Shown: in pieces, positions 1 through 64,000 of the stretch
Position numbering within the stretch: the first letter of the stretch is position 1
Layout of the letters: every line of letters starts with the position of its first letter
Assembly: GCA_018660825.1 (NCBI GenBank)
Contig: JABJJO010000047.1
Coordinates: 33,566-97,565 of the forward strand
Length of the DNA stretch: 64,000 nt
Source of the DNA: Planctomycetaceae bacterium
GTDB taxonomy: Bacteria; Planctomycetota; Planctomycetia; Pirellulales; Pirellulaceae
Direction: 5' to 3'
Position numbers and translations under genes: made by a program
Notes under the pieces: model-generated
The model's input: only the letters and a program-made list of their open reading frames with translations
Told to the model about the DNA's origin: nothing
Databases searched by the model: none

Positions 1-2
1 TC

Positions 3-833
3 TCTACGCGATTAGGTTCATTAATGAGCAGGTCCGTGAAAAACTTAGGTATTTCGCATACGGGTGTTCTTAATCAAACCGCTTGCTTGCAGCATTTTGG
101 TATCTCTGAGTCGACCAAGCACGTTGTCTGGGTGTTTTTTGAAGGGAATGACTTACAAGACTTGGGCTTGGAGTTAGAGCGACGGCTGCGGATTAAAAGG
201 GGGGAGAGTGAACATGTTGATTTACTTGTCAAAAGTAAAAAAATCCAAACATCATTAACCAAAGCAATTCGAAATGTGTTGTTTGTACCTTCGCGTTTGG
301 ATATTTATGGTCCCGCCGTCAATGCGACTCTAAGTCGTGGAAGTGAGTCTGTTCGATTTAAGTTGGATTATACTCCTGTCGGTTCAAAGACGTTGGGATC
401 CGCGGGAGGTCAACTTCGAACTGCAATCGGGAAATTAGCGGATTTATGTAGGCAACGTGATTTGAAACTGTGGTGTGTCTATATGCCAACGAAGCGTCGT
501 GTGTTTCACTCGTTACGGTACCAAGTTGATGACGACGCGGCTCAGCATTTACGGCAACCTTGGCAACCGTCTGACTTGCCTCGATGGTTGGAACTACAAT
601 GTTGGTTCAAACAAATTGAGTTTGTTGATGTCACGTCGTCGCTAATTGAGTTGAATAAGTCAGATGAATTCTCACATAACTTGGCGTTTGACACACATCT
701 GTCTGTTGCCGGAGCGCGAGTGGTTGCAGATTCGTTAGCGGCAAGAATGGAGCCATTTTTTGAAAACGGAACTTCTAACGATCGCCGATCGACATCCGTT
801 ACGGCGGAACGACTACCATCGGATACTGAATGA
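3..833 (+). CDS. SGNH/GDSL-like hydrolase, 5'-truncated by window edge
   Basis: The reading frame is open to the left edge, and the listed ATG at base 24 is probably internal because the sequence before it is already coding-like. The protein has an NLG stretch, a hydrophobic strand ending in FEGNDL (the GxND block of SGNH hydrolases) and, near the C-terminus, FDTHLSVAGARVVA, which matches the DxxH catalytic block. The nucleophile GDS block should lie upstream of the window. SGNH enzymes remove acyl groups from sugars, lipids or polymers; the substrate cannot be told here. The gene ends 18 bases from the convergent kinase gene. The family call is fairly secure; activity is inferred. Confidence 0.6.
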   Translation, partial: STRLGSLMSRSVKNLGISHTGVLNQTACLQHFGISESTKHVVWVFFEGNDLQDLGLELERRLRIKRGESEHVDLLVKSKKIQTSLTKAIRNVLFVPSRLDIYGPAVNATLSRGSESVRFKLDYTPVGSKTLGSAGGQLRTAIGKLADLCRQRDLKLWCVYMPTKRRVFHSLRYQVDDDAAQHLRQPWQPSDLPRWLELQCWFKQIEFVDVTSSLIELNKSDEFSHNLAFDTHLSVAGARVVADSLAARMEPFFENGTSNDRRSTSVTAERLPSDTE

Positions 834-850
834 CGATGACGGGTCGTCAT

Positions 851-2950
851 TTATTTCCGAGTTCCGATTACGTTGACATAAAGAGCGTTAGAGTTGGTTG
901 GGTGATGTCGCATTTTGGAAGTTGCTCCGTGAAAACGTGCGACAGCGTCAGATACGACTAACAAACGGTCGGCAGTCCGGATGCTAGTCCGCCCAGTAGT
1001 CTGCTCTTGGATTCGTGCTTCGATTTCTTTCACAATGTCCGATCCTTGTTGTCGATCCAATGGTAGTGACTTGGCGAACCACAGATAACATTCAAGCTGG
1101 ACGTATAAATGTTCAAGTGAAGGCTGTGCTGGATTACAATTGGCTTGGTTGAGCACCTTATCGGCTTGCCCTATTCGGCCGTTGGCGATATAGCATAAGG
1201 CAAGGTTAACTCGTAAATCTAGATTTTTCTCGTCGGCTGGTAATACTCGCTCGTACCATTTTTCCGCTTCGGCTACCCAATTCATGCGATGATAGAGGTT
1301 GCCTAGTGCTTCCATCAGGTGGGGATTGTCCTGTTGATCTAGTTGCACTAAAAGGCTCAAAATAGTTGTTTGAACCCCTTGTTGTTTAACCGTTGCGGCG
1401 ACTTTTTCCATCACGTCGTCTCGCGAATATTGCTTGGCAGTCGAACCCACAAAACCGTGCACAAAATGTACCGGCGCGATGGGGGTCGGTTTGATGGACT
1501 GCCAAGTTAGCAACGCACCGAGTGTACCAGCGCATGCCAGGCCGAACAGAGATCGGATTATTCGTTTAGCTTTGATTTTCGATTTCCAGCGCAACCTTTT
1601 TTCTTCGCGGCTTAATATTCGCAATACGTCCTGCACACTGTCGGGTCGATCGTCGCGATTAAATGCTAGACAATGCGAGATTAGTTTTTCTAATTTGTGT
1701 GGTACGTCCTTGCATTCATGGTTAGACTTCAATGGCAGTTTGGCCTGTTGTTTTCTTAGTACCTGTCCAGCTTGAAATAGATTTTGGTTTGGACCAAAGG
1801 TGTTAAACGGTAGTTTTCCATAGAACATTTCAAACAGTAGCACGCCGAGTGAGTAAATATCGGAACGGTGGTCGAGTACCAGCGAATCTTCTTTTAAAAT
1901 CACCTTGTTTATTTGTTCAGGTGACATGTAAGTGATCGTCCCCCCACTTGGTTGTGCGTTGTGTAACGCGTTATGTGCGAGGTTGAAGTCTAACAACAAA
2001 GCCTGATCTTTATCGGTGACCATGACATTCGACGGTTTCAGGTCCAAGTGCAATACCCGCTCGGCATGCGCATAGACTAATGCGGCGGCAATCTCCGTGC
2101 CATATTTGAGGCCGCGTAGTAATGCGTCGTGTGACGCCCAGACAACATGGGGAATGATGAATTGCTGTGAGTGCTTGGTGGTGGCCGTACTGTGAGGCGG
2201 GCTCTGCTTGAGGATGTCAGGGAGAAAATTTGAATAGGACAGATGCCGTAATTCAGTCAGTTTGTTACTCAGAGTTTCTCGCCCAAGGTAGGGCATGCAC
2301 ATGACAGAGATACCATCCGAGTCGGTTGTCAATGAATAGATCGGGACAATGTTGTGATGGCATAATCTCCCGAGCGTATCGGCTTCACCAGTGCCAAACT
2401 TTCCGATTTTGATAACAACGGTCCGTTGGCCAATTTCGTCTTCTGTTGCTTTATACACGGTGGCAAAAGACCCGCGGCCGAGTTCCTCTTTGATCGTAAA
2501 TCCGTTGACACTTGGCATTGTAGGAAGTGTCTCGGAATCAGGGTACGAATCTGCTAAGTGGCTATCGTATGCAGGACCAGATTCGGCGTCGACAAAAAAC
2601 AATATAATTTGTCGAAACAACATAGTTCCTATTTGTTCAGGAAACAACAAACAGAACTCTTGCAAGTCGATCAATAGTCCGCTTGCCATCAGTTCTTGGT
2701 ATTGCTGGTAGGCGATGTTAACGAGTTGCATTACCGACTGCGGGGATAAGTCCGAATTTTTAATTGATATCGAAGCTTGGGACGCTCGTATTCGAAAGTC
2801 ATGGATAACATCATCGGCCCAATCTGAGGATGATGGAGATGTTATTTTGGAGATAGTCTTTGTACCAGCCAACGCAAATTGCGGTGGTTCGTTGGAGACC
2901 TGGTAGTGCGGAGGTGAATCTATTGATGATGCAGTTAGATCCGTTTCCAT
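851..2950 (-). CDS. Ser/Thr protein kinase with TPR-like C-terminus
   Basis: A 699-residue protein with an N-terminal region of about 150 residues, a kinase domain (about 150-455), a single membrane helix (about 470-490) and a C-terminal part with TPR-like helical repeats. The glycine loop reads GRGSFATVYKA (about 155), the lysine strand VVIKIGK, the catalytic loop HLDLKPSN (about 300) and the metal loop DFN (about 318). So the Arg of HRD and the Gly of DFG are both replaced, while the Lys and both Asp residues needed for phosphotransfer remain. The domain order suggests a cytoplasmic kinase followed by an extracytoplasmic TPR sensor or scaffold. Its substrate is unknown. It lies about 200 bases downstream of the glycosylation genes, on the same strand. 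Confidence 0.85.
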   Translation of the reverse strand: METDLTASSIDSPPHYQVSNEPPQFALAGTKTISKITSPSSSDWADDVIHDFRIRASQASISIKNSDLSPQSVMQLVNIAYQQYQELMASGLLIDLQEFCLLFPEQIGTMLFRQIILFFVDAESGPAYDSHLADSYPDSETLPTMPSVNGFTIKEELGRGSFATVYKATEDEIGQRTVVIKIGKFGTGEADTLGRLCHHNIVPIYSLTTDSDGISVMCMPYLGRETLSNKLTELRHLSYSNFLPDILKQSPPHSTATTKHSQQFIIPHVVWASHDALLRGLKYGTEIAAALVYAHAERVLHLDLKPSNVMVTDKDQALLLDFNLAHNALHNAQPSGGTITYMSPEQINKVILKEDSLVLDHRSDIYSLGVLLFEMFYGKLPFNTFGPNQNLFQAGQVLRKQQAKLPLKSNHECKDVPHKLEKLISHCLAFNRDDRPDSVQDVLRILSREEKRLRWKSKIKAKRIIRSLFGLACAGTLGALLTWQSIKPTPIAPVHFVHGFVGSTAKQYSRDDVMEKVAATVKQQGVQTTILSLLVQLDQQDNPHLMEALGNLYHRMNWVAEAEKWYERVLPADEKNLDLRVNLALCYIANGRIGQADKVLNQANCNPAQPSLEHLYVQLECYLWFAKSLPLDRQQGSDIVKEIEARIQEQTTGRTSIRTADRLLVVSDAVARFHGATSKMRHHPTNSNALYVNVIGTRK

Positions 2951-3149
2951 GAAAAGCCCCTGTAATGGAATCGGAGAATAGTAATCGTTATTCGATTATT
3001 GAAAACCACACCAAGTAGAGCGAGGAAATGGTAAGTTTTTTTAGCGTGAATGGCACCAGATGACACTGTTATATATTTACTTCCTCCCCCCATTCCGGAA
3101 AAATGCTGCAAATTATCACAAGTTACTAAGCGGAGCTTAGATTTACGTT

Positions 3150-5093
3150 TTAGTTTCGTTTGTAAATAATGTAACGTCGTGATCCATCGAGCATAATTCT
3201 TTGTCCCCATTGCTTGAGCCAATCTATGAACTCGCTGGAATAGGGCTGCGAAAATTCAGGGGTAGTATGGATAACAACTAGCTTAATATTATGATTATGG
3301 ATCGCTATTTTGAGTTCTTGTTCAACGGTTGTTGTGTAGTCTCGCTCACTTTCCCAACCACGGATCACGGACGCTTGAAACAGGTCATAAAATTGAGGTG
3401 TGGGGTTTTTGCGGTTTGCTAAAAAATAGAACTGTGGGCAATCCGGCCCAGCCAAAATATATTCATCAGGCTGACTGTGTTGTTGGAGGTAATCGATTGT
3501 CGGCTTGATTTCATCGTGCCCGACGGCGGGAATCTTGATTCCTCCCCGGGGTAGATCCAGTGTTACCATTTCACCAGCTGGTTGATAAAAAACGCCAACT
3601 GTCCGTGGATTAGAAAAGTTGATCCAAACCACCGAGAATATTCCCGCAATTGCGGCGACGCTACCCCAGAGCTGGCGGTCGTATTTCTTGGTTCGTGTGA
3701 CGATTGCGGAAACTGCTAAAATCAAAAAAGGGCTGGTGTAACAAAAATAAATACCACTGGAATACGGGTATTGCATCAATGACACCGCCGCGGCAAACAT
3801 TAAGATAATAAATAACCGATTGCGAATCGCCTTACTCATAAAATCGGTGCGACTCTGAATGAGCATGGTCGAACCAACAGTGACGATCACGGGTAGCAAT
3901 AAATGTCCACTTCGAAAAGCGATTAGGTAGACCAGTGGGATGCCACCAAGGGCAATGAAGATTGTGCCGGTCACGATAACAGTGATGACTACCGGCATTT
4001 TAGCCGTTTTGAGTATTTGGCGATCGTAGTAAATCAGCAACCCCAGTGGGATGGTTAGGAGTAACCAAGTGGGATTAGGAGGGGAAAAAATAGCCTCTTC
4101 AAGTCTCACCATGGGCAGCATAATCACACCGTGCAGAAGTTCCGTTAATGCCTCGCGGTTGAAATAACCATAGCAGAAGACAAATAATACAACCTGGACT
4201 ACAGTGATGATTAACAGTGTGTGGAGTAGTAATTGTGAAACTGATGTGGAGTGTGTTTTTGCAATCTGGCTTTGTTGAAACACCACCACCATCAGTATTG
4301 TGCCGGGTATGCAAAAGAGTACTACGTTACTAATACTTCCTCGACCGCCGACCAAAAGGAAAAGCAGTGTGCAGTAAGCGACAGCCAACAAGGCAGCCCC
4401 AATCATTAATTGCCTTGAGTTGCCTTGGCGGTGATTGGGAATTGTGTCACTCTCGGGGTGTCTCACCCCCGGGTCTTGGTTGAGATGAATAAATAGCACT
4501 GCAAAAAAGGTTGCTGCGAGTGCGTAGATTCCAGTAATCTTACAAAGAATAGACAGGCCGATTGTGAATGCAGCTGCGACTAGAAACCGTGGTTTCAGTT
4601 GGTCGCTGTATTTTAGAATCGCCCACATCGTCCAACTGGCAAACATCAAGTTGTACCACGACGGTAAGGCAGCAAAATAGTTAGGAAAGCTCCAAACTAG
4701 GCACACGAGTGTAACGACACTGGCACTAACAGGCGGCAAAAATCTCGCCGCAATTAGAAACCAAGCGATCACTGCCAGACCAGCAACGGCTACTAATATA
4801 GTTCGTAGCGAAGTCAGAGATGTTCCCAAGACGTTGAACACTTGGGCATGCCAGTAACTGAGGCCCCCTGTATAGGGATCTTGAAAATCGATATGAGGTG
4901 TTTCGCCATCGAGTATTCGTTCAGCCGAGTGGGCTAACAGCCCTTCGTCATGCGCAATCCAGCCTTGGTTGCCCATCGTATTCAGATAGATCGTTGTAAC
5001 CACGAGCGTCACGAGCAATGCTATTCTATAGGACCTTTCTACAGTCGGTTTGACGGGGGTAGTCTGCTGCGAGCTAGCTGGTGAATTGGACAT
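3150..5093 (-). CDS. GT39-like polytopic membrane glycosyltransferase
   Basis: A 647-residue protein with roughly eleven hydrophobic helices and a hydrophilic C-terminal domain. After the first helix comes an extracytoplasmic loop with AHDEGLLAHSAERIL, the acidic DE motif typical of PMT/ArnT-type GT-C enzymes, followed by DPYTGGLSYWH. These enzymes transfer sugars from polyprenyl-phosphate donors on the outer face of the cytoplasmic membrane. It starts 24 bases after the methyltransferase gene and is probably co-transcribed with it and with the GT2 gene, whose product would make the polyprenyl-phosphate sugar donor. The acceptor is unknown (protein, lipid or wall polymer). Confidence 0.75.
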   Translation of the reverse strand: MSNSPASSQQTTPVKPTVERSYRIALLVTLVVTTIYLNTMGNQGWIAHDEGLLAHSAERILDGETPHIDFQDPYTGGLSYWHAQVFNVLGTSLTSLRTILVAVAGLAVIAWFLIAARFLPPVSASVVTLVCLVWSFPNYFAALPSWYNLMFASWTMWAILKYSDQLKPRFLVAAAFTIGLSILCKITGIYALAATFFAVLFIHLNQDPGVRHPESDTIPNHRQGNSRQLMIGAALLAVAYCTLLFLLVGGRGSISNVVLFCIPGTILMVVVFQQSQIAKTHSTSVSQLLLHTLLIITVVQVVLFVFCYGYFNREALTELLHGVIMLPMVRLEEAIFSPPNPTWLLLTIPLGLLIYYDRQILKTAKMPVVITVIVTGTIFIALGGIPLVYLIAFRSGHLLLPVIVTVGSTMLIQSRTDFMSKAIRNRLFIILMFAAAVSLMQYPYSSGIYFCYTSPFLILAVSAIVTRTKKYDRQLWGSVAAIAGIFSVVWINFSNPRTVGVFYQPAGEMVTLDLPRGGIKIPAVGHDEIKPTIDYLQQHSQPDEYILAGPDCPQFYFLANRKNPTPQFYDLFQASVIRGWESERDYTTTVEQELKIAIHNHNIKLVVIHTTPEFSQPYSSEFIDWLKQWGQRIMLDGSRRYIIYKRN

Positions 5094-5116
5094 GATAGTG
5101 ATTGCTTATTGTAAAA

Positions 5117-5854
5117 CTAAGATCGAACAGCGATGGCGAATAACGAACTACCGAAAGGGAGGCGTAGTGGCGTGATGAATCGTTGTTCGATTTGGCACAG
5201 TGTTTGACAAGTTTTGTTAACCCACGTTGCGGGCACTTGCGCACTTGCTGGTGGAGCGGTGACGATTGATTCCTTGAGTCTGACCAACAGTTTGGCGGCG
5301 AACGTCCAGTGATAAAAATAGTGCATGTTGATGATTTTCAAACCCGCTGCGGTGGTTTGTCTTTTGAGCAAGCGTTTGTTATAGCGTGTTTGGTGATGAT
5401 TGAAATCGTCGTGTTTGGTCCACAATAGGTTAAATGCTGGAACAGTGATTAACACTTTTCCATCGTCGGTAAGCAGCGCACTAGCGAGTTGCAAAGCGCT
5501 AGTTGCATCTGGAATGTGTTCAATGACATCAAGCATCGTAATCCACTGGAATTGTTTGTGTGGTTGATAGGAATCATCGAACTGACCGATATGAATTTGC
5601 TCGAAGAATTCTCCCGCGGGATCGACAATTTCGGTATCAGATTCAACGCCGGTTACGTTTCCGAACTGGCTCAGCGCTGGGAAAAAGAGACCGTCGCCGC
5701 AGCCAACATCCAGAATTTCTCGAGTCGCAGGCACTGGATCTTTTACTTCTCGGTGCCAGCGAGTGAGCGTTTTTAGGATGTAAGATTCTCGCGATCGCCA
5801 CCACCAGTGATTGCGGTAGAGCTGCCGGTAGTTTTTTGCATATTCGCTTTGCAC
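5117..5854 (-). CDS. class I SAM-dependent methyltransferase
   Basis: A 245-residue protein. Motif I reads ILDVGCGDGLFFPAL, followed by an acidic end of strand two (GVESD) and a motif IV strand WITMLDVIEHIPD, all standard for the Rossmann methyltransferase fold. The N-terminus (YAKNYRQLYRNHWWWRSRE) matches the usual start of this methyltransferase group, which supports the listed start even though it overlaps the 3' end of the GT2 gene by 82 bases in another frame. Lying between two glycosyltransferases, it probably methylates a glycan or lipid intermediate. The substrate is not deducible. Confidence 0.8.
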   Translation of the reverse strand: MQSEYAKNYRQLYRNHWWWRSRESYILKTLTRWHREVKDPVPATREILDVGCGDGLFFPALSQFGNVTGVESDTEIVDPAGEFFEQIHIGQFDDSYQPHKQFQWITMLDVIEHIPDATSALQLASALLTDDGKVLITVPAFNLLWTKHDDFNHHQTRYNKRLLKRQTTAAGLKIINMHYFYHWTFAAKLLVRLKESIVTAPPASAQVPATWVNKTCQTLCQIEQRFITPLRLPFGSSLFAIAVRS

Positions 5855-6819
5855 TTGGCTGAATTCCCAATGATATTTTTAACAATAAATGAGGGTCGTC
5901 CTTTAACTTCTTCAAAAATACGGCCTACATATTCACCAACCACTCCCAGAAACATCAACTGTACGCCAGCGAAGAATGAAATAGTAACAAGTTGTGCCGT
6001 AAAACCGGCAGGTATTTCTGACATAAATTCGGGTAGCTTTTCAGATGCTGTGAATCGTGCCCAAGTCGCAAACACTGTCAAACCGAGGGCGACGAACACT
6101 GATAGGGCACCGATACAGGTCGCTAGTCGCAGCGGAATTAACGAAAACGAAAAGATCCCATCGGCGGCTAATCGAAAAAGTTTACGGAGTGTATATTTTG
6201 TATCACCGGCCGCTCTCGGTGCGCGCTCAATCTCGATACCAGTTTGTTTGAACCCGACCCAACTACGAATACCTCGTAAGTAACGATGACAATCGGCGTC
6301 ACGCACTAATAGGTCCGCAACGCGGCGACTAATGATGGAAAAGTCGCCGCTGTCTCGCGGCAAAGTAGTTTTGGATAGTCGCTTAATCAGGCGATAGAAC
6401 AAATTGTAACAGGTCCGTTTCAAAATATTCTCTTTGCGATTCACGCGGACCGCATAAACGACATCGAAACCTTCGTTGTAGCGTGCAAGTAACGCGGGTA
6501 TTTGTTCGGGCGGGTCTTGTAGATCGCCGTCCATTAATACCACGGCATCACCCTCTGCGTATTCGAGTGCCGCGGCGTAGGCTGGTTGCTGGCCAAAATT
6601 TCGCGAGAAGGAGATTGCTACGATTCGGGGGTCGGTTGCAACTGCTTGGGACAATAGTTTCGCTGTGCCGTCATGGCTACCATCGTCAACGATGACAATT
6701 TGATGTGGGCCACCGGGTATCGCATCAAGTACTTGCGAGATACGGTTAATCAATTCTTCGATGACATCTTGTTCGTTGTAGACAGGTATGGCAATAGTTA
6801 GGCAGGGAGTTTTGTTCAT
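5773..6819 (-). CDS. GT2 family glycosyltransferase (DPM1/ArnC-like)
   Basis: A 348-residue protein. The N-terminus LTIAIPVYNEQDVIEELI is the GT-A start, IVIVDDGSHDGT and VVLMDGDLQDPPEQIP supply the two acidic nucleotide/metal motifs, and RDSGDFSIISRRV is typical of polyprenyl-phosphate glycosyltransferases. Two C-terminal helices precede GEYVGRIFEEVKGRP, the usual tail of this group. It likely moves a hexose from a nucleotide donor to undecaprenyl phosphate on the cytoplasmic side, feeding the GT39-like enzyme two genes downstream. First gene of a three-gene minus-strand operon. The last 82 bases double as the start of the methyltransferase gene. Confidence 0.85.
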   Translation of the reverse strand: MNKTPCLTIAIPVYNEQDVIEELINRISQVLDAIPGGPHQIVIVDDGSHDGTAKLLSQAVATDPRIVAISFSRNFGQQPAYAAALEYAEGDAVVLMDGDLQDPPEQIPALLARYNEGFDVVYAVRVNRKENILKRTCYNLFYRLIKRLSKTTLPRDSGDFSIISRRVADLLVRDADCHRYLRGIRSWVGFKQTGIEIERAPRAAGDTKYTLRKLFRLAADGIFSFSLIPLRLATCIGALSVFVALGLTVFATWARFTASEKLPEFMSEIPAGFTAQLVTISFFAGVQLMFLGVVGEYVGRIFEEVKGRPSFIVKNIIGNSAKCKANMQKTTGSSTAITGGGDRENLTS

Positions 6820-7320
6820 GTTATGCAGTCCTCTTCAACTTGTCTTTAAAGTAGACCATTTGCCACAAGGAAACGCCTGCGTTCGTTCCAGGGCCACAGT
6901 TGACATCTAAAACGCGTTTGATTTTCGTTAAATCGATGGTTTCAAGAAACGGTAAACCAAAGGTAGTGATAAGATGTCGCGTATTCCAGCCATGGCTGTA
7001 TTATAACGACACCATTTTAGGGTCGACGAGCGGTCACATGGGGCAGGAGGCTAAATGTAAAAGAAACCCCGCAGTCATAACGACTCTAACGGTCATACTG
7101 GGTTTAGCTAATGGATAACGCGGGACAGTACATCCACAGAACACACCGTAGGGCTTTCCCCGTGGTCCGCCCGTGCTAGCGAGTTTTCGCCTAAAATCAC
7201 GTTCTCTCTACCGTTTTTCATGGTTTCAAGGTATTCTATCTTTAACATATGAAGCCTATCAATGCGCAATCGAAGTTGATTGTGCATTGCAATAGAAATA
7301 AAAAGTAAGGAAAACAACGG
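6820..7320 (+). other. intergenic region upstream of fabI
   Basis: About 500 bases between the divergent GT2 and fabI genes. ORFs listed here (72 and 69 residues) have no recognisable motif and read as chance frames. The stretch should carry the promoters for both flanking genes, but no promoter could be assigned with confidence. Just before fabI the sequence TAAGGAAAACAACGG gives an AAGGA ribosome site. Confidence 0.5.
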
Positions 7321-8157
7321 ATGGGAATGTTCGACGGTAAAAAAGGTTTAGTTCTAGGTGTTGCCAATAATCGTTCGATTGCGTGGGCAATTGCTAAAAC
7401 GATTATGGATGAAGGCGGCGAAGTTGGATTTACACACTTGCCGGATCCTCCGGGCGACGAAAAATGCAAGAATCGTCGTCGGGTTATCAAGTGCACCGAT
7501 CAGTATCCTGAGAAAACCAAATTTGTGGTTCCTTTGAATGTGCAAGACGATGAGAACATTGCTGAGGTCATGAAAACTGCGGAAGCTGAATTTGGCAAGA
7601 TCGACTTCTTGTTACACTCGATTGCCTATGCTGATCGCGAAGATTTGTCGCGTGATACTATTGAAACCAGCCGAGATGGTTTCAAAATGGCGATGGAAAT
7701 CAGTGCTTACAGTTTGATCGCTGTCGCGAATGCCGCTCGCCATATCATGAACGATGGTGGTGCGATTGCTACTATGACATACTTTGGTGGTGAAAAGTGT
7801 GTTCCTGGCTATAACGTGATGGGTATTTGCAAAGCTGCCCTAGATGCGTCGATGCGGTACTTAGCATATGATCTTGGCCCACGTGGGATTCGAGTCAATG
7901 CACTGAGCGCTGGCCCGTTAAAGACTCTTGCTGGCTCAGCCGCTGGAGTGGGTGAAATGCTTACGATGTATCAAGACATCGCACCGACGTGTCGAAACAT
8001 TACACACGAAGAAGTTGGCCGTACTGGAGCTTTTTTGCTCTCGGATTGTTCCAATGGAATTACCGGTGAAATTCTTCATGTCGACGGCGGTTACAACGCA
8101 ATGGGTTCTCCCGGTCGTTTGCTAGACAAAGTTCGCGAGCTGCAGCAGCAATCGTAA
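7321..8157 (+). CDS. fabI: enoyl-[acyl-carrier-protein] reductase [NADH] FabI
   Basis: A 278-residue short-chain dehydrogenase-like protein. The N-terminus KKGLVLGVANNRSIAWAIAK is the FabI form of the dinucleotide-binding motif. The catalytic pair Tyr-x6-Lys appears as YNVMGICK around residue 164, followed by RYLAYDLGPRGIRVNALSAG and the substrate-binding region GPLKTLA. It catalyses the last step of each fatty acid elongation cycle, reducing trans-2-enoyl-ACP with NADH in the cytoplasm. The length is slightly above the usual 260 because of an insert near residues 45-60. An AAGGA ribosome site precedes the ATG. The NUDIX gene follows after 18 bases and may be co-transcribed. Confidence 0.95.
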   Translation: MGMFDGKKGLVLGVANNRSIAWAIAKTIMDEGGEVGFTHLPDPPGDEKCKNRRRVIKCTDQYPEKTKFVVPLNVQDDENIAEVMKTAEAEFGKIDFLLHSIAYADREDLSRDTIETSRDGFKMAMEISAYSLIAVANAARHIMNDGGAIATMTYFGGEKCVPGYNVMGICKAALDASMRYLAYDLGPRGIRVNALSAGPLKTLAGSAAGVGEMLTMYQDIAPTCRNITHEEVGRTGAFLLSDCSNGITGEILHVDGGYNAMGSPGRLLDKVRELQQQS

Positions 8158-8175
8158 AGTTGCAGGTTTAGTATC

Positions 8176-8586
8176 ATGACGAAACCAACCAAAATAGCGA
8201 TCGCCGTAGTAAAAAACGGCGATCGTTTTCTTGTTGGGCAACGGTCCCAAGATCAAGTCCTTGCTGGTTTGTGGGAGTTTCCTGGCGGTAAAATCGAAGC
8301 GGGAGAATCGGATTTAGAGGCGGCTGTGCGTGAGTGCTTCGAAGAGACGGGTGTTACAGTGGCTGCGGTTGGTCGTTATATGACGGTAGAGTATTCTTAT
8401 AAACATGGGGATTTGCAACTGAACTTTATGGCTTGTGAGCCAAAGCCAACGGCGTGTGCTCCAAACCAGCCATTTTGCTGGGTCGATCGGGAGCAGTTGG
8501 CGGAGTTGTCTTTTCCCGAGGCGAACGCTGTCATTGTTGAGCAACTGCGAAGTCATCGAGATATTGTCCAACCAATTCACGCATGA
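8176..8586 (+). CDS. NUDIX hydrolase, MutT-like (8-oxo-dGTP diphosphatase type)
   Basis: A 136-residue protein with a complete NUDIX box, GGKIEAGESDLEAAVRE followed by CFEETGV, fitting G-x5-E-x7-REUxEExGU. The N-terminal strand KIAIAVVKNGDRFLVGQRS and the LWEFPGGK lead-in are as in MutT, which hydrolyses 8-oxo-dGTP and so keeps oxidised guanine out of DNA. The C-terminal FCWVDREQLAELSFPEAN fits the MutT purine-site region. It sits 18 bases after fabI. A wider NUDIX specificity cannot be excluded. Confidence 0.85.
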   Translation: MTKPTKIAIAVVKNGDRFLVGQRSQDQVLAGLWEFPGGKIEAGESDLEAAVRECFEETGVTVAAVGRYMTVEYSYKHGDLQLNFMACEPKPTACAPNQPFCWVDREQLAELSFPEANAVIVEQLRSHRDIVQPIHA

Positions 8587-8792
8587 ATGCACTCTGATAA
8601 TCGAAATGTGGGTTTAATTGGGAATAGTTACTAGGACCGGAATAATCGGGAATACGTGTTCTATGCAGTTCGGTTAGGGCGTGTTGCGACGGTTGCAGAG
8701 GGGACTGCAACGCGTTGCGGGCAGAAATCGATACAGGTTGTACCACGTATGCCGCTCGAGCTTATTGCACCGATTTGTGCAAACGTACCCAT
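8531..8792 (-). pseudogene. possible small gene split by a one-base frameshift
   Basis: On the minus strand an ATG at 8792, preceded by GGTGGTGA, opens MGTFAQIGAISSSGIRG. The adjoining frame, listed from a GTG at 8746, gives a protein-like tail rich in polar residues and ending in FMRELVGQYLDDFAVAQQ. Joining the two with a one-base shift near 8750 gives one protein of about 86 residues. The tail overlaps the 3' end of the convergent NUDIX gene by 56 bases. No family is recognised. It may be a decayed gene, a sequencing indel, or two chance frames; the evidence is the protein-like composition only. Confidence 0.3.
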
Positions 8793-8941
8793 GATATCAC
8801 CACCGGCATTTATTTTGCGGTTTTGCTACAGGGCAGGTCGATGTCTGTTTTGCTGGGACGAGTTGTGCTCCATCACACATAAACTTTTAAACGTTACCAG
8901 TTATGCGAAAATCGAACTAGTATTTTGATGTGGATAAAACG

Positions 8942-9244
8942 ATGAAAAAAACATTTCGAGTAGTTTCCAGTGGGCCTAATGATTCTTTGCTAATGAGTGA
9001 CTTTCTTAGTGAACGTGCACTTACTAAAGAATTCGACCAAATTGGCATGGACGACTGTAGCACGGATTTAACGCTCCGTGGTCTTCCTGTTCTTAGTGGT
9101 CTCATTGGTCCCATGGCAGATGGCCCCCAGGTCGTTCGATATGAAACTCCAACTGTGTTCGAGGAAATGACCAAAGAGTGGTCCTATAGCTCCACTTCAA
9201 AGCGCAAAAAATTTGATTCGATGGATACTACCGAGATTCACTAG
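8942..9244 (+). CDS. hypothetical small protein
   Basis: A 100-residue frame, counting from the ATG in MKKTFRVVSSG; the ORF track starts four codons earlier at a GTG. The composition is acidic in the middle (DDCSTDL), basic and Ser/Thr-rich at the end (SSTSKRKKF), with no signal peptide or membrane helix. No family is recognised. Support for it being real: balanced amino-acid use and a strong rho-independent terminator about 110 bases downstream that no other plus-strand gene needs. The ribosome site is weak. Confidence 0.45.
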   Translation: MKKTFRVVSSGPNDSLLMSDFLSERALTKEFDQIGMDDCSTDLTLRGLPVLSGLIGPMADGPQVVRYETPTVFEEMTKEWSYSSTSKRKKFDSMDTTEIH

Positions 9245-9352
9245 CCTTTTGTTGTGCACGATGTGCAAGTTTAACGAAAGCAGTACACACGCAATACGAC
9301 GGAAAACGATCTACTTCTCTCTCTCTTACTTGATTATTCTCCTCGTACATGA

Positions 9353-9394
9353 AGGGACACCACCGCTATTCTGCGGTCCTGGTGTCCCTTTTTT
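9353..9394 (+). terminator. rho-independent terminator
   Basis: The arms AGGGACACCA and TGGTGTCCCT pair perfectly over ten base pairs, with a further CCGC/GCGG pairing inside, and the hairpin is followed at once by TTTTTTG. It ends transcription of the upstream plus-strand small gene, before the Trm112-like gene. Confidence 0.85.
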
Positions 9395-9489
9395 GTTTAC
9401 CTCGCTCAACGCCTGCGAATTAGAGTACAATGTGCTAAATATTGTCAGCCAGTTTGCTGATCAACCGTAATTCAATAACCAATCCCCCC

Positions 9490-9780
9490 ATGATTCACCC
9501 CCAATTACTTTCCATTCTCCGCTGCCCGACGACGCAATCACAGTTGCAGATTGCAGATGAGGCGGTGATCGAAAGCGTCAATGCGGCTATCGCTGCGGGA
9601 AAGATGCAGTCACGAGTTATGGAGACGCTAACGCGGCCTCTCGACAGTGGGTTGGTAAATGCAGATGGCTCACTGTTGATGCCCGTGTACGAAAACATCC
9701 CAGATATGAATCCTGACGATGCGATAATTCTGGAGCAATTGGATCAACTCGATCGGGAAATTACCGAGGGATTTGAATAA
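9490..9780 (+). CDS. Trm112-like (UPF0434-type) protein
   Basis: A 96-residue protein counted from MIHPQLLSILRCP, the normal beginning of the Trm112 fold; the ORF track start 16 codons earlier adds unrelated residues. In the family this small zinc-ribbon protein activates methyltransferases. The tail PVYENIPDMNPDDAI is the family's C-terminal strand. Odd point: only one cysteine remains of the expected two CxxC pairs, so zinc binding is probably lost or altered. Its TAA stop overlaps the ATG of the following HIT gene (TAATG), so the two are translationally coupled. Confidence 0.7.
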   Translation: MIHPQLLSILRCPTTQSQLQIADEAVIESVNAAIAAGKMQSRVMETLTRPLDSGLVNADGSLLMPVYENIPDMNPDDAIILEQLDQLDREITEGFE

Positions 9781-10097
9781 TGGAAAAGAGTATCTTCCAA
9801 CGCATCATTGACCGCGAAATACCAGCGGAAATTATTTACGAGGACTCGCTGTGTTTGGCATTTAAAGATGCAAACCCTCAAGCCTCGACGCATCTTTTGA
9901 TTGTCCCTAAAAAAGAAATCAAATCACTCGATGATATTTCTGTCGAGGATGAGTCACTGTTGGGACATTTACAACTAGTGATCCGTGATTTAGCGCGGGA
10001 GTTTGAATTAATCGATGGTGGCTATCGAGTGATTACCAACTGTGGTGCTGGAGCTGGGCAAACGGTTTTCCATTTGCATTATCACCTGATGGGCTAA
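9780..10097 (+). CDS. HIT family nucleotide-binding protein (HINT-like)
   Basis: A 105-residue protein starting IFQRIIDREIPAEIIYEDS, with FKDANPQASTHLLIVPKK and the histidine triad HLHYHLMG at the very C-terminus. HINT proteins hydrolyse purine nucleotide phosphoramidates in the cytoplasm. It ends right after the triad, slightly shorter than the usual 110-115 residues, which have a GGR tail. Start codon overlaps the stop of the Trm112-like gene. Convergent with cdsA. Confidence 0.88.
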   Translation: MEKSIFQRIIDREIPAEIIYEDSLCLAFKDANPQASTHLLIVPKKEIKSLDDISVEDESLLGHLQLVIRDLAREFELIDGGYRVITNCGAGAGQTVFHLHYHLMG

Positions 10098-10134
10098 GCA
10101 CATCCTGATTGCCAACGGGCCATGCACACAATGC

Positions 10135-11229
10135 TTAGATGGTGAAGAATATCTTGGTGAGGTGATAAAACACTGGGGCTGCGAAGCATAATGAGTCGAT
10201 GCGATCTAGGATACCCGCATGGCCTTGTACCAAAGTGCCATAATCTTTGACTCCCCGATCGCGTTTGATTGCTGACATTGTCATCCCGCCGGCAAAACCC
10301 ATAACCGAAATCACAATCGCCATAATCGCTGCTTGCCAAAACAAAAATGGAGTCACCCATGAGAATAGGGCACCAAGTAATGCGGAAGTCGCCACTCCGC
10401 CAATGACACCCTCCCACGTACGACTAGTATTGATCCGTGGGGCAATAATATTTTTCCCCAAGAGCTTCCCCCAAGCGTATTGCAACACATCGTTAAGTTG
10501 AGTGATTAGAACAAAGAAAAACAACAATCCCTTATTGCGGTTGATGTCATGTCCGTCGCTGTCTTGGACGTGACTCCACGGTGTCTTCTGCACAGCCTCA
10601 TTTGCAGCAGGAGCGTCAATTTCGACATTTGATTGTGTAGTGGATCCGAGATTGAGGTAAAGAATGGCGGGGGCAAAGCTCAGCGCATAGACACAAATCA
10701 ACAATCCAATTTGTATTTTTGCGGATCGTTCTAAGAATCGTTTTGCATCGTTCGCCAACGCGATTCGGGCAGGGATGAAGAGCGATGCATAGATTGGTAT
10801 CGCGATGAGAAATAGCTCACCTTGAATGGCTACTAAAAAAAACTGTAATGGCGTAAATACAACTAAAACCCAAAACAGTGTTCGATGGTCACTGCGTCGA
10901 GTCGGCGTCATGGTAATAAATTCGCGGAGGGCCCAGAAGCCGATCAAGCCGAACAGAACGACTGTTCCTTGTTCACCAATGAACAAGCCGGCGATTAGTA
11001 CGGCTGACATCAGCCACCACGAACGAATACGTTGATTAAAAGAGCGAACGATAGCGGTGTTAAGGCGTTGTTCGGAGCTACCGTCAAGTAGTTTGCCGGC
11101 CGTCGAGGCGAGAATCAGCAGCAACATCACTGTCGCGATGAGCCAAGCGGTTCGTTCATCAAATGGCAGATTCAACACGCGTTTAACGTCGACAAAGGCC
11201 CACAAAAATTGATTGAATAAGTTAAGCAT
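10135..11229 (-). CDS. cdsA: phosphatidate cytidylyltransferase (CdsA family)
   Basis: A 364-residue polytopic membrane protein. The family signature is visible at the C-terminus: SAIKRDRGVKDYGTLVQGH then AGILDRIDS, with the KD, H and DRxD positions kept (HAG in place of HGG). Further in is RTWEGVIGG, the other conserved CdsA stretch. The enzyme makes CDP-diacylglycerol from CTP and phosphatidic acid. It follows plsC by 18 bases on the same strand, so phosphatidic acid synthesis and activation are encoded together. A longer extracytoplasmic loop sits in the middle compared with E. coli CdsA. Confidence 0.88.
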   Translation of the reverse strand: MLNLFNQFLWAFVDVKRVLNLPFDERTAWLIATVMLLLILASTAGKLLDGSSEQRLNTAIVRSFNQRIRSWWLMSAVLIAGLFIGEQGTVVLFGLIGFWALREFITMTPTRRSDHRTLFWVLVVFTPLQFFLVAIQGELFLIAIPIYASLFIPARIALANDAKRFLERSAKIQIGLLICVYALSFAPAILYLNLGSTTQSNVEIDAPAANEAVQKTPWSHVQDSDGHDINRNKGLLFFFVLITQLNDVLQYAWGKLLGKNIIAPRINTSRTWEGVIGGVATSALLGALFSWVTPFLFWQAAIMAIVISVMGFAGGMTMSAIKRDRGVKDYGTLVQGHAGILDRIDSLCFAAPVFYHLTKIFFTI

Positions 11230-11247
11230 CAGATTATTATACTGTCC

Positions 11248-11853
11248 TTAACAATCTTTGAGGTTGATAATTGCCGTACGGGCGCGGTCGAGGAACTCAT
11301 GTTTTGTTTCACCTTTTTCCAACCAAATCGGCGCGCCAACAGTAATGTGACTCAATAAGGGGACAGGTAGAATTTCACCACGTGGTAATACTCGGCTCAT
11401 GTTGTCCAAATATACAGGAACTAATTCTAAATCGGGTCGTTTCTTCGCGAGGTAAAATAGACCGCTTTTGAATTTGATCATTTCTTCAGCAGGATTACGA
11501 CGACCTTCGGGGAAAATAATCAATGAGTAACAATCTTTCATCTCTCGAATCATCAAATCGATTGGACTTTGGTGCACTTTAACTTCGTTGCGGTCGATCA
11601 GCAAGGCATTAAATGTCTTGGCGATGTGCTGCCGTAACCAGCCTTTTTCCCAATAATCTTTAGCAGCGACGGGTCGCGTGAGTTCACGTATTTCGCGAGG
11701 TAGGCTCGCCCATAATACAAGTGCATCGAGATGACTTGTGTGGTTCGCAAAGTAGATACGTTGGCACGTGTCTGGCAGACAATCAACCCAGCGTATCGTG
11801 TAGCCACTGATGATTTTGGCTGTCGCGACAAGAAGTTTACTGGTTAATTGCAT
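11248..11853 (-). CDS. plsC: 1-acyl-sn-glycerol-3-phosphate acyltransferase (PlsC-like)
   Basis: A 201-residue acyltransferase. Motif I NHTSHLDALVLW carries the catalytic HX4D, and FPEGRRNPAEEM is motif III (EGxR). These enzymes acylate lysophosphatidic acid at the membrane surface to give phosphatidic acid, the substrate of the cdsA product encoded immediately downstream. The protein is a little shorter than E. coli PlsC and has only a weak N-terminal hydrophobic stretch. The plsC symbol rests on motif and neighbourhood; another acceptor within the family is possible. Confidence 0.82.
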   Translation of the reverse strand: MQLTSKLLVATAKIISGYTIRWVDCLPDTCQRIYFANHTSHLDALVLWASLPREIRELTRPVAAKDYWEKGWLRQHIAKTFNALLIDRNEVKVHQSPIDLMIREMKDCYSLIIFPEGRRNPAEEMIKFKSGLFYLAKKRPDLELVPVYLDNMSRVLPRGEILPVPLLSHITVGAPIWLEKGETKHEFLDRARTAIINLKDC

Positions 11854-11961
11854 GATTTAGGAAACTCAAGAAAAGAAAACATTTTTATATTCTATCGGAA
11901 CAGGCAGAAACCACCACAGGCGGAAAAGCAGTTATTTTAAATCTCTGGTACATTAAACCCC

Positions 11962-13215
11962 ATGGTAAAAGCAATCGTTTTGGTTTTAGACCACTTATCT
12001 GCGAAATATTTAGGTCCCTACGGCAACACTTGGATTCCCACGCCCGGATTTAACCAACTAGGGACCTGTTCGTTATTGGCCGAATCGATGATTGCTAGTA
12101 GCACCGATATTGCGGAAATCTACGCGAGTTTTCTAGGGGGGCAACATCCCGTTATTACTGGACCCGGTCGAGTTTCGTTATTGGATCAACTGACCGAGAA
12201 AGGTGCGACGAGCACTTTGATATCAAGCAGCGAGCAACTGCTGCAGTTGCCGTATTGTGATGCCTTTACACAACAGGTCCTCGTTCCGCTTACGGCTAAT
12301 ACGGAAACGGCTGCTGATATTGAATCCACGATGATGGCAGGTTTCTTTGGTGAAGTATTGAATTGGCTAGAAACGACAGCAGCGGCGGACCAGGAAGATT
12401 TATTGTGGATTCATGCGGACAGCTTAGGTAAATGTTGGGACGCGCCCGCTGAATTACGAGAGATGTTTCGTGGCGACGAGGATCCGGAAGCTAGCCTAGC
12501 TACAGATCCTCCGTTTTCTCAGCAGCAGCAACCATTGGATCCGGACGCGCAGCTTCAAGTTAGTCATTCTTATGCTGCCCAAGTCTGTGTGGCAGATACT
12601 TGTTTAGCAGCGTTGCATAGTGCCCTCGAAAATTATGCTTTGGGCCATCCGTCCGATCCGATCTTGTTGATCGTGACGGCGGCACGAGCCATACCGATCG
12701 GTCAGCATGGTACGGTCGGTTATCAACAAGCGGCATTGTACAGCGAACAGTTACATGTGCCGCTGTTTGCCACGATACTCGCGTCAGAGTCTCGAGTTAC
12801 ATCTTCACGCAACCAACGGTTGCTGCAATCGGAATCGATTTATCAAACATTGGTTGAATGGTTTGGTTGCGCGAATGTAGCTAGCGATGAATTGCCCCAA
12901 TGCCAGCAGTCGTTTTTGTCATTAATTGTTGATGAGAGCAGCGCTGGGATTTACGATCTTGCCAATGCGGTGGCCATTTCAAAAACTGACCAATCTACCG
13001 AGATCGCTATCACGACCGCCGCTTGGTTCGCTAAGGTTGTTGGAGATCAAGTAACGGAGTTATTTGTGAAACCCGATGACCGCTGGGATATCAATGAAAT
13101 TGCCGCAAAGCGTCGTGATGTCACGTCTGCGATCGAAGAGATGTTCACCGCTGGCGATTTGCAGCAATTTTCCGTCGAACTGCCCAAATTATTGTGGAAT
13201 CAGATTTTGCGGTAA
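11962..13215 (+). CDS. sulfatase-like alkaline phosphatase superfamily protein, probably inactive as a sulfatase
   Basis: A 417-residue protein. The start MVKAIVLVLDHLSAKYLGPYG followed by IPTPGFNQL matches sulfatases (metal Asp, YLGxYGN, TPNLDxL). Where sulfatases have the C/S-x-P-x-R formylglycine site, this protein has STDIAEIYAS before FLGGQHP, so the modified nucleophile is absent. Later metal-ligand motifs are also unclear. No signal peptide is evident. It may be a pseudoenzyme or a phosphoesterase-like relative. It precedes the large secreted glycosidase-like gene by about 170 bases. Confidence 0.6.
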   Translation: MVKAIVLVLDHLSAKYLGPYGNTWIPTPGFNQLGTCSLLAESMIASSTDIAEIYASFLGGQHPVITGPGRVSLLDQLTEKGATSTLISSSEQLLQLPYCDAFTQQVLVPLTANTETAADIESTMMAGFFGEVLNWLETTAAADQEDLLWIHADSLGKCWDAPAELREMFRGDEDPEASLATDPPFSQQQQPLDPDAQLQVSHSYAAQVCVADTCLAALHSALENYALGHPSDPILLIVTAARAIPIGQHGTVGYQQAALYSEQLHVPLFATILASESRVTSSRNQRLLQSESIYQTLVEWFGCANVASDELPQCQQSFLSLIVDESSAGIYDLANAVAISKTDQSTEIAITTAAWFAKVVGDQVTELFVKPDDRWDINEIAAKRRDVTSAIEEMFTAGDLQQFSVELPKLLWNQILR

Positions 13216-13387
13216 AAATAGACGCTTCATTTTGCGACGTTTCTACTGGGCCGGCGAGTCATGCTCGATTGCACTTTCAAGGCCGTCGACAAAACCGTTA
13301 TAATTCGCTGCCGCTATGCACATTTGGCCAACGCGGGGCAAAATCGCATAGCGAAATTTTTTCAAGCAGAGACAATGGAGGTCGTAA

Positions 13388-16300
13388 TTGATTGTGTGGA
13401 AGTTTTCTAGATGTGCTGTGAGAATAGTGACGCTCAGCATTTTTATGTTGACGCTAGGAATAGCTGCGTTGCTCAACGCACAGCCACCACTTGTTCAACG
13501 GCCTGCTGCTCCCGCGCGAAGCAACACTGCAACGTCGCGGTCGCAAGAGTTAGCTGAAGCGCCTCAATCGAGTCCTTTTTCCTCGAGTACGCAACCCGCT
13601 GGATTTCGAAGCGATGGAGGTAGCGCGGGACCAATTAATTTGCGATTACGAATTGCCTGGGGTGGTGGTGTTGTTCGACAATGGCGGGGCACCATTACTA
13701 TTTCTGCCGGAGAAATTGAGGATTTGGTCCCTCGTAGTATCCACCCAATTCCTTCCGCTCATTTACTGCCAGCAATTAGTTCACTCACTGTTGGAACAGA
13801 CAACAGTGATTCACTCGTACGACATAATGCGTCTGTCGATGGTCAAGCTAGAGGGCAGTCCAAATCGCAGGCGGTGTTTGTGCAACAAAATAAACCTAGT
13901 CAATTTGATGCGTTTGACATCAGCGTAACTGCCCCCCGGCAAGCGATTTTGACTGTGGAACTGGCAGCTGTTGACGATTCAAGTATTCATTTTGAATTAC
14001 GCCGTCCGCTCGCCTTTTTTGTGACTCGTGACGCCGAAGTTGAGTTAGACAATACGGGTAACCGAGGGCAGGTGCGGCGGATCGCTGGTGATCGTTTGAG
14101 GATTGTCACTGAGCGGGTGCATTTGGTGTTTCACCCACAGGAGCTATTCGAACTAACTCTTGTCCCGCATCAACTTGGTGAAAACAAAACCGGTAACTAT
14201 CGATATGAATTAGACGTTATTGCAGTTGCTGAGAATCTTAACATCCATCATCAGCAGCGAGCGATTGAGGTTGCAGCGACGGAGGAATTTCCCGCCTGGA
14301 ATCAGATAAAGATTCCGATACCGACTCGGCCGGGTATTTACAACGTTCGTTTCGCGGTGCTGGCAAAACGTTTTACAGACACGTTTGTACGAACTTCGCC
14401 GCTTGCTCAACGAATGGTCCAAATTGTCGTGGTTGGTGGAAAATCTCCGGTTCCGGCGGTGGCGACGAAATGGCGAGAAGTTACAAATTATAATCCGGCT
14501 GACCCGAGTTGGTGGCAACGACTACGTGAAATTGATCCGACCAATAGAATTAAATATTTGGCGGGGTCAAGTCCGTCGTCGATTGGCTTTGCACCTTTCG
14601 GCAACCGACGCGCACAGAAAATACAGCATCACAATAAAACGATGACTCGTCTGGGGAGCGGGGGATGGCAAGCGTTGCCCCTGGAAATTGAAAACCCGCT
14701 ACGTCCACACTTGTTGGAAATTGAATATCCCAATGACGTTCAACAGACGGCAGCAGTCAGTGTCATAGAACCTAACGCGCTCGGAAAAATAGGACCGTTA
14801 GGAGTGGATACTGGTTGGGATCTTGATGAGATCCCTTGGCAAGCAACGCCCGAAACTCTAACGCATAAGGTGTTGTTCTGGCCGAACACGAATACACCGA
14901 TGTTAGTGATTCGTAATCAGCTTTCTAATAAGCCAGTGGTGTTTGGTGAAATTCGAGTTCAGCAATTACAAGGAAATTTGTCCGAACTCTATCCGGAATT
15001 GGCGCGGGAAAAACATAGTCGTTTAGCGTTAGCCTACTATAAAAAACCATTGTTTGCAGAGAACTTCAGTAGTCGCGAAGCAGTCGGGCCCGACAGTGTG
15101 GCAACGTTGGATGACTGGAACACGTTTTACGACGGCGGTCAGCGGTTAGTGCAGTATTTGCATTTTGCTGGCCACAATGGCGCCGTTGTGAATGTGTTGA
15201 GTGAAGGTAGTAGTCTATTTCCGAGTGATCTTTTTCATGCGACCCCAAAGTACGATAGTGGAGCATTTTTTGACAATGGGCAAGATCCATTGAAAAAAGA
15301 CGTGCTGGAAATGCTCTACCAAATGTTTGATGAACATCAGCTCGTGCTAATTCCATCCATTCAACTAAACATGCCGCTCAACGAATTGGAACAGCAGCTC
15401 CAGCGCTCAACACGTCGCGGGGGTATCGATTCAGCGATCGGCATACGATTAACTAACGCCGCCGCGGGCCTGAACGGTGCGAGTACCGGTGGTCGCTACA
15501 ATCCACTGGATCCGCGTGTTCAATTGGCGATACGAAATCTAATCAAAGAGTTGGTGCAACGGTATCACGAACACCCTAGTTTTGCGGGTATTAATATTGA
15601 GCTTATTCCCGATTCGTATACACATTTGCCAAATTCAAATTGGGGCTTAGATCCGGTGACGTTACATCGTTTTTTTCAAGATCAAGAAATTCGACCGAGT
15701 GACTTGCCTGCTGATAATGTAAATGCAGTTCGGACTAGTTTGGCAAACGAGTGGAATCTGTGGAAACAACAACAGTTAAGCAAACTGTACAAAGACATTG
15801 CTGCCGACATAAATATTTCTTCAAAAATGTCATCGGGGAACGACCAGCGGCATCCCCAGCGACTATATCTCTCGACAGCCGAGTTGTATGAGACGGTAGA
15901 GATTCAACGGCAGGCGTTTCCAACATTGCCATCAAAGAATATGTTGATAAACATCACTCGCAACATGTCGATCAACCCAGCGCTTACTCGAGATGTAGAA
16001 AACCTAGTGTGGTTATCCCCGCACAAAGCCAATCCAGTTGTTGATCCAGCATTACAGAATATTGATATTGAGTTGGCTCAATCGGTGGGCGTTCATCAAT
16101 TGTTTTCACAATCCGAATTGCATGGCGCTGTTTTCTTTCATGCCCCCACCACGGCTCAACTTCCACAACTCGATGCCAAATCTCCGTGGGGCGCTGTCAA
16201 TACGCAGACTTGGTTTGCCAACACAATTACACCATCACATTTCTACAACCGTGAGCGATTCATTAGCAAACTTGCAAAGACAGATTGTCGAGTGTTGGTG

Positions 16301-17551
16301 GACGGAGGTTGGTTTTTGCCTTTAGGGCAAGAGGATCACACGCGTGATTTATTGGCCACTTATCAACAATTGCCCGATGTTACGTTCGAAACGATTAAGA
16401 ATAAATCCAATCCAATCCCTCAACCGCTAGTAATTCGTCGTCATGTTGAGAGTGGCTTCAAAGACGGCACCAAGACCTACTTGTATGTATTGAATAATGC
16501 ACCTTGGGCGGTAACCGCTCAAATCGATATTAACATGCAACCGGATGGCGTGCCGGTTTCGCTCAGTCAAAAATCTAAGTCGAGTTATCGGTGGCACCTT
16601 AATGGTGCGACTTGGCAAGTTGTCATGGAACCATTTGACTTAGTTGCCATTCGTATTGACCGTGTCGAGGCGCGAGTGGTATCGGCCTCGGTTCAATTTA
16701 ACAAGGACGTGATCTCGAAATTACAAGAAAATATATTGGCGGTCAATCAACAACTTAGTCGCCTAGAACAGCCCAAGGCACTGTTGATTCGCAATGGTGA
16801 TTTTGAAGACCGTGGTGTTCCCCCCTCGGTAAACGGATGGATATTTGACAAGAGTGCGGGCAATCTTGTGACGATCGGAACCGCAGTCGCTCAACAAGGG
16901 GAACGGTACTTAGAACTGCAGCGAACGAACGCTTCGCAAAATATTCTGTGGGTGCGTAGCGAACCGTTTACTGTGCCCACGACGGGTCGGATTGCATTTT
17001 CAGTTTGGTTAAGAACACAAGATGCAGTTAAAGCACCAACGGTACGATTGGCAATTGAGGGTCGGTATTATGGACAACCATATTACCGACCGCGCACGAT
17101 TGGGAGGTTACAGACAGGTCGGTCGAGTAGTCAGCAACCGGCGGTATTACATGCGAATTGGACGAAGTATGTGATTGTGGTAGATGACCTGCCAGTGCGA
17201 GGCTTGACTGATATACGCGTTGGTTTTGATCTGATGTCCGCTGGTCAAGTTGAAATTGATAATTTACAGGTTTACGATCTGTGGTTTCAACCGCGTGAGT
17301 ACCGCGAGTTGAAGAAAGAGGTTTCGCTTGCGTATTCATACCAGAAACAAGGTCGAGTGGCGGATAGTTATCGGTTTTTAAATGCATTTTGGCCACGATA
17401 TATTTCTCGCTACGCGCCGCCGGGATTCTCAGAGGTCGCCAGACGGTTAGACGACACAATCAATACAGGGCCTGAGACGTCGCAATGGCCTTTGATGCCA
17501 AACGTATTACAGCAGTTTAAAGACTTGCCGCAGAAGCTATTTCCGTTTTAG
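13388..17551 (+). CDS. large secreted glycoside-hydrolase-like protein
   Basis: A 1387-residue protein with a signal peptide (hydrophobic stretch ending LLNAQPP). The start is TTG with GGAGG six bases upstream. The N-terminal half is rich in beta strands. The middle (about 550-1000) reads like a TIM-barrel glycosidase: YNPLDPRVQLAIRNLIKEL, a short HPSFAGINIEL strand with a possible catalytic Glu, and SLANEWNLWKQQQLSKLY. Residues about 1135-1300 form a jelly-roll carbohydrate-binding-like module (RNGDFEDRGVPPSVNGW). It resembles planctomycete proteins called family 10 glycosylhydrolase, but a specific GH family was not assigned. Polysaccharide processing in the periplasm or outside is inferred. 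Confidence 0.55.
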   Translation: MIVWKFSRCAVRIVTLSIFMLTLGIAALLNAQPPLVQRPAAPARSNTATSRSQELAEAPQSSPFSSSTQPAGFRSDGGSAGPINLRLRIAWGGGVVRQWRGTITISAGEIEDLVPRSIHPIPSAHLLPAISSLTVGTDNSDSLVRHNASVDGQARGQSKSQAVFVQQNKPSQFDAFDISVTAPRQAILTVELAAVDDSSIHFELRRPLAFFVTRDAEVELDNTGNRGQVRRIAGDRLRIVTERVHLVFHPQELFELTLVPHQLGENKTGNYRYELDVIAVAENLNIHHQQRAIEVAATEEFPAWNQIKIPIPTRPGIYNVRFAVLAKRFTDTFVRTSPLAQRMVQIVVVGGKSPVPAVATKWREVTNYNPADPSWWQRLREIDPTNRIKYLAGSSPSSIGFAPFGNRRAQKIQHHNKTMTRLGSGGWQALPLEIENPLRPHLLEIEYPNDVQQTAAVSVIEPNALGKIGPLGVDTGWDLDEIPWQATPETLTHKVLFWPNTNTPMLVIRNQLSNKPVVFGEIRVQQLQGNLSELYPELAREKHSRLALAYYKKPLFAENFSSREAVGPDSVATLDDWNTFYDGGQRLVQYLHFAGHNGAVVNVLSEGSSLFPSDLFHATPKYDSGAFFDNGQDPLKKDVLEMLYQMFDEHQLVLIPSIQLNMPLNELEQQLQRSTRRGGIDSAIGIRLTNAAAGLNGASTGGRYNPLDPRVQLAIRNLIKELVQRYHEHPSFAGINIELIPDSYTHLPNSNWGLDPVTLHRFFQDQEIRPSDLPADNVNAVRTSLANEWNLWKQQQLSKLYKDIAADINISSKMSSGNDQRHPQRLYLSTAELYETVEIQRQAFPTLPSKNMLINITRNMSINPALTRDVENLVWLSPHKANPVVDPALQNIDIELAQSVGVHQLFSQSELHGAVFFHAPTTAQLPQLDAKSPWGAVNTQTWFANTITPSHFYNRERFISKLAKTDCRVLVDGGWFLPLGQEDHTRDLLATYQQLPDVTFETIKNKSNPIPQPLVIRRHVESGFKDGTKTYLYVLNNAPWAVTAQIDINMQPDGVPVSLSQKSKSSYRWHLNGATWQVVMEPFDLVAIRIDRVEARVVSASVQFNKDVISKLQENILAVNQQLSRLEQPKALLIRNGDFEDRGVPPSVNGWIFDKSAGNLVTIGTAVAQQGERYLELQRTNASQNILWVRSEPFTVPTTGRIAFSVWLRTQDAVKAPTVRLAIEGRYYGQPYYRPRTIGRLQTGRSSSQQPAVLHANWTKYVIVVDDLPVRGLTDIRVGFDLMSAGQVEIDNLQVYDLWFQPREYRELKKEVSLAYSYQKQGRVADSYRFLNAFWPRYISRYAPPGFSEVARRLDDTINTGPETSQWPLMPNVLQQFKDLPQKLFPF

Positions 17552-17559
17552 TAGCGCTG

Positions 17560-18354
17560 TTAGACCTCAGCGTCGTCTTTGAGTTGCACTTGCAGGGCGC
17601 TGAGGATTTGGTTCACTCGTTCATTTTTGCTGCGGACGTTGATGACGTTGTCGAGTACGAATTCTTCTTTGTCGCCGGTTGGGCGAATGTAGAGTCGACC
17701 TGATTTGAGCAGCATATGTTCAAAGATATCGTTGATTTCCATTTCAAAACGCATGTGGGGTGCGGAGAAACGGCGAGTATGTCTGGGGAGTCCGTGATAA
17801 TGAATAACTTCGTTGGGTCGGATGACCCAATAGTCGAGTAAACGTGCGAGGTACATTACGATGAAGACAAATCCAAGCAATCCCGACATCGTCCAGTAAA
17901 ATGCTTTGTCGGCAACGGGGTTAATGCGGGAAATCATATTTCCAAAACTGCCCATGAGTTCAGGGGATTTCACGCCGACGACCACGAGTCCTAAGACGAC
18001 AGCAAAGATGAAGAAAATGACCGCTAGAAATTTACTTTGCGGAAAATCAAACGCCATGACGAAAAGGTTGAATGTGAAAAGGAAGAGGAAGATCACCGTG
18101 ACCAAGATGGCGGATGATCGTTTGACGGGTTGGGGCGACTTGCTGGCGATCGGTGTTGCGTTATCCGCCTGAGTCTCAGCGGCAGTCGCTGTTGCAGGTT
18201 CTTCATAAACACTAACGGAGAATGAGAGCACCAAGGCAGCAACGATGCTCGCAATCAGAGTGGGGTAGAGGAAGATTATTTTGGGGTAATGATAAATCCG
18301 TACTTCATCTTTGATGCGAGCGTTTTTTTCTTTTTGACTTAGTTCGGGATCCAT
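17560..18354 (-). CDS. hypothetical four-helix membrane protein
   Basis: A 264-residue protein with an N-terminal soluble stretch, one helix near residues 28-48, two near 75-125, one near 150-170, and a C-terminal soluble domain containing YHGLPRHTRRFSAPHMRFEM and GRLYIRPTGDKEEFVLDNV. The C-terminal region resembles a small PH-like beta domain as in bacterial membrane PH proteins, but this is inference. No enzymatic motif is seen. Convergent with the preceding secreted protein (9 bases between stops); the tRNA-Ser lies upstream on the same strand. Confidence 0.6.
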   Translation of the reverse strand: MDPELSQKEKNARIKDEVRIYHYPKIIFLYPTLIASIVAALVLSFSVSVYEEPATATAAETQADNATPIASKSPQPVKRSSAILVTVIFLFLFTFNLFVMAFDFPQSKFLAVIFFIFAVVLGLVVVGVKSPELMGSFGNMISRINPVADKAFYWTMSGLLGFVFIVMYLARLLDYWVIRPNEVIHYHGLPRHTRRFSAPHMRFEMEINDIFEHMLLKSGRLYIRPTGDKEEFVLDNVINVRSKNERVNQILSALQVQLKDDAEV

Positions 18355-18441
18355 TGTTTGTAAACCTCGCGGGTAATGCTTGGTGTTTGTCTGATGTTAA
18401 GCGTAAGGGGTTTGTAATCGCAATGCAAATGGAAATAAAAG

Positions 18442-18524
18442 CGGAGGGCACGGGACTTGAACCCGCAATCCGCAAGCGGACGTCTGATTTCGAATCAGAT
18501 TGCTAGCCAATTCGCCTACCCTCC
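18442..18524 (-). tRNA. tRNA-Ser (anticodon CGA)
   Basis: The minus strand folds as a class II tRNA. The acceptor arms GGAGGGT and GCCCTCC pair over seven positions, the last a T-G wobble. The anticodon stem TCTGA/TCAGA encloses the loop TTCGAAA with anticodon CGA. A long variable arm (CGTCCGCTTGCGG) and the T arm GCGGG-TTCAAGT-CCCGT follow. The long variable arm plus CGA identify serine, reading UCG. CCA is not encoded. Confidence 0.93.
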
Positions 18525-18767
18525 AGTGATTCCATACGTCGACGCATGTTTAGCAGTTGCTATTCTTATCGGATATTTAGCCAAAGGCAAGGGCAGGAGC
18601 TAGTCGCACTGAGAGTTTGCTCGCTGACAGTACCCGCTTGCGCTGCCTGTCCCGATAGCCTTCCCCGGAAAATCGGTCTATGCCCATAATCGTCAATGTA
18701 GTTTAATGTTCGCAGATACGTTTCTTCATGGATTGAAGGACATTGTTTTTTCGAGGGGGATGAGAGC

Positions 18768-19610
18768 ATGGATGCTCGAATAGCTGCAGTGATTGTGGCA
18801 ATCGGTGGATTAGGTCTGCCTTTAACTGCGAATGGGGCTAGTTACCGCACACAGAATTTTATGGTCACAGCAGATACTCCGCGTTTGGCCAGAGAAGTTG
18901 CATTAGCCGCGGAAACCTATCGTCATGGTTTGTCTCGACAATGGTTAGGCTATGATTTAAAGCCATGGTCTGCACCAGTGCCGATTCAAGTAAACGTTGC
19001 GTCTCATTTGGGTGCGGGCGGTGTCACGAGTTTCATCTTTGAATCAGGAGTTCCTAAGCATTGGCAGATGACGATTCAAGGCAGTCGTCAACGCGTGCTC
19101 GATAGCGTGTTGCCACACGAAGTGAGTCATACTGTTTTTGCCACTCACTTTGGCAGGCCTTTACCGCGGTGGGCGGATGAAGGTGCCTGCACGACGGTTG
19201 AGCACAATTCCGAGAAACAGAAACAGCATAAATTGTTGTTGCGTTATCTGACGACGGCTCGCGGAATTCCGTTTAACAAGATGCTGCGAATGAAGGAATA
19301 TCCGCGAGATATCATGACGTTATATTCTCAGGGATTTTCCGTATCACAATATTTAATCGCGCATCATGGAAAACGGACCTTCATCAAATTTCTCGAGGAT
19401 GCGATGTCGAGTGGTAATTGGGATTTGGCGATCAATAAACATTATCCGTTTACTGGAGCATCAGATTTGCAAGTGAAATGGGTCGCCTGGTTAGGTAAGG
19501 GAAGTCCACAGGTATCGATGCCAGCAACGCTGGCGACATTTATTGCCACGGGCAAACCGGCAGACGAGGAGCACCCTGCTGATGTGGGTTGGGTTGCTAG
19601 ACGACGTTGA
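18768..19610 (+). CDS. secreted HExxH metallopeptidase-like protein (peptidase MA-like)
   Basis: A 280-residue protein with a short signal peptide (AAVIVAIGGLGLPLTANG). The zinc motif HEVSH is near residues 118-122, followed by RPLPRWADEGACTTVE, where the Glu about 20 residues later fits a gluzincin third ligand. Downstream YSQGFSVSQYLIAHHGKR matches the helix found after the active site in peptidase MA-like proteins. The substrate is unknown; location is probably periplasmic. A GAGGGGG ribosome site precedes the ATG. Confidence 0.7.
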   Translation: MDARIAAVIVAIGGLGLPLTANGASYRTQNFMVTADTPRLAREVALAAETYRHGLSRQWLGYDLKPWSAPVPIQVNVASHLGAGGVTSFIFESGVPKHWQMTIQGSRQRVLDSVLPHEVSHTVFATHFGRPLPRWADEGACTTVEHNSEKQKQHKLLLRYLTTARGIPFNKMLRMKEYPRDIMTLYSQGFSVSQYLIAHHGKRTFIKFLEDAMSSGNWDLAINKHYPFTGASDLQVKWVAWLGKGSPQVSMPATLATFIATGKPADEEHPADVGWVARRR

Positions 19611-19658
19611 TTCAAAAAGACATTCTGGGTGTTTCGTCTAATTGGAAAGTAGATTCGG

Positions 19659-20096
19659 ATGAAGTTATCACCATTTCACTTGGCAGTGGGTGTACATGAT
19701 TTAGTTGCCGCTCGAGAATTCTATGGGGAACTGCTGGGATGTGCTGAGGGGCGTAGTTCGGTACGGTGGGTCGATTTCAATTTTTTTGGACACCAGTTTG
19801 TGGTGCATGTTGACCCTGGCAAAGACGCGAGTGGCCCAGCGGTGGACGTGACCAATGCAGTGGACGGACATGCTGTGCCGGTTCCCCATTTTGGAGTGGT
19901 ACTTGAGTGGCATGCTTGGCAACACCTAGCAGCCAAATTGAAGTCAGCGAATATAGAGTTCCTGATTGAACCGCATATCCGCTTTGCAGGCGAAGTTGGC
20001 GAGCAGGCAACGATGTTCTTTTACGACCCGAGTGGCAATGCGTTGGAGTTCAAAGCGTTTCAGGATGAGACGCAAATTTTTGCGACTACGAATTAA
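19659..20096 (+). CDS. VOC superfamily protein (glyoxalase/dioxygenase-like)
   Basis: A 145-residue protein made of two beta-alpha-beta-beta-beta halves. The first half starts [22 protein letters not shown] with a possible metal His, and the second contains [18 protein letters not shown] and [16 protein letters not shown] with a metal-ligand Glu. These are the usual VOC marks. Family members include glyoxalase I, fosfomycin resistance enzymes and extradiol dioxygenases; nothing here decides among them. Cytoplasmic, no signal peptide. It is 48 bases downstream of the metallopeptidase-like gene. Confidence 0.75.
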
Positions 20097-20191
20097 TACC
20101 TCACCCTCCGCGCGGCGATTTCCGCGGATAAACTTGGATCATGATTGTAGCCTCGACATGCGCTTGCCGCACGAATGCGTTTTTGGTCCAA

Positions 20192-20314
20192 TCACGGAGT
20201 TCTAGACATTGGTCTGGACTGGCGTGTTGTGAATGCTTCCAAGACGGCAATTGCCTGTTCGAGGAAACGCTGTATTTCTTGTGACGTTGCGGCGATACGA
20301 ACATCACGCTGCAA
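20192..20314 (-). CDS. possible 40-residue ORF downstream of the ureFG genes
   Basis: A minus-strand open frame that ends at 20192 and reads like protein (DVRIAATSQEIQRFLEQAIAV). No ATG exists in the frame; the only usable start is a TTG at 20314, with coding-like sequence continuing further upstream to about 20340. It could be the decayed tail of a gene or a chance frame. No family is recognised. The bases from 20097 to 20191 hold nothing else that could be identified. Confidence 0.2.
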   Translation of the reverse strand: MQRDVRIAATSQEIQRFLEQAIAVLEAFTTRQSRPMSRTP

Positions 20315-20337
20315 GAAGACGAAACGATTGGTGAATA

Positions 20338-20478
20338 TTAACGATCGGTTGAATGGGTGTTATTGTTGAGTAGTTTTTTGATGATTAAGACAGTGGTTGT
20401 GGCGCCGAGTGCAGTTCCAAAAAAGATTGCGGCCGGAATGATCCAATGTTCATTTGAGGTCAGGTGAGCGAAAAACAT
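20338..20478 (-). CDS. small single-helix membrane protein, 46 residues
   Basis: An ATG-started frame, below the length cut-off of the ORF track. It encodes a short polar start, HWIIPAAIFFGTALGATTTV as a clear membrane helix, then a basic and Asn-rich tail (KKLLNNN). AAGGA lies 11 bases before the ATG. It begins 60 bases after the ureG stop on the same strand, so it may be the third gene of a ureF-ureG transcript. No family is recognised. A role linked to nickel or urea transport is possible from position only. Confidence 0.45.
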   Translation of the reverse strand: MFFAHLTSNEHWIIPAAIFFGTALGATTTVLIIKKLLNNNTHSTDR

Positions 20479-20537
20479 GAGAGAGATTGTCCTTAGGAAT
20501 AAGAGATGTGTCGCTACAGTTTAAAATAGTAATATAT

Positions 20538-21278
20538 TTATGATGAGCAAGGCTTGGTGTTCTGTTGCCAGGCGGCGAGCAATTCTTCGACAATTTGGTC
20601 GATCGGGTGGTCGATATTAATTTGGGCCATCACGATAGGACCCTGACCTCGCATTCTCTTAGCATCAGCTTCCATTACATTGAGGTCGGCACTAACGGCT
20701 TCAGCCAAGTCGATTTTATTGATTACCAGTAGGTCTGATTGGGTGATCCCAGGTCCCCCTTTACGTGGCACTTTATCACCCCCGGCAACATCAATAACGT
20801 AAATCGTATAATCCGCTAGCTCGCGGCTAAAATCGGCAGCCAGATTATCTCCCCCCGACTCGACAAATAAAAGTTCCGGCGTATGTAGTTGTGAAAGTTC
20901 TTCAAGGGCAAGTAAGTTATGTGAGATATCTTCGCGAATGGCAGCATGGGGGCACCCGCCGGTCTCTACGGCGCGAATGCGGTCCGCTTGCAATGCATCG
21001 TTTCGCAAAAGGAATTCTGCATCTTCTTGTGTGAAAATATCGTTTGTGACCACAGCGAGATTATGTTTATCGCGGAGTGCCTTGCAGAGTGAAAGCAACA
21101 AGGCTGTTTTCCCACTTCCGACAGGACCACCAATACCAATAGTAAACGCTCGCTGTTGATAGTCTCGATTAGCACCCGGCAAAGCGCGTTGATCAAAGTA
21201 ACCGGGATTTTCAAGTGGTTCATGTGAGTGTGTTGCACCGTGCGAATGGTCATGGCTATGGTCGTGGTCATCATGCAT
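20538..21278 (-). CDS. ureG: urease accessory GTPase UreG with His-rich N-terminus
   Basis: A 246-residue SIMIBI GTPase. The P-loop [11 protein letters not shown] lies near residues 50-60, with [15 protein letters not shown], the CPH metal site in [24 protein letters not shown] and the nucleotide base motif NKID. UreG binds GTP and nickel and, with UreF and UreD/UreH, delivers nickel to the urease active site. About 40 residues precede the canonical start, with eight histidines in the first nineteen. Such tails store or bind nickel, and no ureE gene was found here. It lies 65 bases downstream of ureF. Confidence 0.97.
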
Positions 21279-21343
21279 GATTGTAGTGGCCTATCTGTGG
21301 AAGCTGCAATAAAAGATTGTTGTGGATTTAAGATATTCCAAGG

Positions 21344-22021
21344 CTAACTCTGAAACAGCCTTGAGTAGAGTCGGTCGTGGTTGGATTGTAAGATATCGAG
21401 GATGGGTGAGGTTTGTGCGATGTCACTCAAGCAATACGCCTCACAGTGTTTTAGCACTTGTGTAAATTCGTTGTCAAGTTGGGGCCAAATGGATTGTGCG
21501 GCTAAGGGGCCGATAATATTTAGTCGTATCGCACTGGAAATCAAATCGCGGATCATGGTGAATAGAAACAACTCCGCACCGTCGTGAAGAGAAATTCCAA
21601 GTGAGCGAGTGACATATCCGAACGTCGGGAGTAGATGCCCCCGGATCGTCTTATTGCGAACTTGCGCCCGTAATAGCTCGACGGTATCGCAGTCAAACGC
21701 TTGGCAACAAGTCGCTAGAAATGCTTGACCCTGCCGTAAGCTCGCGCGCCTAGCCACATGATTACCAAGCAGGGCGTGACATAGGTTGTCTAATTCAACG
21801 GTAGTTTGAATTTGTTGATGAGCGGCCACAAATTGTGGCAGGCTGTAATGACGACTTTGGCGAATTTGTGTGACCAATAGATCCAAAAGTTGCCCAGGCT
21901 GTTTTAATTCGCCCCATTGATAGAGTGCTTCAAGACCGCCGGAATGTGCAAATCCTCCACTTGGGAATGACGAATCGGCCAATTGGTACAGTAATCGTGT
22001 ATTAGAAGATGTTTGGGACAC
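21344..22021 (-). CDS. ureF: urease accessory protein UreF
   Basis: A 225-residue all-helical protein. The N-terminus LLYQLADSSFPSGGFAHSGGLEALYQWG is the conserved UreF start (LxxxDSxFPxGxFxHSxGLE), and RQGQAFLATC and PTFGYVTRSLGI match internal family stretches. UreF bridges UreD and UreG in the activation complex of the urease apoenzyme and gates GTP hydrolysis. First gene of the minus-strand accessory operon, divergent from the porin and the transporter/urease operon. Confidence 0.93.
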   Translation of the reverse strand: MSQTSSNTRLLYQLADSSFPSGGFAHSGGLEALYQWGELKQPGQLLDLLVTQIRQSRHYSLPQFVAAHQQIQTTVELDNLCHALLGNHVARRASLRQGQAFLATCCQAFDCDTVELLRAQVRNKTIRGHLLPTFGYVTRSLGISLHDGAELFLFTMIRDLISSAIRLNIIGPLAAQSIWPQLDNEFTQVLKHCEAYCLSDIAQTSPILDILQSNHDRLYSRLFQS

Positions 22022-22103
22022 AGTAAACGCTCAATTCAATGAATAGCAATCGTTATAGTTTAACAAATTAAAATTTTATCACGATTCTTCCTCAATAATG
22101 TGG

Positions 22104-22148
22104 TATACGAACCAACGAAAAATCGAAACTATAATAGTGGTTCGTATA
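22104..22148. promoter_or_regulatory. inverted repeat between ureF and the porin gene
   Basis: TATACGAACCA and TGGTTCGTATA are perfect 11-base inverted arms separated by 23 bases. The spacer contains TATAAT at 22130-22135, a possible -10 element. The arms could be an operator for a dimeric regulator, or an mRNA stem. They do not match the E. coli NikR half-site. The rest of 22022-22320 is AT-rich with no gene. Only the repeat itself is observed; its role is inferred. Confidence 0.45.
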
Positions 22149-22320
22149 TCGCAATCAATTTGCAAGAGTTGATGGCGACAACGATTTAGTAGATGAACCG
22201 AGTGTTGCATTATCTTAGGCGATGATATTGTCTCAAACTAGATATCAATGGAATGTATTTGAAAGGGAATCAGAGATAGCGGCACTTAGCGTTATTTTTG
22301 TATTTAAATGGAGTTGTAAT

Positions 22321-23481
22321 ATGAAAAGGTTACTATTTACGGGAATGTTGTTAGCTTTAGGGATGTTTGTGTTCACGCAAACAACTCAGGCCCAAATCGA
22401 ATTTAGTGAATTTACCGGTACACGTCTTGTGACTTACACGCAAGATGATGCGAATGAAAGCACGTTCAAAGATTGGGTCGGTGAAATGAATGTTGGGGCG
22501 GGACTTCGCACAAGCATGAATTCGTCTAAACCTCAAGGTGCTGCTCGTACATATGATTTCAATCTAGATAATGTTCGTTTGTATGTTAGCAGCAGTGGTC
22601 ATGACGTGATTACTTTGGAATTCAACATGGACATAAACAACGCTCAAGGATTTGGTACTGGTGCTGAAGCAGGCGAAGCTCGTGTTCTCGATGCCATCGC
22701 AAAATTCAAGCTCAGCGATGCTGTCAATATCTGGATTGGCCGCATGTTACCTCCCAGCGATCGAAGTAATCTAAGCGGACCTTACTACTTGAATGCTTGG
22801 ACATTTCCTTGGGTTCAATTTGGATACCACAATATTTTCCAAGGTCGTGATGACGGTATTTTGGCCCATGGGAAGCTTAAGGAAGGCCGATTTGAATATG
22901 CAATTGGTGCTTTTGAAGGTAAAGATGCAGCCGCAGGAAGCAATGACAACATGATGGTTGCTGGACGGCTGAACGTTAATCTTCTTGATGTTGAAGAAGG
23001 GTATTACAACTCTAGTACATATTTTGGTTCGATGGATATCCTAACTATAGGATTTGCATTCCAAAGCCAAAATGGTACGGATGTTGCTGGTGCTGGAGAT
23101 TACGATGGGTACAGTTTTGATGTACTATACGAACGTCCAACTGAAGATGGCGGTGCTATTACCGTTGAAGGTGCATGGTACGATTTCGAAGGTACTAATT
23201 CCTCCAATGATGGTAACAGCTATTTCGTCATGGTTTCACGTATGACCGGTTCGGACATTGCAATTGGCCCAGCTTCAGGCCGAGTGATTCCTTACTATCG
23301 CCATCAAAACTTTGATCGCGATGCTGGTGCTGCAACGGATAAAATTCGTAGCAACGACTGGGGATTACACCTTGTCATGAACGGACATAATTCACGTTTT
23401 ACTCTGGAATACTCAAAATCTGAGACTGTTTCAGGTAGTTCAACAGAAGACGTTCGTTTTGGGTATCAACTACAGTTCTAA
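22321..23481 (+). CDS. outer-membrane porin (phosphate-selective-porin-like)
   Basis: A 386-residue protein from the ATG preceded by TGGAG; the ORF start 33 codons earlier adds non-signal sequence. A clear signal peptide (MKRLLFTGMLLALGMFVF, cut after TTQAQ) is followed by a mature chain of alternating beta strands with many Gly, Asn and aromatic girdle residues, ending in VRFGYQLQF, a typical C-terminal strand closing on Phe. It resembles OprP/OprO-type porins. Location between urease and urea-transporter genes suggests passage of urea or amides across the outer membrane, but that is inference. It has its own terminator. Confidence 0.75.
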   Translation: MKRLLFTGMLLALGMFVFTQTTQAQIEFSEFTGTRLVTYTQDDANESTFKDWVGEMNVGAGLRTSMNSSKPQGAARTYDFNLDNVRLYVSSSGHDVITLEFNMDINNAQGFGTGAEAGEARVLDAIAKFKLSDAVNIWIGRMLPPSDRSNLSGPYYLNAWTFPWVQFGYHNIFQGRDDGILAHGKLKEGRFEYAIGAFEGKDAAAGSNDNMMVAGRLNVNLLDVEEGYYNSSTYFGSMDILTIGFAFQSQNGTDVAGAGDYDGYSFDVLYERPTEDGGAITVEGAWYDFEGTNSSNDGNSYFVMVSRMTGSDIAIGPASGRVIPYYRHQNFDRDAGAATDKIRSNDWGLHLVMNGHNSRFTLEYSKSETVSGSSTEDVRFGYQLQF

Positions 23482-23515
23482 GAGTAGTTATATTTCCCCC
23501 TTGATTCGTCAAAAG

Positions 23516-23554
23516 GGGCAGTTGCGGAGTTTTTCGCAACTGCCCTTTTTTTTT
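23516..23554 (+). terminator. rho-independent terminator after the porin gene
   Basis: GGGCAGTTGCG pairs perfectly with CGCAACTGCCC around the loop GAGTTTTT, followed by nine T. It separates the porin transcript from the sigma-54-driven urt-ure operon that starts about 145 bases later. Confidence 0.92.
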
Positions 23555-23698
23555 GCACTAAGCTCAAGCCTTGCATGTATTCTAGGCAAAGCCGAAATCG
23601 AACAAGACTTCCGGTATTATTTTTAGGAAAAAATAAACGGCGTAAACTCTTTAATAAATGACAGTTGCATTTGTTGCAGGTCTTTTTGTCGGTGCAAT

Positions 23699-23715
23699 TT
23701 GGCACGGTATTTGCA
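23699..23715 (+). promoter_or_regulatory. sigma-54 (RpoN) promoter of the urt-ure operon
   Basis: TTGGCACGGTATTTGCA matches every defined position of the sigma-54 consensus YTGGCACGRNNNTTGCW, with the GG and GC doublets correctly spaced. It lies 95 bases before the urtA ATG and 145 bases after the porin terminator. Transcription would begin about a dozen bases downstream, near the small inverted repeat GTTTGTTTATACAAAC (23722-23737). Sigma-54 promoters need an enhancer-binding activator; for urea transport this is usually NtrC under nitrogen limitation. No activator site was recognised upstream. Confidence 0.88.
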
Positions 23716-23809
23716 TAATGTGTTTGTTTATACAAACGTGAAATATTATGTAGCCATTGTGTTGATGGCTTTTGTATTGATTTTATTAAATGAAAAGGCG
23801 GGAAGCGTT

Positions 23810-25120
23810 ATGTTGAAGAAGATAAATTTAATGTTGTTTGCTGGGCTAATAGCCACAGTACTTTCGGTTGGTTGTAGTAGTTCTACCACGACGGAATCAT
23901 CATCAAATGAGGTTGAGCTGGAAGATATAGCAAACCAGGGCCTGACGGAAGAGGAAGTGGGATCGGTTAAGATCGGTATCCTGCATTCCCTCAGCGGTAC
24001 GATGGCGATTTCTGAATCGTCCCTAGTCGATGCAGTTCAATTGGCAGTGGACGAGATTAATGCTGCCGGTGGTGTGCTTGGAAAGACGATCGAACCTGTT
24101 GTTGTTGACCCCGCTAGTGACTGGGACTTATTTGCAGAAAAGGCCAAAGAATTGATTGTGACGGAACAAGTGGCAGTGACTTTCGGTTGCTGGACGTCTG
24201 TAAGTCGTAAGTCAGTATTGCCTGTGTTTGAGGATGAAAATGCATTGTTGTTCTATCCCGTTCAATATGAAGGTGAAGAACAATCATTAAATGTCTTTTA
24301 TACGGCCGCTACGCCAAATCAACAGTTGATTCCAGCAGCTCAATATATGATGAGTGAAGCAGGCGGCAGCTGTAAGAAATTCTATTTGCTGGGAACAGAT
24401 TACGTATTCCCACGTACTGCCAATAAAGTACTCAAGGCATTTCTCAAGAGTGAAGGTGTTGCTGATGAAAATATCATCGAAGAATACACACCATTTCACC
24501 ATCAGGAATACCAAACCATCGTTGGTAAAATTAAGGAATTCGCTGCTAGTGGAGATGCTTGTATTCTGTCGACCATCAATGGTGACAGCAACGTACCTTT
24601 CTACAAGGAATTTGCAAACCAAGGTCTTTCTTCCGTGGATTGCCCAATCATGGCTTTCTCTGTTGCCGAAGATGAATTGCGAGCCATGGATGTACCACCA
24701 TTGGTAGGCCACTTGGCTGCTTGGAACTACTTCCAGAGTGTAGATTCTGATTCGAACGCTAAGTTCATCGCAGCGTTCAAGGCCAAGTTTGGTGCAGATC
24801 GAGTTACGGATGACCCGATTGAAGCCGCATATTTTGGCGTCTACGTCTGGGCTGCAGCAGCAGAAAAAGCTGGTAGTTTCGATGTTGATCTGGTTCGTGA
24901 AGCGGTTTACGGTATGGAATTCGACGCTCCCGGTGGTCCTAAAAGGATGCACGAGAGTAATCAACATACTTTGAAGCCTGTGTACATTGGTGAAATTCTA
25001 GAAGACGGACAATTCCGAATTGTTCATGAGAGCGATGGGTTAGTATCCCCAGATTCTTATAGCTCCTATCTGCACGCCGATGGAGATATTCCAGCACCAA
25101 CTGGTGGACCCAAAAAATAG
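23810..25120 (+). CDS. urtA: urea ABC transporter substrate-binding lipoprotein UrtA
   Basis: A 436-residue protein from MLKKINLMLFAGLI. The ORF-track start would overlap the promoter and is rejected. The lipobox LSVGC predicts a lipid anchor, followed by a Ser/Thr linker. The mature part begins KIGILHSLSGTMAISES, then AVDEINAAGGVLGKTIEPVV and VTFGCWTSVSRKSVLPVFE with LLFYPVQYEGEE, all diagnostic of UrtA rather than amino-acid binding proteins. It captures urea (possibly short amides) outside the cytoplasmic membrane and hands it to UrtB/UrtC. First gene of the urt-ure operon. Confidence 0.96.
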   Translation: MLKKINLMLFAGLIATVLSVGCSSSTTTESSSNEVELEDIANQGLTEEEVGSVKIGILHSLSGTMAISESSLVDAVQLAVDEINAAGGVLGKTIEPVVVDPASDWDLFAEKAKELIVTEQVAVTFGCWTSVSRKSVLPVFEDENALLFYPVQYEGEEQSLNVFYTAATPNQQLIPAAQYMMSEAGGSCKKFYLLGTDYVFPRTANKVLKAFLKSEGVADENIIEEYTPFHHQEYQTIVGKIKEFAASGDACILSTINGDSNVPFYKEFANQGLSSVDCPIMAFSVAEDELRAMDVPPLVGHLAAWNYFQSVDSDSNAKFIAAFKAKFGADRVTDDPIEAAYFGVYVWAAAAEKAGSFDVDLVREAVYGMEFDAPGGPKRMHESNQHTLKPVYIGEILEDGQFRIVHESDGLVSPDSYSSYLHADGDIPAPTGGPKK

Positions 25121-25169
25121 TCGTGTAATCTTCGCAGTTCTCAAGGGTGTTCCCTTGTAATTATGGATG

Positions 25170-25217
25170 CCAAATTGGAGAATTAGGAACATGTTTTGTT
25201 CTTAATTCTCCGATTGG
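25170..25217 (+). promoter_or_regulatory. stem-loop between urtA and urtB
   Basis: GGAGAATTAGGAAC and GTTCTTAATTCTCC pair around a 7-base loop, and the stem extends outward with CCAA/TTGG. No T-run follows, so it is not a simple terminator. Such hairpins after a binding-protein gene often stabilise its mRNA or cause partial termination, giving more UrtA than permease. The role here is inferred. Confidence 0.6.
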
Positions 25218-25276
25218 CTATTCCCCATCACGCCACCTGGTGTAATCAAAATTCGATTAGGCGATTTCTATAGACA

Positions 25277-27655
25277 ATGACGATCATGCGGTTATTTGAA
25301 TTTCGATGTTTGCGCATTGTAGTGTTGTTTGCCTTGTCGCTGATCAGTTGCGTTCTCTGCGCTGAAGATGACAAATTGCGTGCTGTGATGAGCTTGGTCA
25401 GTGCTGACGACGCAGAAATACGTCAGCAAACGCTCAAAGAGTTATCCAATATTGAGGATCCTCGGATTCTTGGATTTTTGGAGGATTACAAGTTGGGGAG
25501 GTTGTTTAGGTTTGAGTCTCAACTGGTTCGGGGTGAAACGCAAAAGGACGAGAATTCTGTCAGCGTAATTCCGTTAGAAGATTTTCTCGATCGGACACCC
25601 GTGCTTGATGCGGCGGGACAACAACACGTTATTATCAAGCGAAATCTTAAGTCATTAATTGTTCCGCGTGCTGATCGTGGATTGTTGCAAAATGCAATTC
25701 TGATTCACACATTACGCTCTGGTAGTGTCAAACAACGCTCGGAAGCTGCTCAACGTCTGGGTACAACACGTCAATTGGAACATCTCCCGCTGTTGCAGAA
25801 GATCGTTGCTCAAGACAAAGCTGCTGAGGTTGTTTATGCTGCTCGGGAAAGCATCGGAATATTGCAACTGCAGGACTCTGCAGCGGAAAAGACCACGATT
25901 CTGAAAGCAGCTAAGGCACTAGGCGAGCTGAAAAGCCTGCGTGGCAAAGCGCGTTTGGAGCAGGAGTTAGAAAAAATTGACGATCGTCTTTTGCAGGGCG
26001 AGCTGATTGATAATGAAATTCGGCTGGCATTGCATACTGAGTATCAGGCGATTGAGCAGTATCATGAGCAAACATCGTTATTGAAAAGCCTATTTAATGG
26101 AATTAGCACCGGTTCTATCCTGATTTTGATTTCCTTGGGGTTGGCCATCGTATTCGGCCAAATGGGAGTGATAAATATGGCCCATGGAGAACTGGTGATG
26201 TTGGGAGCTTATGCAACCTACGTTATGCAATTAAGTTTCGGGCATACTCCGGATGATCCCAACAATTGGTTTTATGTGGCCGCCCTGCCGATGGCATTTA
26301 TAGTAGCAGCGACTGCGGGAATTTTGATTGAGTATTTTGTTGTCCGGCATCTCTATGCCCGCCCGCTGGAATCCTTGTTAGCGACTTGGGGAGTGGGGTT
26401 GATTTTGATTCAGTTCATACGAGCTGGATTTCCTTGGGCCGATTACGATAAGGCAGCATTTCTACCGAACTTTCTTTTGTGGGGAGGCTTTGGAGATAAT
26501 ATTGGTGTCAATGCACCGACTTGGTTAGTGGGAGCGTTTGAGCTGCAGCCAGGACTTGTGGTTCCCTACAACCGAGTGTTTATTATTGTTTTAACGATGG
26601 TCATCGTTGCCACAATTGCGTGGATGATGAAACAGACTCGATTGGGATTACGAATTCGAGCAACGGTTCAGAATCGTGAAACGGCGGCATGCTTAGGTGT
26701 AAAGACAAGGCAAGTCGATCGGATTACGTTTGCGATTGGATCAGGATTGGCTGGTATTGCCGGTTGTGCCTTAACGACGATCGCTGGGGTTACACCGGAT
26801 ATGGGACAAAACTACATTGTTGACTCTTTCTTAGTTGTCGTGACAGGTGGTGTTGGCAAACTTGCTGGGACGGTATCTGCCGGCGGGGGTATCGGCGTGG
26901 TGAATACTTGGTTGGAGACGACAACATTTGGCACAGGGCTGTTTGTAACAGGATTGTTAATGCTTGTAATTGGTAGCGTTGTTCTGATCCGCAAGGTCAG
27001 AAGTTTGAAACAGATGAGCTCTTCGCCTGCTGCTGATTCGCTGCCGTGGTGGAAGCGTTACTACCTGGAAAAGAGCGTTGTTAAAGCAGTTGTAATTTTA
27101 GGCATGGGAGTGATTCTGATGGTGGCTGTTCGCGCCACAGATACTAATAATTACTTATTTATCTACGACGAAGATGTTACCGTCGATGTTGACGATGCGT
27201 TGGTGTTGGTCGATAAGCAAGGCCGATTTCGCATATTCGATTTTATGACAGAAGAGATGCAGGAAAAGTCCGAGTTCCATGTGCCAATGGTTCTAGATCC
27301 AGCAGATTTATCGTTTCGACAACGGACGACCGATATGATCGTGCAGGCAATTAATAGTCAGAATGATTTTGCAATCAGTGCATCATCTAGTGGAACGCGA
27401 ATCGCTCTAGCAGGCGTTGCTGAGTTGAATTTTTCGGATGACATGAATTGGCTGGGTATTGCGGAAAAAGGAACAGAAGGATTTCGTGCAGTACCTCCCA
27501 AATCGACTCGAGAAATTCCTGCATCGACGCGTATCGGTGCAATTCCAGTGCGCACAATTTGGGCCAAAGTACTAATACTCGTGGTAGTCATGGTATTTAT
27601 TCAATGGCGACCGGCTGGGTTATTTCCCCCCCGTGGGAGATCCGCTGATGTCTGA
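25277..27655 (+). CDS. urtB: urea ABC transporter permease UrtB, enlarged
   Basis: A 792-residue protein with a signal-like N-terminus and a helical HEAT-like region to about residue 260, as in other UrtB proteins. The LivH-type permease follows: LFNGISTGSILILISLGLAI, GVINMAHGELVMLGAYATYV, and RATVQNRETAACLGV. Usually the last helix comes soon after a NxWLE stretch. Here about 200 residues intervene (about 555-760): two extra helices and an extracytoplasmic segment of about 145 residues, before the expected IWAKVLILVVVMVFIQWRPA and GLFPPRGR. The permease imports urea with UrtC, UrtD and UrtE. The stop overlaps the next start. Confidence 0.92.
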   Translation: MTIMRLFEFRCLRIVVLFALSLISCVLCAEDDKLRAVMSLVSADDAEIRQQTLKELSNIEDPRILGFLEDYKLGRLFRFESQLVRGETQKDENSVSVIPLEDFLDRTPVLDAAGQQHVIIKRNLKSLIVPRADRGLLQNAILIHTLRSGSVKQRSEAAQRLGTTRQLEHLPLLQKIVAQDKAAEVVYAARESIGILQLQDSAAEKTTILKAAKALGELKSLRGKARLEQELEKIDDRLLQGELIDNEIRLALHTEYQAIEQYHEQTSLLKSLFNGISTGSILILISLGLAIVFGQMGVINMAHGELVMLGAYATYVMQLSFGHTPDDPNNWFYVAALPMAFIVAATAGILIEYFVVRHLYARPLESLLATWGVGLILIQFIRAGFPWADYDKAAFLPNFLLWGGFGDNIGVNAPTWLVGAFELQPGLVVPYNRVFIIVLTMVIVATIAWMMKQTRLGLRIRATVQNRETAACLGVKTRQVDRITFAIGSGLAGIAGCALTTIAGVTPDMGQNYIVDSFLVVVTGGVGKLAGTVSAGGGIGVVNTWLETTTFGTGLFVTGLLMLVIGSVVLIRKVRSLKQMSSSPAADSLPWWKRYYLEKSVVKAVVILGMGVILMVAVRATDTNNYLFIYDEDVTVDVDDALVLVDKQGRFRIFDFMTEEMQEKSEFHVPMVLDPADLSFRQRTTDMIVQAINSQNDFAISASSSGTRIALAGVAELNFSDDMNWLGIAEKGTEGFRAVPPKSTREIPASTRIGAIPVRTIWAKVLILVVVMVFIQWRPAGLFPPRGRSADV

Positions 27656-29888
27656 TTTAAATCTACTGCCAAAATCTAGTCGTGTGACGGATATGCTTGA
27701 TCGCGGCACGGCCGTCATTGATAGCAGCACGCGTGTTACCGCAGTTTTGGTGGCTTTGGTGCTGATACCATTGTTGTGGGCAAATGGAAATATCGAGATA
27801 TCGACGGTTAATATGTTTGGTCGTTATCTTTGCTTTGCGTTGGTTGCCGTTAGCCTGAATTTGTTATGGGGTTACACGGGCATGCTCTGCTTGTGCCAAT
27901 CGCTCTTTTTTGCCTTTGGCGGTTATGCGATGGGGATGTTCCTAGCGCATCATGGTGGTCCAGAAGGAATCGTGGACATTAATAATTGGAAAATGCCCGC
28001 TTGCTTGTACCAAACGTATCCAGGGCAAGTTGGCGAGTCTGAAAAGGATTGGTTAGTCCCTACTTTTTGGAAGCCCTTTTACTGGTTTAGTTCAACGGTC
28101 GTGTTGGGGTTATTACTGCCAGGATTGTTCGCAGCGATTGTTGGATTTTTTGTTTTCCGCAGTCGAGTAAAGGGCGTATTTTTTGCCATTCTCACTCAGG
28201 CTTTAACGCTCGCTGTTTGGCTCGTTTTTAACATGAACGAAACGATGCTGTGCGGAACCAATGGTCTTACGCGTTTCGAATCGGTGGGACCGTTTACTCC
28301 TGAGAATTCTGGTAGCCAATGGACATTGACGCTTGTTGTCACGGGGATATTGAGTGTGCATAGTTATATGCTGATCCGGTGGTTAACGAACACCGTCCGC
28401 GCTAGAAAATTCGCTGTTGAAAAGCACCCTCGCGCAAAAAAACTATTGTTACTGGGGCTTAGTATTGGGATGGCGCTAGCTGGGGGAATGTGGTTTACGG
28501 ATAATGTGACGCGCCAATTTGATTTATATGATCAATTGAAAGACGAACGCGTCCAATTGATTCTGTATATTGCCTCGACCGTTGCACTGCTTGATGTTTA
28601 TTTGTTCTGTCGATATTTGATTCAATCCCGTATTGGTCGAGTCCTAATCGCCGTGAGGGACAACGAACAACGCTTGCGGTTCACAGGCTACAAGCCCTAC
28701 GTATTTAAAGTATTTGTGTTTACCGTTTCCGCCATGATCGCTGGCTTGGCTGGAATGCTGTACGCACCTCAAATGGGAATTTTTACTCCGACAAACCTCG
28801 AAACAAAAGAGTCCATCTTGGTTGTCATTTGGGTTGCCGTTGGCGGTCGCGGAACGTTATCCGGACCCATCGTCGGCGCTCTGTCGGTTAACCTGCTATA
28901 CAATTGGCTTACTAGCGCAGCACCCGATACTTGGCCATTTGTGCAAGGGGCATTGTTTATCTTAGTCGTCCTGGTGATGCCCAACGGCTTAGTCAGCATT
29001 TGGTCATTTTTGATGCGAACCAAACAGCGATTAGGCCAGCCAGATATGTCGCCGTTCGATGTGACACAGCATGCCATAAAAGTAGATGATGCTGCCGATC
29101 GATTGAGTCGCATTGCAACCTTACAGCGTCATCAAACAGACTCGGAAGAAATTCAAGCGGAAATACTCAACGTTGAAAATTTGTCCGTCGTGTTTGATGG
29201 CTTTAAAGCGTTGGATATTGATAAGTTCACATTACAACATTACATGCTACAGGTAATCATTGGACCCAACGGTGCTGGTAAAACGACATTCTGTGATATT
29301 ATCAGCGGTAAAACTCGTTGTACGAGCGGTCGTTTGGAATACCAGCAGCAGGATATTACGAAGCGAGATGAAGCCGCAATAGCGAGAATGGGAATTGGGC
29401 GAAAATTTCAGACGCCGTCTCTTTTTGATAGTCTGACAGTTTACGAAAACATGGAAATTGCGTTACCGAACTGGCAAGGCTTGGGTAGAAATCTTCTCCA
29501 AGATACTTCCACGCAGGAAGACCGTCGTATATTGGAATTGCTGCATCGTGTTGGATTGAACGATCAACGTGATCGACAGGTTAAGTATTTGAGTCATGGG
29601 CAACGGCAATGGCTGGAAATCAGCATGTTGATTCTTTCTGATCCGGTATTATTACTCGTGGATGAACCCGCAGCGGGCTTGACTGATGAAGAGACTGTTT
29701 TGACGGCTGAATTGCTGCTAGAACTGCAGTCTGACCATACGATTATCGTGATCGAGCACGATATGGATTTTGTGAGATTGCTCAATTCGCCAGTTCTCGT
29801 GTTGAATGAAGGTAAAGTTATGGCGTCTGGAACTATGGCAGAAGTACAAGCAGATGAGCGCGTTGTCGAGGCGTATTTGGGTAGATAA
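27648..29888 (+). CDS. urtCD: UrtC-UrtD fusion: urea ABC transporter permease plus ATPase
   Basis: A 746-residue protein starting at ATGTCTGA, eight bases inside urtB. Residues 1 to about 470 are a LivM-type permease (GYTGMLCLCQSLFFAFGGYA; GRVLIAVRDNEQRLRFTGYK) with an extra helix-containing insert before SRIGRVLIA. After a linker, residues about 505-746 are an ABC ATPase with Walker A GPNGAGKTTF (about 537), signature LSHGQRQWLEI (about 647), Walker B LLLVDEPAAGL and IVIEHDMDFV. The sequence between the two is continuous with no stop. Normally urtC and urtD are separate genes. The fusion fixes one ATPase to one permease half. Confidence 0.94.
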   Translation: MSDLNLLPKSSRVTDMLDRGTAVIDSSTRVTAVLVALVLIPLLWANGNIEISTVNMFGRYLCFALVAVSLNLLWGYTGMLCLCQSLFFAFGGYAMGMFLAHHGGPEGIVDINNWKMPACLYQTYPGQVGESEKDWLVPTFWKPFYWFSSTVVLGLLLPGLFAAIVGFFVFRSRVKGVFFAILTQALTLAVWLVFNMNETMLCGTNGLTRFESVGPFTPENSGSQWTLTLVVTGILSVHSYMLIRWLTNTVRARKFAVEKHPRAKKLLLLGLSIGMALAGGMWFTDNVTRQFDLYDQLKDERVQLILYIASTVALLDVYLFCRYLIQSRIGRVLIAVRDNEQRLRFTGYKPYVFKVFVFTVSAMIAGLAGMLYAPQMGIFTPTNLETKESILVVIWVAVGGRGTLSGPIVGALSVNLLYNWLTSAAPDTWPFVQGALFILVVLVMPNGLVSIWSFLMRTKQRLGQPDMSPFDVTQHAIKVDDAADRLSRIATLQRHQTDSEEIQAEILNVENLSVVFDGFKALDIDKFTLQHYMLQVIIGPNGAGKTTFCDIISGKTRCTSGRLEYQQQDITKRDEAAIARMGIGRKFQTPSLFDSLTVYENMEIALPNWQGLGRNLLQDTSTQEDRRILELLHRVGLNDQRDRQVKYLSHGQRQWLEISMLILSDPVLLLVDEPAAGLTDEETVLTAELLLELQSDHTIIVIEHDMDFVRLLNSPVLVLNEGKVMASGTMAEVQADERVVEAYLGR

Positions 29889-29972
29889 TACATTGTTATA
29901 ATTAATGTGATACAAATAGTGATTGGAGTGATTATCTAATAGGTAATCTAGAAAAAGGCAACGGTACGTGGA

Positions 29973-30668
29973 ATGTTGAGAATTGAACAACTAAGCTTTT
30001 CCTATGGATCGATCAGGACGTTGCGCGAAGTGGACATGGTGATGCAGCCCGGCGAGGTAACATGCATTGTTGGTCGCAATGGCGTTGGGAAAACGACACT
30101 CCTAAAAAATATTATGGGAGTCCTGAAACCCAATAGTGGGTCGATCACGGTTGATGACCGAGTAGTAACGAATATGACGGCCTACAAACGAGCGAGAATT
30201 GGGTTGGGCTTAGTTCCCCAAGGGCGGCAGATATTTCCCCGCATGACGGTCGAAGAAAACTTGTTCGTTGGTCTGGAAGCGTCACCCGTACCAACTCGTA
30301 AGATTCCCGAGTTTGTTTATGATTTGTTCCCGGTTTTGCAAGAAATGAAGGTTCGCATGGGAGGTGACCTCTCGGGCGGGCAACAACAACAATTGGCGAT
30401 CGCAAGAACGCTCGTCGGTAGTCCTAAAGTAATGTTACTTGATGAACCAACTGAGGGAATTCAGCCAAATATTATTCAGTACATCGGCCAGGTGTTACAA
30501 AAACTTGCTCGAGAACAAAATATGACCATTATTCTCGTGGAACAGTACTTAGATTTCGTGCATGAATTTGGCGATCGATTTTATTTGATGAATCGCGGCA
30601 AGTCGGTCGCCGGTGGTACTACCGACGAGCTTACCGCTGAGCTCACGAAGAAATATCTTAGTGTCTAA
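29973..30668 (+). CDS. urtE: urea ABC transporter ATPase UrtE
   Basis: A 231-residue LivF-type ATPase. Walker A is GRNGVGKTTLLKNIMG, the Q-loop region LGLVPQGRQIFPRMTVEEN, the signature LSGGQQQQLAIAR, Walker B VMLLDEPTEGIQPNI and the switch ILVEQYLDFV. LDEPTEGIQPNII is the UrtE variant of the LivF motif. It would pair with the ATPase half of the UrtCD fusion. It follows urtCD after 84 bases and precedes ureD by 24, tying the importer to the urease genes. Confidence 0.95.
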   Translation: MLRIEQLSFSYGSIRTLREVDMVMQPGEVTCIVGRNGVGKTTLLKNIMGVLKPNSGSITVDDRVVTNMTAYKRARIGLGLVPQGRQIFPRMTVEENLFVGLEASPVPTRKIPEFVYDLFPVLQEMKVRMGGDLSGGQQQQLAIARTLVGSPKVMLLDEPTEGIQPNIIQYIGQVLQKLAREQNMTIILVEQYLDFVHEFGDRFYLMNRGKSVAGGTTDELTAELTKKYLSV

Positions 30669-30692
30669 GTTTCTTCTCGCCGGGAGGTGAAA

Positions 30693-31544
30693 ATGACGAC
30701 CATTTGCACTACTGCCCAACAACGATCTGCTATTGGTGGCAAAGGATCTCTAGAGGTTTCTTTTGTCCAAGGTCAATCGGTAGTTACAAAATGTTATGCC
30801 ACGGATCCACTGAAGTTGCTTGTGCCCAAACGTGATAATCGAGCAGCTTGGGCGTACGTGAGTAGTTATGGTGGAGGTATGGTAGGCGGCGATGAAATTG
30901 AGCTCGATGTACAGGTAAATAACAATGCGATTGCCGTGCTAGGGACGCAAGCGTCGACCAAAATATATAAAGACCAAACGGGCCGAGGTTGTAAACAATT
31001 GATTAGGGCGCGAGTGGCCGATCAGGCAATACTCGTTGCGGTCCCTGACCCAGTTACCTGTTATCGTGATGCCGCGTTTGACCAGACGCAGTCCATCTAT
31101 CTGGCAGGAGATGCCTCGTTAGTACTCGTTGATTGGGTTACCAGTGGACGGCGTGATGCGGGTGAAATATGGGATTTTTCTCAATATCGTAGTAGTATTC
31201 AAATATATCGTGATGAGCAACTTCAGTTGCTCGATACAATCTTACTGGATTCCAATGATGGGGCATTGACGGCGGAATATCGATTGGGCCGATTTCATTG
31301 TTTAGCAACGGTTGTTTTGGCGGGTCCCAAAATGGTTGAATTTAGCGAGACGATAATTGCTGAGTTGAAAAAGAAAGAACCAACGCAGCGCGGCCAGTTG
31401 ATTGAGTCGATGAGTCCGTTTGACGATGGGTTCGTACTGAGAATCCTCGGCGAGACAACAGAAATGACTTCCAATCGCCTCAAACTTCGTTTAGGATTTT
31501 TAAAGACACTACTCGATGAAACACCGTGGGATCGTAAATGGTAA
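30693..31544 (+). CDS. ureD: urease accessory protein UreD (UreH)
   Basis: A 283-residue protein from the ATG lying five bases after GGGAGG; the ORF-track GTG overlaps that ribosome site and is rejected. Family stretches include GKGSLEVSF, VSSYGGGMVGGDEIELDV, LGTQASTKIYK, VPDPVTCYRDAAFDQ and VDWVTSGRRDAGEIWDF. UreD binds the urease apoprotein and, with UreF and UreG, forms the nickel delivery complex. It heads the urease part of the operon, upstream of ureAB and ureC. Confidence 0.95.
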   Translation: MTTICTTAQQRSAIGGKGSLEVSFVQGQSVVTKCYATDPLKLLVPKRDNRAAWAYVSSYGGGMVGGDEIELDVQVNNNAIAVLGTQASTKIYKDQTGRGCKQLIRARVADQAILVAVPDPVTCYRDAAFDQTQSIYLAGDASLVLVDWVTSGRRDAGEIWDFSQYRSSIQIYRDEQLQLLDTILLDSNDGALTAEYRLGRFHCLATVVLAGPKMVEFSETIIAELKKKEPTQRGQLIESMSPFDDGFVLRILGETTEMTSNRLKLRLGFLKTLLDETPWDRKW

Positions 31545-31586
31545 AACTGAGCAAATACTTAGCACTAAAGTAAAAGGAACTGATGG

Positions 31587-32348
31587 ATGCACCTGTCACC
31601 ACGCGAAATTGACAAACTGATGCTACACCAAGCGGGATTTCTTGCGCAAAAACGGTTAGCTCGCGGAATTCGACTGAATTACCCAGAAGCCGTCGCTTTA
31701 ATTGCTACCCAAGTCCTCGAAATGATTCGCGATGGTAAAACCGTTGCTGAATTGATGGATCTGGGGCGACAGTTTCTCGGTGTGAACCAAGTCATGTCCG
31801 GAGTGGCCACAATGGTTACTGAAGTGCAGGTCGAGGGTACATTTCCAGATGGCACTAAATTGGTGACTGTCCATCAACCTATTGTTAAGGAACATGGCAA
31901 TTTGGAGTTAGCCTTATATGGTAGTTTTTTGCCTGTGCCGGAACTTGATCTTTTTTCTGATGCTCAACAAGATATGACGCCGGGTAAGACGCTAGTGGCC
32001 GCTGGCGAAATTATCTTGAACGAAGGACGTGAGTCAACGGCTTTAGAGATTACCAATACTGGGGATCGACCGATCCAAGTTGGCAGCCACTATCATTTTG
32101 TCGAAACCAATCCGGCGTTGCGATTTGATCGTGGTCGTGCCTACGGGCAACGGTTGGATATTCCGGCAGGTACAGCTGTTCGTTTTGAGCCCGGCGAAAC
32201 GAAGACGGTTGAATTGGTGCCAATTGCTGGAAAACAGATAATACGAGGTGGCAATAATCTTGCTGATGGTCCAATCAGCGAAGCAGGCAGACAACAAGCT
32301 CTACAACGTGTTGCTGACCAAAACTTCGCAAATGAAATTAATTCCTAA
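31587..32348 (+). CDS. ureAB: urease gamma-beta fusion subunit (UreA-UreB)
   Basis: A 253-residue protein. The first 100 residues are a complete gamma subunit ([50 protein letters not shown]). A linker of about 30 residues leads to a beta subunit ([60 protein letters not shown]). The fused order is like the small subunit of Helicobacter urease. Together with UreC it forms the catalytic enzyme that hydrolyses urea to ammonia and carbamate in the cytoplasm. Confidence 0.97.
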
Positions 32349-32378
32349 ATATGATGTGTTAGTGAAAGATGATGTCTT

Positions 32379-34094
32379 ATGCCTTATAAAATTAGTCGTA
32401 CTGGATATGCTGAGATTTTTGGAGCCACGGTGGGCGACCGTGTGCAATTAGGCGATACTTCGCTGATTCTCGAAGTTGAAAAAGATCTTACCGTTTACGG
32501 TGACGAATGTAAATTTGGTGGTGGCAAAGTGCTGCGAGATGGGATGGGCCAGGCAACGGGTGTAGCGCAGGAGGATGCGCTCGATTTGGTCATTACCAAT
32601 GCCTTGATCGTTGATTACGACGGTATTTACAAAGCAGACATCGGTGTCAAAAATGGCTGCATCCAAGGAATTGGTAAAGCTGGCAATCCAGATGTGATGG
32701 CTGGAGTTGATGATAACATGGTCGTCGGTGTGACGACCGAAACGATCGCGGGCGAAGGATTGATTTTAACGGCTGGCGGTATCGATACGCATATTCATTT
32801 TATCTGTCCGCAGCAAATCCAAGAAGCGATCGCCAGTGGAGTCACGACGATGCTTGGTGGTGGAACGGGGCCCGCAACGGGTACTTGCGCCACAACCTGC
32901 ACGCCGGGGGCAACGCATATCAGAATGATGTTGCAAGCTACCGATGATATGCCCCTGAATTTTGGATTTTTGGGAAAAGGGAACACTTCGTTACCGGAAG
33001 GATTACAGGAACAAATTATGGCGGGGGCCGTGGGCTTAAAACTTCATGAAGATTGGGGAACGACGCCAGCCTCGATTGACTGTTGTTTGACCGTTGCAGA
33101 GCAATACGATGTGCAAGTCGCTATTCATACCGACACACTCAATGAATCAGGATTTGTCGAACAATCAATTGCAGCACTTAAAGGCCGGACGATTCACACC
33201 TATCACTCTGAAGGTGCTGGGGGGGGACACGCACCGGATATCCTCAAAGTATGCGGTGAAGCGAATGTGCTACCGAGTTCTACAAATCCAACGAGACCCT
33301 TTACTATCAATACGATTGATGAACATCTTGATATGTTAATGGTTTGCCACCACCTTGATAAAAATTTGCCCGAAGATGTTGCCTTTGCCGAAAGCCGTAT
33401 TCGGGGTGAGACAATCGCTGCAGAAGATATTTTGCATGACCTAGGTGCGATCAGTATTATGGGGTCTGATTCGCAAGCGATGGGTCGCGTAGGTGAGGTT
33501 ATTTGTCGGACTTGGCAAACAGCGTGTAAAATGAAGCAACAACGTGGTAGTTTGCCAGAGGATCCAGCAGAGAACGATAATCTTCGCATCAAACGGTATG
33601 TCGCAAAATATACGATTAACCCGGCCTTAGCGCATGGGATGGCGCAACATATAGGATCCGTTACGACCGGAAAATTGGCAGATTTTACACTGTGGAAGCC
33701 AGCCTTTTTCGGAGTGAAGCCAGAGTTAGTTATTAAGGGTGGAGTGATTGCTTGGGCACAAATGGGCGACCCGAATGCATCTATTCCAACGCCTCAGCCA
33801 AGCTATATGCGACCGATGTTTGGTAGTTTTGCCAAAGCGACAGGCCCCACATCGATTGCTTTTGTCAGCCAAACGTGCTTGGATCATGATGTCGCTGGTG
33901 AGTATGGATTGGCGAAGCGACTGGAGGCGGTTGTTGGGTGCCGTAGTGTTACTAAGAAGGATATGCAGCTCAATGATTTGACGCCAGATATTGACGTCGA
34001 CCCTGAAACTTTTCAAGTTACAGTGGATGGCGCGGTGATTACTTGTGAGCCCGCTGTAGTATTGCCTTTGGCTCAGCGGTATTCGTTGTTTTAA
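32379..34094 (+). CDS. ureC: urease alpha subunit UreC
   Basis: A 571-residue amidohydrolase at the family's usual length. Nickel and catalytic motifs are intact: [14 protein letters not shown] (two His ligands), [12 protein letters not shown] with the Lys that becomes carbamylated (about 220), [26 protein letters not shown], the mobile flap Cys in MVCHH (about 322) and [13 protein letters not shown] with the Asp ligand. It hydrolyses urea using two nickel ions. Last gene of the transporter/urease operon; no ureE follows, the next gene being an esterase-like gene 66 bases on. Confidence 0.98.
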
Positions 34095-34160
34095 AGTACT
34101 ACGCGTTGGGTAGGTGTGAATTTTCAGTCTGTATCTTTATTTCCACATTAGGAATTTGTT

Positions 34161-35831
34161 ATGCGGAATCTTTGTATGCAGTGTTCTTTATTGGTTCTCT
34201 TATTGGTTGTAGGGAATAGTGAGGAATTGTTGGCGGAACTCCGGTTGCCTGCGATTTTTGGTGATCAGATGGTGTTGCAGCAAAAGCAGCCGATTACGAT
34301 CTGGGGCTGGGCAACGGCGGGGGAAAAAATACGGGTTGAATTTGCTGGGCAAAAAGTGGAGACGACTGCGGGTAAGGACACCCGCTGGCAGCTACAGATA
34401 GCTGCGCTGGATGCCAGTTTCGAGGCCCAGACGCTGGTTGTGAGCGGTGACCGTGACACTGTGCAAATCAAGGATGTACTGGTGGGAGAGGTTTGGCTTT
34501 GTGGTGGCCAGAGTAACATGGAAATGACCATGGGAGGGACGGTTAACCGCGATCTGGAAATTGCGTCCGCCGACTATGAGGGCATTCGTTTTTTGCGAAT
34601 ACCTCATGTAAGTCAGGGTGAGCCTAGAGAAGATATCATTATAGAGAAAGATGGAGATTGTCAGTGGCAACGGTGCACGACAGAATCAGTCGCAGAATGT
34701 ACCGGAGTGGGCTATTATTTTGCGAGAGGTTTACACCGAATTTTAAAAGTTCCTGTGGGTATTGTGGATGTATCCTGGGGCGGGACCATGGCACAGCACT
34801 GGATCAACGAGGAGAAGCTGGATACGGTTGCGGAGATGAAACCCTACTTTACAGACTATAACGAGCGACTGAGCCGTTGGAATGAGTTTGGTGGAGAGGC
34901 CCAAGCCCAGGCAGCCTATCAGGCGGCGCTGGCCAAATGGGAATCGGACAATGCCGAGGCACTGGCGAAAAAAGAACGTGTTGCGGGGCGACCCAATGCA
35001 GGGCAGTATGAAAATCCGGCACGGCAGCGGCATCCGGCTGGTATGTATAACGGGATGATTCACCCGATCCGTGATTTTGATTTCCGGGGAATCTTGTTTT
35101 ATCAAGGAGAAAATAATTCGTTTGGAGAATCATGGAAACCGTTCTACGCGACGTTTCCGCTGGTAATCCAACAATGGCGGGAGTCGTTTGGAGATCTTCC
35201 GTTTGGAATCATCCAGATCGCGGGTTGGAGCAGTCGTCGGTCGATGACCTATGACATGAATCATCACACCAATGTGATTCGTGAAATACAGTTTGATACG
35301 TGGCAAGCAACGCAGCAAACTGGTTTGATTGCCACATATGATACGAATTCCAATCAGGGAATTCACCCGGGTGCCAAACGGCCCGTGGGTGAGCGTTCGG
35401 CGCGATGGGCGTTGGGCAGTGTTTATGGCGTGAAGGGTTTTCGGTCGAATACCGCAATTTCCTATCTTGGACCGGTGTATGAAGGGTACGAAGTGCAGGA
35501 CAGCAAGGTCGAGATCCGGTTCGTAAAAGAGACCTGTGCTGGGCTACGTATTAATAAAGACGATGACGTTGGATTCTATATTGCTGGTGAAAATGGTGAG
35601 TTTCATCATGCTCGGGCGCGGGTGACGCGTGTTGAGGGGGTTGATCGGCTGGTTGTCTGGTCGGACGACGTGCCGCAGCCGGTTGCCGTGCGATACGCCT
35701 GGTCGAATTTACCGAACGGGCGATTGATGAATAGCCGAGAATTGCCCGCATTTCCGTTTCGCACGGACGATTGGAAGATGACGCCCCATCAGAGCGAGGG
35801 GGATTATCAACGGGGAATCCAGAAACCGTAG
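34161..35831 (+). CDS. sialate O-acetylesterase family protein (SASA)
   Basis: A 556-residue secreted protein with a signal peptide (LCMQCSLLVLLLVVGNSEEL). ELRLPAIFGDQMVLQQ is the usual start of this family in planctomycetes and Bacteroidota. The nucleophile block is CGGQSNMEM, then GILFYQGENNS, and IHPGAKRPVGERSARWA supplies the catalytic His. Enzymes of this family deacetylate sialic acids or xylan-type polysaccharides. Marine or host glycan degradation is plausible. It follows ureC on the same strand, but its function is unrelated and it probably has its own promoter. A run of ten G lies about 30 bases past the stop. Confidence 0.88.
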   Translation: MRNLCMQCSLLVLLLVVGNSEELLAELRLPAIFGDQMVLQQKQPITIWGWATAGEKIRVEFAGQKVETTAGKDTRWQLQIAALDASFEAQTLVVSGDRDTVQIKDVLVGEVWLCGGQSNMEMTMGGTVNRDLEIASADYEGIRFLRIPHVSQGEPREDIIIEKDGDCQWQRCTTESVAECTGVGYYFARGLHRILKVPVGIVDVSWGGTMAQHWINEEKLDTVAEMKPYFTDYNERLSRWNEFGGEAQAQAAYQAALAKWESDNAEALAKKERVAGRPNAGQYENPARQRHPAGMYNGMIHPIRDFDFRGILFYQGENNSFGESWKPFYATFPLVIQQWRESFGDLPFGIIQIAGWSSRRSMTYDMNHHTNVIREIQFDTWQATQQTGLIATYDTNSNQGIHPGAKRPVGERSARWALGSVYGVKGFRSNTAISYLGPVYEGYEVQDSKVEIRFVKETCAGLRINKDDDVGFYIAGENGEFHHARARVTRVEGVDRLVVWSDDVPQPVAVRYAWSNLPNGRLMNSRELPAFPFRTDDWKMTPHQSEGDYQRGIQKP

Positions 35832-35933
35832 AGTCCCTGGTTGAGGAAGTCATGGAATTTATAGGGGGGGGGGTGATGGTACGATAAATTATCAAAAAAT
35901 AACTCGCGTTCCTTGTCAGGGAGATTTTTGAGC

Positions 35934-36545
35934 TTAACTTAACCGGCCCCCATCTTTATCTTTCAGAACTCGAAAGATAATTAAGAACAAGTCGATAGTA
36001 GATCCAATCCAGAAACAACCACCGGTCAAAAATTGTATTAGCCCTGTAAAAATATGTCCTAAATAGAATCGATGGATTCCTAAAGGACCAAGAAAAAGAC
36101 ATAGTAATATTGCAACAATATAGCTTTTGTCACTTTGGGCACCTTCCCCACTAGCTTTAACCCGTAATTGATCTTCCATTAATGCCATCGAGGCGGCTTT
36201 CTCACGTGGGTCACCACCGTAATCAGCAATACCAGCGGAATTGAGCATGTGTGTGACGTTGGATTGCTGGTGTGAGACTGGTTTTGTATAAGTTGACCAC
36301 TCTGTTTTTGGCGCGTAGGTAATGGGTTGACTGGTGGGTGGTAGAGTGGGAGCCTGAGTTGCATTCGCACTACTGAAGGCAAGTCCACTAACATTTTTGG
36401 CAATTTGCTTTTGTTGACTTCCTTCAGGCCAGACTAAATCATCCGGACGTAATGTCCCATTTTGAGAAAATTGCTGTATTTGCTCAAAGGAAAAAGGGCC
36501 TTTGGTTTGTCCCTCTCGTTCGATAAAAATATTGATATTGGTCAT
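35934..36545 (-). CDS. GYF_2-TM2 domain membrane protein
   Basis: A 203-residue protein. Residues 1-55 form a GYF_2 domain (REGQTKGPFSFEQIQQFSQN, LRPDDLVWPEG). A low-complexity linker with Pro, Thr and Ser follows, and the C-terminal TM2 domain has two helices around GPLGIHRFYLGHIFTGLIQF and IGSTIDLFLII with the DxxLI-like tail. GYF_2 domains probably bind proline-rich peptides. The cellular role is unknown. Convergent with the acetylesterase gene. Confidence 0.82.
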   Translation of the reverse strand: MTNINIFIEREGQTKGPFSFEQIQQFSQNGTLRPDDLVWPEGSQQKQIAKNVSGLAFSSANATQAPTLPPTSQPITYAPKTEWSTYTKPVSHQQSNVTHMLNSAGIADYGGDPREKAASMALMEDQLRVKASGEGAQSDKSYIVAILLCLFLGPLGIHRFYLGHIFTGLIQFLTGGCFWIGSTIDLFLIIFRVLKDKDGGRLS

Positions 36546-37179
36546 TTGTTCTGTCTTGCTGCCGGTTTTTTACTTTACCATTACTGCTTCAAGTTAGTAA
36601 TTAGAAGATTTTAGATCGATTGTTTTTTAGTTTCCTCACCCCCCTCTTCTGCAGATCTCTTTTTATGCGCAAAGTGGGCAAGTGAATTTGGTCGTGGACA
36701 TTATTTATGTTGTTTTAAGTGAATGGCCTTACCTGTAAATATACTCAATAATTTGCCCCATTACCCGACATAAAACATGCTTATTCGTTGAGTTTATTCT
36801 CACGAAGTGGATAGGTGTTCTATTTGAAAACAACGATTCTAATTTATTGTAAAGGCGAAGATGGTACCGGGTGAAATGGAAAATCATATTTGGTTTCCAC
36901 AGGAGTTGAACCCAATGGGCAGCGGTAGGAAAACGAAAACCGTTGTTACCGATAATGACTGGTGGTGTAATATTGGACACGATACTCTATAAACTGAATG
37001 ATGATGATAAGAAGTAGGAGATCGGGAGAAGGAATCCATATGATAAAATATCCGCGATCAAGTGCCTGCCTGTATTGCTGGAAAAGACAGGAATTGCGTT
37101 GTCATTTACAATACCAAGACAACCCCACCGTTACGTATCTTTGAAATCACGTTTAATTTTATTGTTGAGGAGTGATGCG
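36546..37179. other. intergenic region with one tiny candidate ORF
   Basis: About 630 bases between divergent genes. A plus-strand frame at 36861-36992 begins with ATG seven bases after AAAGG and encodes 43 residues (with HIWFPQELNPMGSGRKTKT and a Trp-rich end); it looks somewhat protein-like but has no recognised family. The opposite-strand 83-residue frame overlapping it is less convincing. The divergent promoters for the TM2 gene and the DUF3179-like gene should lie here, but none could be assigned. Confidence 0.3.
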
Positions 37180-37758
37180 ATGGTCACAGTAAAGTACGTT
37201 GCGGCTGGGGTGGGGATATTGCTGCTCGCCGTTTTTCTGGCATACGGCACCTTGCTTGTATCCGAATACCTCGCACTCCAAGTGTCTAACACTGGATCAG
37301 ATTCTGAACCGTTGCGGGTAAAGATTACACCGGGTCAGTTTGAAACGCCAGATCGCCCTTTCGCGGCAGTCCAGGAGATCAGCCTTGATGATCAAGAGGA
37401 GGTGATTACGTTAAACATTGGTGAACAGCACTACGCATTTCCAAAAAGTTGGATGAACGGTATGGCCGAGCATGTGGTCAGTGAGATATATAAAGATCTG
37501 CCTATTACCGTAACCTACTGTAATGAATCTGAATGCGTCCGCGTTTTCCAGGGACAGGTCGGCGGAGAGAAAATGGATATTATGCAACATGGGCTAGCCG
37601 ACGGACATATGGCTATTTTAGTCGATGGCGTACCTTTTTTACAGGAAGCGGAAGATATTCCTTATGATGAGTACCCATTTGAATTGATGACCTGGGGAGA
37701 ATGGAAAACCAATCATCCCGATGGGTTGGTTCTGACAGAGATAATCCGCAATTTGTAG
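37180..37758 (+). CDS. DUF3179-like membrane-anchored protein
   Basis: A 192-residue protein from the ATG eight bases after GAGGAG; the ORF-track start lies 35 codons upstream and adds basic, unlikely sequence. One N-terminal helix (VAAGVGILLLAVFLAYGTLL) anchors an extracytoplasmic domain. LPITVTYCNESECVRVF and TWGEWKTNHPDGLVL correspond to the VTYCPLC and WxxWxxxHPxxxVL stretches of DUF3179. The metal-like CxxC pair is altered to CNESEC. DUF3179 function is unknown. Convergent with the DUF1501 gene, 12 bases apart. Confidence 0.6.
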   Translation: MVTVKYVAAGVGILLLAVFLAYGTLLVSEYLALQVSNTGSDSEPLRVKITPGQFETPDRPFAAVQEISLDDQEEVITLNIGEQHYAFPKSWMNGMAEHVVSEIYKDLPITVTYCNESECVRVFQGQVGGEKMDIMQHGLADGHMAILVDGVPFLQEAEDIPYDEYPFELMTWGEWKTNHPDGLVLTEIIRNL

Positions 37759-37770
37759 CTGATGCGGGTC

Positions 37771-39171
<1,401 letters not shown>

Positions 39172-39185
39172 GTTTTTCTCAACAG

Positions 39186-42020
39186 TTAATAGATGTAGAC
39201 GAACTCGTTGGAATTAAAAATCACCAAACATAGATCGGATAACGCGCGTGTGTGACGGTTAACGTCGGCGGGTTGAAGGTCGGGAACAAAGTCAGCGTTG
39301 GAATAGAGTGGTTCGGTAAAAGTGAACCTTTCTCCGGTGTTTTCTTCAACCGCTTCGCGCACAACTTCCAGCGGCGGCGTGGCGTGGGTAGGTGCCTTCT
39401 CAGGTAATGCTTTTTCAATCTCGCGCCAGTGTGTGAGAAACTCTTTCAGTTCCTGTGGGGATGGCTCACGAGACAAAGCGAGTTGAAAGCAACGCTTAAT
39501 CGCATCGCGGTCATTGCCCGATTCTTTTAATGCCAGTGCGGCTAGAGTTAATGCGCGGGTGTGCGTGTTGTGGCCGTTGAACAAACTGAAGACTTGGGGC
39601 GTAACCGTGGAGGCTGTGCGGCGTTCGCAGGAAAAATCCGGTGCTGGCGTATTGAATACTTCTAACATCGGGTGAGGCATACCTCGCAGCTTCAAAATAT
39701 ATATCGAACGCCGATGTCGTTGCGTTGGGTTTGGATTCGGCACCCACGCGGCGGCAAACGTTCCCATCACCTGACGCGGTTGCATGGCGACTTCGACGTT
39801 GATTTCCGGTCGGCACGGGATTCCCCCGAGTGTTGGGTTTAACTCCTCGGTGACGGCAAGCATAGAGTCACGCAACTCTTCCGCCGTTAGTCGTCGCGGT
39901 TTAAAAACAGTATAACGGTTACCTTGTGGATCCAGTTCGCGAAGCGCTTTGGGGTCCGGATGGTGACTGGACCGGCAGTAGGTATTCGACATCATGATAC
40001 GTCGATGTGTCGCTTTGATCGACCAGTTGTCTTCAACAAGGGTGGAAGCTAGCCAGTCGAGTAGTTGTGGATGAGTCGGTTTCTTACCGGTTGACCCAAA
40101 ATTGTTCGGATTTCCGGCAATCGCCTCACCAAAGTGCCATAGCCAGAGACGATTGGCAATCGCTCGCGTTGTCAGCGGGTTCGCAGCCGCGGCAACCCAG
40201 TTTGCGAAACCGGTGCGGCGTCCCTCGATCGAGTCGGAAATTGTGGCACTAAGCTGGTCGTTGATTACGCTTAGGATCCCAGGTGATACCGGTGGACCCG
40301 GTGAAAAGGGATCGCCGCCGGTCAGGATCGCCGTCTGCTCCAAATCACCACTTTTCAATCGATTGCCGGGAATTCGGATCGGGGCCATAACGCTGGTAAC
40401 ACTCTTCGTCCGCCCGTTGTATACGGAGAGTGCATAGGGTTTGTAGCGGTCAAACTGCCAACCCAATCGTTGTAGTCCCTTGCGGGCGATCCGTTCACGT
40501 CCGAACTGTGCGGGTGTGAAATCCACTAGTTTGGGCGGGTAATCTTTTTGTTCGAGGCCGGCCGCGCGTAACGCCGATCTGGCCGCATTGAATATTCCAA
40601 CGGTGCGGCCACTGGCATTAAAATTTTTGATCGCTTCGTCCCACGCCGCCGGCGACGTTCCTTTGTCGCGATACCACCGCTGGGCATTCACCAGCAGCAC
40701 GCGATCGAGCTCAGCCAGAGACTGCTGATGCGATTGCTGCAGCTTTCTGAGGTAGGATTGCTCCTCAAATCCAGACGTGTTTTCATCGTCCAGGAAACTA
40801 GCTTTCCGCTCAGCCATTTGTGTCGTGCTGAAGACCGCCTGAATGGAATAGTAGTCCTGCGTGGGCACTGGATCAAACTTATGATCATGGCAGCGGGCAC
40901 ATTGCAACGAATGTGCAAGGAATGTCTCGCCGACGCTGTTCGTGACATCATCGAGAAAGCGTTGCCGCGCAATTTTAGCGACTTCCATGCCGGTCAGTTC
41001 CCAGGGACCCATCCGTAGGAATCCCGTAGCGACAATCATTTCCGGATCGTTCGCGTCCAGTTCATCACCCGCAATTTGCTCACGGACAAACTGGTCATAT
41101 TGTTTGTCCTCATTGAATGATCGAACCACATAATCTCGATAACGCCATGCATTACCCCGCTCATAGTCATTCGCAAAACCGGATGAATCGGCATAGCGGA
41201 CGACATCCAACCAGTGTTGTGCCATTCGCTCGCCGTAATGGGGTGAAGCTAATAAACGGTCGACAACATGTGAGAAAGCTATATTGTCAGCTCTTGCATC
41301 GTTCACAAATGCCTCAACTTCTTGAGGCAATGGCGGCAAGCCGGTCAAATCAAACGTGGCTCGGCGAATCAACGTTCTACGATCAGCCCGCGGGGCAAGG
41401 GTCAGGCCAGTGGGGAGTTCCTGCTCAATCAGCACATCGATCGGATTTCGCGTGCCTTTAATAGCCACCTTCGTGACCGGCTGATAAGCCCACAGTCCGG
41501 CAGGATCATACTTGCGGTCGGTCCATTCGGGCGAAAGACCACCAGAGGTTCCGACGGGGATGCCATCTTCGAGTGACCACGCTTCGGCAAACTTCTTCTG
41601 GATCGTTTCCTGTTGCGGCTTCGATGGCCACTGGGCACCTGATGTGATCCATTCTCGTAACCACGTCAGTTGTTCGGCGGACAACTGTTCCGCTTCCTTC
41701 GGTGGCATCTCGGACCAATCGTCACTGTTGCGCGTCGCTGCCAAATACAGTGGGCTCTTGTCTGGTTTTCCAGTCACGATGGAAGGTTCACTGCTGTCGC
41801 CGCCTGCGAACAATCCCGCCAGCGAGCGGACGTCCAGCGATCCTTCGATTTCCTGAGGATTGTTTCCATGGCACCCCAGACATTTCTCGCGAAGTAGGGG
41901 AGCAATCCGGCGGACGAACAGTATCTCGGAATCAATGCGGGTTGATTGCTGTCCGTAAGACGTATTGTTGCACGTGATGGCAGCAATAAATACAGTGAAT
42001 ATCAGAAATAAGCTTTGCAT
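39186..42020 (-). CDS. PSCyt1-DUF1549-DUF1553 secreted cytochrome-like protein
   Basis: A 944-residue protein with a signal peptide. Near residue 50 it has CLGCHGNNP, a c-type haem site (planctomycete cytochrome C domain), followed by the DUF1549 block (RADRRTLIRRATFDLTGLPP; HYGERMAQHWLDVVRYADS; QCARCHDHKFDPVPTQDYY, a second CxxCH) and the C-terminal DUF1553 (FANWVAAAANPLTTRAIANR; LLDWLASTLVEDNWSIKATH). It is probably periplasmic and redox-active. It forms an operon with the downstream DUF1501 gene. The kinase gene on the other strand begins about 250 bases away. Confidence 0.93.
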   Translation of the reverse strand: MQSLFLIFTVFIAAITCNNTSYGQQSTRIDSEILFVRRIAPLLREKCLGCHGNNPQEIEGSLDVRSLAGLFAGGDSSEPSIVTGKPDKSPLYLAATRNSDDWSEMPPKEAEQLSAEQLTWLREWITSGAQWPSKPQQETIQKKFAEAWSLEDGIPVGTSGGLSPEWTDRKYDPAGLWAYQPVTKVAIKGTRNPIDVLIEQELPTGLTLAPRADRRTLIRRATFDLTGLPPLPQEVEAFVNDARADNIAFSHVVDRLLASPHYGERMAQHWLDVVRYADSSGFANDYERGNAWRYRDYVVRSFNEDKQYDQFVREQIAGDELDANDPEMIVATGFLRMGPWELTGMEVAKIARQRFLDDVTNSVGETFLAHSLQCARCHDHKFDPVPTQDYYSIQAVFSTTQMAERKASFLDDENTSGFEEQSYLRKLQQSHQQSLAELDRVLLVNAQRWYRDKGTSPAAWDEAIKNFNASGRTVGIFNAARSALRAAGLEQKDYPPKLVDFTPAQFGRERIARKGLQRLGWQFDRYKPYALSVYNGRTKSVTSVMAPIRIPGNRLKSGDLEQTAILTGGDPFSPGPPVSPGILSVINDQLSATISDSIEGRRTGFANWVAAAANPLTTRAIANRLWLWHFGEAIAGNPNNFGSTGKKPTHPQLLDWLASTLVEDNWSIKATHRRIMMSNTYCRSSHHPDPKALRELDPQGNRYTVFKPRRLTAEELRDSMLAVTEELNPTLGGIPCRPEINVEVAMQPRQVMGTFAAAWVPNPNPTQRHRRSIYILKLRGMPHPMLEVFNTPAPDFSCERRTASTVTPQVFSLFNGHNTHTRALTLAALALKESGNDRDAIKRCFQLALSREPSPQELKEFLTHWREIEKALPEKAPTHATPPLEVVREAVEENTGERFTFTEPLYSNADFVPDLQPADVNRHTRALSDLCLVIFNSNEFVYIY

Positions 42021-42270
42021 GATTTTATCATTTTACCAAATCGAATGGTGAATGCCAGTAACACGAAAACGTATTGTTCGCGTCCGTGGCACGCGAGTAC
42101 AGGGAATATTTCACTGTGGGAGTAAAACTATTTATAAAACCAATGTCGGGTATTATCACAGTTTCGCGAGTAATGTAATGAAGAATTTTCGTTGGTTGTT
42201 TGCTGGACGATATGATAAACTCCAAGGAAGCATTTGCCTAACAACAGTCAGTGTAAATAGACGACATTCC

Positions 42271-45606
<3,336 letters not shown>

Positions 45607-45610
45607 TTCC

Positions 45611-45662
45611 GTGGTCATCCTCGATCTCTGCTGCGCTGCTTCTCTGAACTCTGTACTCTCAA
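45611..45662. repeat. CTCTG-rich intergenic repeat-like sequence, copy 1
   Basis: Between the two kinase genes, GTGGTCATCCTCGATCTCTG and CTGCTTCTCTGAACTCTGTA closely resemble the sequence at 63606-63648, which differs by a few bases and a seven-base deletion. The CTCTG-rich make-up recalls degenerate intergenic repeats seen in planctomycetes and relatives. Only two copies were found by eye. Confidence 0.35.
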
Positions 45663-45758
45663 AGACTCCTCATATCCACCTCCCTCCATTTGTTATTGAT
45701 CTCCCGCTGGGGTAGTATGAATGCTTGCCAGTTTTCTAACCTCACAACAATACATTCC

Positions 45759-48548
45759 ATGCCAGACCACGAAGATAGCCCCGGAAGTGAAACGCTTGAC
45801 GGCAGTGAAGCGGAAGCGGACCTTTCTGGGTTAAGCCTCAGCGACAGCGACACCATGAGTGACGATACCGCTGCCAATAGCCTCGGCGAGGAGTACACTC
45901 TTGGTGATGCTAACATCGACGACGATCTGTTTGATGATGGCATGAAGTTAGAGGACCTCTCTGCACGCTACACCGAAAAAGGTGTGCTTGGTAAAGGTGG
46001 ATTTGGTGAGGTGAAGCTCGCTATGGATACACGTTTAAATCGCAAGGTTGCGATTAAACGTATTCAAGGTAAAGCAGCACGTAGTAAAACAGCCGTCCAG
46101 CGTTTCCTAACTGAAGCACAGTCGATCGCTACTTTGAGCCACAATAACATTGTGCAGATATACGACTATGGCCGTAGTACCGATGGTCCTTTTTTGATCA
46201 TGGAATGTGTCCAAGGCGGTAGTCTGTTCGACAAATGTAAAGCAGGCCCAATTGAGCTGGACGAAGCAGTAAAAATCTTCAGCCAAGTATGTGACGGACT
46301 GGCCAAAGCGCACGCTGCCAACATTATCCACCGTGACATTAAACCCGCTAATGTCTTAATGACCGAGGATGGAGTACCTAAGCTGACAGACTTTGGCTTA
46401 GCCAAGGATGACACCGCTGATACCGGTGTGACGATGGAAGGTGCCGTGATCGGGACACGGGACTTCATGCCACCTGAGCAGCAAAAAGGAGCAGAGTTTA
46501 CGGACCATCGCAGTGACCTCTGGAGTCTGGCAGCGACGTTCTATCAGATGCTAACGGGTAAGAGTCCTAAGGTGATCAACATCTCAGCGATACCACCCAA
46601 GCTTCAGTCCGTAGTTGCCAAAGCCTTAGAGGAATCAAAAGAAGATCGCTTCCAATCCGTTGTTGAGATGCGAGAAGAGATACTTAACGCTCATGCCGGC
46701 AAAATGGACACATCACGATCTCTGGGAGAAGGTGAATGTCCACAGTGCACGACGATTAATCCTCCCAACCGGAAATATTGTCGGAATTGCGGCGGTCAAT
46801 TACAGGTGAGTTGCCTGAACTGTGAAATGGACATGGCTATTTGGGACAACAGTTGCGGAGAATGTGGAGTTCATCAAATAGAACAGGTTGAAAGAAAATC
46901 GGCGCAACTTGATGATTGTATTGCCTCGGCATGGATGTTTTGTGATGGTGATAAATTTAACGAGGCTTTGGACGTTCTGAAGAAATTTGTCCTAGCTGAG
47001 CATCCACGTTATGCGCATTTAACGGAAGAAAAACGAAAGGTCGCGCGACGCATTCGATCGATCCGAAAAGAGAAGAAGCAACAAATCCAAAAGGAGTGGG
47101 ATGGTATAAAGCGTTTGTCGGCGAAAACGAACTATGAAGAGATATTTGTTGTTTTGCGAGAAATCCCGAAACAATTAATGACGCAGACAATGCGCGATCG
47201 CTTTCATCAGGTGCGCGACATTATTGAGCAAATTGCGCGAGACGAACAACATTTTGCTAAACACTGTCGCGCGTTGAAAAGACAAACGAAGAAGGGCGAT
47301 GTTGTTCAATGGAAAACAACAGTTGTTGGTCTGATCGTAGCTCGCGATGGTCTAATTGCAGGTGGAAAAATAGACGTTGTTGAACAGTTTGGTGTAGATC
47401 AATTACTAACAAATATTGAAGACCTTGAGCAAATTTATCTATATGCGGAACTGGCTCAACAAAGGCAACAATACACAAAGGCGCTGGAATTGCTTGCTGG
47501 CGCAAACGATGAATACTTCAAGACGGATCGGGGAGAACAACTGCTCACTGATATGAAAGCGACACTCGTCGAAGGTGAAACCTTGAAACGTGATGTTGCA
47601 GCTTGTATTGAAAACGAACGATTTGTAGAAGCAGCCACCAAGATTAGGGCCTATGGAGATATATTTCCGTCCAGCGAGGAAACGTTTCCGGGTCTAGCTG
47701 AATTCTTAAGCGAACGAGAGAAGTTAGAGAAAATTTTTACGGAATGTAGTTTGCAGCATTTCACCGGTGACGAACTAACGAGTTATTTACAGAGAATCGA
47801 CGAAATTAATTATATTAAATGTGGCATCACTGAAACAAATCGACACAGGATTGATGTTCGCATATCACAGATGAAGAAAAAAAGATCATTCGTCATACAA
47901 GAGTACGAGGATGGTCGGCTATGGGGATTGTTGGAACAAACAGATGATCTGGGGCAGTTTTTTCCTGGCGATAATTATTTGGTTAATATAATCGCTGAAC
48001 TCAATCATGAAACAGTACCTTGTTTTAATTGTGGAGAGCCGGTTACATGCAACGAACAACATTGTGGCGCCTGTTGTGCCGATCAAGAATTGATGTACAA
48101 GAATATCTGCGCCATCACCACCGACGACTACGTCCCTGCGGATTTGGGGGAAGCTATACGCGTGCACCAACAATTATCGAATTTGGAAACAATAGCCCAT
48201 CCAAAAATTAAGGAATTATCAAATGGCTTCGCGAGTCAAATGAAACGCATAGAAGATCGCTGGTTTAGTGAGTTGATTCAGAATGCTAAACTGGCGTTGA
48301 AAAGCTACCACTTTGACGTCGTCACTGAGATTCTACCGGAAGCATTAGAATTCCTACCACGCGTGAAGAAAATTGTTAGCGCAGCAAAAGTAGCGAAAAA
48401 ACAATTAACAGAATATGTGAGTCGTTTCCACGCCAGCAAGAATCGGACGGATCAAAGGAAAATTCTGGAGGATTGTCTCGAGCAGTTCCCGGGATATCAA
48501 TTGATTGAAGAACGATTGGAAGACCATCTGAAAAAGTTTCCTCGCTAG
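45759..48548 (+). CDS. Ser/Thr protein kinase, tandem paralogue with extra zinc ribbon
   Basis: A 929-residue protein counted from MPDHEDS. The N-terminus and kinase domain (about 72-314) are close to those of the preceding gene: GKGGFGEVKLAMD, HRDIKPANVLM, DFGLAKDD. A double zinc ribbon follows (CPQC, CRNC, CLNC, CGEC). The rest differs: it is long, helical and charged with no clear membrane segment, and holds another four-cysteine cluster near residues 755-775 (CFNCGEP then CGACC). There is no FGE-like domain. The kinase core looks active. It probably arose by duplication and then acquired a different sensor or scaffold region. Substrates unknown. Confidence 0.87.
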   Translation: MPDHEDSPGSETLDGSEAEADLSGLSLSDSDTMSDDTAANSLGEEYTLGDANIDDDLFDDGMKLEDLSARYTEKGVLGKGGFGEVKLAMDTRLNRKVAIKRIQGKAARSKTAVQRFLTEAQSIATLSHNNIVQIYDYGRSTDGPFLIMECVQGGSLFDKCKAGPIELDEAVKIFSQVCDGLAKAHAANIIHRDIKPANVLMTEDGVPKLTDFGLAKDDTADTGVTMEGAVIGTRDFMPPEQQKGAEFTDHRSDLWSLAATFYQMLTGKSPKVINISAIPPKLQSVVAKALEESKEDRFQSVVEMREEILNAHAGKMDTSRSLGEGECPQCTTINPPNRKYCRNCGGQLQVSCLNCEMDMAIWDNSCGECGVHQIEQVERKSAQLDDCIASAWMFCDGDKFNEALDVLKKFVLAEHPRYAHLTEEKRKVARRIRSIRKEKKQQIQKEWDGIKRLSAKTNYEEIFVVLREIPKQLMTQTMRDRFHQVRDIIEQIARDEQHFAKHCRALKRQTKKGDVVQWKTTVVGLIVARDGLIAGGKIDVVEQFGVDQLLTNIEDLEQIYLYAELAQQRQQYTKALELLAGANDEYFKTDRGEQLLTDMKATLVEGETLKRDVAACIENERFVEAATKIRAYGDIFPSSEETFPGLAEFLSEREKLEKIFTECSLQHFTGDELTSYLQRIDEINYIKCGITETNRHRIDVRISQMKKKRSFVIQEYEDGRLWGLLEQTDDLGQFFPGDNYLVNIIAELNHETVPCFNCGEPVTCNEQHCGACCADQELMYKNICAITTDDYVPADLGEAIRVHQQLSNLETIAHPKIKELSNGFASQMKRIEDRWFSELIQNAKLALKSYHFDVVTEILPEALEFLPRVKKIVSAAKVAKKQLTEYVSRFHASKNRTDQRKILEDCLEQFPGYQLIEERLEDHLKKFPR

Positions 48549-48706
48549 GACGGCGGTTGGTATTTGCTTGCAGGTCGCGCAGAGACCGAAATTCCTATGT
48601 GTTAAAAACAAATTTTATATCACGAAGGGAGTCTTTGAATTTTGCAGGACAAGTTGCGTGCGGTTTGGTTGGGCATTTGCAAGCGACGCGGCTTATCAAG
48701 GGCCGT

Positions 48707-49657
48707 TCAATTCTGGGGCGGCGCCCTCAATTTCCCTTTCCAATCGCGCATGTCGTCCGTTGTGCCCACCATCCCTTCTTCGTTCGTGATGCCCTTAAAC
48801 ACCAACGGCATAAGGGGACCCGACGCCTCTCGCATGGACCATGCCATCGCCCGAAACAGTACTATGCGTAGTTCCGGATCGTAGTAGCTGAACGTGTTGT
48901 GTCCCAGCGTCGTGCCGAACACTCGACCTTTGCCTGACTGCACTGTCCAGAATATAGGCGAGGGTTTCGTCGAAAGCAGCGAGACGGGAACCCGCGCGGC
49001 GCTGTGATTGGGTGGACCGGTTCGCACACTACCGATCACTTGAACGCCGTCGATTTTGTTCAGGTCCCAGTAGAACTCGTCGGAAATCCACAGCTTATCG
49101 GGAAAGCCTTTGAAAATCGGATGCTGGTTGTCGATGGTGATGTCTTCAAAGATCGCACCCCATTGCGATCGCCCCTGGTCCCATGCCATACCTAAACATT
49201 CCGCCAGTTTTTTCCCCTCGGCAGCCGGTCGAATAATCGCGGTCTCGTGAATCGCCACCGCGCCGCCACCACGGTGAATGAACGTTTTGAACATCGTATA
49301 CTGCTTTGGCGTCAGTTGAGGCAGATGCAGGAACATTACGACTAGGTCCGCTTTGTCAAACTGTGTTTGCGTTGGGAAAAGATAAGCCGTATCAACCGTA
49401 ACGTTTGGCACCTGTTTCAGCAGACCGGTCATCAAATCGCGTACCCGCAGATAATCGTGTGCCCCCGGTCTGTGCGGCTTGTCGTAGCCCCACACCCAGA
49501 CGATGTGCCGCGCCTGGGACGGTGCCGCATTCTCGATCGGCCCGATAAGCTTCGCAACCGCTGCTCTCGGAATCAAAGGTTTGGGCTTCTGCCAAGGGTG
49601 CTGGGCGTGACAGAGCGTACTGCTAACGAGAACGATTACTGTGATACGAGAAAACAT
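48707..49657 (-). CDS. secreted ThuA-like domain protein
   Basis: A 316-residue protein from MFSRITVIVLVSSTLCHAQ, a good signal peptide with AGGA eight bases upstream; the listed ORF begins 35 codons earlier and is also possible. The ThuA-like (class I glutamine amidotransferase fold) region includes IVWVWGYDKPHRPGAHDYL, ADLVVMFLHLPQLTPKQYTM, GGGAVAIHE, NQHPIFKGFPDKLWISDEFY and GKGRVFGTTLGHNTFSYYDP. ThuA proteins in planctomycetes are secreted; sugar-related roles are proposed. Function here is unknown. Confidence 0.82.
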   Translation of the reverse strand: MFSRITVIVLVSSTLCHAQHPWQKPKPLIPRAAVAKLIGPIENAAPSQARHIVWVWGYDKPHRPGAHDYLRVRDLMTGLLKQVPNVTVDTAYLFPTQTQFDKADLVVMFLHLPQLTPKQYTMFKTFIHRGGGAVAIHETAIIRPAAEGKKLAECLGMAWDQGRSQWGAIFEDITIDNQHPIFKGFPDKLWISDEFYWDLNKIDGVQVIGSVRTGPPNHSAARVPVSLLSTKPSPIFWTVQSGKGRVFGTTLGHNTFSYYDPELRIVLFRAMAWSMREASGPLMPLVFKGITNEEGMVGTTDDMRDWKGKLRAPPQN

Positions 49658-50209
49658 CGAAAATCCTAATACGAAAATCGCCATCCGGAATTGAATTAAC
49701 ACGGCAGGTATAAATAATCTCATGCTGTGGATATATCCTTTGTCGTCGTGGTTCATGCTCACGTTGTTGACACTTGTGCCGCCAACTGCTGAACGGTGTT
49801 TGTAATCATGCCGTTAATATGACGAATTTGCCGAGAGTTCTTAGGCTGATTTAATTTAGGTCAGCGATTCCGGATCTTGCGTTATCGTTTACCGTCCTAA
49901 GCAAGGTTAGCAGACTAGCGATTATTGTAAATAACACGACCATCCGCACCCAACCCATAATAGACTGAAAACATCCAATTAAGAGAGAGATCCCATAGAG
50001 ATATACGATACCATTTTCTTCTTAGTATCAAGACGCCAGTGAAATTCAGTGGTCCACTTTATAAGTAGACATCAATATTTAGTGGCGACAGAGTAAAGGC
50101 TTTATCAAGTACTTCGTGTTGTGATTTGGTAAGCTGGTCGAAGGTGGCCTCTACGAAGTCACGCTTGAAATGGCTGCTGTGTTTGTTCTTGGTTAAATGG
50201 AGGTGTGTT
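49658..50209. other. intergenic region
   Basis: About 550 bases between divergent genes with no convincing gene. A startless minus-strand open frame (50062-50268) reads somewhat like a protein tail but has no ATG, GTG or TTG and overlaps the start of the next gene. AAATGGAGGTGTGTT at the right end is the ribosome site of the lipoprotein gene. No promoter or hairpin could be assigned. Confidence 0.4.
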
Positions 50210-51037
50210 ATGAAACGGTTGAGGTTGTTGTCGAAAAGATGGTTGATAATGAAACGACTTAATTGGTTTTATCTGGGCTGCACTATGACAAATTGGTTGT
50301 GGATCGCCGTCAGTGGTTGCAGCGGTGATCAGACTGAGTTGCCACAGTTTCGCGAAACGGGCGCGTTCGCGGCTCCGCAGGCACACCAAGCAGCGGCTGC
50401 GGATAGGAAGTTTATCTATGCCATAACGAATAATATGATTGCCAAATATAGCCGAAAGACCAGACAACAGCTTGCGGTTAGTGTCGGAGATGCACTCCAT
50501 TTAAACAGCGGGTATATATACAGAGGATCCCTGTTGAGTGCTCATTCTAATTACCCTCAGATTCCCGAACAAAGTCAAATCAAGGTGCTTGATCTGCAGT
50601 CAATGCAATTGACGACATTTCATGATTTTGGAAATTATGGGGGGAGTCTCACTTGGGTCGTCCGTGTGGGAAACAGATGGCTCTGTAATTTTGCCAAATA
50701 TGATAAAAACAATAGCGCCACATTTTTAGCCGAGTTTGATCGTAATTGGATCGAAACACGACGTTGGACGTATCCCCATGAAATGGTTGCTCAACTTGGA
50801 AAATACAGCTTGTCGGGTGGTTTGTTTCATCACCAGCGTCTGTTGGTCACAGGCCATGATGCCCAGCAGATTTATTATTTACGTATTCCTCAAACGGGTA
50901 CAGTTCTGAAATATATAGGTAGAACCTCGGTCCCATTCACAGGGCAGGGATTCGCAGTCGATCCGATCGGAGGAGGGTTGGTGGGGATCAGTCGCGCCGA
51001 GCACCGCGTGATTTTTTTACGTAGTCGACGGCGGTAG
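50210..51037 (+). CDS. lipoprotein, predicted beta-propeller-like
   Basis: A 275-residue protein from the ATG after GGAGGTG; the ORF-track start is 28 codons earlier. The N-terminus is basic and hydrophobic and ends in a lipobox-like VSGC. The mature part has repeated strands of a propeller kind: FAAPQAHQAAAADRKFIYAI, AKYSRKTRQQLAVSVGDALH, NYGGSLTWVVRVGNRWLCNF, FTGQGFAVDPIGGGLVGISR. Similar planctomycete and verrucomicrobial proteins carry the database name cycloisomerase, which I would not take as evidence of function. Probably envelope-located. Confidence 0.6.
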   Translation: MKRLRLLSKRWLIMKRLNWFYLGCTMTNWLWIAVSGCSGDQTELPQFRETGAFAAPQAHQAAAADRKFIYAITNNMIAKYSRKTRQQLAVSVGDALHLNSGYIYRGSLLSAHSNYPQIPEQSQIKVLDLQSMQLTTFHDFGNYGGSLTWVVRVGNRWLCNFAKYDKNNSATFLAEFDRNWIETRRWTYPHEMVAQLGKYSLSGGLFHHQRLLVTGHDAQQIYYLRIPQTGTVLKYIGRTSVPFTGQGFAVDPIGGGLVGISRAEHRVIFLRSRRR

Positions 51038-51084
51038 TGCACGCCAGTATAGATATCTGATGGATACCACTGAATGAATATTAA

Positions 51085-53481
51085 TTACCGAACAATCTCG
51101 ATATAATCCTCCGCGATGTGTATTGCTTTGCCGTCTCGCAGCGTTGCCCGGACGGTGATGGGCATATTCCAGTCTATGTCCGAAACGTTTTTGAATTTCA
51201 ACTCCAAAGCCCCTTTCGTTGCCGTGGGAGGCAAGGTAATTGATTCAGCATTAATCCCATGTAAGTGATTGGGTACCACCAGCTCGATCACCGCTTTGCC
51301 ACTTAATGTTCCTCTATTGAGTCGGACGGGTACCTGCAAAGACCCGTTCTCTTGAACACTTGCCGTTTGAACTTCAGCATCGACAAACATCAGGCGCGGG
51401 GCCACCAAGCAGACAATCTGATCAGCCTGCTCCTGAGATGAATAACTTACGGTATGCCGACTGCCATCATGATCTGTAACCTCTGCAACTCCCATTACAC
51501 AGCTTCTGCAGGTTCTTCCCACTTGCATCCATGGAGGTAACTGGATCTGAAACACAAACTCAGTATCTTTCGGGGGCACCACTAATAGGTGTCCCGTGAC
51601 GCCCTGCAAGTGCCGAGCTTGGGTATCGGCCAGCATGATTCGAATAGGCCCTTTGAATTCACCTCGATCAATAAAAAACTTTCTCGTATAGCTTGATCCA
51701 CGGTTCGCATATTCTGAGTTATAGATGCCCCATACCTTAAAGGGCGTTGGCAGCCCGACAGCAAGTTTAAATGTGTCAAAAACTGTTTCGGTGTCACCCA
51801 CCGGATTCCAGGTGGCGACCACAGGAGTCACAGTCGTATTCACTTGAGTCTTTGGTTCAACCTCCACAACGGCTGTTCCGGTTACTCGGATTTCGACTCG
51901 TTGTATAATTGCTTGGTCATCACATTTAAGTGTTAATTCGACTTCCGATTTGCCCTTGGGTATTTCCAGACCTTCGGCGGTAATGCCCTTGGGTAATCCC
52001 TCTATGGAAAGCTCGATAGCTCCCTGAAATCCGCCCTGGCGTTGTGCCTTTATTTTGACCTTCACTATTTGCTTACGCAGGATCGTCAGACTGTTCCCCG
52101 GCATTGTCAGAAGAAAGGAAGGGGCGTGTTTGACCGGAACATCCACAACTAGCCGATAAGCGTAGTTTTTACCACTGCGGCCACCAACGGTATCGGCCAC
52201 GGTGACGTAGTAGTCACCATCTTTCTTAAAGGACATCAGCAAAGATGAATCCGTATTTCCATTAGTAATATCATCATGTTGCTTCAGTAATTTGCCCTCC
52301 TTGTCATAAATGGCGATTATCGAATCCAATCGTGAACCAAGTCTGGCGGCACGCAGGTCAAAGAGCAGATTGTCTCCTTCGCGGGCGGAAAACCACCACT
52401 TGTCAACTTCATCTGCTTGCAAGATCCGACCATTAAACACTGCGGGCGTTGTAAGGACGTCTTTAGCTGTTTCGGTACTCTCGATAAATTCCCTTAGATG
52501 ACTGATCTCAAAGCTCAGCGACCCGGCCTGGTAATCTTGAAAAACAAACGGGTGTTTATAACTACCTATGGTCGTGTTTGGACTTCCGTCCTCGGACATG
52601 TGCTGCGGTATTTTTATCGAAATGGCCTCGCTGGGAACATTCTGCCCCAGCAGTTCCGGCTTAATGGTCGTACCCGCTTGCCCACCAAGCGGAAATGCAT
52701 GGTCGATCAACGTTTGATCGGAAATAGTAAGGCGATAAACATAATTCTGCAAACCACCAAACTTAATGTCATGAATTCGAACTTGGTGAATTCCTGACTG
52801 ATTCGCGACAAACCTTATTCGCGAGTCGTTTCCATAGAAATCGATGTTCTCGGCATGTTGTCGCCCGTCCGGATCACGGATTTCTAGTCTTGAATCCAGC
52901 GGTAGACCCAGTCGTGCCGACATAACTTCACATGTATAAGACTGTCCGGCAACCGCTTGAAATTGCCACACATCTACATCTTCGCGAGGGAAAATACGAC
53001 CGTTGATCGTAAGCGGCACTTGCACGTCGACCGGAATAGGATCACCATCGATTTCATATTCTACGATTTCTGGTAAATCCCCAACTATAAATTTCATAGC
53101 TGGGGTGATCCCTTGGCTTGTCGAGACCCGCCAATAATGAAAACCCAACGGCGCATCTGGAGCAACGGTCAATGTGCCACCCGTGTCCTTAGGGTAATCC
53201 TCTTTTGCCTGAGACGCGGGCATAGGGATCACAGGGCCTTCAAACCAATCCGTCTTTTGCAGTGGTATAATCTGAGCTGGCCCTTTAACTCCGATTCCCA
53301 ACATCTCAAAATCAGCCTGCGCAAATAGGTAATAGCCCCCGACACGAAAATCTATGGAACTTCCTCGTTGCCCACCGGCGGGAAATATATATGCCACACC
53401 AGGTGGTTCGGCCAGCAGCGGTTTCCCCACTGTAGCACCAACTAACAGCATTATCACAGTCAATGATCGTAAGCTGAGCAT
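51085..53481 (-). CDS. secreted PPC-domain protein
   Basis: A 798-residue protein with a signal peptide. It holds two bacterial pre-peptidase C-terminal (PPC) domains: the first around DVDVWQFQAVAGQSYTCEV and SRLEIRDPDGRQ, the second around VDKWWFSAREGDNLLFDLRA and GDYYVTVADTVGG. Beta-sandwich regions follow (SIEGLPKGITAEGLEIPKG). PPC domains are non-catalytic adhesion or stability modules. It is last of a three-gene minus-strand set after a DUF1549/DUF1553 and a DUF1501 gene, a common planctomycete trio whose molecular job is unknown. Confidence 0.85.
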   Translation of the reverse strand: MLSLRSLTVIMLLVGATVGKPLLAEPPGVAYIFPAGGQRGSSIDFRVGGYYLFAQADFEMLGIGVKGPAQIIPLQKTDWFEGPVIPMPASQAKEDYPKDTGGTLTVAPDAPLGFHYWRVSTSQGITPAMKFIVGDLPEIVEYEIDGDPIPVDVQVPLTINGRIFPREDVDVWQFQAVAGQSYTCEVMSARLGLPLDSRLEIRDPDGRQHAENIDFYGNDSRIRFVANQSGIHQVRIHDIKFGGLQNYVYRLTISDQTLIDHAFPLGGQAGTTIKPELLGQNVPSEAISIKIPQHMSEDGSPNTTIGSYKHPFVFQDYQAGSLSFEISHLREFIESTETAKDVLTTPAVFNGRILQADEVDKWWFSAREGDNLLFDLRAARLGSRLDSIIAIYDKEGKLLKQHDDITNGNTDSSLLMSFKKDGDYYVTVADTVGGRSGKNYAYRLVVDVPVKHAPSFLLTMPGNSLTILRKQIVKVKIKAQRQGGFQGAIELSIEGLPKGITAEGLEIPKGKSEVELTLKCDDQAIIQRVEIRVTGTAVVEVEPKTQVNTTVTPVVATWNPVGDTETVFDTFKLAVGLPTPFKVWGIYNSEYANRGSSYTRKFFIDRGEFKGPIRIMLADTQARHLQGVTGHLLVVPPKDTEFVFQIQLPPWMQVGRTCRSCVMGVAEVTDHDGSRHTVSYSSQEQADQIVCLVAPRLMFVDAEVQTASVQENGSLQVPVRLNRGTLSGKAVIELVVPNHLHGINAESITLPPTATKGALELKFKNVSDIDWNMPITVRATLRDGKAIHIAEDYIEIVR

Positions 53482-53509
53482 AGCTTCAGTCTCATTTATA
53501 GGTAGAGGG

Positions 53510-54850
53510 TTAAAACAGTCCCGGGATTACTTTTCCATCTCCAGGTACGATAGGAATCGGTCGGCCGTCGGGCGTATAAAACACCTGATCCCGCCGCACT
53601 CCAAGTCCGCGATAGATCGTTGCCATCAGATCTGCCGGGCCATAAGGCGTCGTTGCCGGCCGTTCCGCCCGTTCATCGGAGGCTCCGATTATTCGGCCGC
53701 CCTGAATGCCACCACCAGCTAGGGCGATAGTTGTACTGGGACCCCAATGATCCCTGCCGGCATCTTTGTTAATTCGGGGAGTACGACCAAATTCTCCGGT
53801 AACCAAAACCATCGTTGAGTCCAGCATCCCTTGGTTATCCAGATCTCCCAATAGCCCCGCCATCGCGCCATCCAGTTGTGGCAGGAGTTCATTGCGTAGC
53901 ACATGAAAATTATTGTAATGCGTATCCCAGTCAATATGATCTATCAGCACACAGCGCACTCCTGCCTGAACCAGTCGCCTGGCCATCAGGCAGGATTGGC
54001 CCAATGAGTTTCTGCCATACTGATCACGTAATTGCGGTGTTTCCTGTTCAATATCAAACGCATGTTTTGTGGCTGCCGACGTCATAAGGTCAAACGCTTT
54101 TTGCTGAAATGTGTTCATGGACTGTACATCTTGGTTGGCTCGGGTTTCCATAGATCCCTGATAACGATTAATGCGTTGAAGCAGCGAGCGACGATTGCCC
54201 AAGCGATTGGCAGCTATGGTAACTGGAGGTACTAAATCCGGCACTTTGAAATCGGGGGCATTCGGATCTGCCGCAACGACAAACGGAGCCGCCGTCGGTC
54301 CGAGGAAACTGGACCCCGCACTGTTATGCATTTTAGGTAAGCAGACATAAGGCGGCACGGAACCTCGCGGACCCTGCTCTTTGGAAATAATGGACCCCAG
54401 ACATGGTTTTTGATTATTGGGCTTAAGGCCACCATTAAAACCCGCTGCTGGCGCATAGCCGGTCAACATCGCGTGATCAGCACTACCATGGTTTGAGTCC
54501 CCGTGGCCAAAAGATCGTACTAATGAAAACTTGTCTTGGTGTTTTGCTACCTGCGGTAAATGTTCACAAATCTGAATCCCTGATACTGCTGTCGATATGG
54601 GGGAAAATTCACCTCTGAATTCCATAGGAGCTTCCGGTTTCATGTCCCACGTATCAATCGTTGACAAACCACCTTGTAGAAAAACAACAATCAGTGATAC
54701 ATCTTTGGTGGTGCGATTCTGGTTACGATCCACAGCCTGGCTGTGCAGCAGTTGCGGCAAGGAGATTCCCATCCCAAATGCACCGGTTGCACCCCACTGC
54801 AAGAAATTTCGACGTTTTATCCGATCACAAAACCGACCCTGATTTTTCAT
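53510..54850 (-). CDS. DUF1501 protein, second copy
   Basis: A 446-residue DUF1501 protein. The leader RRNFLQWGATGAFGMGI is Tat-like. Recognisable stretches are VSLIVVFLQGGLSTIDTWDM, GSADHAMLTGYAP, ARRLVQAGVRCVLIDHIDWD, VTGEFGRTPRINKDAGRDHW and LAGGGIQGGRIIGASDE. It is distinct in sequence from the copy at 38 kb, so the two are not a recent duplication. It sits between the DUF1549/DUF1553 gene (42 bases upstream) and the PPC gene. Confidence 0.92.
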   Translation of the reverse strand: MKNQGRFCDRIKRRNFLQWGATGAFGMGISLPQLLHSQAVDRNQNRTTKDVSLIVVFLQGGLSTIDTWDMKPEAPMEFRGEFSPISTAVSGIQICEHLPQVAKHQDKFSLVRSFGHGDSNHGSADHAMLTGYAPAAGFNGGLKPNNQKPCLGSIISKEQGPRGSVPPYVCLPKMHNSAGSSFLGPTAAPFVVAADPNAPDFKVPDLVPPVTIAANRLGNRRSLLQRINRYQGSMETRANQDVQSMNTFQQKAFDLMTSAATKHAFDIEQETPQLRDQYGRNSLGQSCLMARRLVQAGVRCVLIDHIDWDTHYNNFHVLRNELLPQLDGAMAGLLGDLDNQGMLDSTMVLVTGEFGRTPRINKDAGRDHWGPSTTIALAGGGIQGGRIIGASDERAERPATTPYGPADLMATIYRGLGVRRDQVFYTPDGRPIPIVPGDGKVIPGLF

Positions 54851-54892
54851 CTGTTATTCCTTTATTCCAATCGCATCGACGGAGGTATTTTA

Positions 54893-57316
54893 CTAGTGGT
54901 TAAACAGAAACTCTAGCGAATTCAACATGCTCCAGGCAATGTCTTCTAAGCTTTGCCGTCTATTACTACCGTGCGTTACATATTGAACCGCTGTCGCGAT
55001 TTCCTGTTTATCTCCATAGCGATTAAAAAATGTCAAATACAGTCGTTGAATCGCTATTTCATTATCTTCATAATCACTTGCTATTTGCCGGATCGTCCCC
55101 GCCTCATGGGATAATTTGTTTTCGATCCCTGGTGAATTCAGGATGTGTAACACTTGACTCACCGTTGGTTCAGATATTCTTTCGCACTCGCAAGCTGTCG
55201 CTCGCACGGGACGACCAAACGTCTCTAAAAAGTAATGTGGTACGGAACTATCCCACAAATCGATAGCGCGGCTTCCAACCGGTACGCCTTGAAACTTTTC
55301 CGCAACGCCGGTCGTTTGGCAGATGGCGTCGAGCATCACTTCCGCCTCGAGTTGTTTGAACAGAAAGCGAGAATAGTTTTGTTCATCCCGCTCGTTCGTC
55401 TCATTAACTGCTGAACTTCGCTGGTAGGCATCCGTTTGAATGATTAGTTTCAATAACTTACGAAAATCAAATTCCGCTCCGACAAAGGCTTTAGTGAGAC
55501 CTTCCAGAAGTTCAGGATTCGTTGGTGGGTTCGTCAGTCGCACATCATCAACCGGTTCGATGATGCCACGCCCCATTAAATGGGCCCAGGTTCGGTTTGC
55601 AATATTACTAGCAAACCACGGATTCTCGGGAGCCGTTAGCCAATTGGCAAGCTCATCACGCCGATCGTTCAGTGGATTCACTGTTGGCATTTGAGTGCCC
55701 AAAGCAAAGGCCTGAATCGTTTCGCCGGTACGCGGGTGTTTAGTAACTGGATTGCCCTGTGCGATTAACATCTCACCCCGCGAGGACTTCTTGTAGCGAA
55801 CCTGTGCAAAGAAAGCACGCATCCCATAAAAGTCTGTTTGTCCCCAACGATCAAAAGGGTGATGGTGACATTCTGCACATTCAATCCTGATACCTAACAG
55901 CACTTGGCTCATGGTGCTGGCCATCCGATTAGGTGACTTAACGGCTTTGTAGAAAAACCCAGCCGGTGCATCGACTAATGGTCCGGACGTTGTAATCAAT
56001 TCCCGCGCAAATTTATCCATGGGCTTATGCTGCCGAAAACTCTCTTTGATCCAGCTATAGTATTGGTAGGCATTTTCATGCCCTAGAGTTTGCCGATCCA
56101 CTCGCAATAAATCCGACCATTTTAAAGCCCAATACGAGTTGAATTCAGGACTCTCCAATCGCTCATCGACTAGTTTATCTCGCTTGTCCGGATCTTGGTC
56201 GGATAAAAACAAGGCCGTTTGATCCGCTGTAGGCACAGTTCCCGTTAAATCGATAAAGACGCGTCGTAAAAACTGTTCGTCGGTGCATGTTCCAGAGGCA
56301 ATGATGTTCATCTTTTGCAACTGACGATAAATAGATTCGTCTATCTCATTGGAACTGGTAACCACCGGATATTCTTGAATGGGGTCGCCCTCCGGAATGA
56401 AAATTCTAAATACGTCCACGCTACCCATATAGGTCGCCATCACAGCCACCACCCCTGGTTTTTGTCCAACGGTAACTTGACCGTCAGCATTCACACTGGC
56501 CTGTGACGTCGCATTTGATTGGAATTGGGCCAATTCGGTGACGTCCACGTTTTCCGCATTGGACATTTTGGCCATGACCCGCAGTTGTTGTGTTTCCCCC
56601 ATCCGTAGTATCCGCTGATCGGGAGTTAACGAAATGGAAACCACTGTCACATCATCCTTGTTCTCCCAAGGCACACCGGCAGCGATCCACTCCGTGATTT
56701 TCCTGTATTCAGCACGACTGGAAGGGATAAGTATGCCGCCACCATGCGGCAGATCACCACTCATCTTTTGCATTAACAGGCTCATTTCCGCCGCCGCGGG
56801 AAAGATTCTGCGGCCACGTGCCTCCATCGTAATTGCGCGATAATCGGCCAATGGGTCGAAACCAAAAACGGATAACTTAAAGCCATTCTGGCCTTCGGCT
56901 TTGCCATGACACCCTGATGTGTTACATCGATAACGGCTCAAAATGGGAATAATATCATTCGTAAAACTCAACGGTTGGCGAATCTGCGCATCCGTTATTG
57001 ATACCGGTATTTTTATTGACCTGCCTGCATACCTAGCTGTGATGATACTTGCTCCGTCCAGTATCCCGCGGACAATTCCCGTGGATGAAATATCCGCTCC
57101 TGTTGCCGAATGACGGTATCGAGCTTGATGCGTTAAATCCTGTGCATGCCCGGTTGCATCGAATCCCGTAATCAACAACTGGATCGAACTGTCTTTGCCC
57201 CGTAAGGCTACCTGGGGTGGAGATGCTTCTATCCGTATAATCTCTGCTGAGACAACGACCTGGAAGGTTGTGCTACACAACAGAAACGGTAGTATTAAAA
57301 ACCAAGTTAAACGCAT
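54893..57316 (-). CDS. Ig-like-DUF1549-DUF1553 secreted protein
   Basis: An 807-residue protein with a signal peptide. Residues about 28-120 read as a bacterial Ig-like (BIG2-type) domain, followed by a haem-like site RCNTSGCHG and another Ig-like stretch (VSISLTPDQRILRMGETQQL). DUF1549 follows (LRRVFIDLTGTVPTADQTAL; RIECAECHHHPFDRWGQTDF, another CxxCH) and then DUF1553 (LANWLTAPENPWFASNIANR). Unlike the copy at 39-42 kb it has CxxxCH-like spacing at the first site (CNTSGCH). First gene of the DUF1549-DUF1501-PPC set. Confidence 0.9.
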   Translation of the reverse strand: MRLTWFLILPFLLCSTTFQVVVSAEIIRIEASPPQVALRGKDSSIQLLITGFDATGHAQDLTHQARYRHSATGADISSTGIVRGILDGASIITARYAGRSIKIPVSITDAQIRQPLSFTNDIIPILSRYRCNTSGCHGKAEGQNGFKLSVFGFDPLADYRAITMEARGRRIFPAAAEMSLLMQKMSGDLPHGGGILIPSSRAEYRKITEWIAAGVPWENKDDVTVVSISLTPDQRILRMGETQQLRVMAKMSNAENVDVTELAQFQSNATSQASVNADGQVTVGQKPGVVAVMATYMGSVDVFRIFIPEGDPIQEYPVVTSSNEIDESIYRQLQKMNIIASGTCTDEQFLRRVFIDLTGTVPTADQTALFLSDQDPDKRDKLVDERLESPEFNSYWALKWSDLLRVDRQTLGHENAYQYYSWIKESFRQHKPMDKFARELITTSGPLVDAPAGFFYKAVKSPNRMASTMSQVLLGIRIECAECHHHPFDRWGQTDFYGMRAFFAQVRYKKSSRGEMLIAQGNPVTKHPRTGETIQAFALGTQMPTVNPLNDRRDELANWLTAPENPWFASNIANRTWAHLMGRGIIEPVDDVRLTNPPTNPELLEGLTKAFVGAEFDFRKLLKLIIQTDAYQRSSAVNETNERDEQNYSRFLFKQLEAEVMLDAICQTTGVAEKFQGVPVGSRAIDLWDSSVPHYFLETFGRPVRATACECERISEPTVSQVLHILNSPGIENKLSHEAGTIRQIASDYEDNEIAIQRLYLTFFNRYGDKQEIATAVQYVTHGSNRRQSLEDIAWSMLNSLEFLFNH

Positions 57317-57418
57317 TTCTGTATTCTATCTCAAGGCACAGAGTGAATTGTTCTTTTTTAGCCAGTTTCGCTATAAACATATTGTCGGATAAGGCGGGCA
57401 ATGCCGTGGGTATTCGTG

Positions 57419-59404
57419 TCATTGATCTTGGCGGTATCTGAATTGCTTTGATAAAACGATCTGTTCAATCACTGTGTTTATTTTGTAACCGTCCTGTTTG
57501 ACCTCTCCTAAAATACGCTGAATCGCGAGCCGATCAAATGGTTCGGATTTCCGACCCAAGGCATAAGCAAACATCTGTTCCACGAAGTTGTTCGCGATGT
57601 CATCTTGATACATTTCTAGCAACAACAGCTTCATCTCTCTCGGAGTTTTGAATGTCTTGCCGTTGGGCATCACGCCAGCCGATTGTACTGGCGTCTGATC
57701 CGGATAGAGTGTTCTCCATTCACCGGTTGGCGCAAAGTTCTCTAGTCCCAGTCCCAATGGATCTATCGATCTGTGGCAAATAATACATTCCGATTTGGAG
57801 ATATGTTGCTTAATTAACTCCGCCACCGACGGGTTTTCTTTCACCTGCAGCGCTTCACGTGCTTCTTCTATCGAAGGTACATCCGGCGGGGGTTCTAGAT
57901 CTTTCCCAATGATTGTGCTCAACACCCAAACGCCGCGACGGATTGGACTCGTCCGGTCCTTCGAGGCCGTCAGTCGCATAATCGCCGGGCTGGTAATGAT
58001 GCCACCTTCCCTGTCATCTTGCGTTTTCACGAGCACAGGCGGATCGTACCGGATACGCTTGTCCTGAGTCGAGCTTTCCCGACTCGCGAAGATATTTGCA
58101 TACAAGTTTTGCACGGACTCTGGATCAATTTTCTGATATCCGCGGGCGGAGGACCTTTTGTAGATCCAATCGCTTTGAATCAACTCCAAAAAACTCCTGT
58201 CCGATTTAATGAGCTCGTCAACAAAAAACAATACCTCGTCGTAAGTTTCTCGGTTCCATCGTTCACTTGAAAGATACTCCCGATTGGACAATAAGTCACC
58301 GAAACCAAGCCATTGCCCAGCAAAATTCTCTGAAAGAGCAATCCGTTTCGGAGAATTCAACATTCTGGCGACTTGCGACTTCAGCACCTCGTCCTGCAGC
58401 AGACTCCCGTCTCGACCAAGTTGTAGCAACTCCGCATCCGGTGTGGTAGACCACAAAAAATATGACAGGCGTGTTGCCAGTTCCAAGCCCGTAACCGGAT
58501 AAGGCGCATCGAGGTTCTTACTCTCTTCAAAACGGTACAAAAATTCGGGCGATATTAAAATCATTTCCAGGGCATAACGTAGACTTGCATTGTTGTCTTT
58601 AGAGATCTGCACGTGTTTTTGATACAAGTTGTAGTAAACATCCGTATACTCATCTAGTTGCTCGCGCGAACCACGGTAGGCCCGCATTAGAAACTTTGAA
58701 ATGACCTGTTGGATTTCAGCCGCGGCGGCATCCGGCGGAATATCCGCTCGGCCTAAAACGGATTTTCTAGCAATGAGGTCTTTGCTGAATTCCGCCAAAG
58801 CGTAGTGGACGGCATTGGCAAGGTCGTTGAGCGGCGGCTTAAGTTGTTCCATGTGTAAGGCGTCGTTGTCGAACCCGGATTCTCCGGGGATATCCGAAGG
58901 CACGATGGACTCGATTTGGGATATATCGATACGGTCGGTGATAGCATCTCGATACGGTATTTTGAGCTTAATCGATAAGACGTCTTCCAAGGTGTTTTCA
59001 AATTCATAACGCGTTAAGCGGCGTAAAGGTGTCCGCCCTATATGCGGCTTTCCCTTCCGTAAAACAAACGACTTTTGAAACCAATTCTTGATGGATTCTA
59101 TCTCAGAAGGCTTGAGGGGATCTTCCTCCGGAGGTGGCATTTCACCACGCGCCACCTTATTTTCTAGCTTGATCCACAGTTTGGTATACTTCCCGTAGGA
59201 ACTATTGTTTTTCTGGAGCAAGGGTGTTAAGTCGATCTCACCCGCGCGTGTTTCACTGTCATGGCAAGACATACAGCGAGTCTGAATCACTTCGGCGACG
59301 TCGGCAAAACTCGCATCCCAGGCTTGGGTTGGTCGCGAACTCACAGCAAAGACCAAAACGCATGCGGCGAGGGTTACAGCGTGAAATCGTTGTGTCTTTA
59401 TCAC
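57419..59404 (-). CDS. DUF1587-DUF1592-DUF1588-DUF1585 secreted cytochrome-like protein
   Basis: A 661-residue protein with a signal peptide and the CMSCHDSETRAG haem site near residue 43. The order of planctomycete domains is visible: DUF1587 (RTPLRRLTRYEFENTLEDVL), DUF1595/DUF1592 (ALEMILISPEFLYRFEE; LATRLSYFLWSTTPDAEL), DUF1588 (PIRRGVWVLSTIIGKDLEPP; CIICHRSIDPLGLGLENF with a further CxxCH) and DUF1585 at the end (FVEQMFAYALGRKSEPFDR). It begins two bases after the DUF1552 stop. Likely redox protein in the envelope; substrate unknown. Confidence 0.93.
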   Translation of the reverse strand: MIKTQRFHAVTLAACVLVFAVSSRPTQAWDASFADVAEVIQTRCMSCHDSETRAGEIDLTPLLQKNNSSYGKYTKLWIKLENKVARGEMPPPEEDPLKPSEIESIKNWFQKSFVLRKGKPHIGRTPLRRLTRYEFENTLEDVLSIKLKIPYRDAITDRIDISQIESIVPSDIPGESGFDNDALHMEQLKPPLNDLANAVHYALAEFSKDLIARKSVLGRADIPPDAAAAEIQQVISKFLMRAYRGSREQLDEYTDVYYNLYQKHVQISKDNNASLRYALEMILISPEFLYRFEESKNLDAPYPVTGLELATRLSYFLWSTTPDAELLQLGRDGSLLQDEVLKSQVARMLNSPKRIALSENFAGQWLGFGDLLSNREYLSSERWNRETYDEVLFFVDELIKSDRSFLELIQSDWIYKRSSARGYQKIDPESVQNLYANIFASRESSTQDKRIRYDPPVLVKTQDDREGGIITSPAIMRLTASKDRTSPIRRGVWVLSTIIGKDLEPPPDVPSIEEAREALQVKENPSVAELIKQHISKSECIICHRSIDPLGLGLENFAPTGEWRTLYPDQTPVQSAGVMPNGKTFKTPREMKLLLLEMYQDDIANNFVEQMFAYALGRKSEPFDRLAIQRILGEVKQDGYKINTVIEQIVLSKQFRYRQDQ

Positions 59405-59406
59405 CG

Positions 59407-60978
59407 CTATTCCAGTTCCGCCTTAGTGAGGGTAACAATAGTTTTCTTGCCCTCTACCGTTTTATAGAGGCCTGTTACGGTCACCACTTTTCCGACACAC
59501 CGATCAAATCGCAACTTGTGGTTATTCATATATGGTATGCGAATCTCTAGGTCGCTCTTATCAGAAAACCGTAATTGATAATATTCGTTGTCAGATTCAA
59601 TACTGATTCGTAATAAGCCTTTCGCGGTGAGCGTTTTTTCATCATTGCTGACGAGTCTCCAACTACCGTCATCCCGATTGGTGGGTTTGAAATTGGCCTT
59701 TTCCGTAATTCCCGAAAGTTGTTCGGTTGAATTCCCAATGCTCTTAGCGTTGGTCCCCATCATTCTCATAATGGTCAACAGTAGGTTAGCGTAAGGTTGA
59801 GATTGCGGATAACGAACGTGTCGCCCTAGATCTAATTTCCCGCCGGCACCTCCCGTTAAAATAAGTGGCAGGTCCGTCAACGAGTGATAGTCCCCATGCT
59901 TAATCCCTGAACCCCACATGATCAGAGAGTTTTCAAACAAAGTCCCACTGCCTTCTCTTATTGATTTCATCTTGTCAATCAAATACCGCAATTGTCCCGC
60001 GTGCCAGATATTGATCTTGTCATAAGCGGGAAGGACTTGTCGATTGCGAACATGATGCGATACGTGATGAAATTCAGCGTTCACGCCCATGAAGTCGTAG
60101 TGGACGCGACTGTTAGTGTTGGCAAGCATGCAGGAAACGATTCTGGTAGAATCCGTCCAGAAAGCAAGTGTGATCAAATCAAGCATGGCTTTGATTCTCT
60201 CGCCGAGATTACCCACTTCTATGTTGGGATCAAAGGTCTCAGTTGTTTTGTCCAACTGGACATCGCGACTGTTTTGTCTGGCACGTTGAATGCTTTTTTC
60301 AACATCACGTATCGAGTCGTAGTAATGCTCCAGAACCTGTTGGTCGCGTGTGCTTCCCCTGCTTGCCAAAGATGACGAAGCTTCTTGGACTCCATCTAAA
60401 ACGCTCAGCAATTCTTTCTGACGAACAGTCCGAGATTCATCCTTAAACATCGTATTGAATACAGCCTGAGGGTCATACTGCCCGCGCATGGGTTGGTCAT
60501 TCTTGTCGTACGACAAAATGTTCAGCCAGGGATGCTGTTTCCAAACATTGTCGGCCGTCAATTGCATCGACTTGATGGGCGTGTCGCTTTCGATTTGATC
60601 GGCAATCCTCTGGTCAAATGAGTACCGGTTTACACGATTACGTTGTGTACCACTCATGAACGTTGTCGGCGCATCGAGATGACTCGACGAGCCCTCATTG
60701 TCAAGATTGCCGACGACGAGAATGTCATCTTGAACGCCTGCCAGCGGCTGCAGGATTTTAGACAGCTCAAAGTCTGTTTCCGTTCCCCCGACAATGTCCC
60801 ATGCATGGGGATTAACACCACATCCCTTGTACAGCACGCACAGTCTCGGCGGAGGCGTTTCGGTGGGCTTCGCATAACTTATCGCAGGGGACATGATATC
60901 CAGCAGCGGTAATGCCACAGACATTCCCGCACCTCTTAGCATGGATCGCCGTGGGATCAGGTAGGAATTACGTCTCAT
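59407..60978 (-). CDS. DUF1552 protein with C-terminal extension
   Basis: A 523-residue protein with a leader containing IPRRSMLRGAGMSVALPLLD (Tat-like). DUF1552 stretches: RLCVLYKGCGVNPHAWDIVG, SHLDAPTTFMSGTQRNRVN, FWTDSTRIVSCMLANTNSR and NSLIMWGSGIKHGDYHSLTD. After the domain end near residue 430 there are about 90 residues, mostly predicted beta strands (GLLRISIESDNEYYQLRF; GKVVTVTGLYKTVEGKKTIV), not part of the usual family. The gene is tightly coupled to the DUF1592 gene, the usual partner. Confidence 0.92.
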   Translation of the reverse strand: MRRNSYLIPRRSMLRGAGMSVALPLLDIMSPAISYAKPTETPPPRLCVLYKGCGVNPHAWDIVGGTETDFELSKILQPLAGVQDDILVVGNLDNEGSSSHLDAPTTFMSGTQRNRVNRYSFDQRIADQIESDTPIKSMQLTADNVWKQHPWLNILSYDKNDQPMRGQYDPQAVFNTMFKDESRTVRQKELLSVLDGVQEASSSLASRGSTRDQQVLEHYYDSIRDVEKSIQRARQNSRDVQLDKTTETFDPNIEVGNLGERIKAMLDLITLAFWTDSTRIVSCMLANTNSRVHYDFMGVNAEFHHVSHHVRNRQVLPAYDKINIWHAGQLRYLIDKMKSIREGSGTLFENSLIMWGSGIKHGDYHSLTDLPLILTGGAGGKLDLGRHVRYPQSQPYANLLLTIMRMMGTNAKSIGNSTEQLSGITEKANFKPTNRDDGSWRLVSNDEKTLTAKGLLRISIESDNEYYQLRFSDKSDLEIRIPYMNNHKLRFDRCVGKVVTVTGLYKTVEGKKTIVTLTKAELE

Positions 60979-61311
60979 CGATTAATCCTTAACTTGAAAA
61001 TCTGGATCAGGGCGTGAATTGGATGGAGTAAGAAATTCCCCAGTGCGCTCAATAATTGAATTGAACTCTTGCTGCTGTTATTTAAGTATAACCAATAGCT
61101 GCGGCGACTATCAATAGATGCTACTTTTGCCGCCCGGCGGGGGGGGGGGGGCAGGCCGTAGTCACGGAACTACGAACACCTGAGCAGGTGTTACTGGGTG
61201 CTGAGGCGTCCACGAATGGCCCCATGCGGAAGGTGTAAGCTGTGGATTGTTTCAGGAAGATGGCGTTATCTTATTGGCAGATCTACTATGTTATTTTGAA
61301 AGGGTTGTACA
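60979..61311. other. intergenic region with a 13-base G run
   Basis: About 330 bases between divergent genes. CCCGGC is followed by thirteen consecutive G (61139-61151), then GCAGGCC-type GC-rich sequence, unlike the AT-rich surroundings. GAAAGGG near 61298 can serve the next gene as a ribosome site. No ORF or promoter was identified. Confidence 0.5.
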
Positions 61312-62043
61312 ATGCCGACTGACAAGTGGGGAAACCCCATTCGCGTTTGCTTACAGTGGATAACGGAACTGGATGGTCGTGCCCTCGTTGCCTGCATTAT
61401 TGGTGGGACGATTCTCACAATATTTTGGGGGTTGAGTCTCGGCGGATTAACGTTGCCCGCCATGTGTATCGTATTTGTTTTGCTCGGCAAGCGATTTTGG
61501 AAAGCGAAAACGCCGCACGAAGAATCTCCAGCGTGCGATGAAGATGGCGTCGTAGAATCTGAAGAACGAAAAAAAGAAGATCGGCGTTCGGTAGGGATAA
61601 GGTGTCTAAAAATAGTAGCTGGTTTAGCATTTCTTATTGTTATTTCGCTCTGCGTTTTTGCTCCTTATTCAACACTGTCTATAGGCATTGGTATATTGGG
61701 TCTTGGAATGTTGCCCGCCTTGTGGATCATGTTTTTTTTGCTCGGCAAGCGACTTTGGAAAGCGGAAACGCCGCACGAAGCATCTCCATCGTGTGATGAA
61801 GATGGCGTTGTAGAACCTGAAGAACGAAAAAAAGGTGATTGGCGTTCGGTAGGGATAAGGTGTCTAAGAATAGTACATGGTTTTGTATTTCTAATTGTTA
61901 TTTTGCTCTGCGTTTTTGCTCCCTATTTAACATATTCACTAGTTTTTGCGTTATTAGAGGAGATTTATTTAGCCATACTTCCCCTGTTTGAATCGATATT
62001 TGGCCCGCCTCCTTTGGAAATGGAGTTGGGCGAACGATTCTGA
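61312..62043 (+). CDS. membrane protein with internal tandem duplication
   Basis: A 243-residue protein with about five hydrophobic segments. Two halves are near copies: LLGKRFWKAKTPHEESPACD and LLGKRLWKAETPHEASPSCD, each leading through EDGVVE, EERKK and RSVGIRCL to a helix ending CVFAPY. Each half is a helix, an acidic then basic cytoplasmic loop, and another helix. The DNA repeats with a period of 258 bases. The C-terminal end (PPPLEMELGERF) is unique. No family is recognised. Confidence 0.6.
   Translation: MPTDKWGNPIRVCLQWITELDGRALVACIIGGTILTIFWGLSLGGLTLPAMCIVFVLLGKRFWKAKTPHEESPACDEDGVVESEERKKEDRRSVGIRCLKIVAGLAFLIVISLCVFAPYSTLSIGIGILGLGMLPALWIMFFLLGKRLWKAETPHEASPSCDEDGVVEPEERKKGDWRSVGIRCLRIVHGFVFLIVILLCVFAPYLTYSLVFALLEEIYLAILPLFESIFGPPPLEMELGERF
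61452..61930 (+). repeat. 258-bp tandem duplication within the gene
   Basis: GTTGCCCGCC recurs at 61452 and 61710, and TTTTGCTCGGCAAGCGA at 61478 and 61736, both 258 bases apart (86 codons). The first unit is complete; the second runs to about 61930. Differences are scattered and mostly synonymous or conservative, indicating an old but not ancient duplication under selection. Confidence 0.85.
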
Positions 62044-62290
62044 GGCTGCACATTGGGTACATCGCACGAATCACAGTATTGCCCAATTGGAAAACACACA
62101 GGCGGTGGATGAGAGCACGACGGAAGTTGACTAATTTCCTTAACCCAAAGATCCAACAGGGTTCAGTACTTCTCCCGCCCCTATTTTCCTTGCCCGGCGG
62201 CCCGGTGGTGGGGTCACAGGACTAATCCAACTCTCGACGCACTTCGCTGCAAAACAGACCAGCGACCCCCTAGGGTGAGACCGTAAATAG
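62044..62290. other. intergenic region between convergent genes
   Basis: No gene is seen. It contains CTATTTTCCTTGCCCGG followed by CGGCCCGGTGGTGGGGT (62182-62214), which resembles the sequence at 63689-63712 and may be part of a dispersed intergenic element. Confidence 0.4.
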
Positions 62291-62340
62291 AAAAAAACCG
62301 TCGCTTAGCAGTGCTGTGATAGCAAGGCTAAGCGGCGGTT
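62291..62340 (-). terminator. rho-independent terminator of the secreted-protein gene
   Basis: Read on the minus strand, AACCGCCGCTTAGC pairs with GCTAAGCGACGGTT (one wobble) around a 17-base loop and is followed by a run of T. It lies directly after the stop of the minus-strand gene ending at 62362. Confidence 0.88.
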
Positions 62341-62361
62341 GAGGGTGATGCAGGTTACGTT

Positions 62362-63165
62362 CTATTTGGCGACCACAGTTGCTTTCTTGCCGTATGTATG
62401 CGTCACCTTGACCGCATCGTCTTTTTTGGGTTCCCCGTTGGGGTATTTTGTTTTTTTATCACAATCAAACGTTTTACTTGACCCATCGTCTCCGGTGACT
62501 CGAATTTTTATAATCTTGTCATTACTGTCACGTTTGATATAGGACACTGTGCCGCGATAAGTAAAGAGTTTAGGCTTGGGTGTTTGCTTGCCAATTTCAA
62601 CATCTCCAGATTCAGAATTCATGACAGCGTCGGCCATTTCCACGAGAGATTCTTGGTCGAGTGTATCTCCATATGAATCTAGAATTGTTGTGATGACTGC
62701 GTCCAAGTTCCTATGCACCGGTTCGGGATGCACTATCAGGATTCGTTTTCGATCGAGTACCTGTTCTCCATTTAATGTGGTGGCTGCCATTACAAGTTGA
62801 TAGTGACCCAACGGAGTGCGGTGCGGGATTTGGCAGCGGATAGCCACGATGCGTCGACTGTCAGATGCGACGCGCACTAAGACGCTTCCAATATTTACCC
62901 GACTTAAATTGTTCGTGACGAGAAACATGTTCACCTTAACCCCCATCCCTCTTTTGCTGCTATTAAATAGGCCGACCTGGGCGCCAAATTGGTGTCCAGG
63001 AGTGGCTGCTACTGGGCTCCGCAGTAAGAGTGCGATGAGTTGACTATCGGGATTTAAGTCAACGGAGTCAGGTTGTTGTGCGTGCAGTGGCGCTGTGGAA
63101 AAAAATGCGCCGCAAACAGTGATCGCCAATAAACACGTGGTAGAAATTAAGATTCGTCTAATCAT
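62362..63165 (-). CDS. hypothetical secreted protein
   Basis: A 267-residue protein with a signal peptide (LISTTCLLAITVCGAFFSTA, cut near LHAQQ). The first half is a likely beta sandwich (GHQFGAQVGLFNSSKRGMGV; RRIVAIRCQIPHRTPLGHYQ), the second has a helical segment and a small basic beta domain (FTYRGTVSYIKRDSNDKIIK, KVTHTYGKKATVVAK). No family is recognised. It has a strong terminator. Confidence 0.65.
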   Translation of the reverse strand: MIRRILISTTCLLAITVCGAFFSTAPLHAQQPDSVDLNPDSQLIALLLRSPVAATPGHQFGAQVGLFNSSKRGMGVKVNMFLVTNNLSRVNIGSVLVRVASDSRRIVAIRCQIPHRTPLGHYQLVMAATTLNGEQVLDRKRILIVHPEPVHRNLDAVITTILDSYGDTLDQESLVEMADAVMNSESGDVEIGKQTPKPKLFTYRGTVSYIKRDSNDKIIKIRVTGDDGSSKTFDCDKKTKYPNGEPKKDDAVKVTHTYGKKATVVAK

Positions 63166-63768
63166 TGGTTGAAACCTTTCGAATTCCGCCCCCGGAATTT
63201 TAGTTCTTCTTAGTTACCATAGATAACGTTGCAAGTTGCATGCCAAGGTGTTTCTCAAAACGCCAGAATCTGTTAATGACGTCAAAATTTAGAAATTCGT
63301 GAGCAATGCTAACGTTATCAGAAGGTTATTTTCCAAACGTGTTCGATAATGCGCAAGCGAAATGCAACAGATTCGCATAATTGCACAGATTGGAAATGCT
63401 GTAGTTCCAATCTATTTCCATTTAAGGCTAACGCCGTTGTACGTTTACCCACTGCTTTTGTTGGCTAAAATGCAAATATAATAATCACAAATATTGGGAC
63501 TATCCATGTGTGAAATACTCACCAGTTAAATAGTATTGGGTTCATAATAAACCAACAACAAATGGCTGTTGAGCTACTCCAGCTTCCGCAGGACCTGGCC
63601 CAGGCGTAGTCATCCTCTACCTCTGCAGTTCTGCTTCTCTGTACTCTGAAAAGGTGCAGGGGGACTGCACACTGGGGCCGTTGCGGGGTATTTCCTTGCC
63701 CGGTGGTAGGGTAGGATGGGGAGGGAATGGCATCGGTATATTACTATCAGCCAAGAAGGTCCACATAC
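63166..63768. other. intergenic region with repeat-like sequences
   Basis: About 600 bases between divergent genes. GTAGTCATCCTCTACCTCTG (63606 on) matches the inter-kinase repeat-like sequence at 45611. TATTTCCTTGCCCGGTGGTA (63689 on) matches 62182-62214. The short palindromic TGCAGGGGGACTGCA lies between them. The 62-residue ORF on the minus strand lacks any motif and overlaps these repeats. AAGAAGGT at 63753 serves the next gene. Confidence 0.45.
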
Positions 63769-64000
63769 ATGTCCAAAATCAACTTCACTTGCCCGCACTG
63801 TTCACACACGATGCAACTTCCTAGCACGCTGTTAGGGAAACAGGGAAAATGTCCGTCATGCCGTTCCGTTGCAACGATTACTAACGTTCCAGACAATCCT
63901 TCTCTATCGCCTCAACAACCTCTGCAGCAACAACCTCTGCCTCAACAACCTCTGCCTCAACAACCTCTGCAGCAACAACCTCTGCAGCAACAACCTCTGC
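63769..64000 (+). CDS. zinc-ribbon protein with QQPL repeats, 3'-truncated by window edge
   Basis: An open frame that runs off the right edge and so is absent from the ORF track. The ATG follows AAGAAGGT by ten bases. The first 40 residues form a zinc ribbon (FTCPHCSHTMQL; KCPSCRSVA), as in many planctomycete membrane proteins that begin with an MJ0042-like or DUF-type zinc finger. After a short linker it enters (P/Q)QQPL pentapeptide repeats. The remainder is outside the window. Confidence 0.7.
   Translation, partial: MSKINFTCPHCSHTMQLPSTLLGKQGKCPSCRSVATITNVPDNPSLSPQQPLQQQPLPQQPLPQQPLQQQPLQQQPL
63913..64000 (+). repeat. 15-bp coding tandem repeat
   Basis: CAACAACCTCTGCAG or CAACAACCTCTGCCT recurs five times with a sixth copy cut by the edge. 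It encodes QQPL(Q/P). The two variants alternate irregularly (CAG, CCT, CCT, CAG, CAG), suggesting slippage or unequal crossing over. Confidence 0.93.

Follow-up and report, generated by a model that had tools for sequence, protein, structure and literature searches.

A probable sigma-54 promoter with an NtrC-type box before the urea import and urease operon of a planctomycete

The textbook case of nitrogen control by RpoN and NtrC is proteobacterial. Sigma-54 activators of Pirellula were reportedly treated by Studholme and Dixon in 2004. A 2025 survey (PMC12316311), which cites the sigma-54 analysis of Pirellula strain 1 (Studholme and Dixon 2004), assigns the sigma-54 control of amtB, glutamine synthetase and NirB chiefly to Pseudomonadota and that of urease chiefly to alpha- and beta-proteobacteria. 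It describes NtrB/NtrC as limited in Planctomycetota and, among the sigma-54 targets of Planctomycetia, stresses chaperones, CsrA and others. In the accessible part of PMC2754498, rpoN is mentioned in Rhodopirellula baltica without a link to nitrogen control. Here we describe a planctomycete locus at which comparison with related genomes indicates that positions 23699-23715 of the window (the whole 64-kb stretch of DNA analysed) are very probably a working sigma-54 promoter of an NtrC-type nitrogen regulon. The features of the locus are:

20538..22021, minus strand: ureG (20538-21278) and ureF (21344-22021), divergent and outside the sigma-54 unit
22222..23481, plus strand: porin gene, a conserved neighbour upstream of the sigma-54 site; weak ExtI porin match, syntenic in relatives
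23511..23550, plus strand: predicted rho-independent terminator behind the porin gene, shielding the urtA promoter; folding energy -28.4 kcal/mol (z -5.7)
23541..23557, plus strand: possible second box TGCCCTTTTTTTTTGCA, weaker than the first and 31 bp (three helical turns) above it
23572..23588, plus strand: NtrC-type enhancer box TGCATGTATTCTAGGCA (TGC-N11-GCA), 128 bp upstream of the -24 element; dyad found de novo at amtB and present at 10/11 urtA sites
23699..23715, plus strand: predicted sigma-54 promoter with -24/-12 elements TTGGCACGGTATTTGCA; exact consensus, kept in 10/11 related planctomycete urtA loci
23810..25120, plus strand: urtA, urea ABC transporter substrate-binding protein (TIGR03407, 563.7 bits)
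25277..27655, plus strand: urtB, permease with a long N-terminal extension (TIGR03409, 358.6 bits; Pfam)
27633..29888, plus strand: urtC-urtD fusion, permease and ATPase (TIGR03408 and TIGR03411, above cut-offs)
29973..30668, plus strand: urtE, ATPase (TIGR03410, 311.4 bits)
30687..31544, plus strand: ureD, urease accessory protein (PF01774, 181.8 bits)
31587..32348, plus strand: ureA-ureB fusion, urease gamma/beta (NF009671, 340 bits)
32379..34094, plus strand: ureC, urease alpha (TIGR01792, 962 bits)

The sequence-only reading had placed everything from urtA to ureC downstream of the site, on one strand and with short gaps. The gene map confirms this from the urtA ATG (23810) to the ureC stop (34094), with the qualifications that urtC-urtD and ureA-ureB are fused and that ureF and ureG, being upstream on the opposite strand, are not part of the urt-ure unit. 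The gap between urtA and urtB is 156 bp, urtB and urtCD overlap, and the following gaps are 84, 18, 42 and 30 bp. All five UrtABCDE subunits were found, each above its curated cut-off, together with UreA, UreB, UreC, UreD, UreF and UreG of the nickel urease set. The cluster showed no ureE; the N-terminus of UreG is His-rich and may substitute for UreE in nickel handling. The order of divergent ureG-ureF, porin, urtA, urtB, urtC/D, urtE, ureD, ureAB and ureC is kept in the relatives G007 (where the contig ends inside ureC), G009, G040 and G033, and in G077 ureG and ureF sit behind ureC instead. All five relatives have a sigma-54-like site in the porin-urtA gap, that of G077 being weaker and further upstream. 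Related BBP2-type porin genes (PF07642) lie directly upstream of amtB and a PII gene (L161:9378-10514, L160:10335-11456).

At 23699-23715 on the plus strand, TTGGCACGGTATTTGCA satisfies every defined position of YTGGCACGRNNNTTGCW, and the earlier claim of a full consensus here is exact in both sequence and coordinates. The site is the sole exact match on either strand of the window, in which 0.02 would be expected by chance (100 dinucleotide shuffles, 2 of which contained one). With up to two mismatches allowed, the window holds 25 sites in comparison with 20.7 expected, so the motif by itself proves little. It is also only moderately surprising because exact TGGCACRNNNNTTGCW sites number ten in the genome (4.94 Mb in 221 contigs), several of them intragenic. 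Beyond the motif match, it is position and conservation that make this a strong candidate. TGGCAC-N5-TTGC is present with exact spacing upstream of urtA, 94 bp separate the site from the ATG, and transcription would be expected to start near 23727. A regulatory leader hairpin was considered and rejected, as 23724-23812 folds no better than shuffled sequences, and Rfam gave no leader RNA. Its sole match, 5_ureB_sRNA (RF02514, 123.8 bits) at 32532-32826 on the minus strand, is antisense to ureC and is probably a cross-match from the conserved urease alpha coding sequence.

Conservation was scored in 350 bp upstream of orthologous starts, with 200 dinucleotide shuffles each. Of 11 related planctomycete urtA loci, 10 have a sigma-54-type site at P < 0.05 (combined P 4e-10). 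Some of the urtA sequences are near copies of one another, which brings the effective count of lineages down from 11 to about 8-9. These sites lie mostly 85-153 bp from the start, in flanks that have otherwise diverged; several are imperfect (TGGCAT, CGGCAC, TGGAAC), and those of G077 and G063 are weak or distant. None of 16 distant planctomycete urtA genes (UrtA about 45% identity) had a site by the same scoring. Sites of this type also precede narK in 9/15 cases (two of the nine being this genome and its sister), and 17 of 26 amtB upstream regions reach the smallest attainable P. In the present genome such sites, exact or nearly so, lie in front of amtB (TGGCACGCCTTTTGCG), narK-nirB (TGGCACGCTGTTTGCA) and the divergently oriented genes for nitrate reductase (TGGTACGAGGTTTGCA); its glnA was rejected as a regulon member, a strong site not having been found just upstream. 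An exact consensus lies before groES-groEL and an Hsp20 gene as well (L010 on C102 and L011 on C107), there without NtrC-type boxes, and these sites fit the chaperone enrichment reported for Planctomycetia (PMC12316311).

The conserved upstream sites that the sequence-only reading had suggested looking for in related genomes were thus present, and a conserved NtrC-type box emerged with them. In an unbiased de novo dyad search upstream of 17 amtB sigma-54 sites (260 bp each), TGC-N11-GCA was the clear top dyad (15/17, P 2e-20 against mononucleotide shuffles). The enterobacterial NtrC box has this geometry. Applied to the other sets without refitting, the pattern occurs at 10/11 urtA sites and 7/9 narK sites, with 0-4 matches for the other spacings from 4 to 19 and an average below one in shuffles. 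Controls were flat, with 1/30 and 3/30 among 60 unrelated gene upstream regions, 2/16 at distant urtA, and 0/6 at other sigma-54-like sites of this genome, including groES and hsp20. Most boxes are found 95-175 bp above the -24 element. Several form pairs with a spacing of 21-22 or 30-31 bp, equal to two or three helical turns, but spacings of 13, 19, 24 and 29 bp occur as well. Between the two facing sigma-54 sites of the divergent nitrate-assimilation genes (L163:7816-8413) there is a box pair 21 bp apart, one of the two mismatched. This genome's amtB has a box with one mismatch and no exact one, and at urtA the second box TGCCCTTTTTTTTTGCA overlaps the T-run of the terminator and may be a chance occurrence. 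Boxes at enhancer distance are shared by nitrogen-assimilation targets: amtB, narK-nirB, urt-ure and, in one relative, glutamine synthetase.

Searching for the composite of a box, 95-125 bp and TGGCAC-N5-TTGC returned one occurrence in the whole genome, at urtA. The composite was found in 55 of 119 family genomes and was commoner than a reversed control. Of 30 composite loci that were retrieved, about eight are in front of amtB genes, one precedes a glutamine synthetase gene and one belongs to a narK promoter; the remainder, intragenic or before unrelated genes, are probably due to chance.

The arrangement suggests that RpoN-polymerase would be held at 23699-23715 as a closed complex. Under nitrogen limitation, the presumed signal, an NtrC-type activator bound at TGC-N11-GCA boxes about 110-160 bp upstream would open the complex at the expense of ATP, using the box at 23572-23588 and perhaps that at 23541-23557 too. 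A single transcript, urtABCDE-ureDABC, would then provide high-affinity urea import and hydrolysis to ammonia. As the same box-plus-promoter layout precedes amtB, the nitrate assimilation genes and at least one relative's glutamine synthetase, urt-ure appears as one target of a regulon, and an NtrC-style nitrogen-starvation switch probably exists in planctomycetes. The original proposal that urea import and hydrolysis are jointly under an RpoN activator gains support at the sequence level from rpoN, the encoded activators, the glnB by glnD, and the conserved sites and box.

A lack of rpoN, which would have counted against the sequence-only reading, is not what the genome shows: it encodes one complete rpoN. 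The 492-aa product has the AID, the core-binding and the DNA-binding domain as well as the RpoN box ARRTISKYR. The genome also encodes several PII proteins, with a glnB adjoining glnD, and has three amtB matches, one of them a contig-end fragment. As for the NtrC-like activator that had been anticipated, five clear sigma-54 activators are present, but none reaches the curated ntrC cut-off. The equivalog TIGR01818 requires 558.6 bits, and the proteins encoded on contigs C143, C122 and C68 score 409.5, 384.8 and 362.8 bits; we accordingly call them NtrC-like and none of them NtrC. No activator gene is encoded near the urt-ure operon. C143 and C122 encode REC-AAA-Fis proteins with a partner kinase, and the C68 protein is a receiver-less AAA-Fis protein.

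Between the main candidates, sequence features lead us to lean slightly towards the C68 protein as the activator. Among the five activators, it has the HTH that matches the ntrC model most closely (39.6 bits, in comparison with 27.7 for the C143 regulator), and the NtrC-like recognition helix of its type, GINRNTLHKK, is identical in all 28 readable orthologues. The alternative is that the same promoter is served by the C143 two-component pair, a REC-AAA-Fis protein of 473 aa and a soluble histidine kinase encoded next to it, acting as an ordinary NtrB/NtrC analogue. We regard this as possible though rather doubtful. The pair has the expected architecture with the kinase gene adjoining, its whole-protein ntrC score is the highest, and its HTH and tail fit the solved NtrC domain 1ntc best. 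The 1ntc chain carries alanines at NtrC DNA-contact positions, presumably those of the triple-Ala mutant, and these would penalise C68 in the comparison. The C143-type recognition helix, however, varies (GARTVYRK, GERTLYRK, GSRTLYRR) though the box is conserved, and G007 and G023, both incomplete genomes, are without a detectable C143 orthologue yet retain sites or boxes. G030, which is without a C68-type gene, has no composite match; the presence pattern across these three genomes is no more than suggestive, because G007 and G023 are incomplete. Phylogenetic profiling is nearly uninformative, since both types are almost universal among the relatives (C68-type in 59/60 genomes, C143-type in 58/60). 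If the C68 protein is indeed the activator, nitrogen status must arrive otherwise than through a receiver, e.g., by direct PII contact or a trans-acting inhibitor. More tentatively, in Pirellulaceae and their order an NtrC-type regulon may be run by a receiver-less AAA-Fis protein of the C68 type and not by a phosphorylated response regulator.

Whichever protein acts at the box, the site could be real and yet not the principal or sole promoter, with most transcription coming from one of sigma-70 type or from an internal one and with ure partly uncoupled from urt. The 156-bp gap after urtA would leave room for this reading, and ureF and ureG, on which urease maturation depends, are not part of the unit and show no strong sigma-54 site: the best sigma-54-like score in the ureF-porin gap is only 8.6 of 10.9. 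We nevertheless think it unlikely, as gene order and short gaps are kept in relatives and the plus strand of the porin-urtA gap has no sigma-70-like match in a promoter scan, albeit one that does not model planctomycete sigma-70 promoters. The strong porin terminator stands upstream of the 23699-23715 site. A chance match without function is very improbable: against the ten exact genome sites and the 2% of window shuffles that hold a match stand position-specific conservation amid diverged flanks, an independent TGC-N11-GCA box and the single genome-wide composite match.

In the UrtA tree the planctomycete copies form a group with Poribacteria and a small number of others (98/97), and the urt-ure operon is present in only some of the relatives, so that it looks sporadic or mobile. 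Poribacteria urtA copies (about 80% identical) did not show a strong sigma-54 site, and within this sample the full nitrogen module appears in planctomycete operon copies only. Fibrobacterota urtA genes (L102, L116, L123, L129, L131) have a conserved TGGCAC....(A/C)TTGCT 117-185 bp upstream of the aligned start. The TGC-N11-GCA box was not found at these genes, which are consequently not counted as NtrC support, hinting at a different activator.

In comparison with known systems, the locus resembles the proteobacterial NtrC/RpoN regulon (glnA, amtB, nas, urease) in its -24/-12 promoter, in the same target functions, and in TGC-N11-GCA boxes about 100-175 bp upstream that form helically phased pairs. 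It differs in being planctomycete, in having no activator at the ntrC cut-off and a favoured activator without a receiver, and in a glnA without a nearby site. As a UrtABCDE and nickel urease cluster it has all transporter and structural subunits, with importer and urease genes adjacent, whereas the urtC-urtD and ureA-ureB fusions, the divergent ureFG, the lack of a visible ureE and the porin in front set it apart. That urea, ammonium and nitrate genes share a conserved box-plus-promoter module argues for a comparable regulon in planctomycetes. As far as we have checked, the mechanism is of a known kind and its planctomycete presence and regulon are new, with priority for parts uncertain in view of Studholme and Dixon (2004). 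The module gives the exact bases to mutate, and the activator is narrowed to two main candidate genes. Our analysis shares with the Planctomycetia sigma-54 survey (PMC12316311) the phylum, the in silico promoter approach and groES-type targets; unlike there, amtB, narK-nirB and urt-ure, and glutamine synthetase in one relative, carry sigma-54 sites here in planctomycetes.
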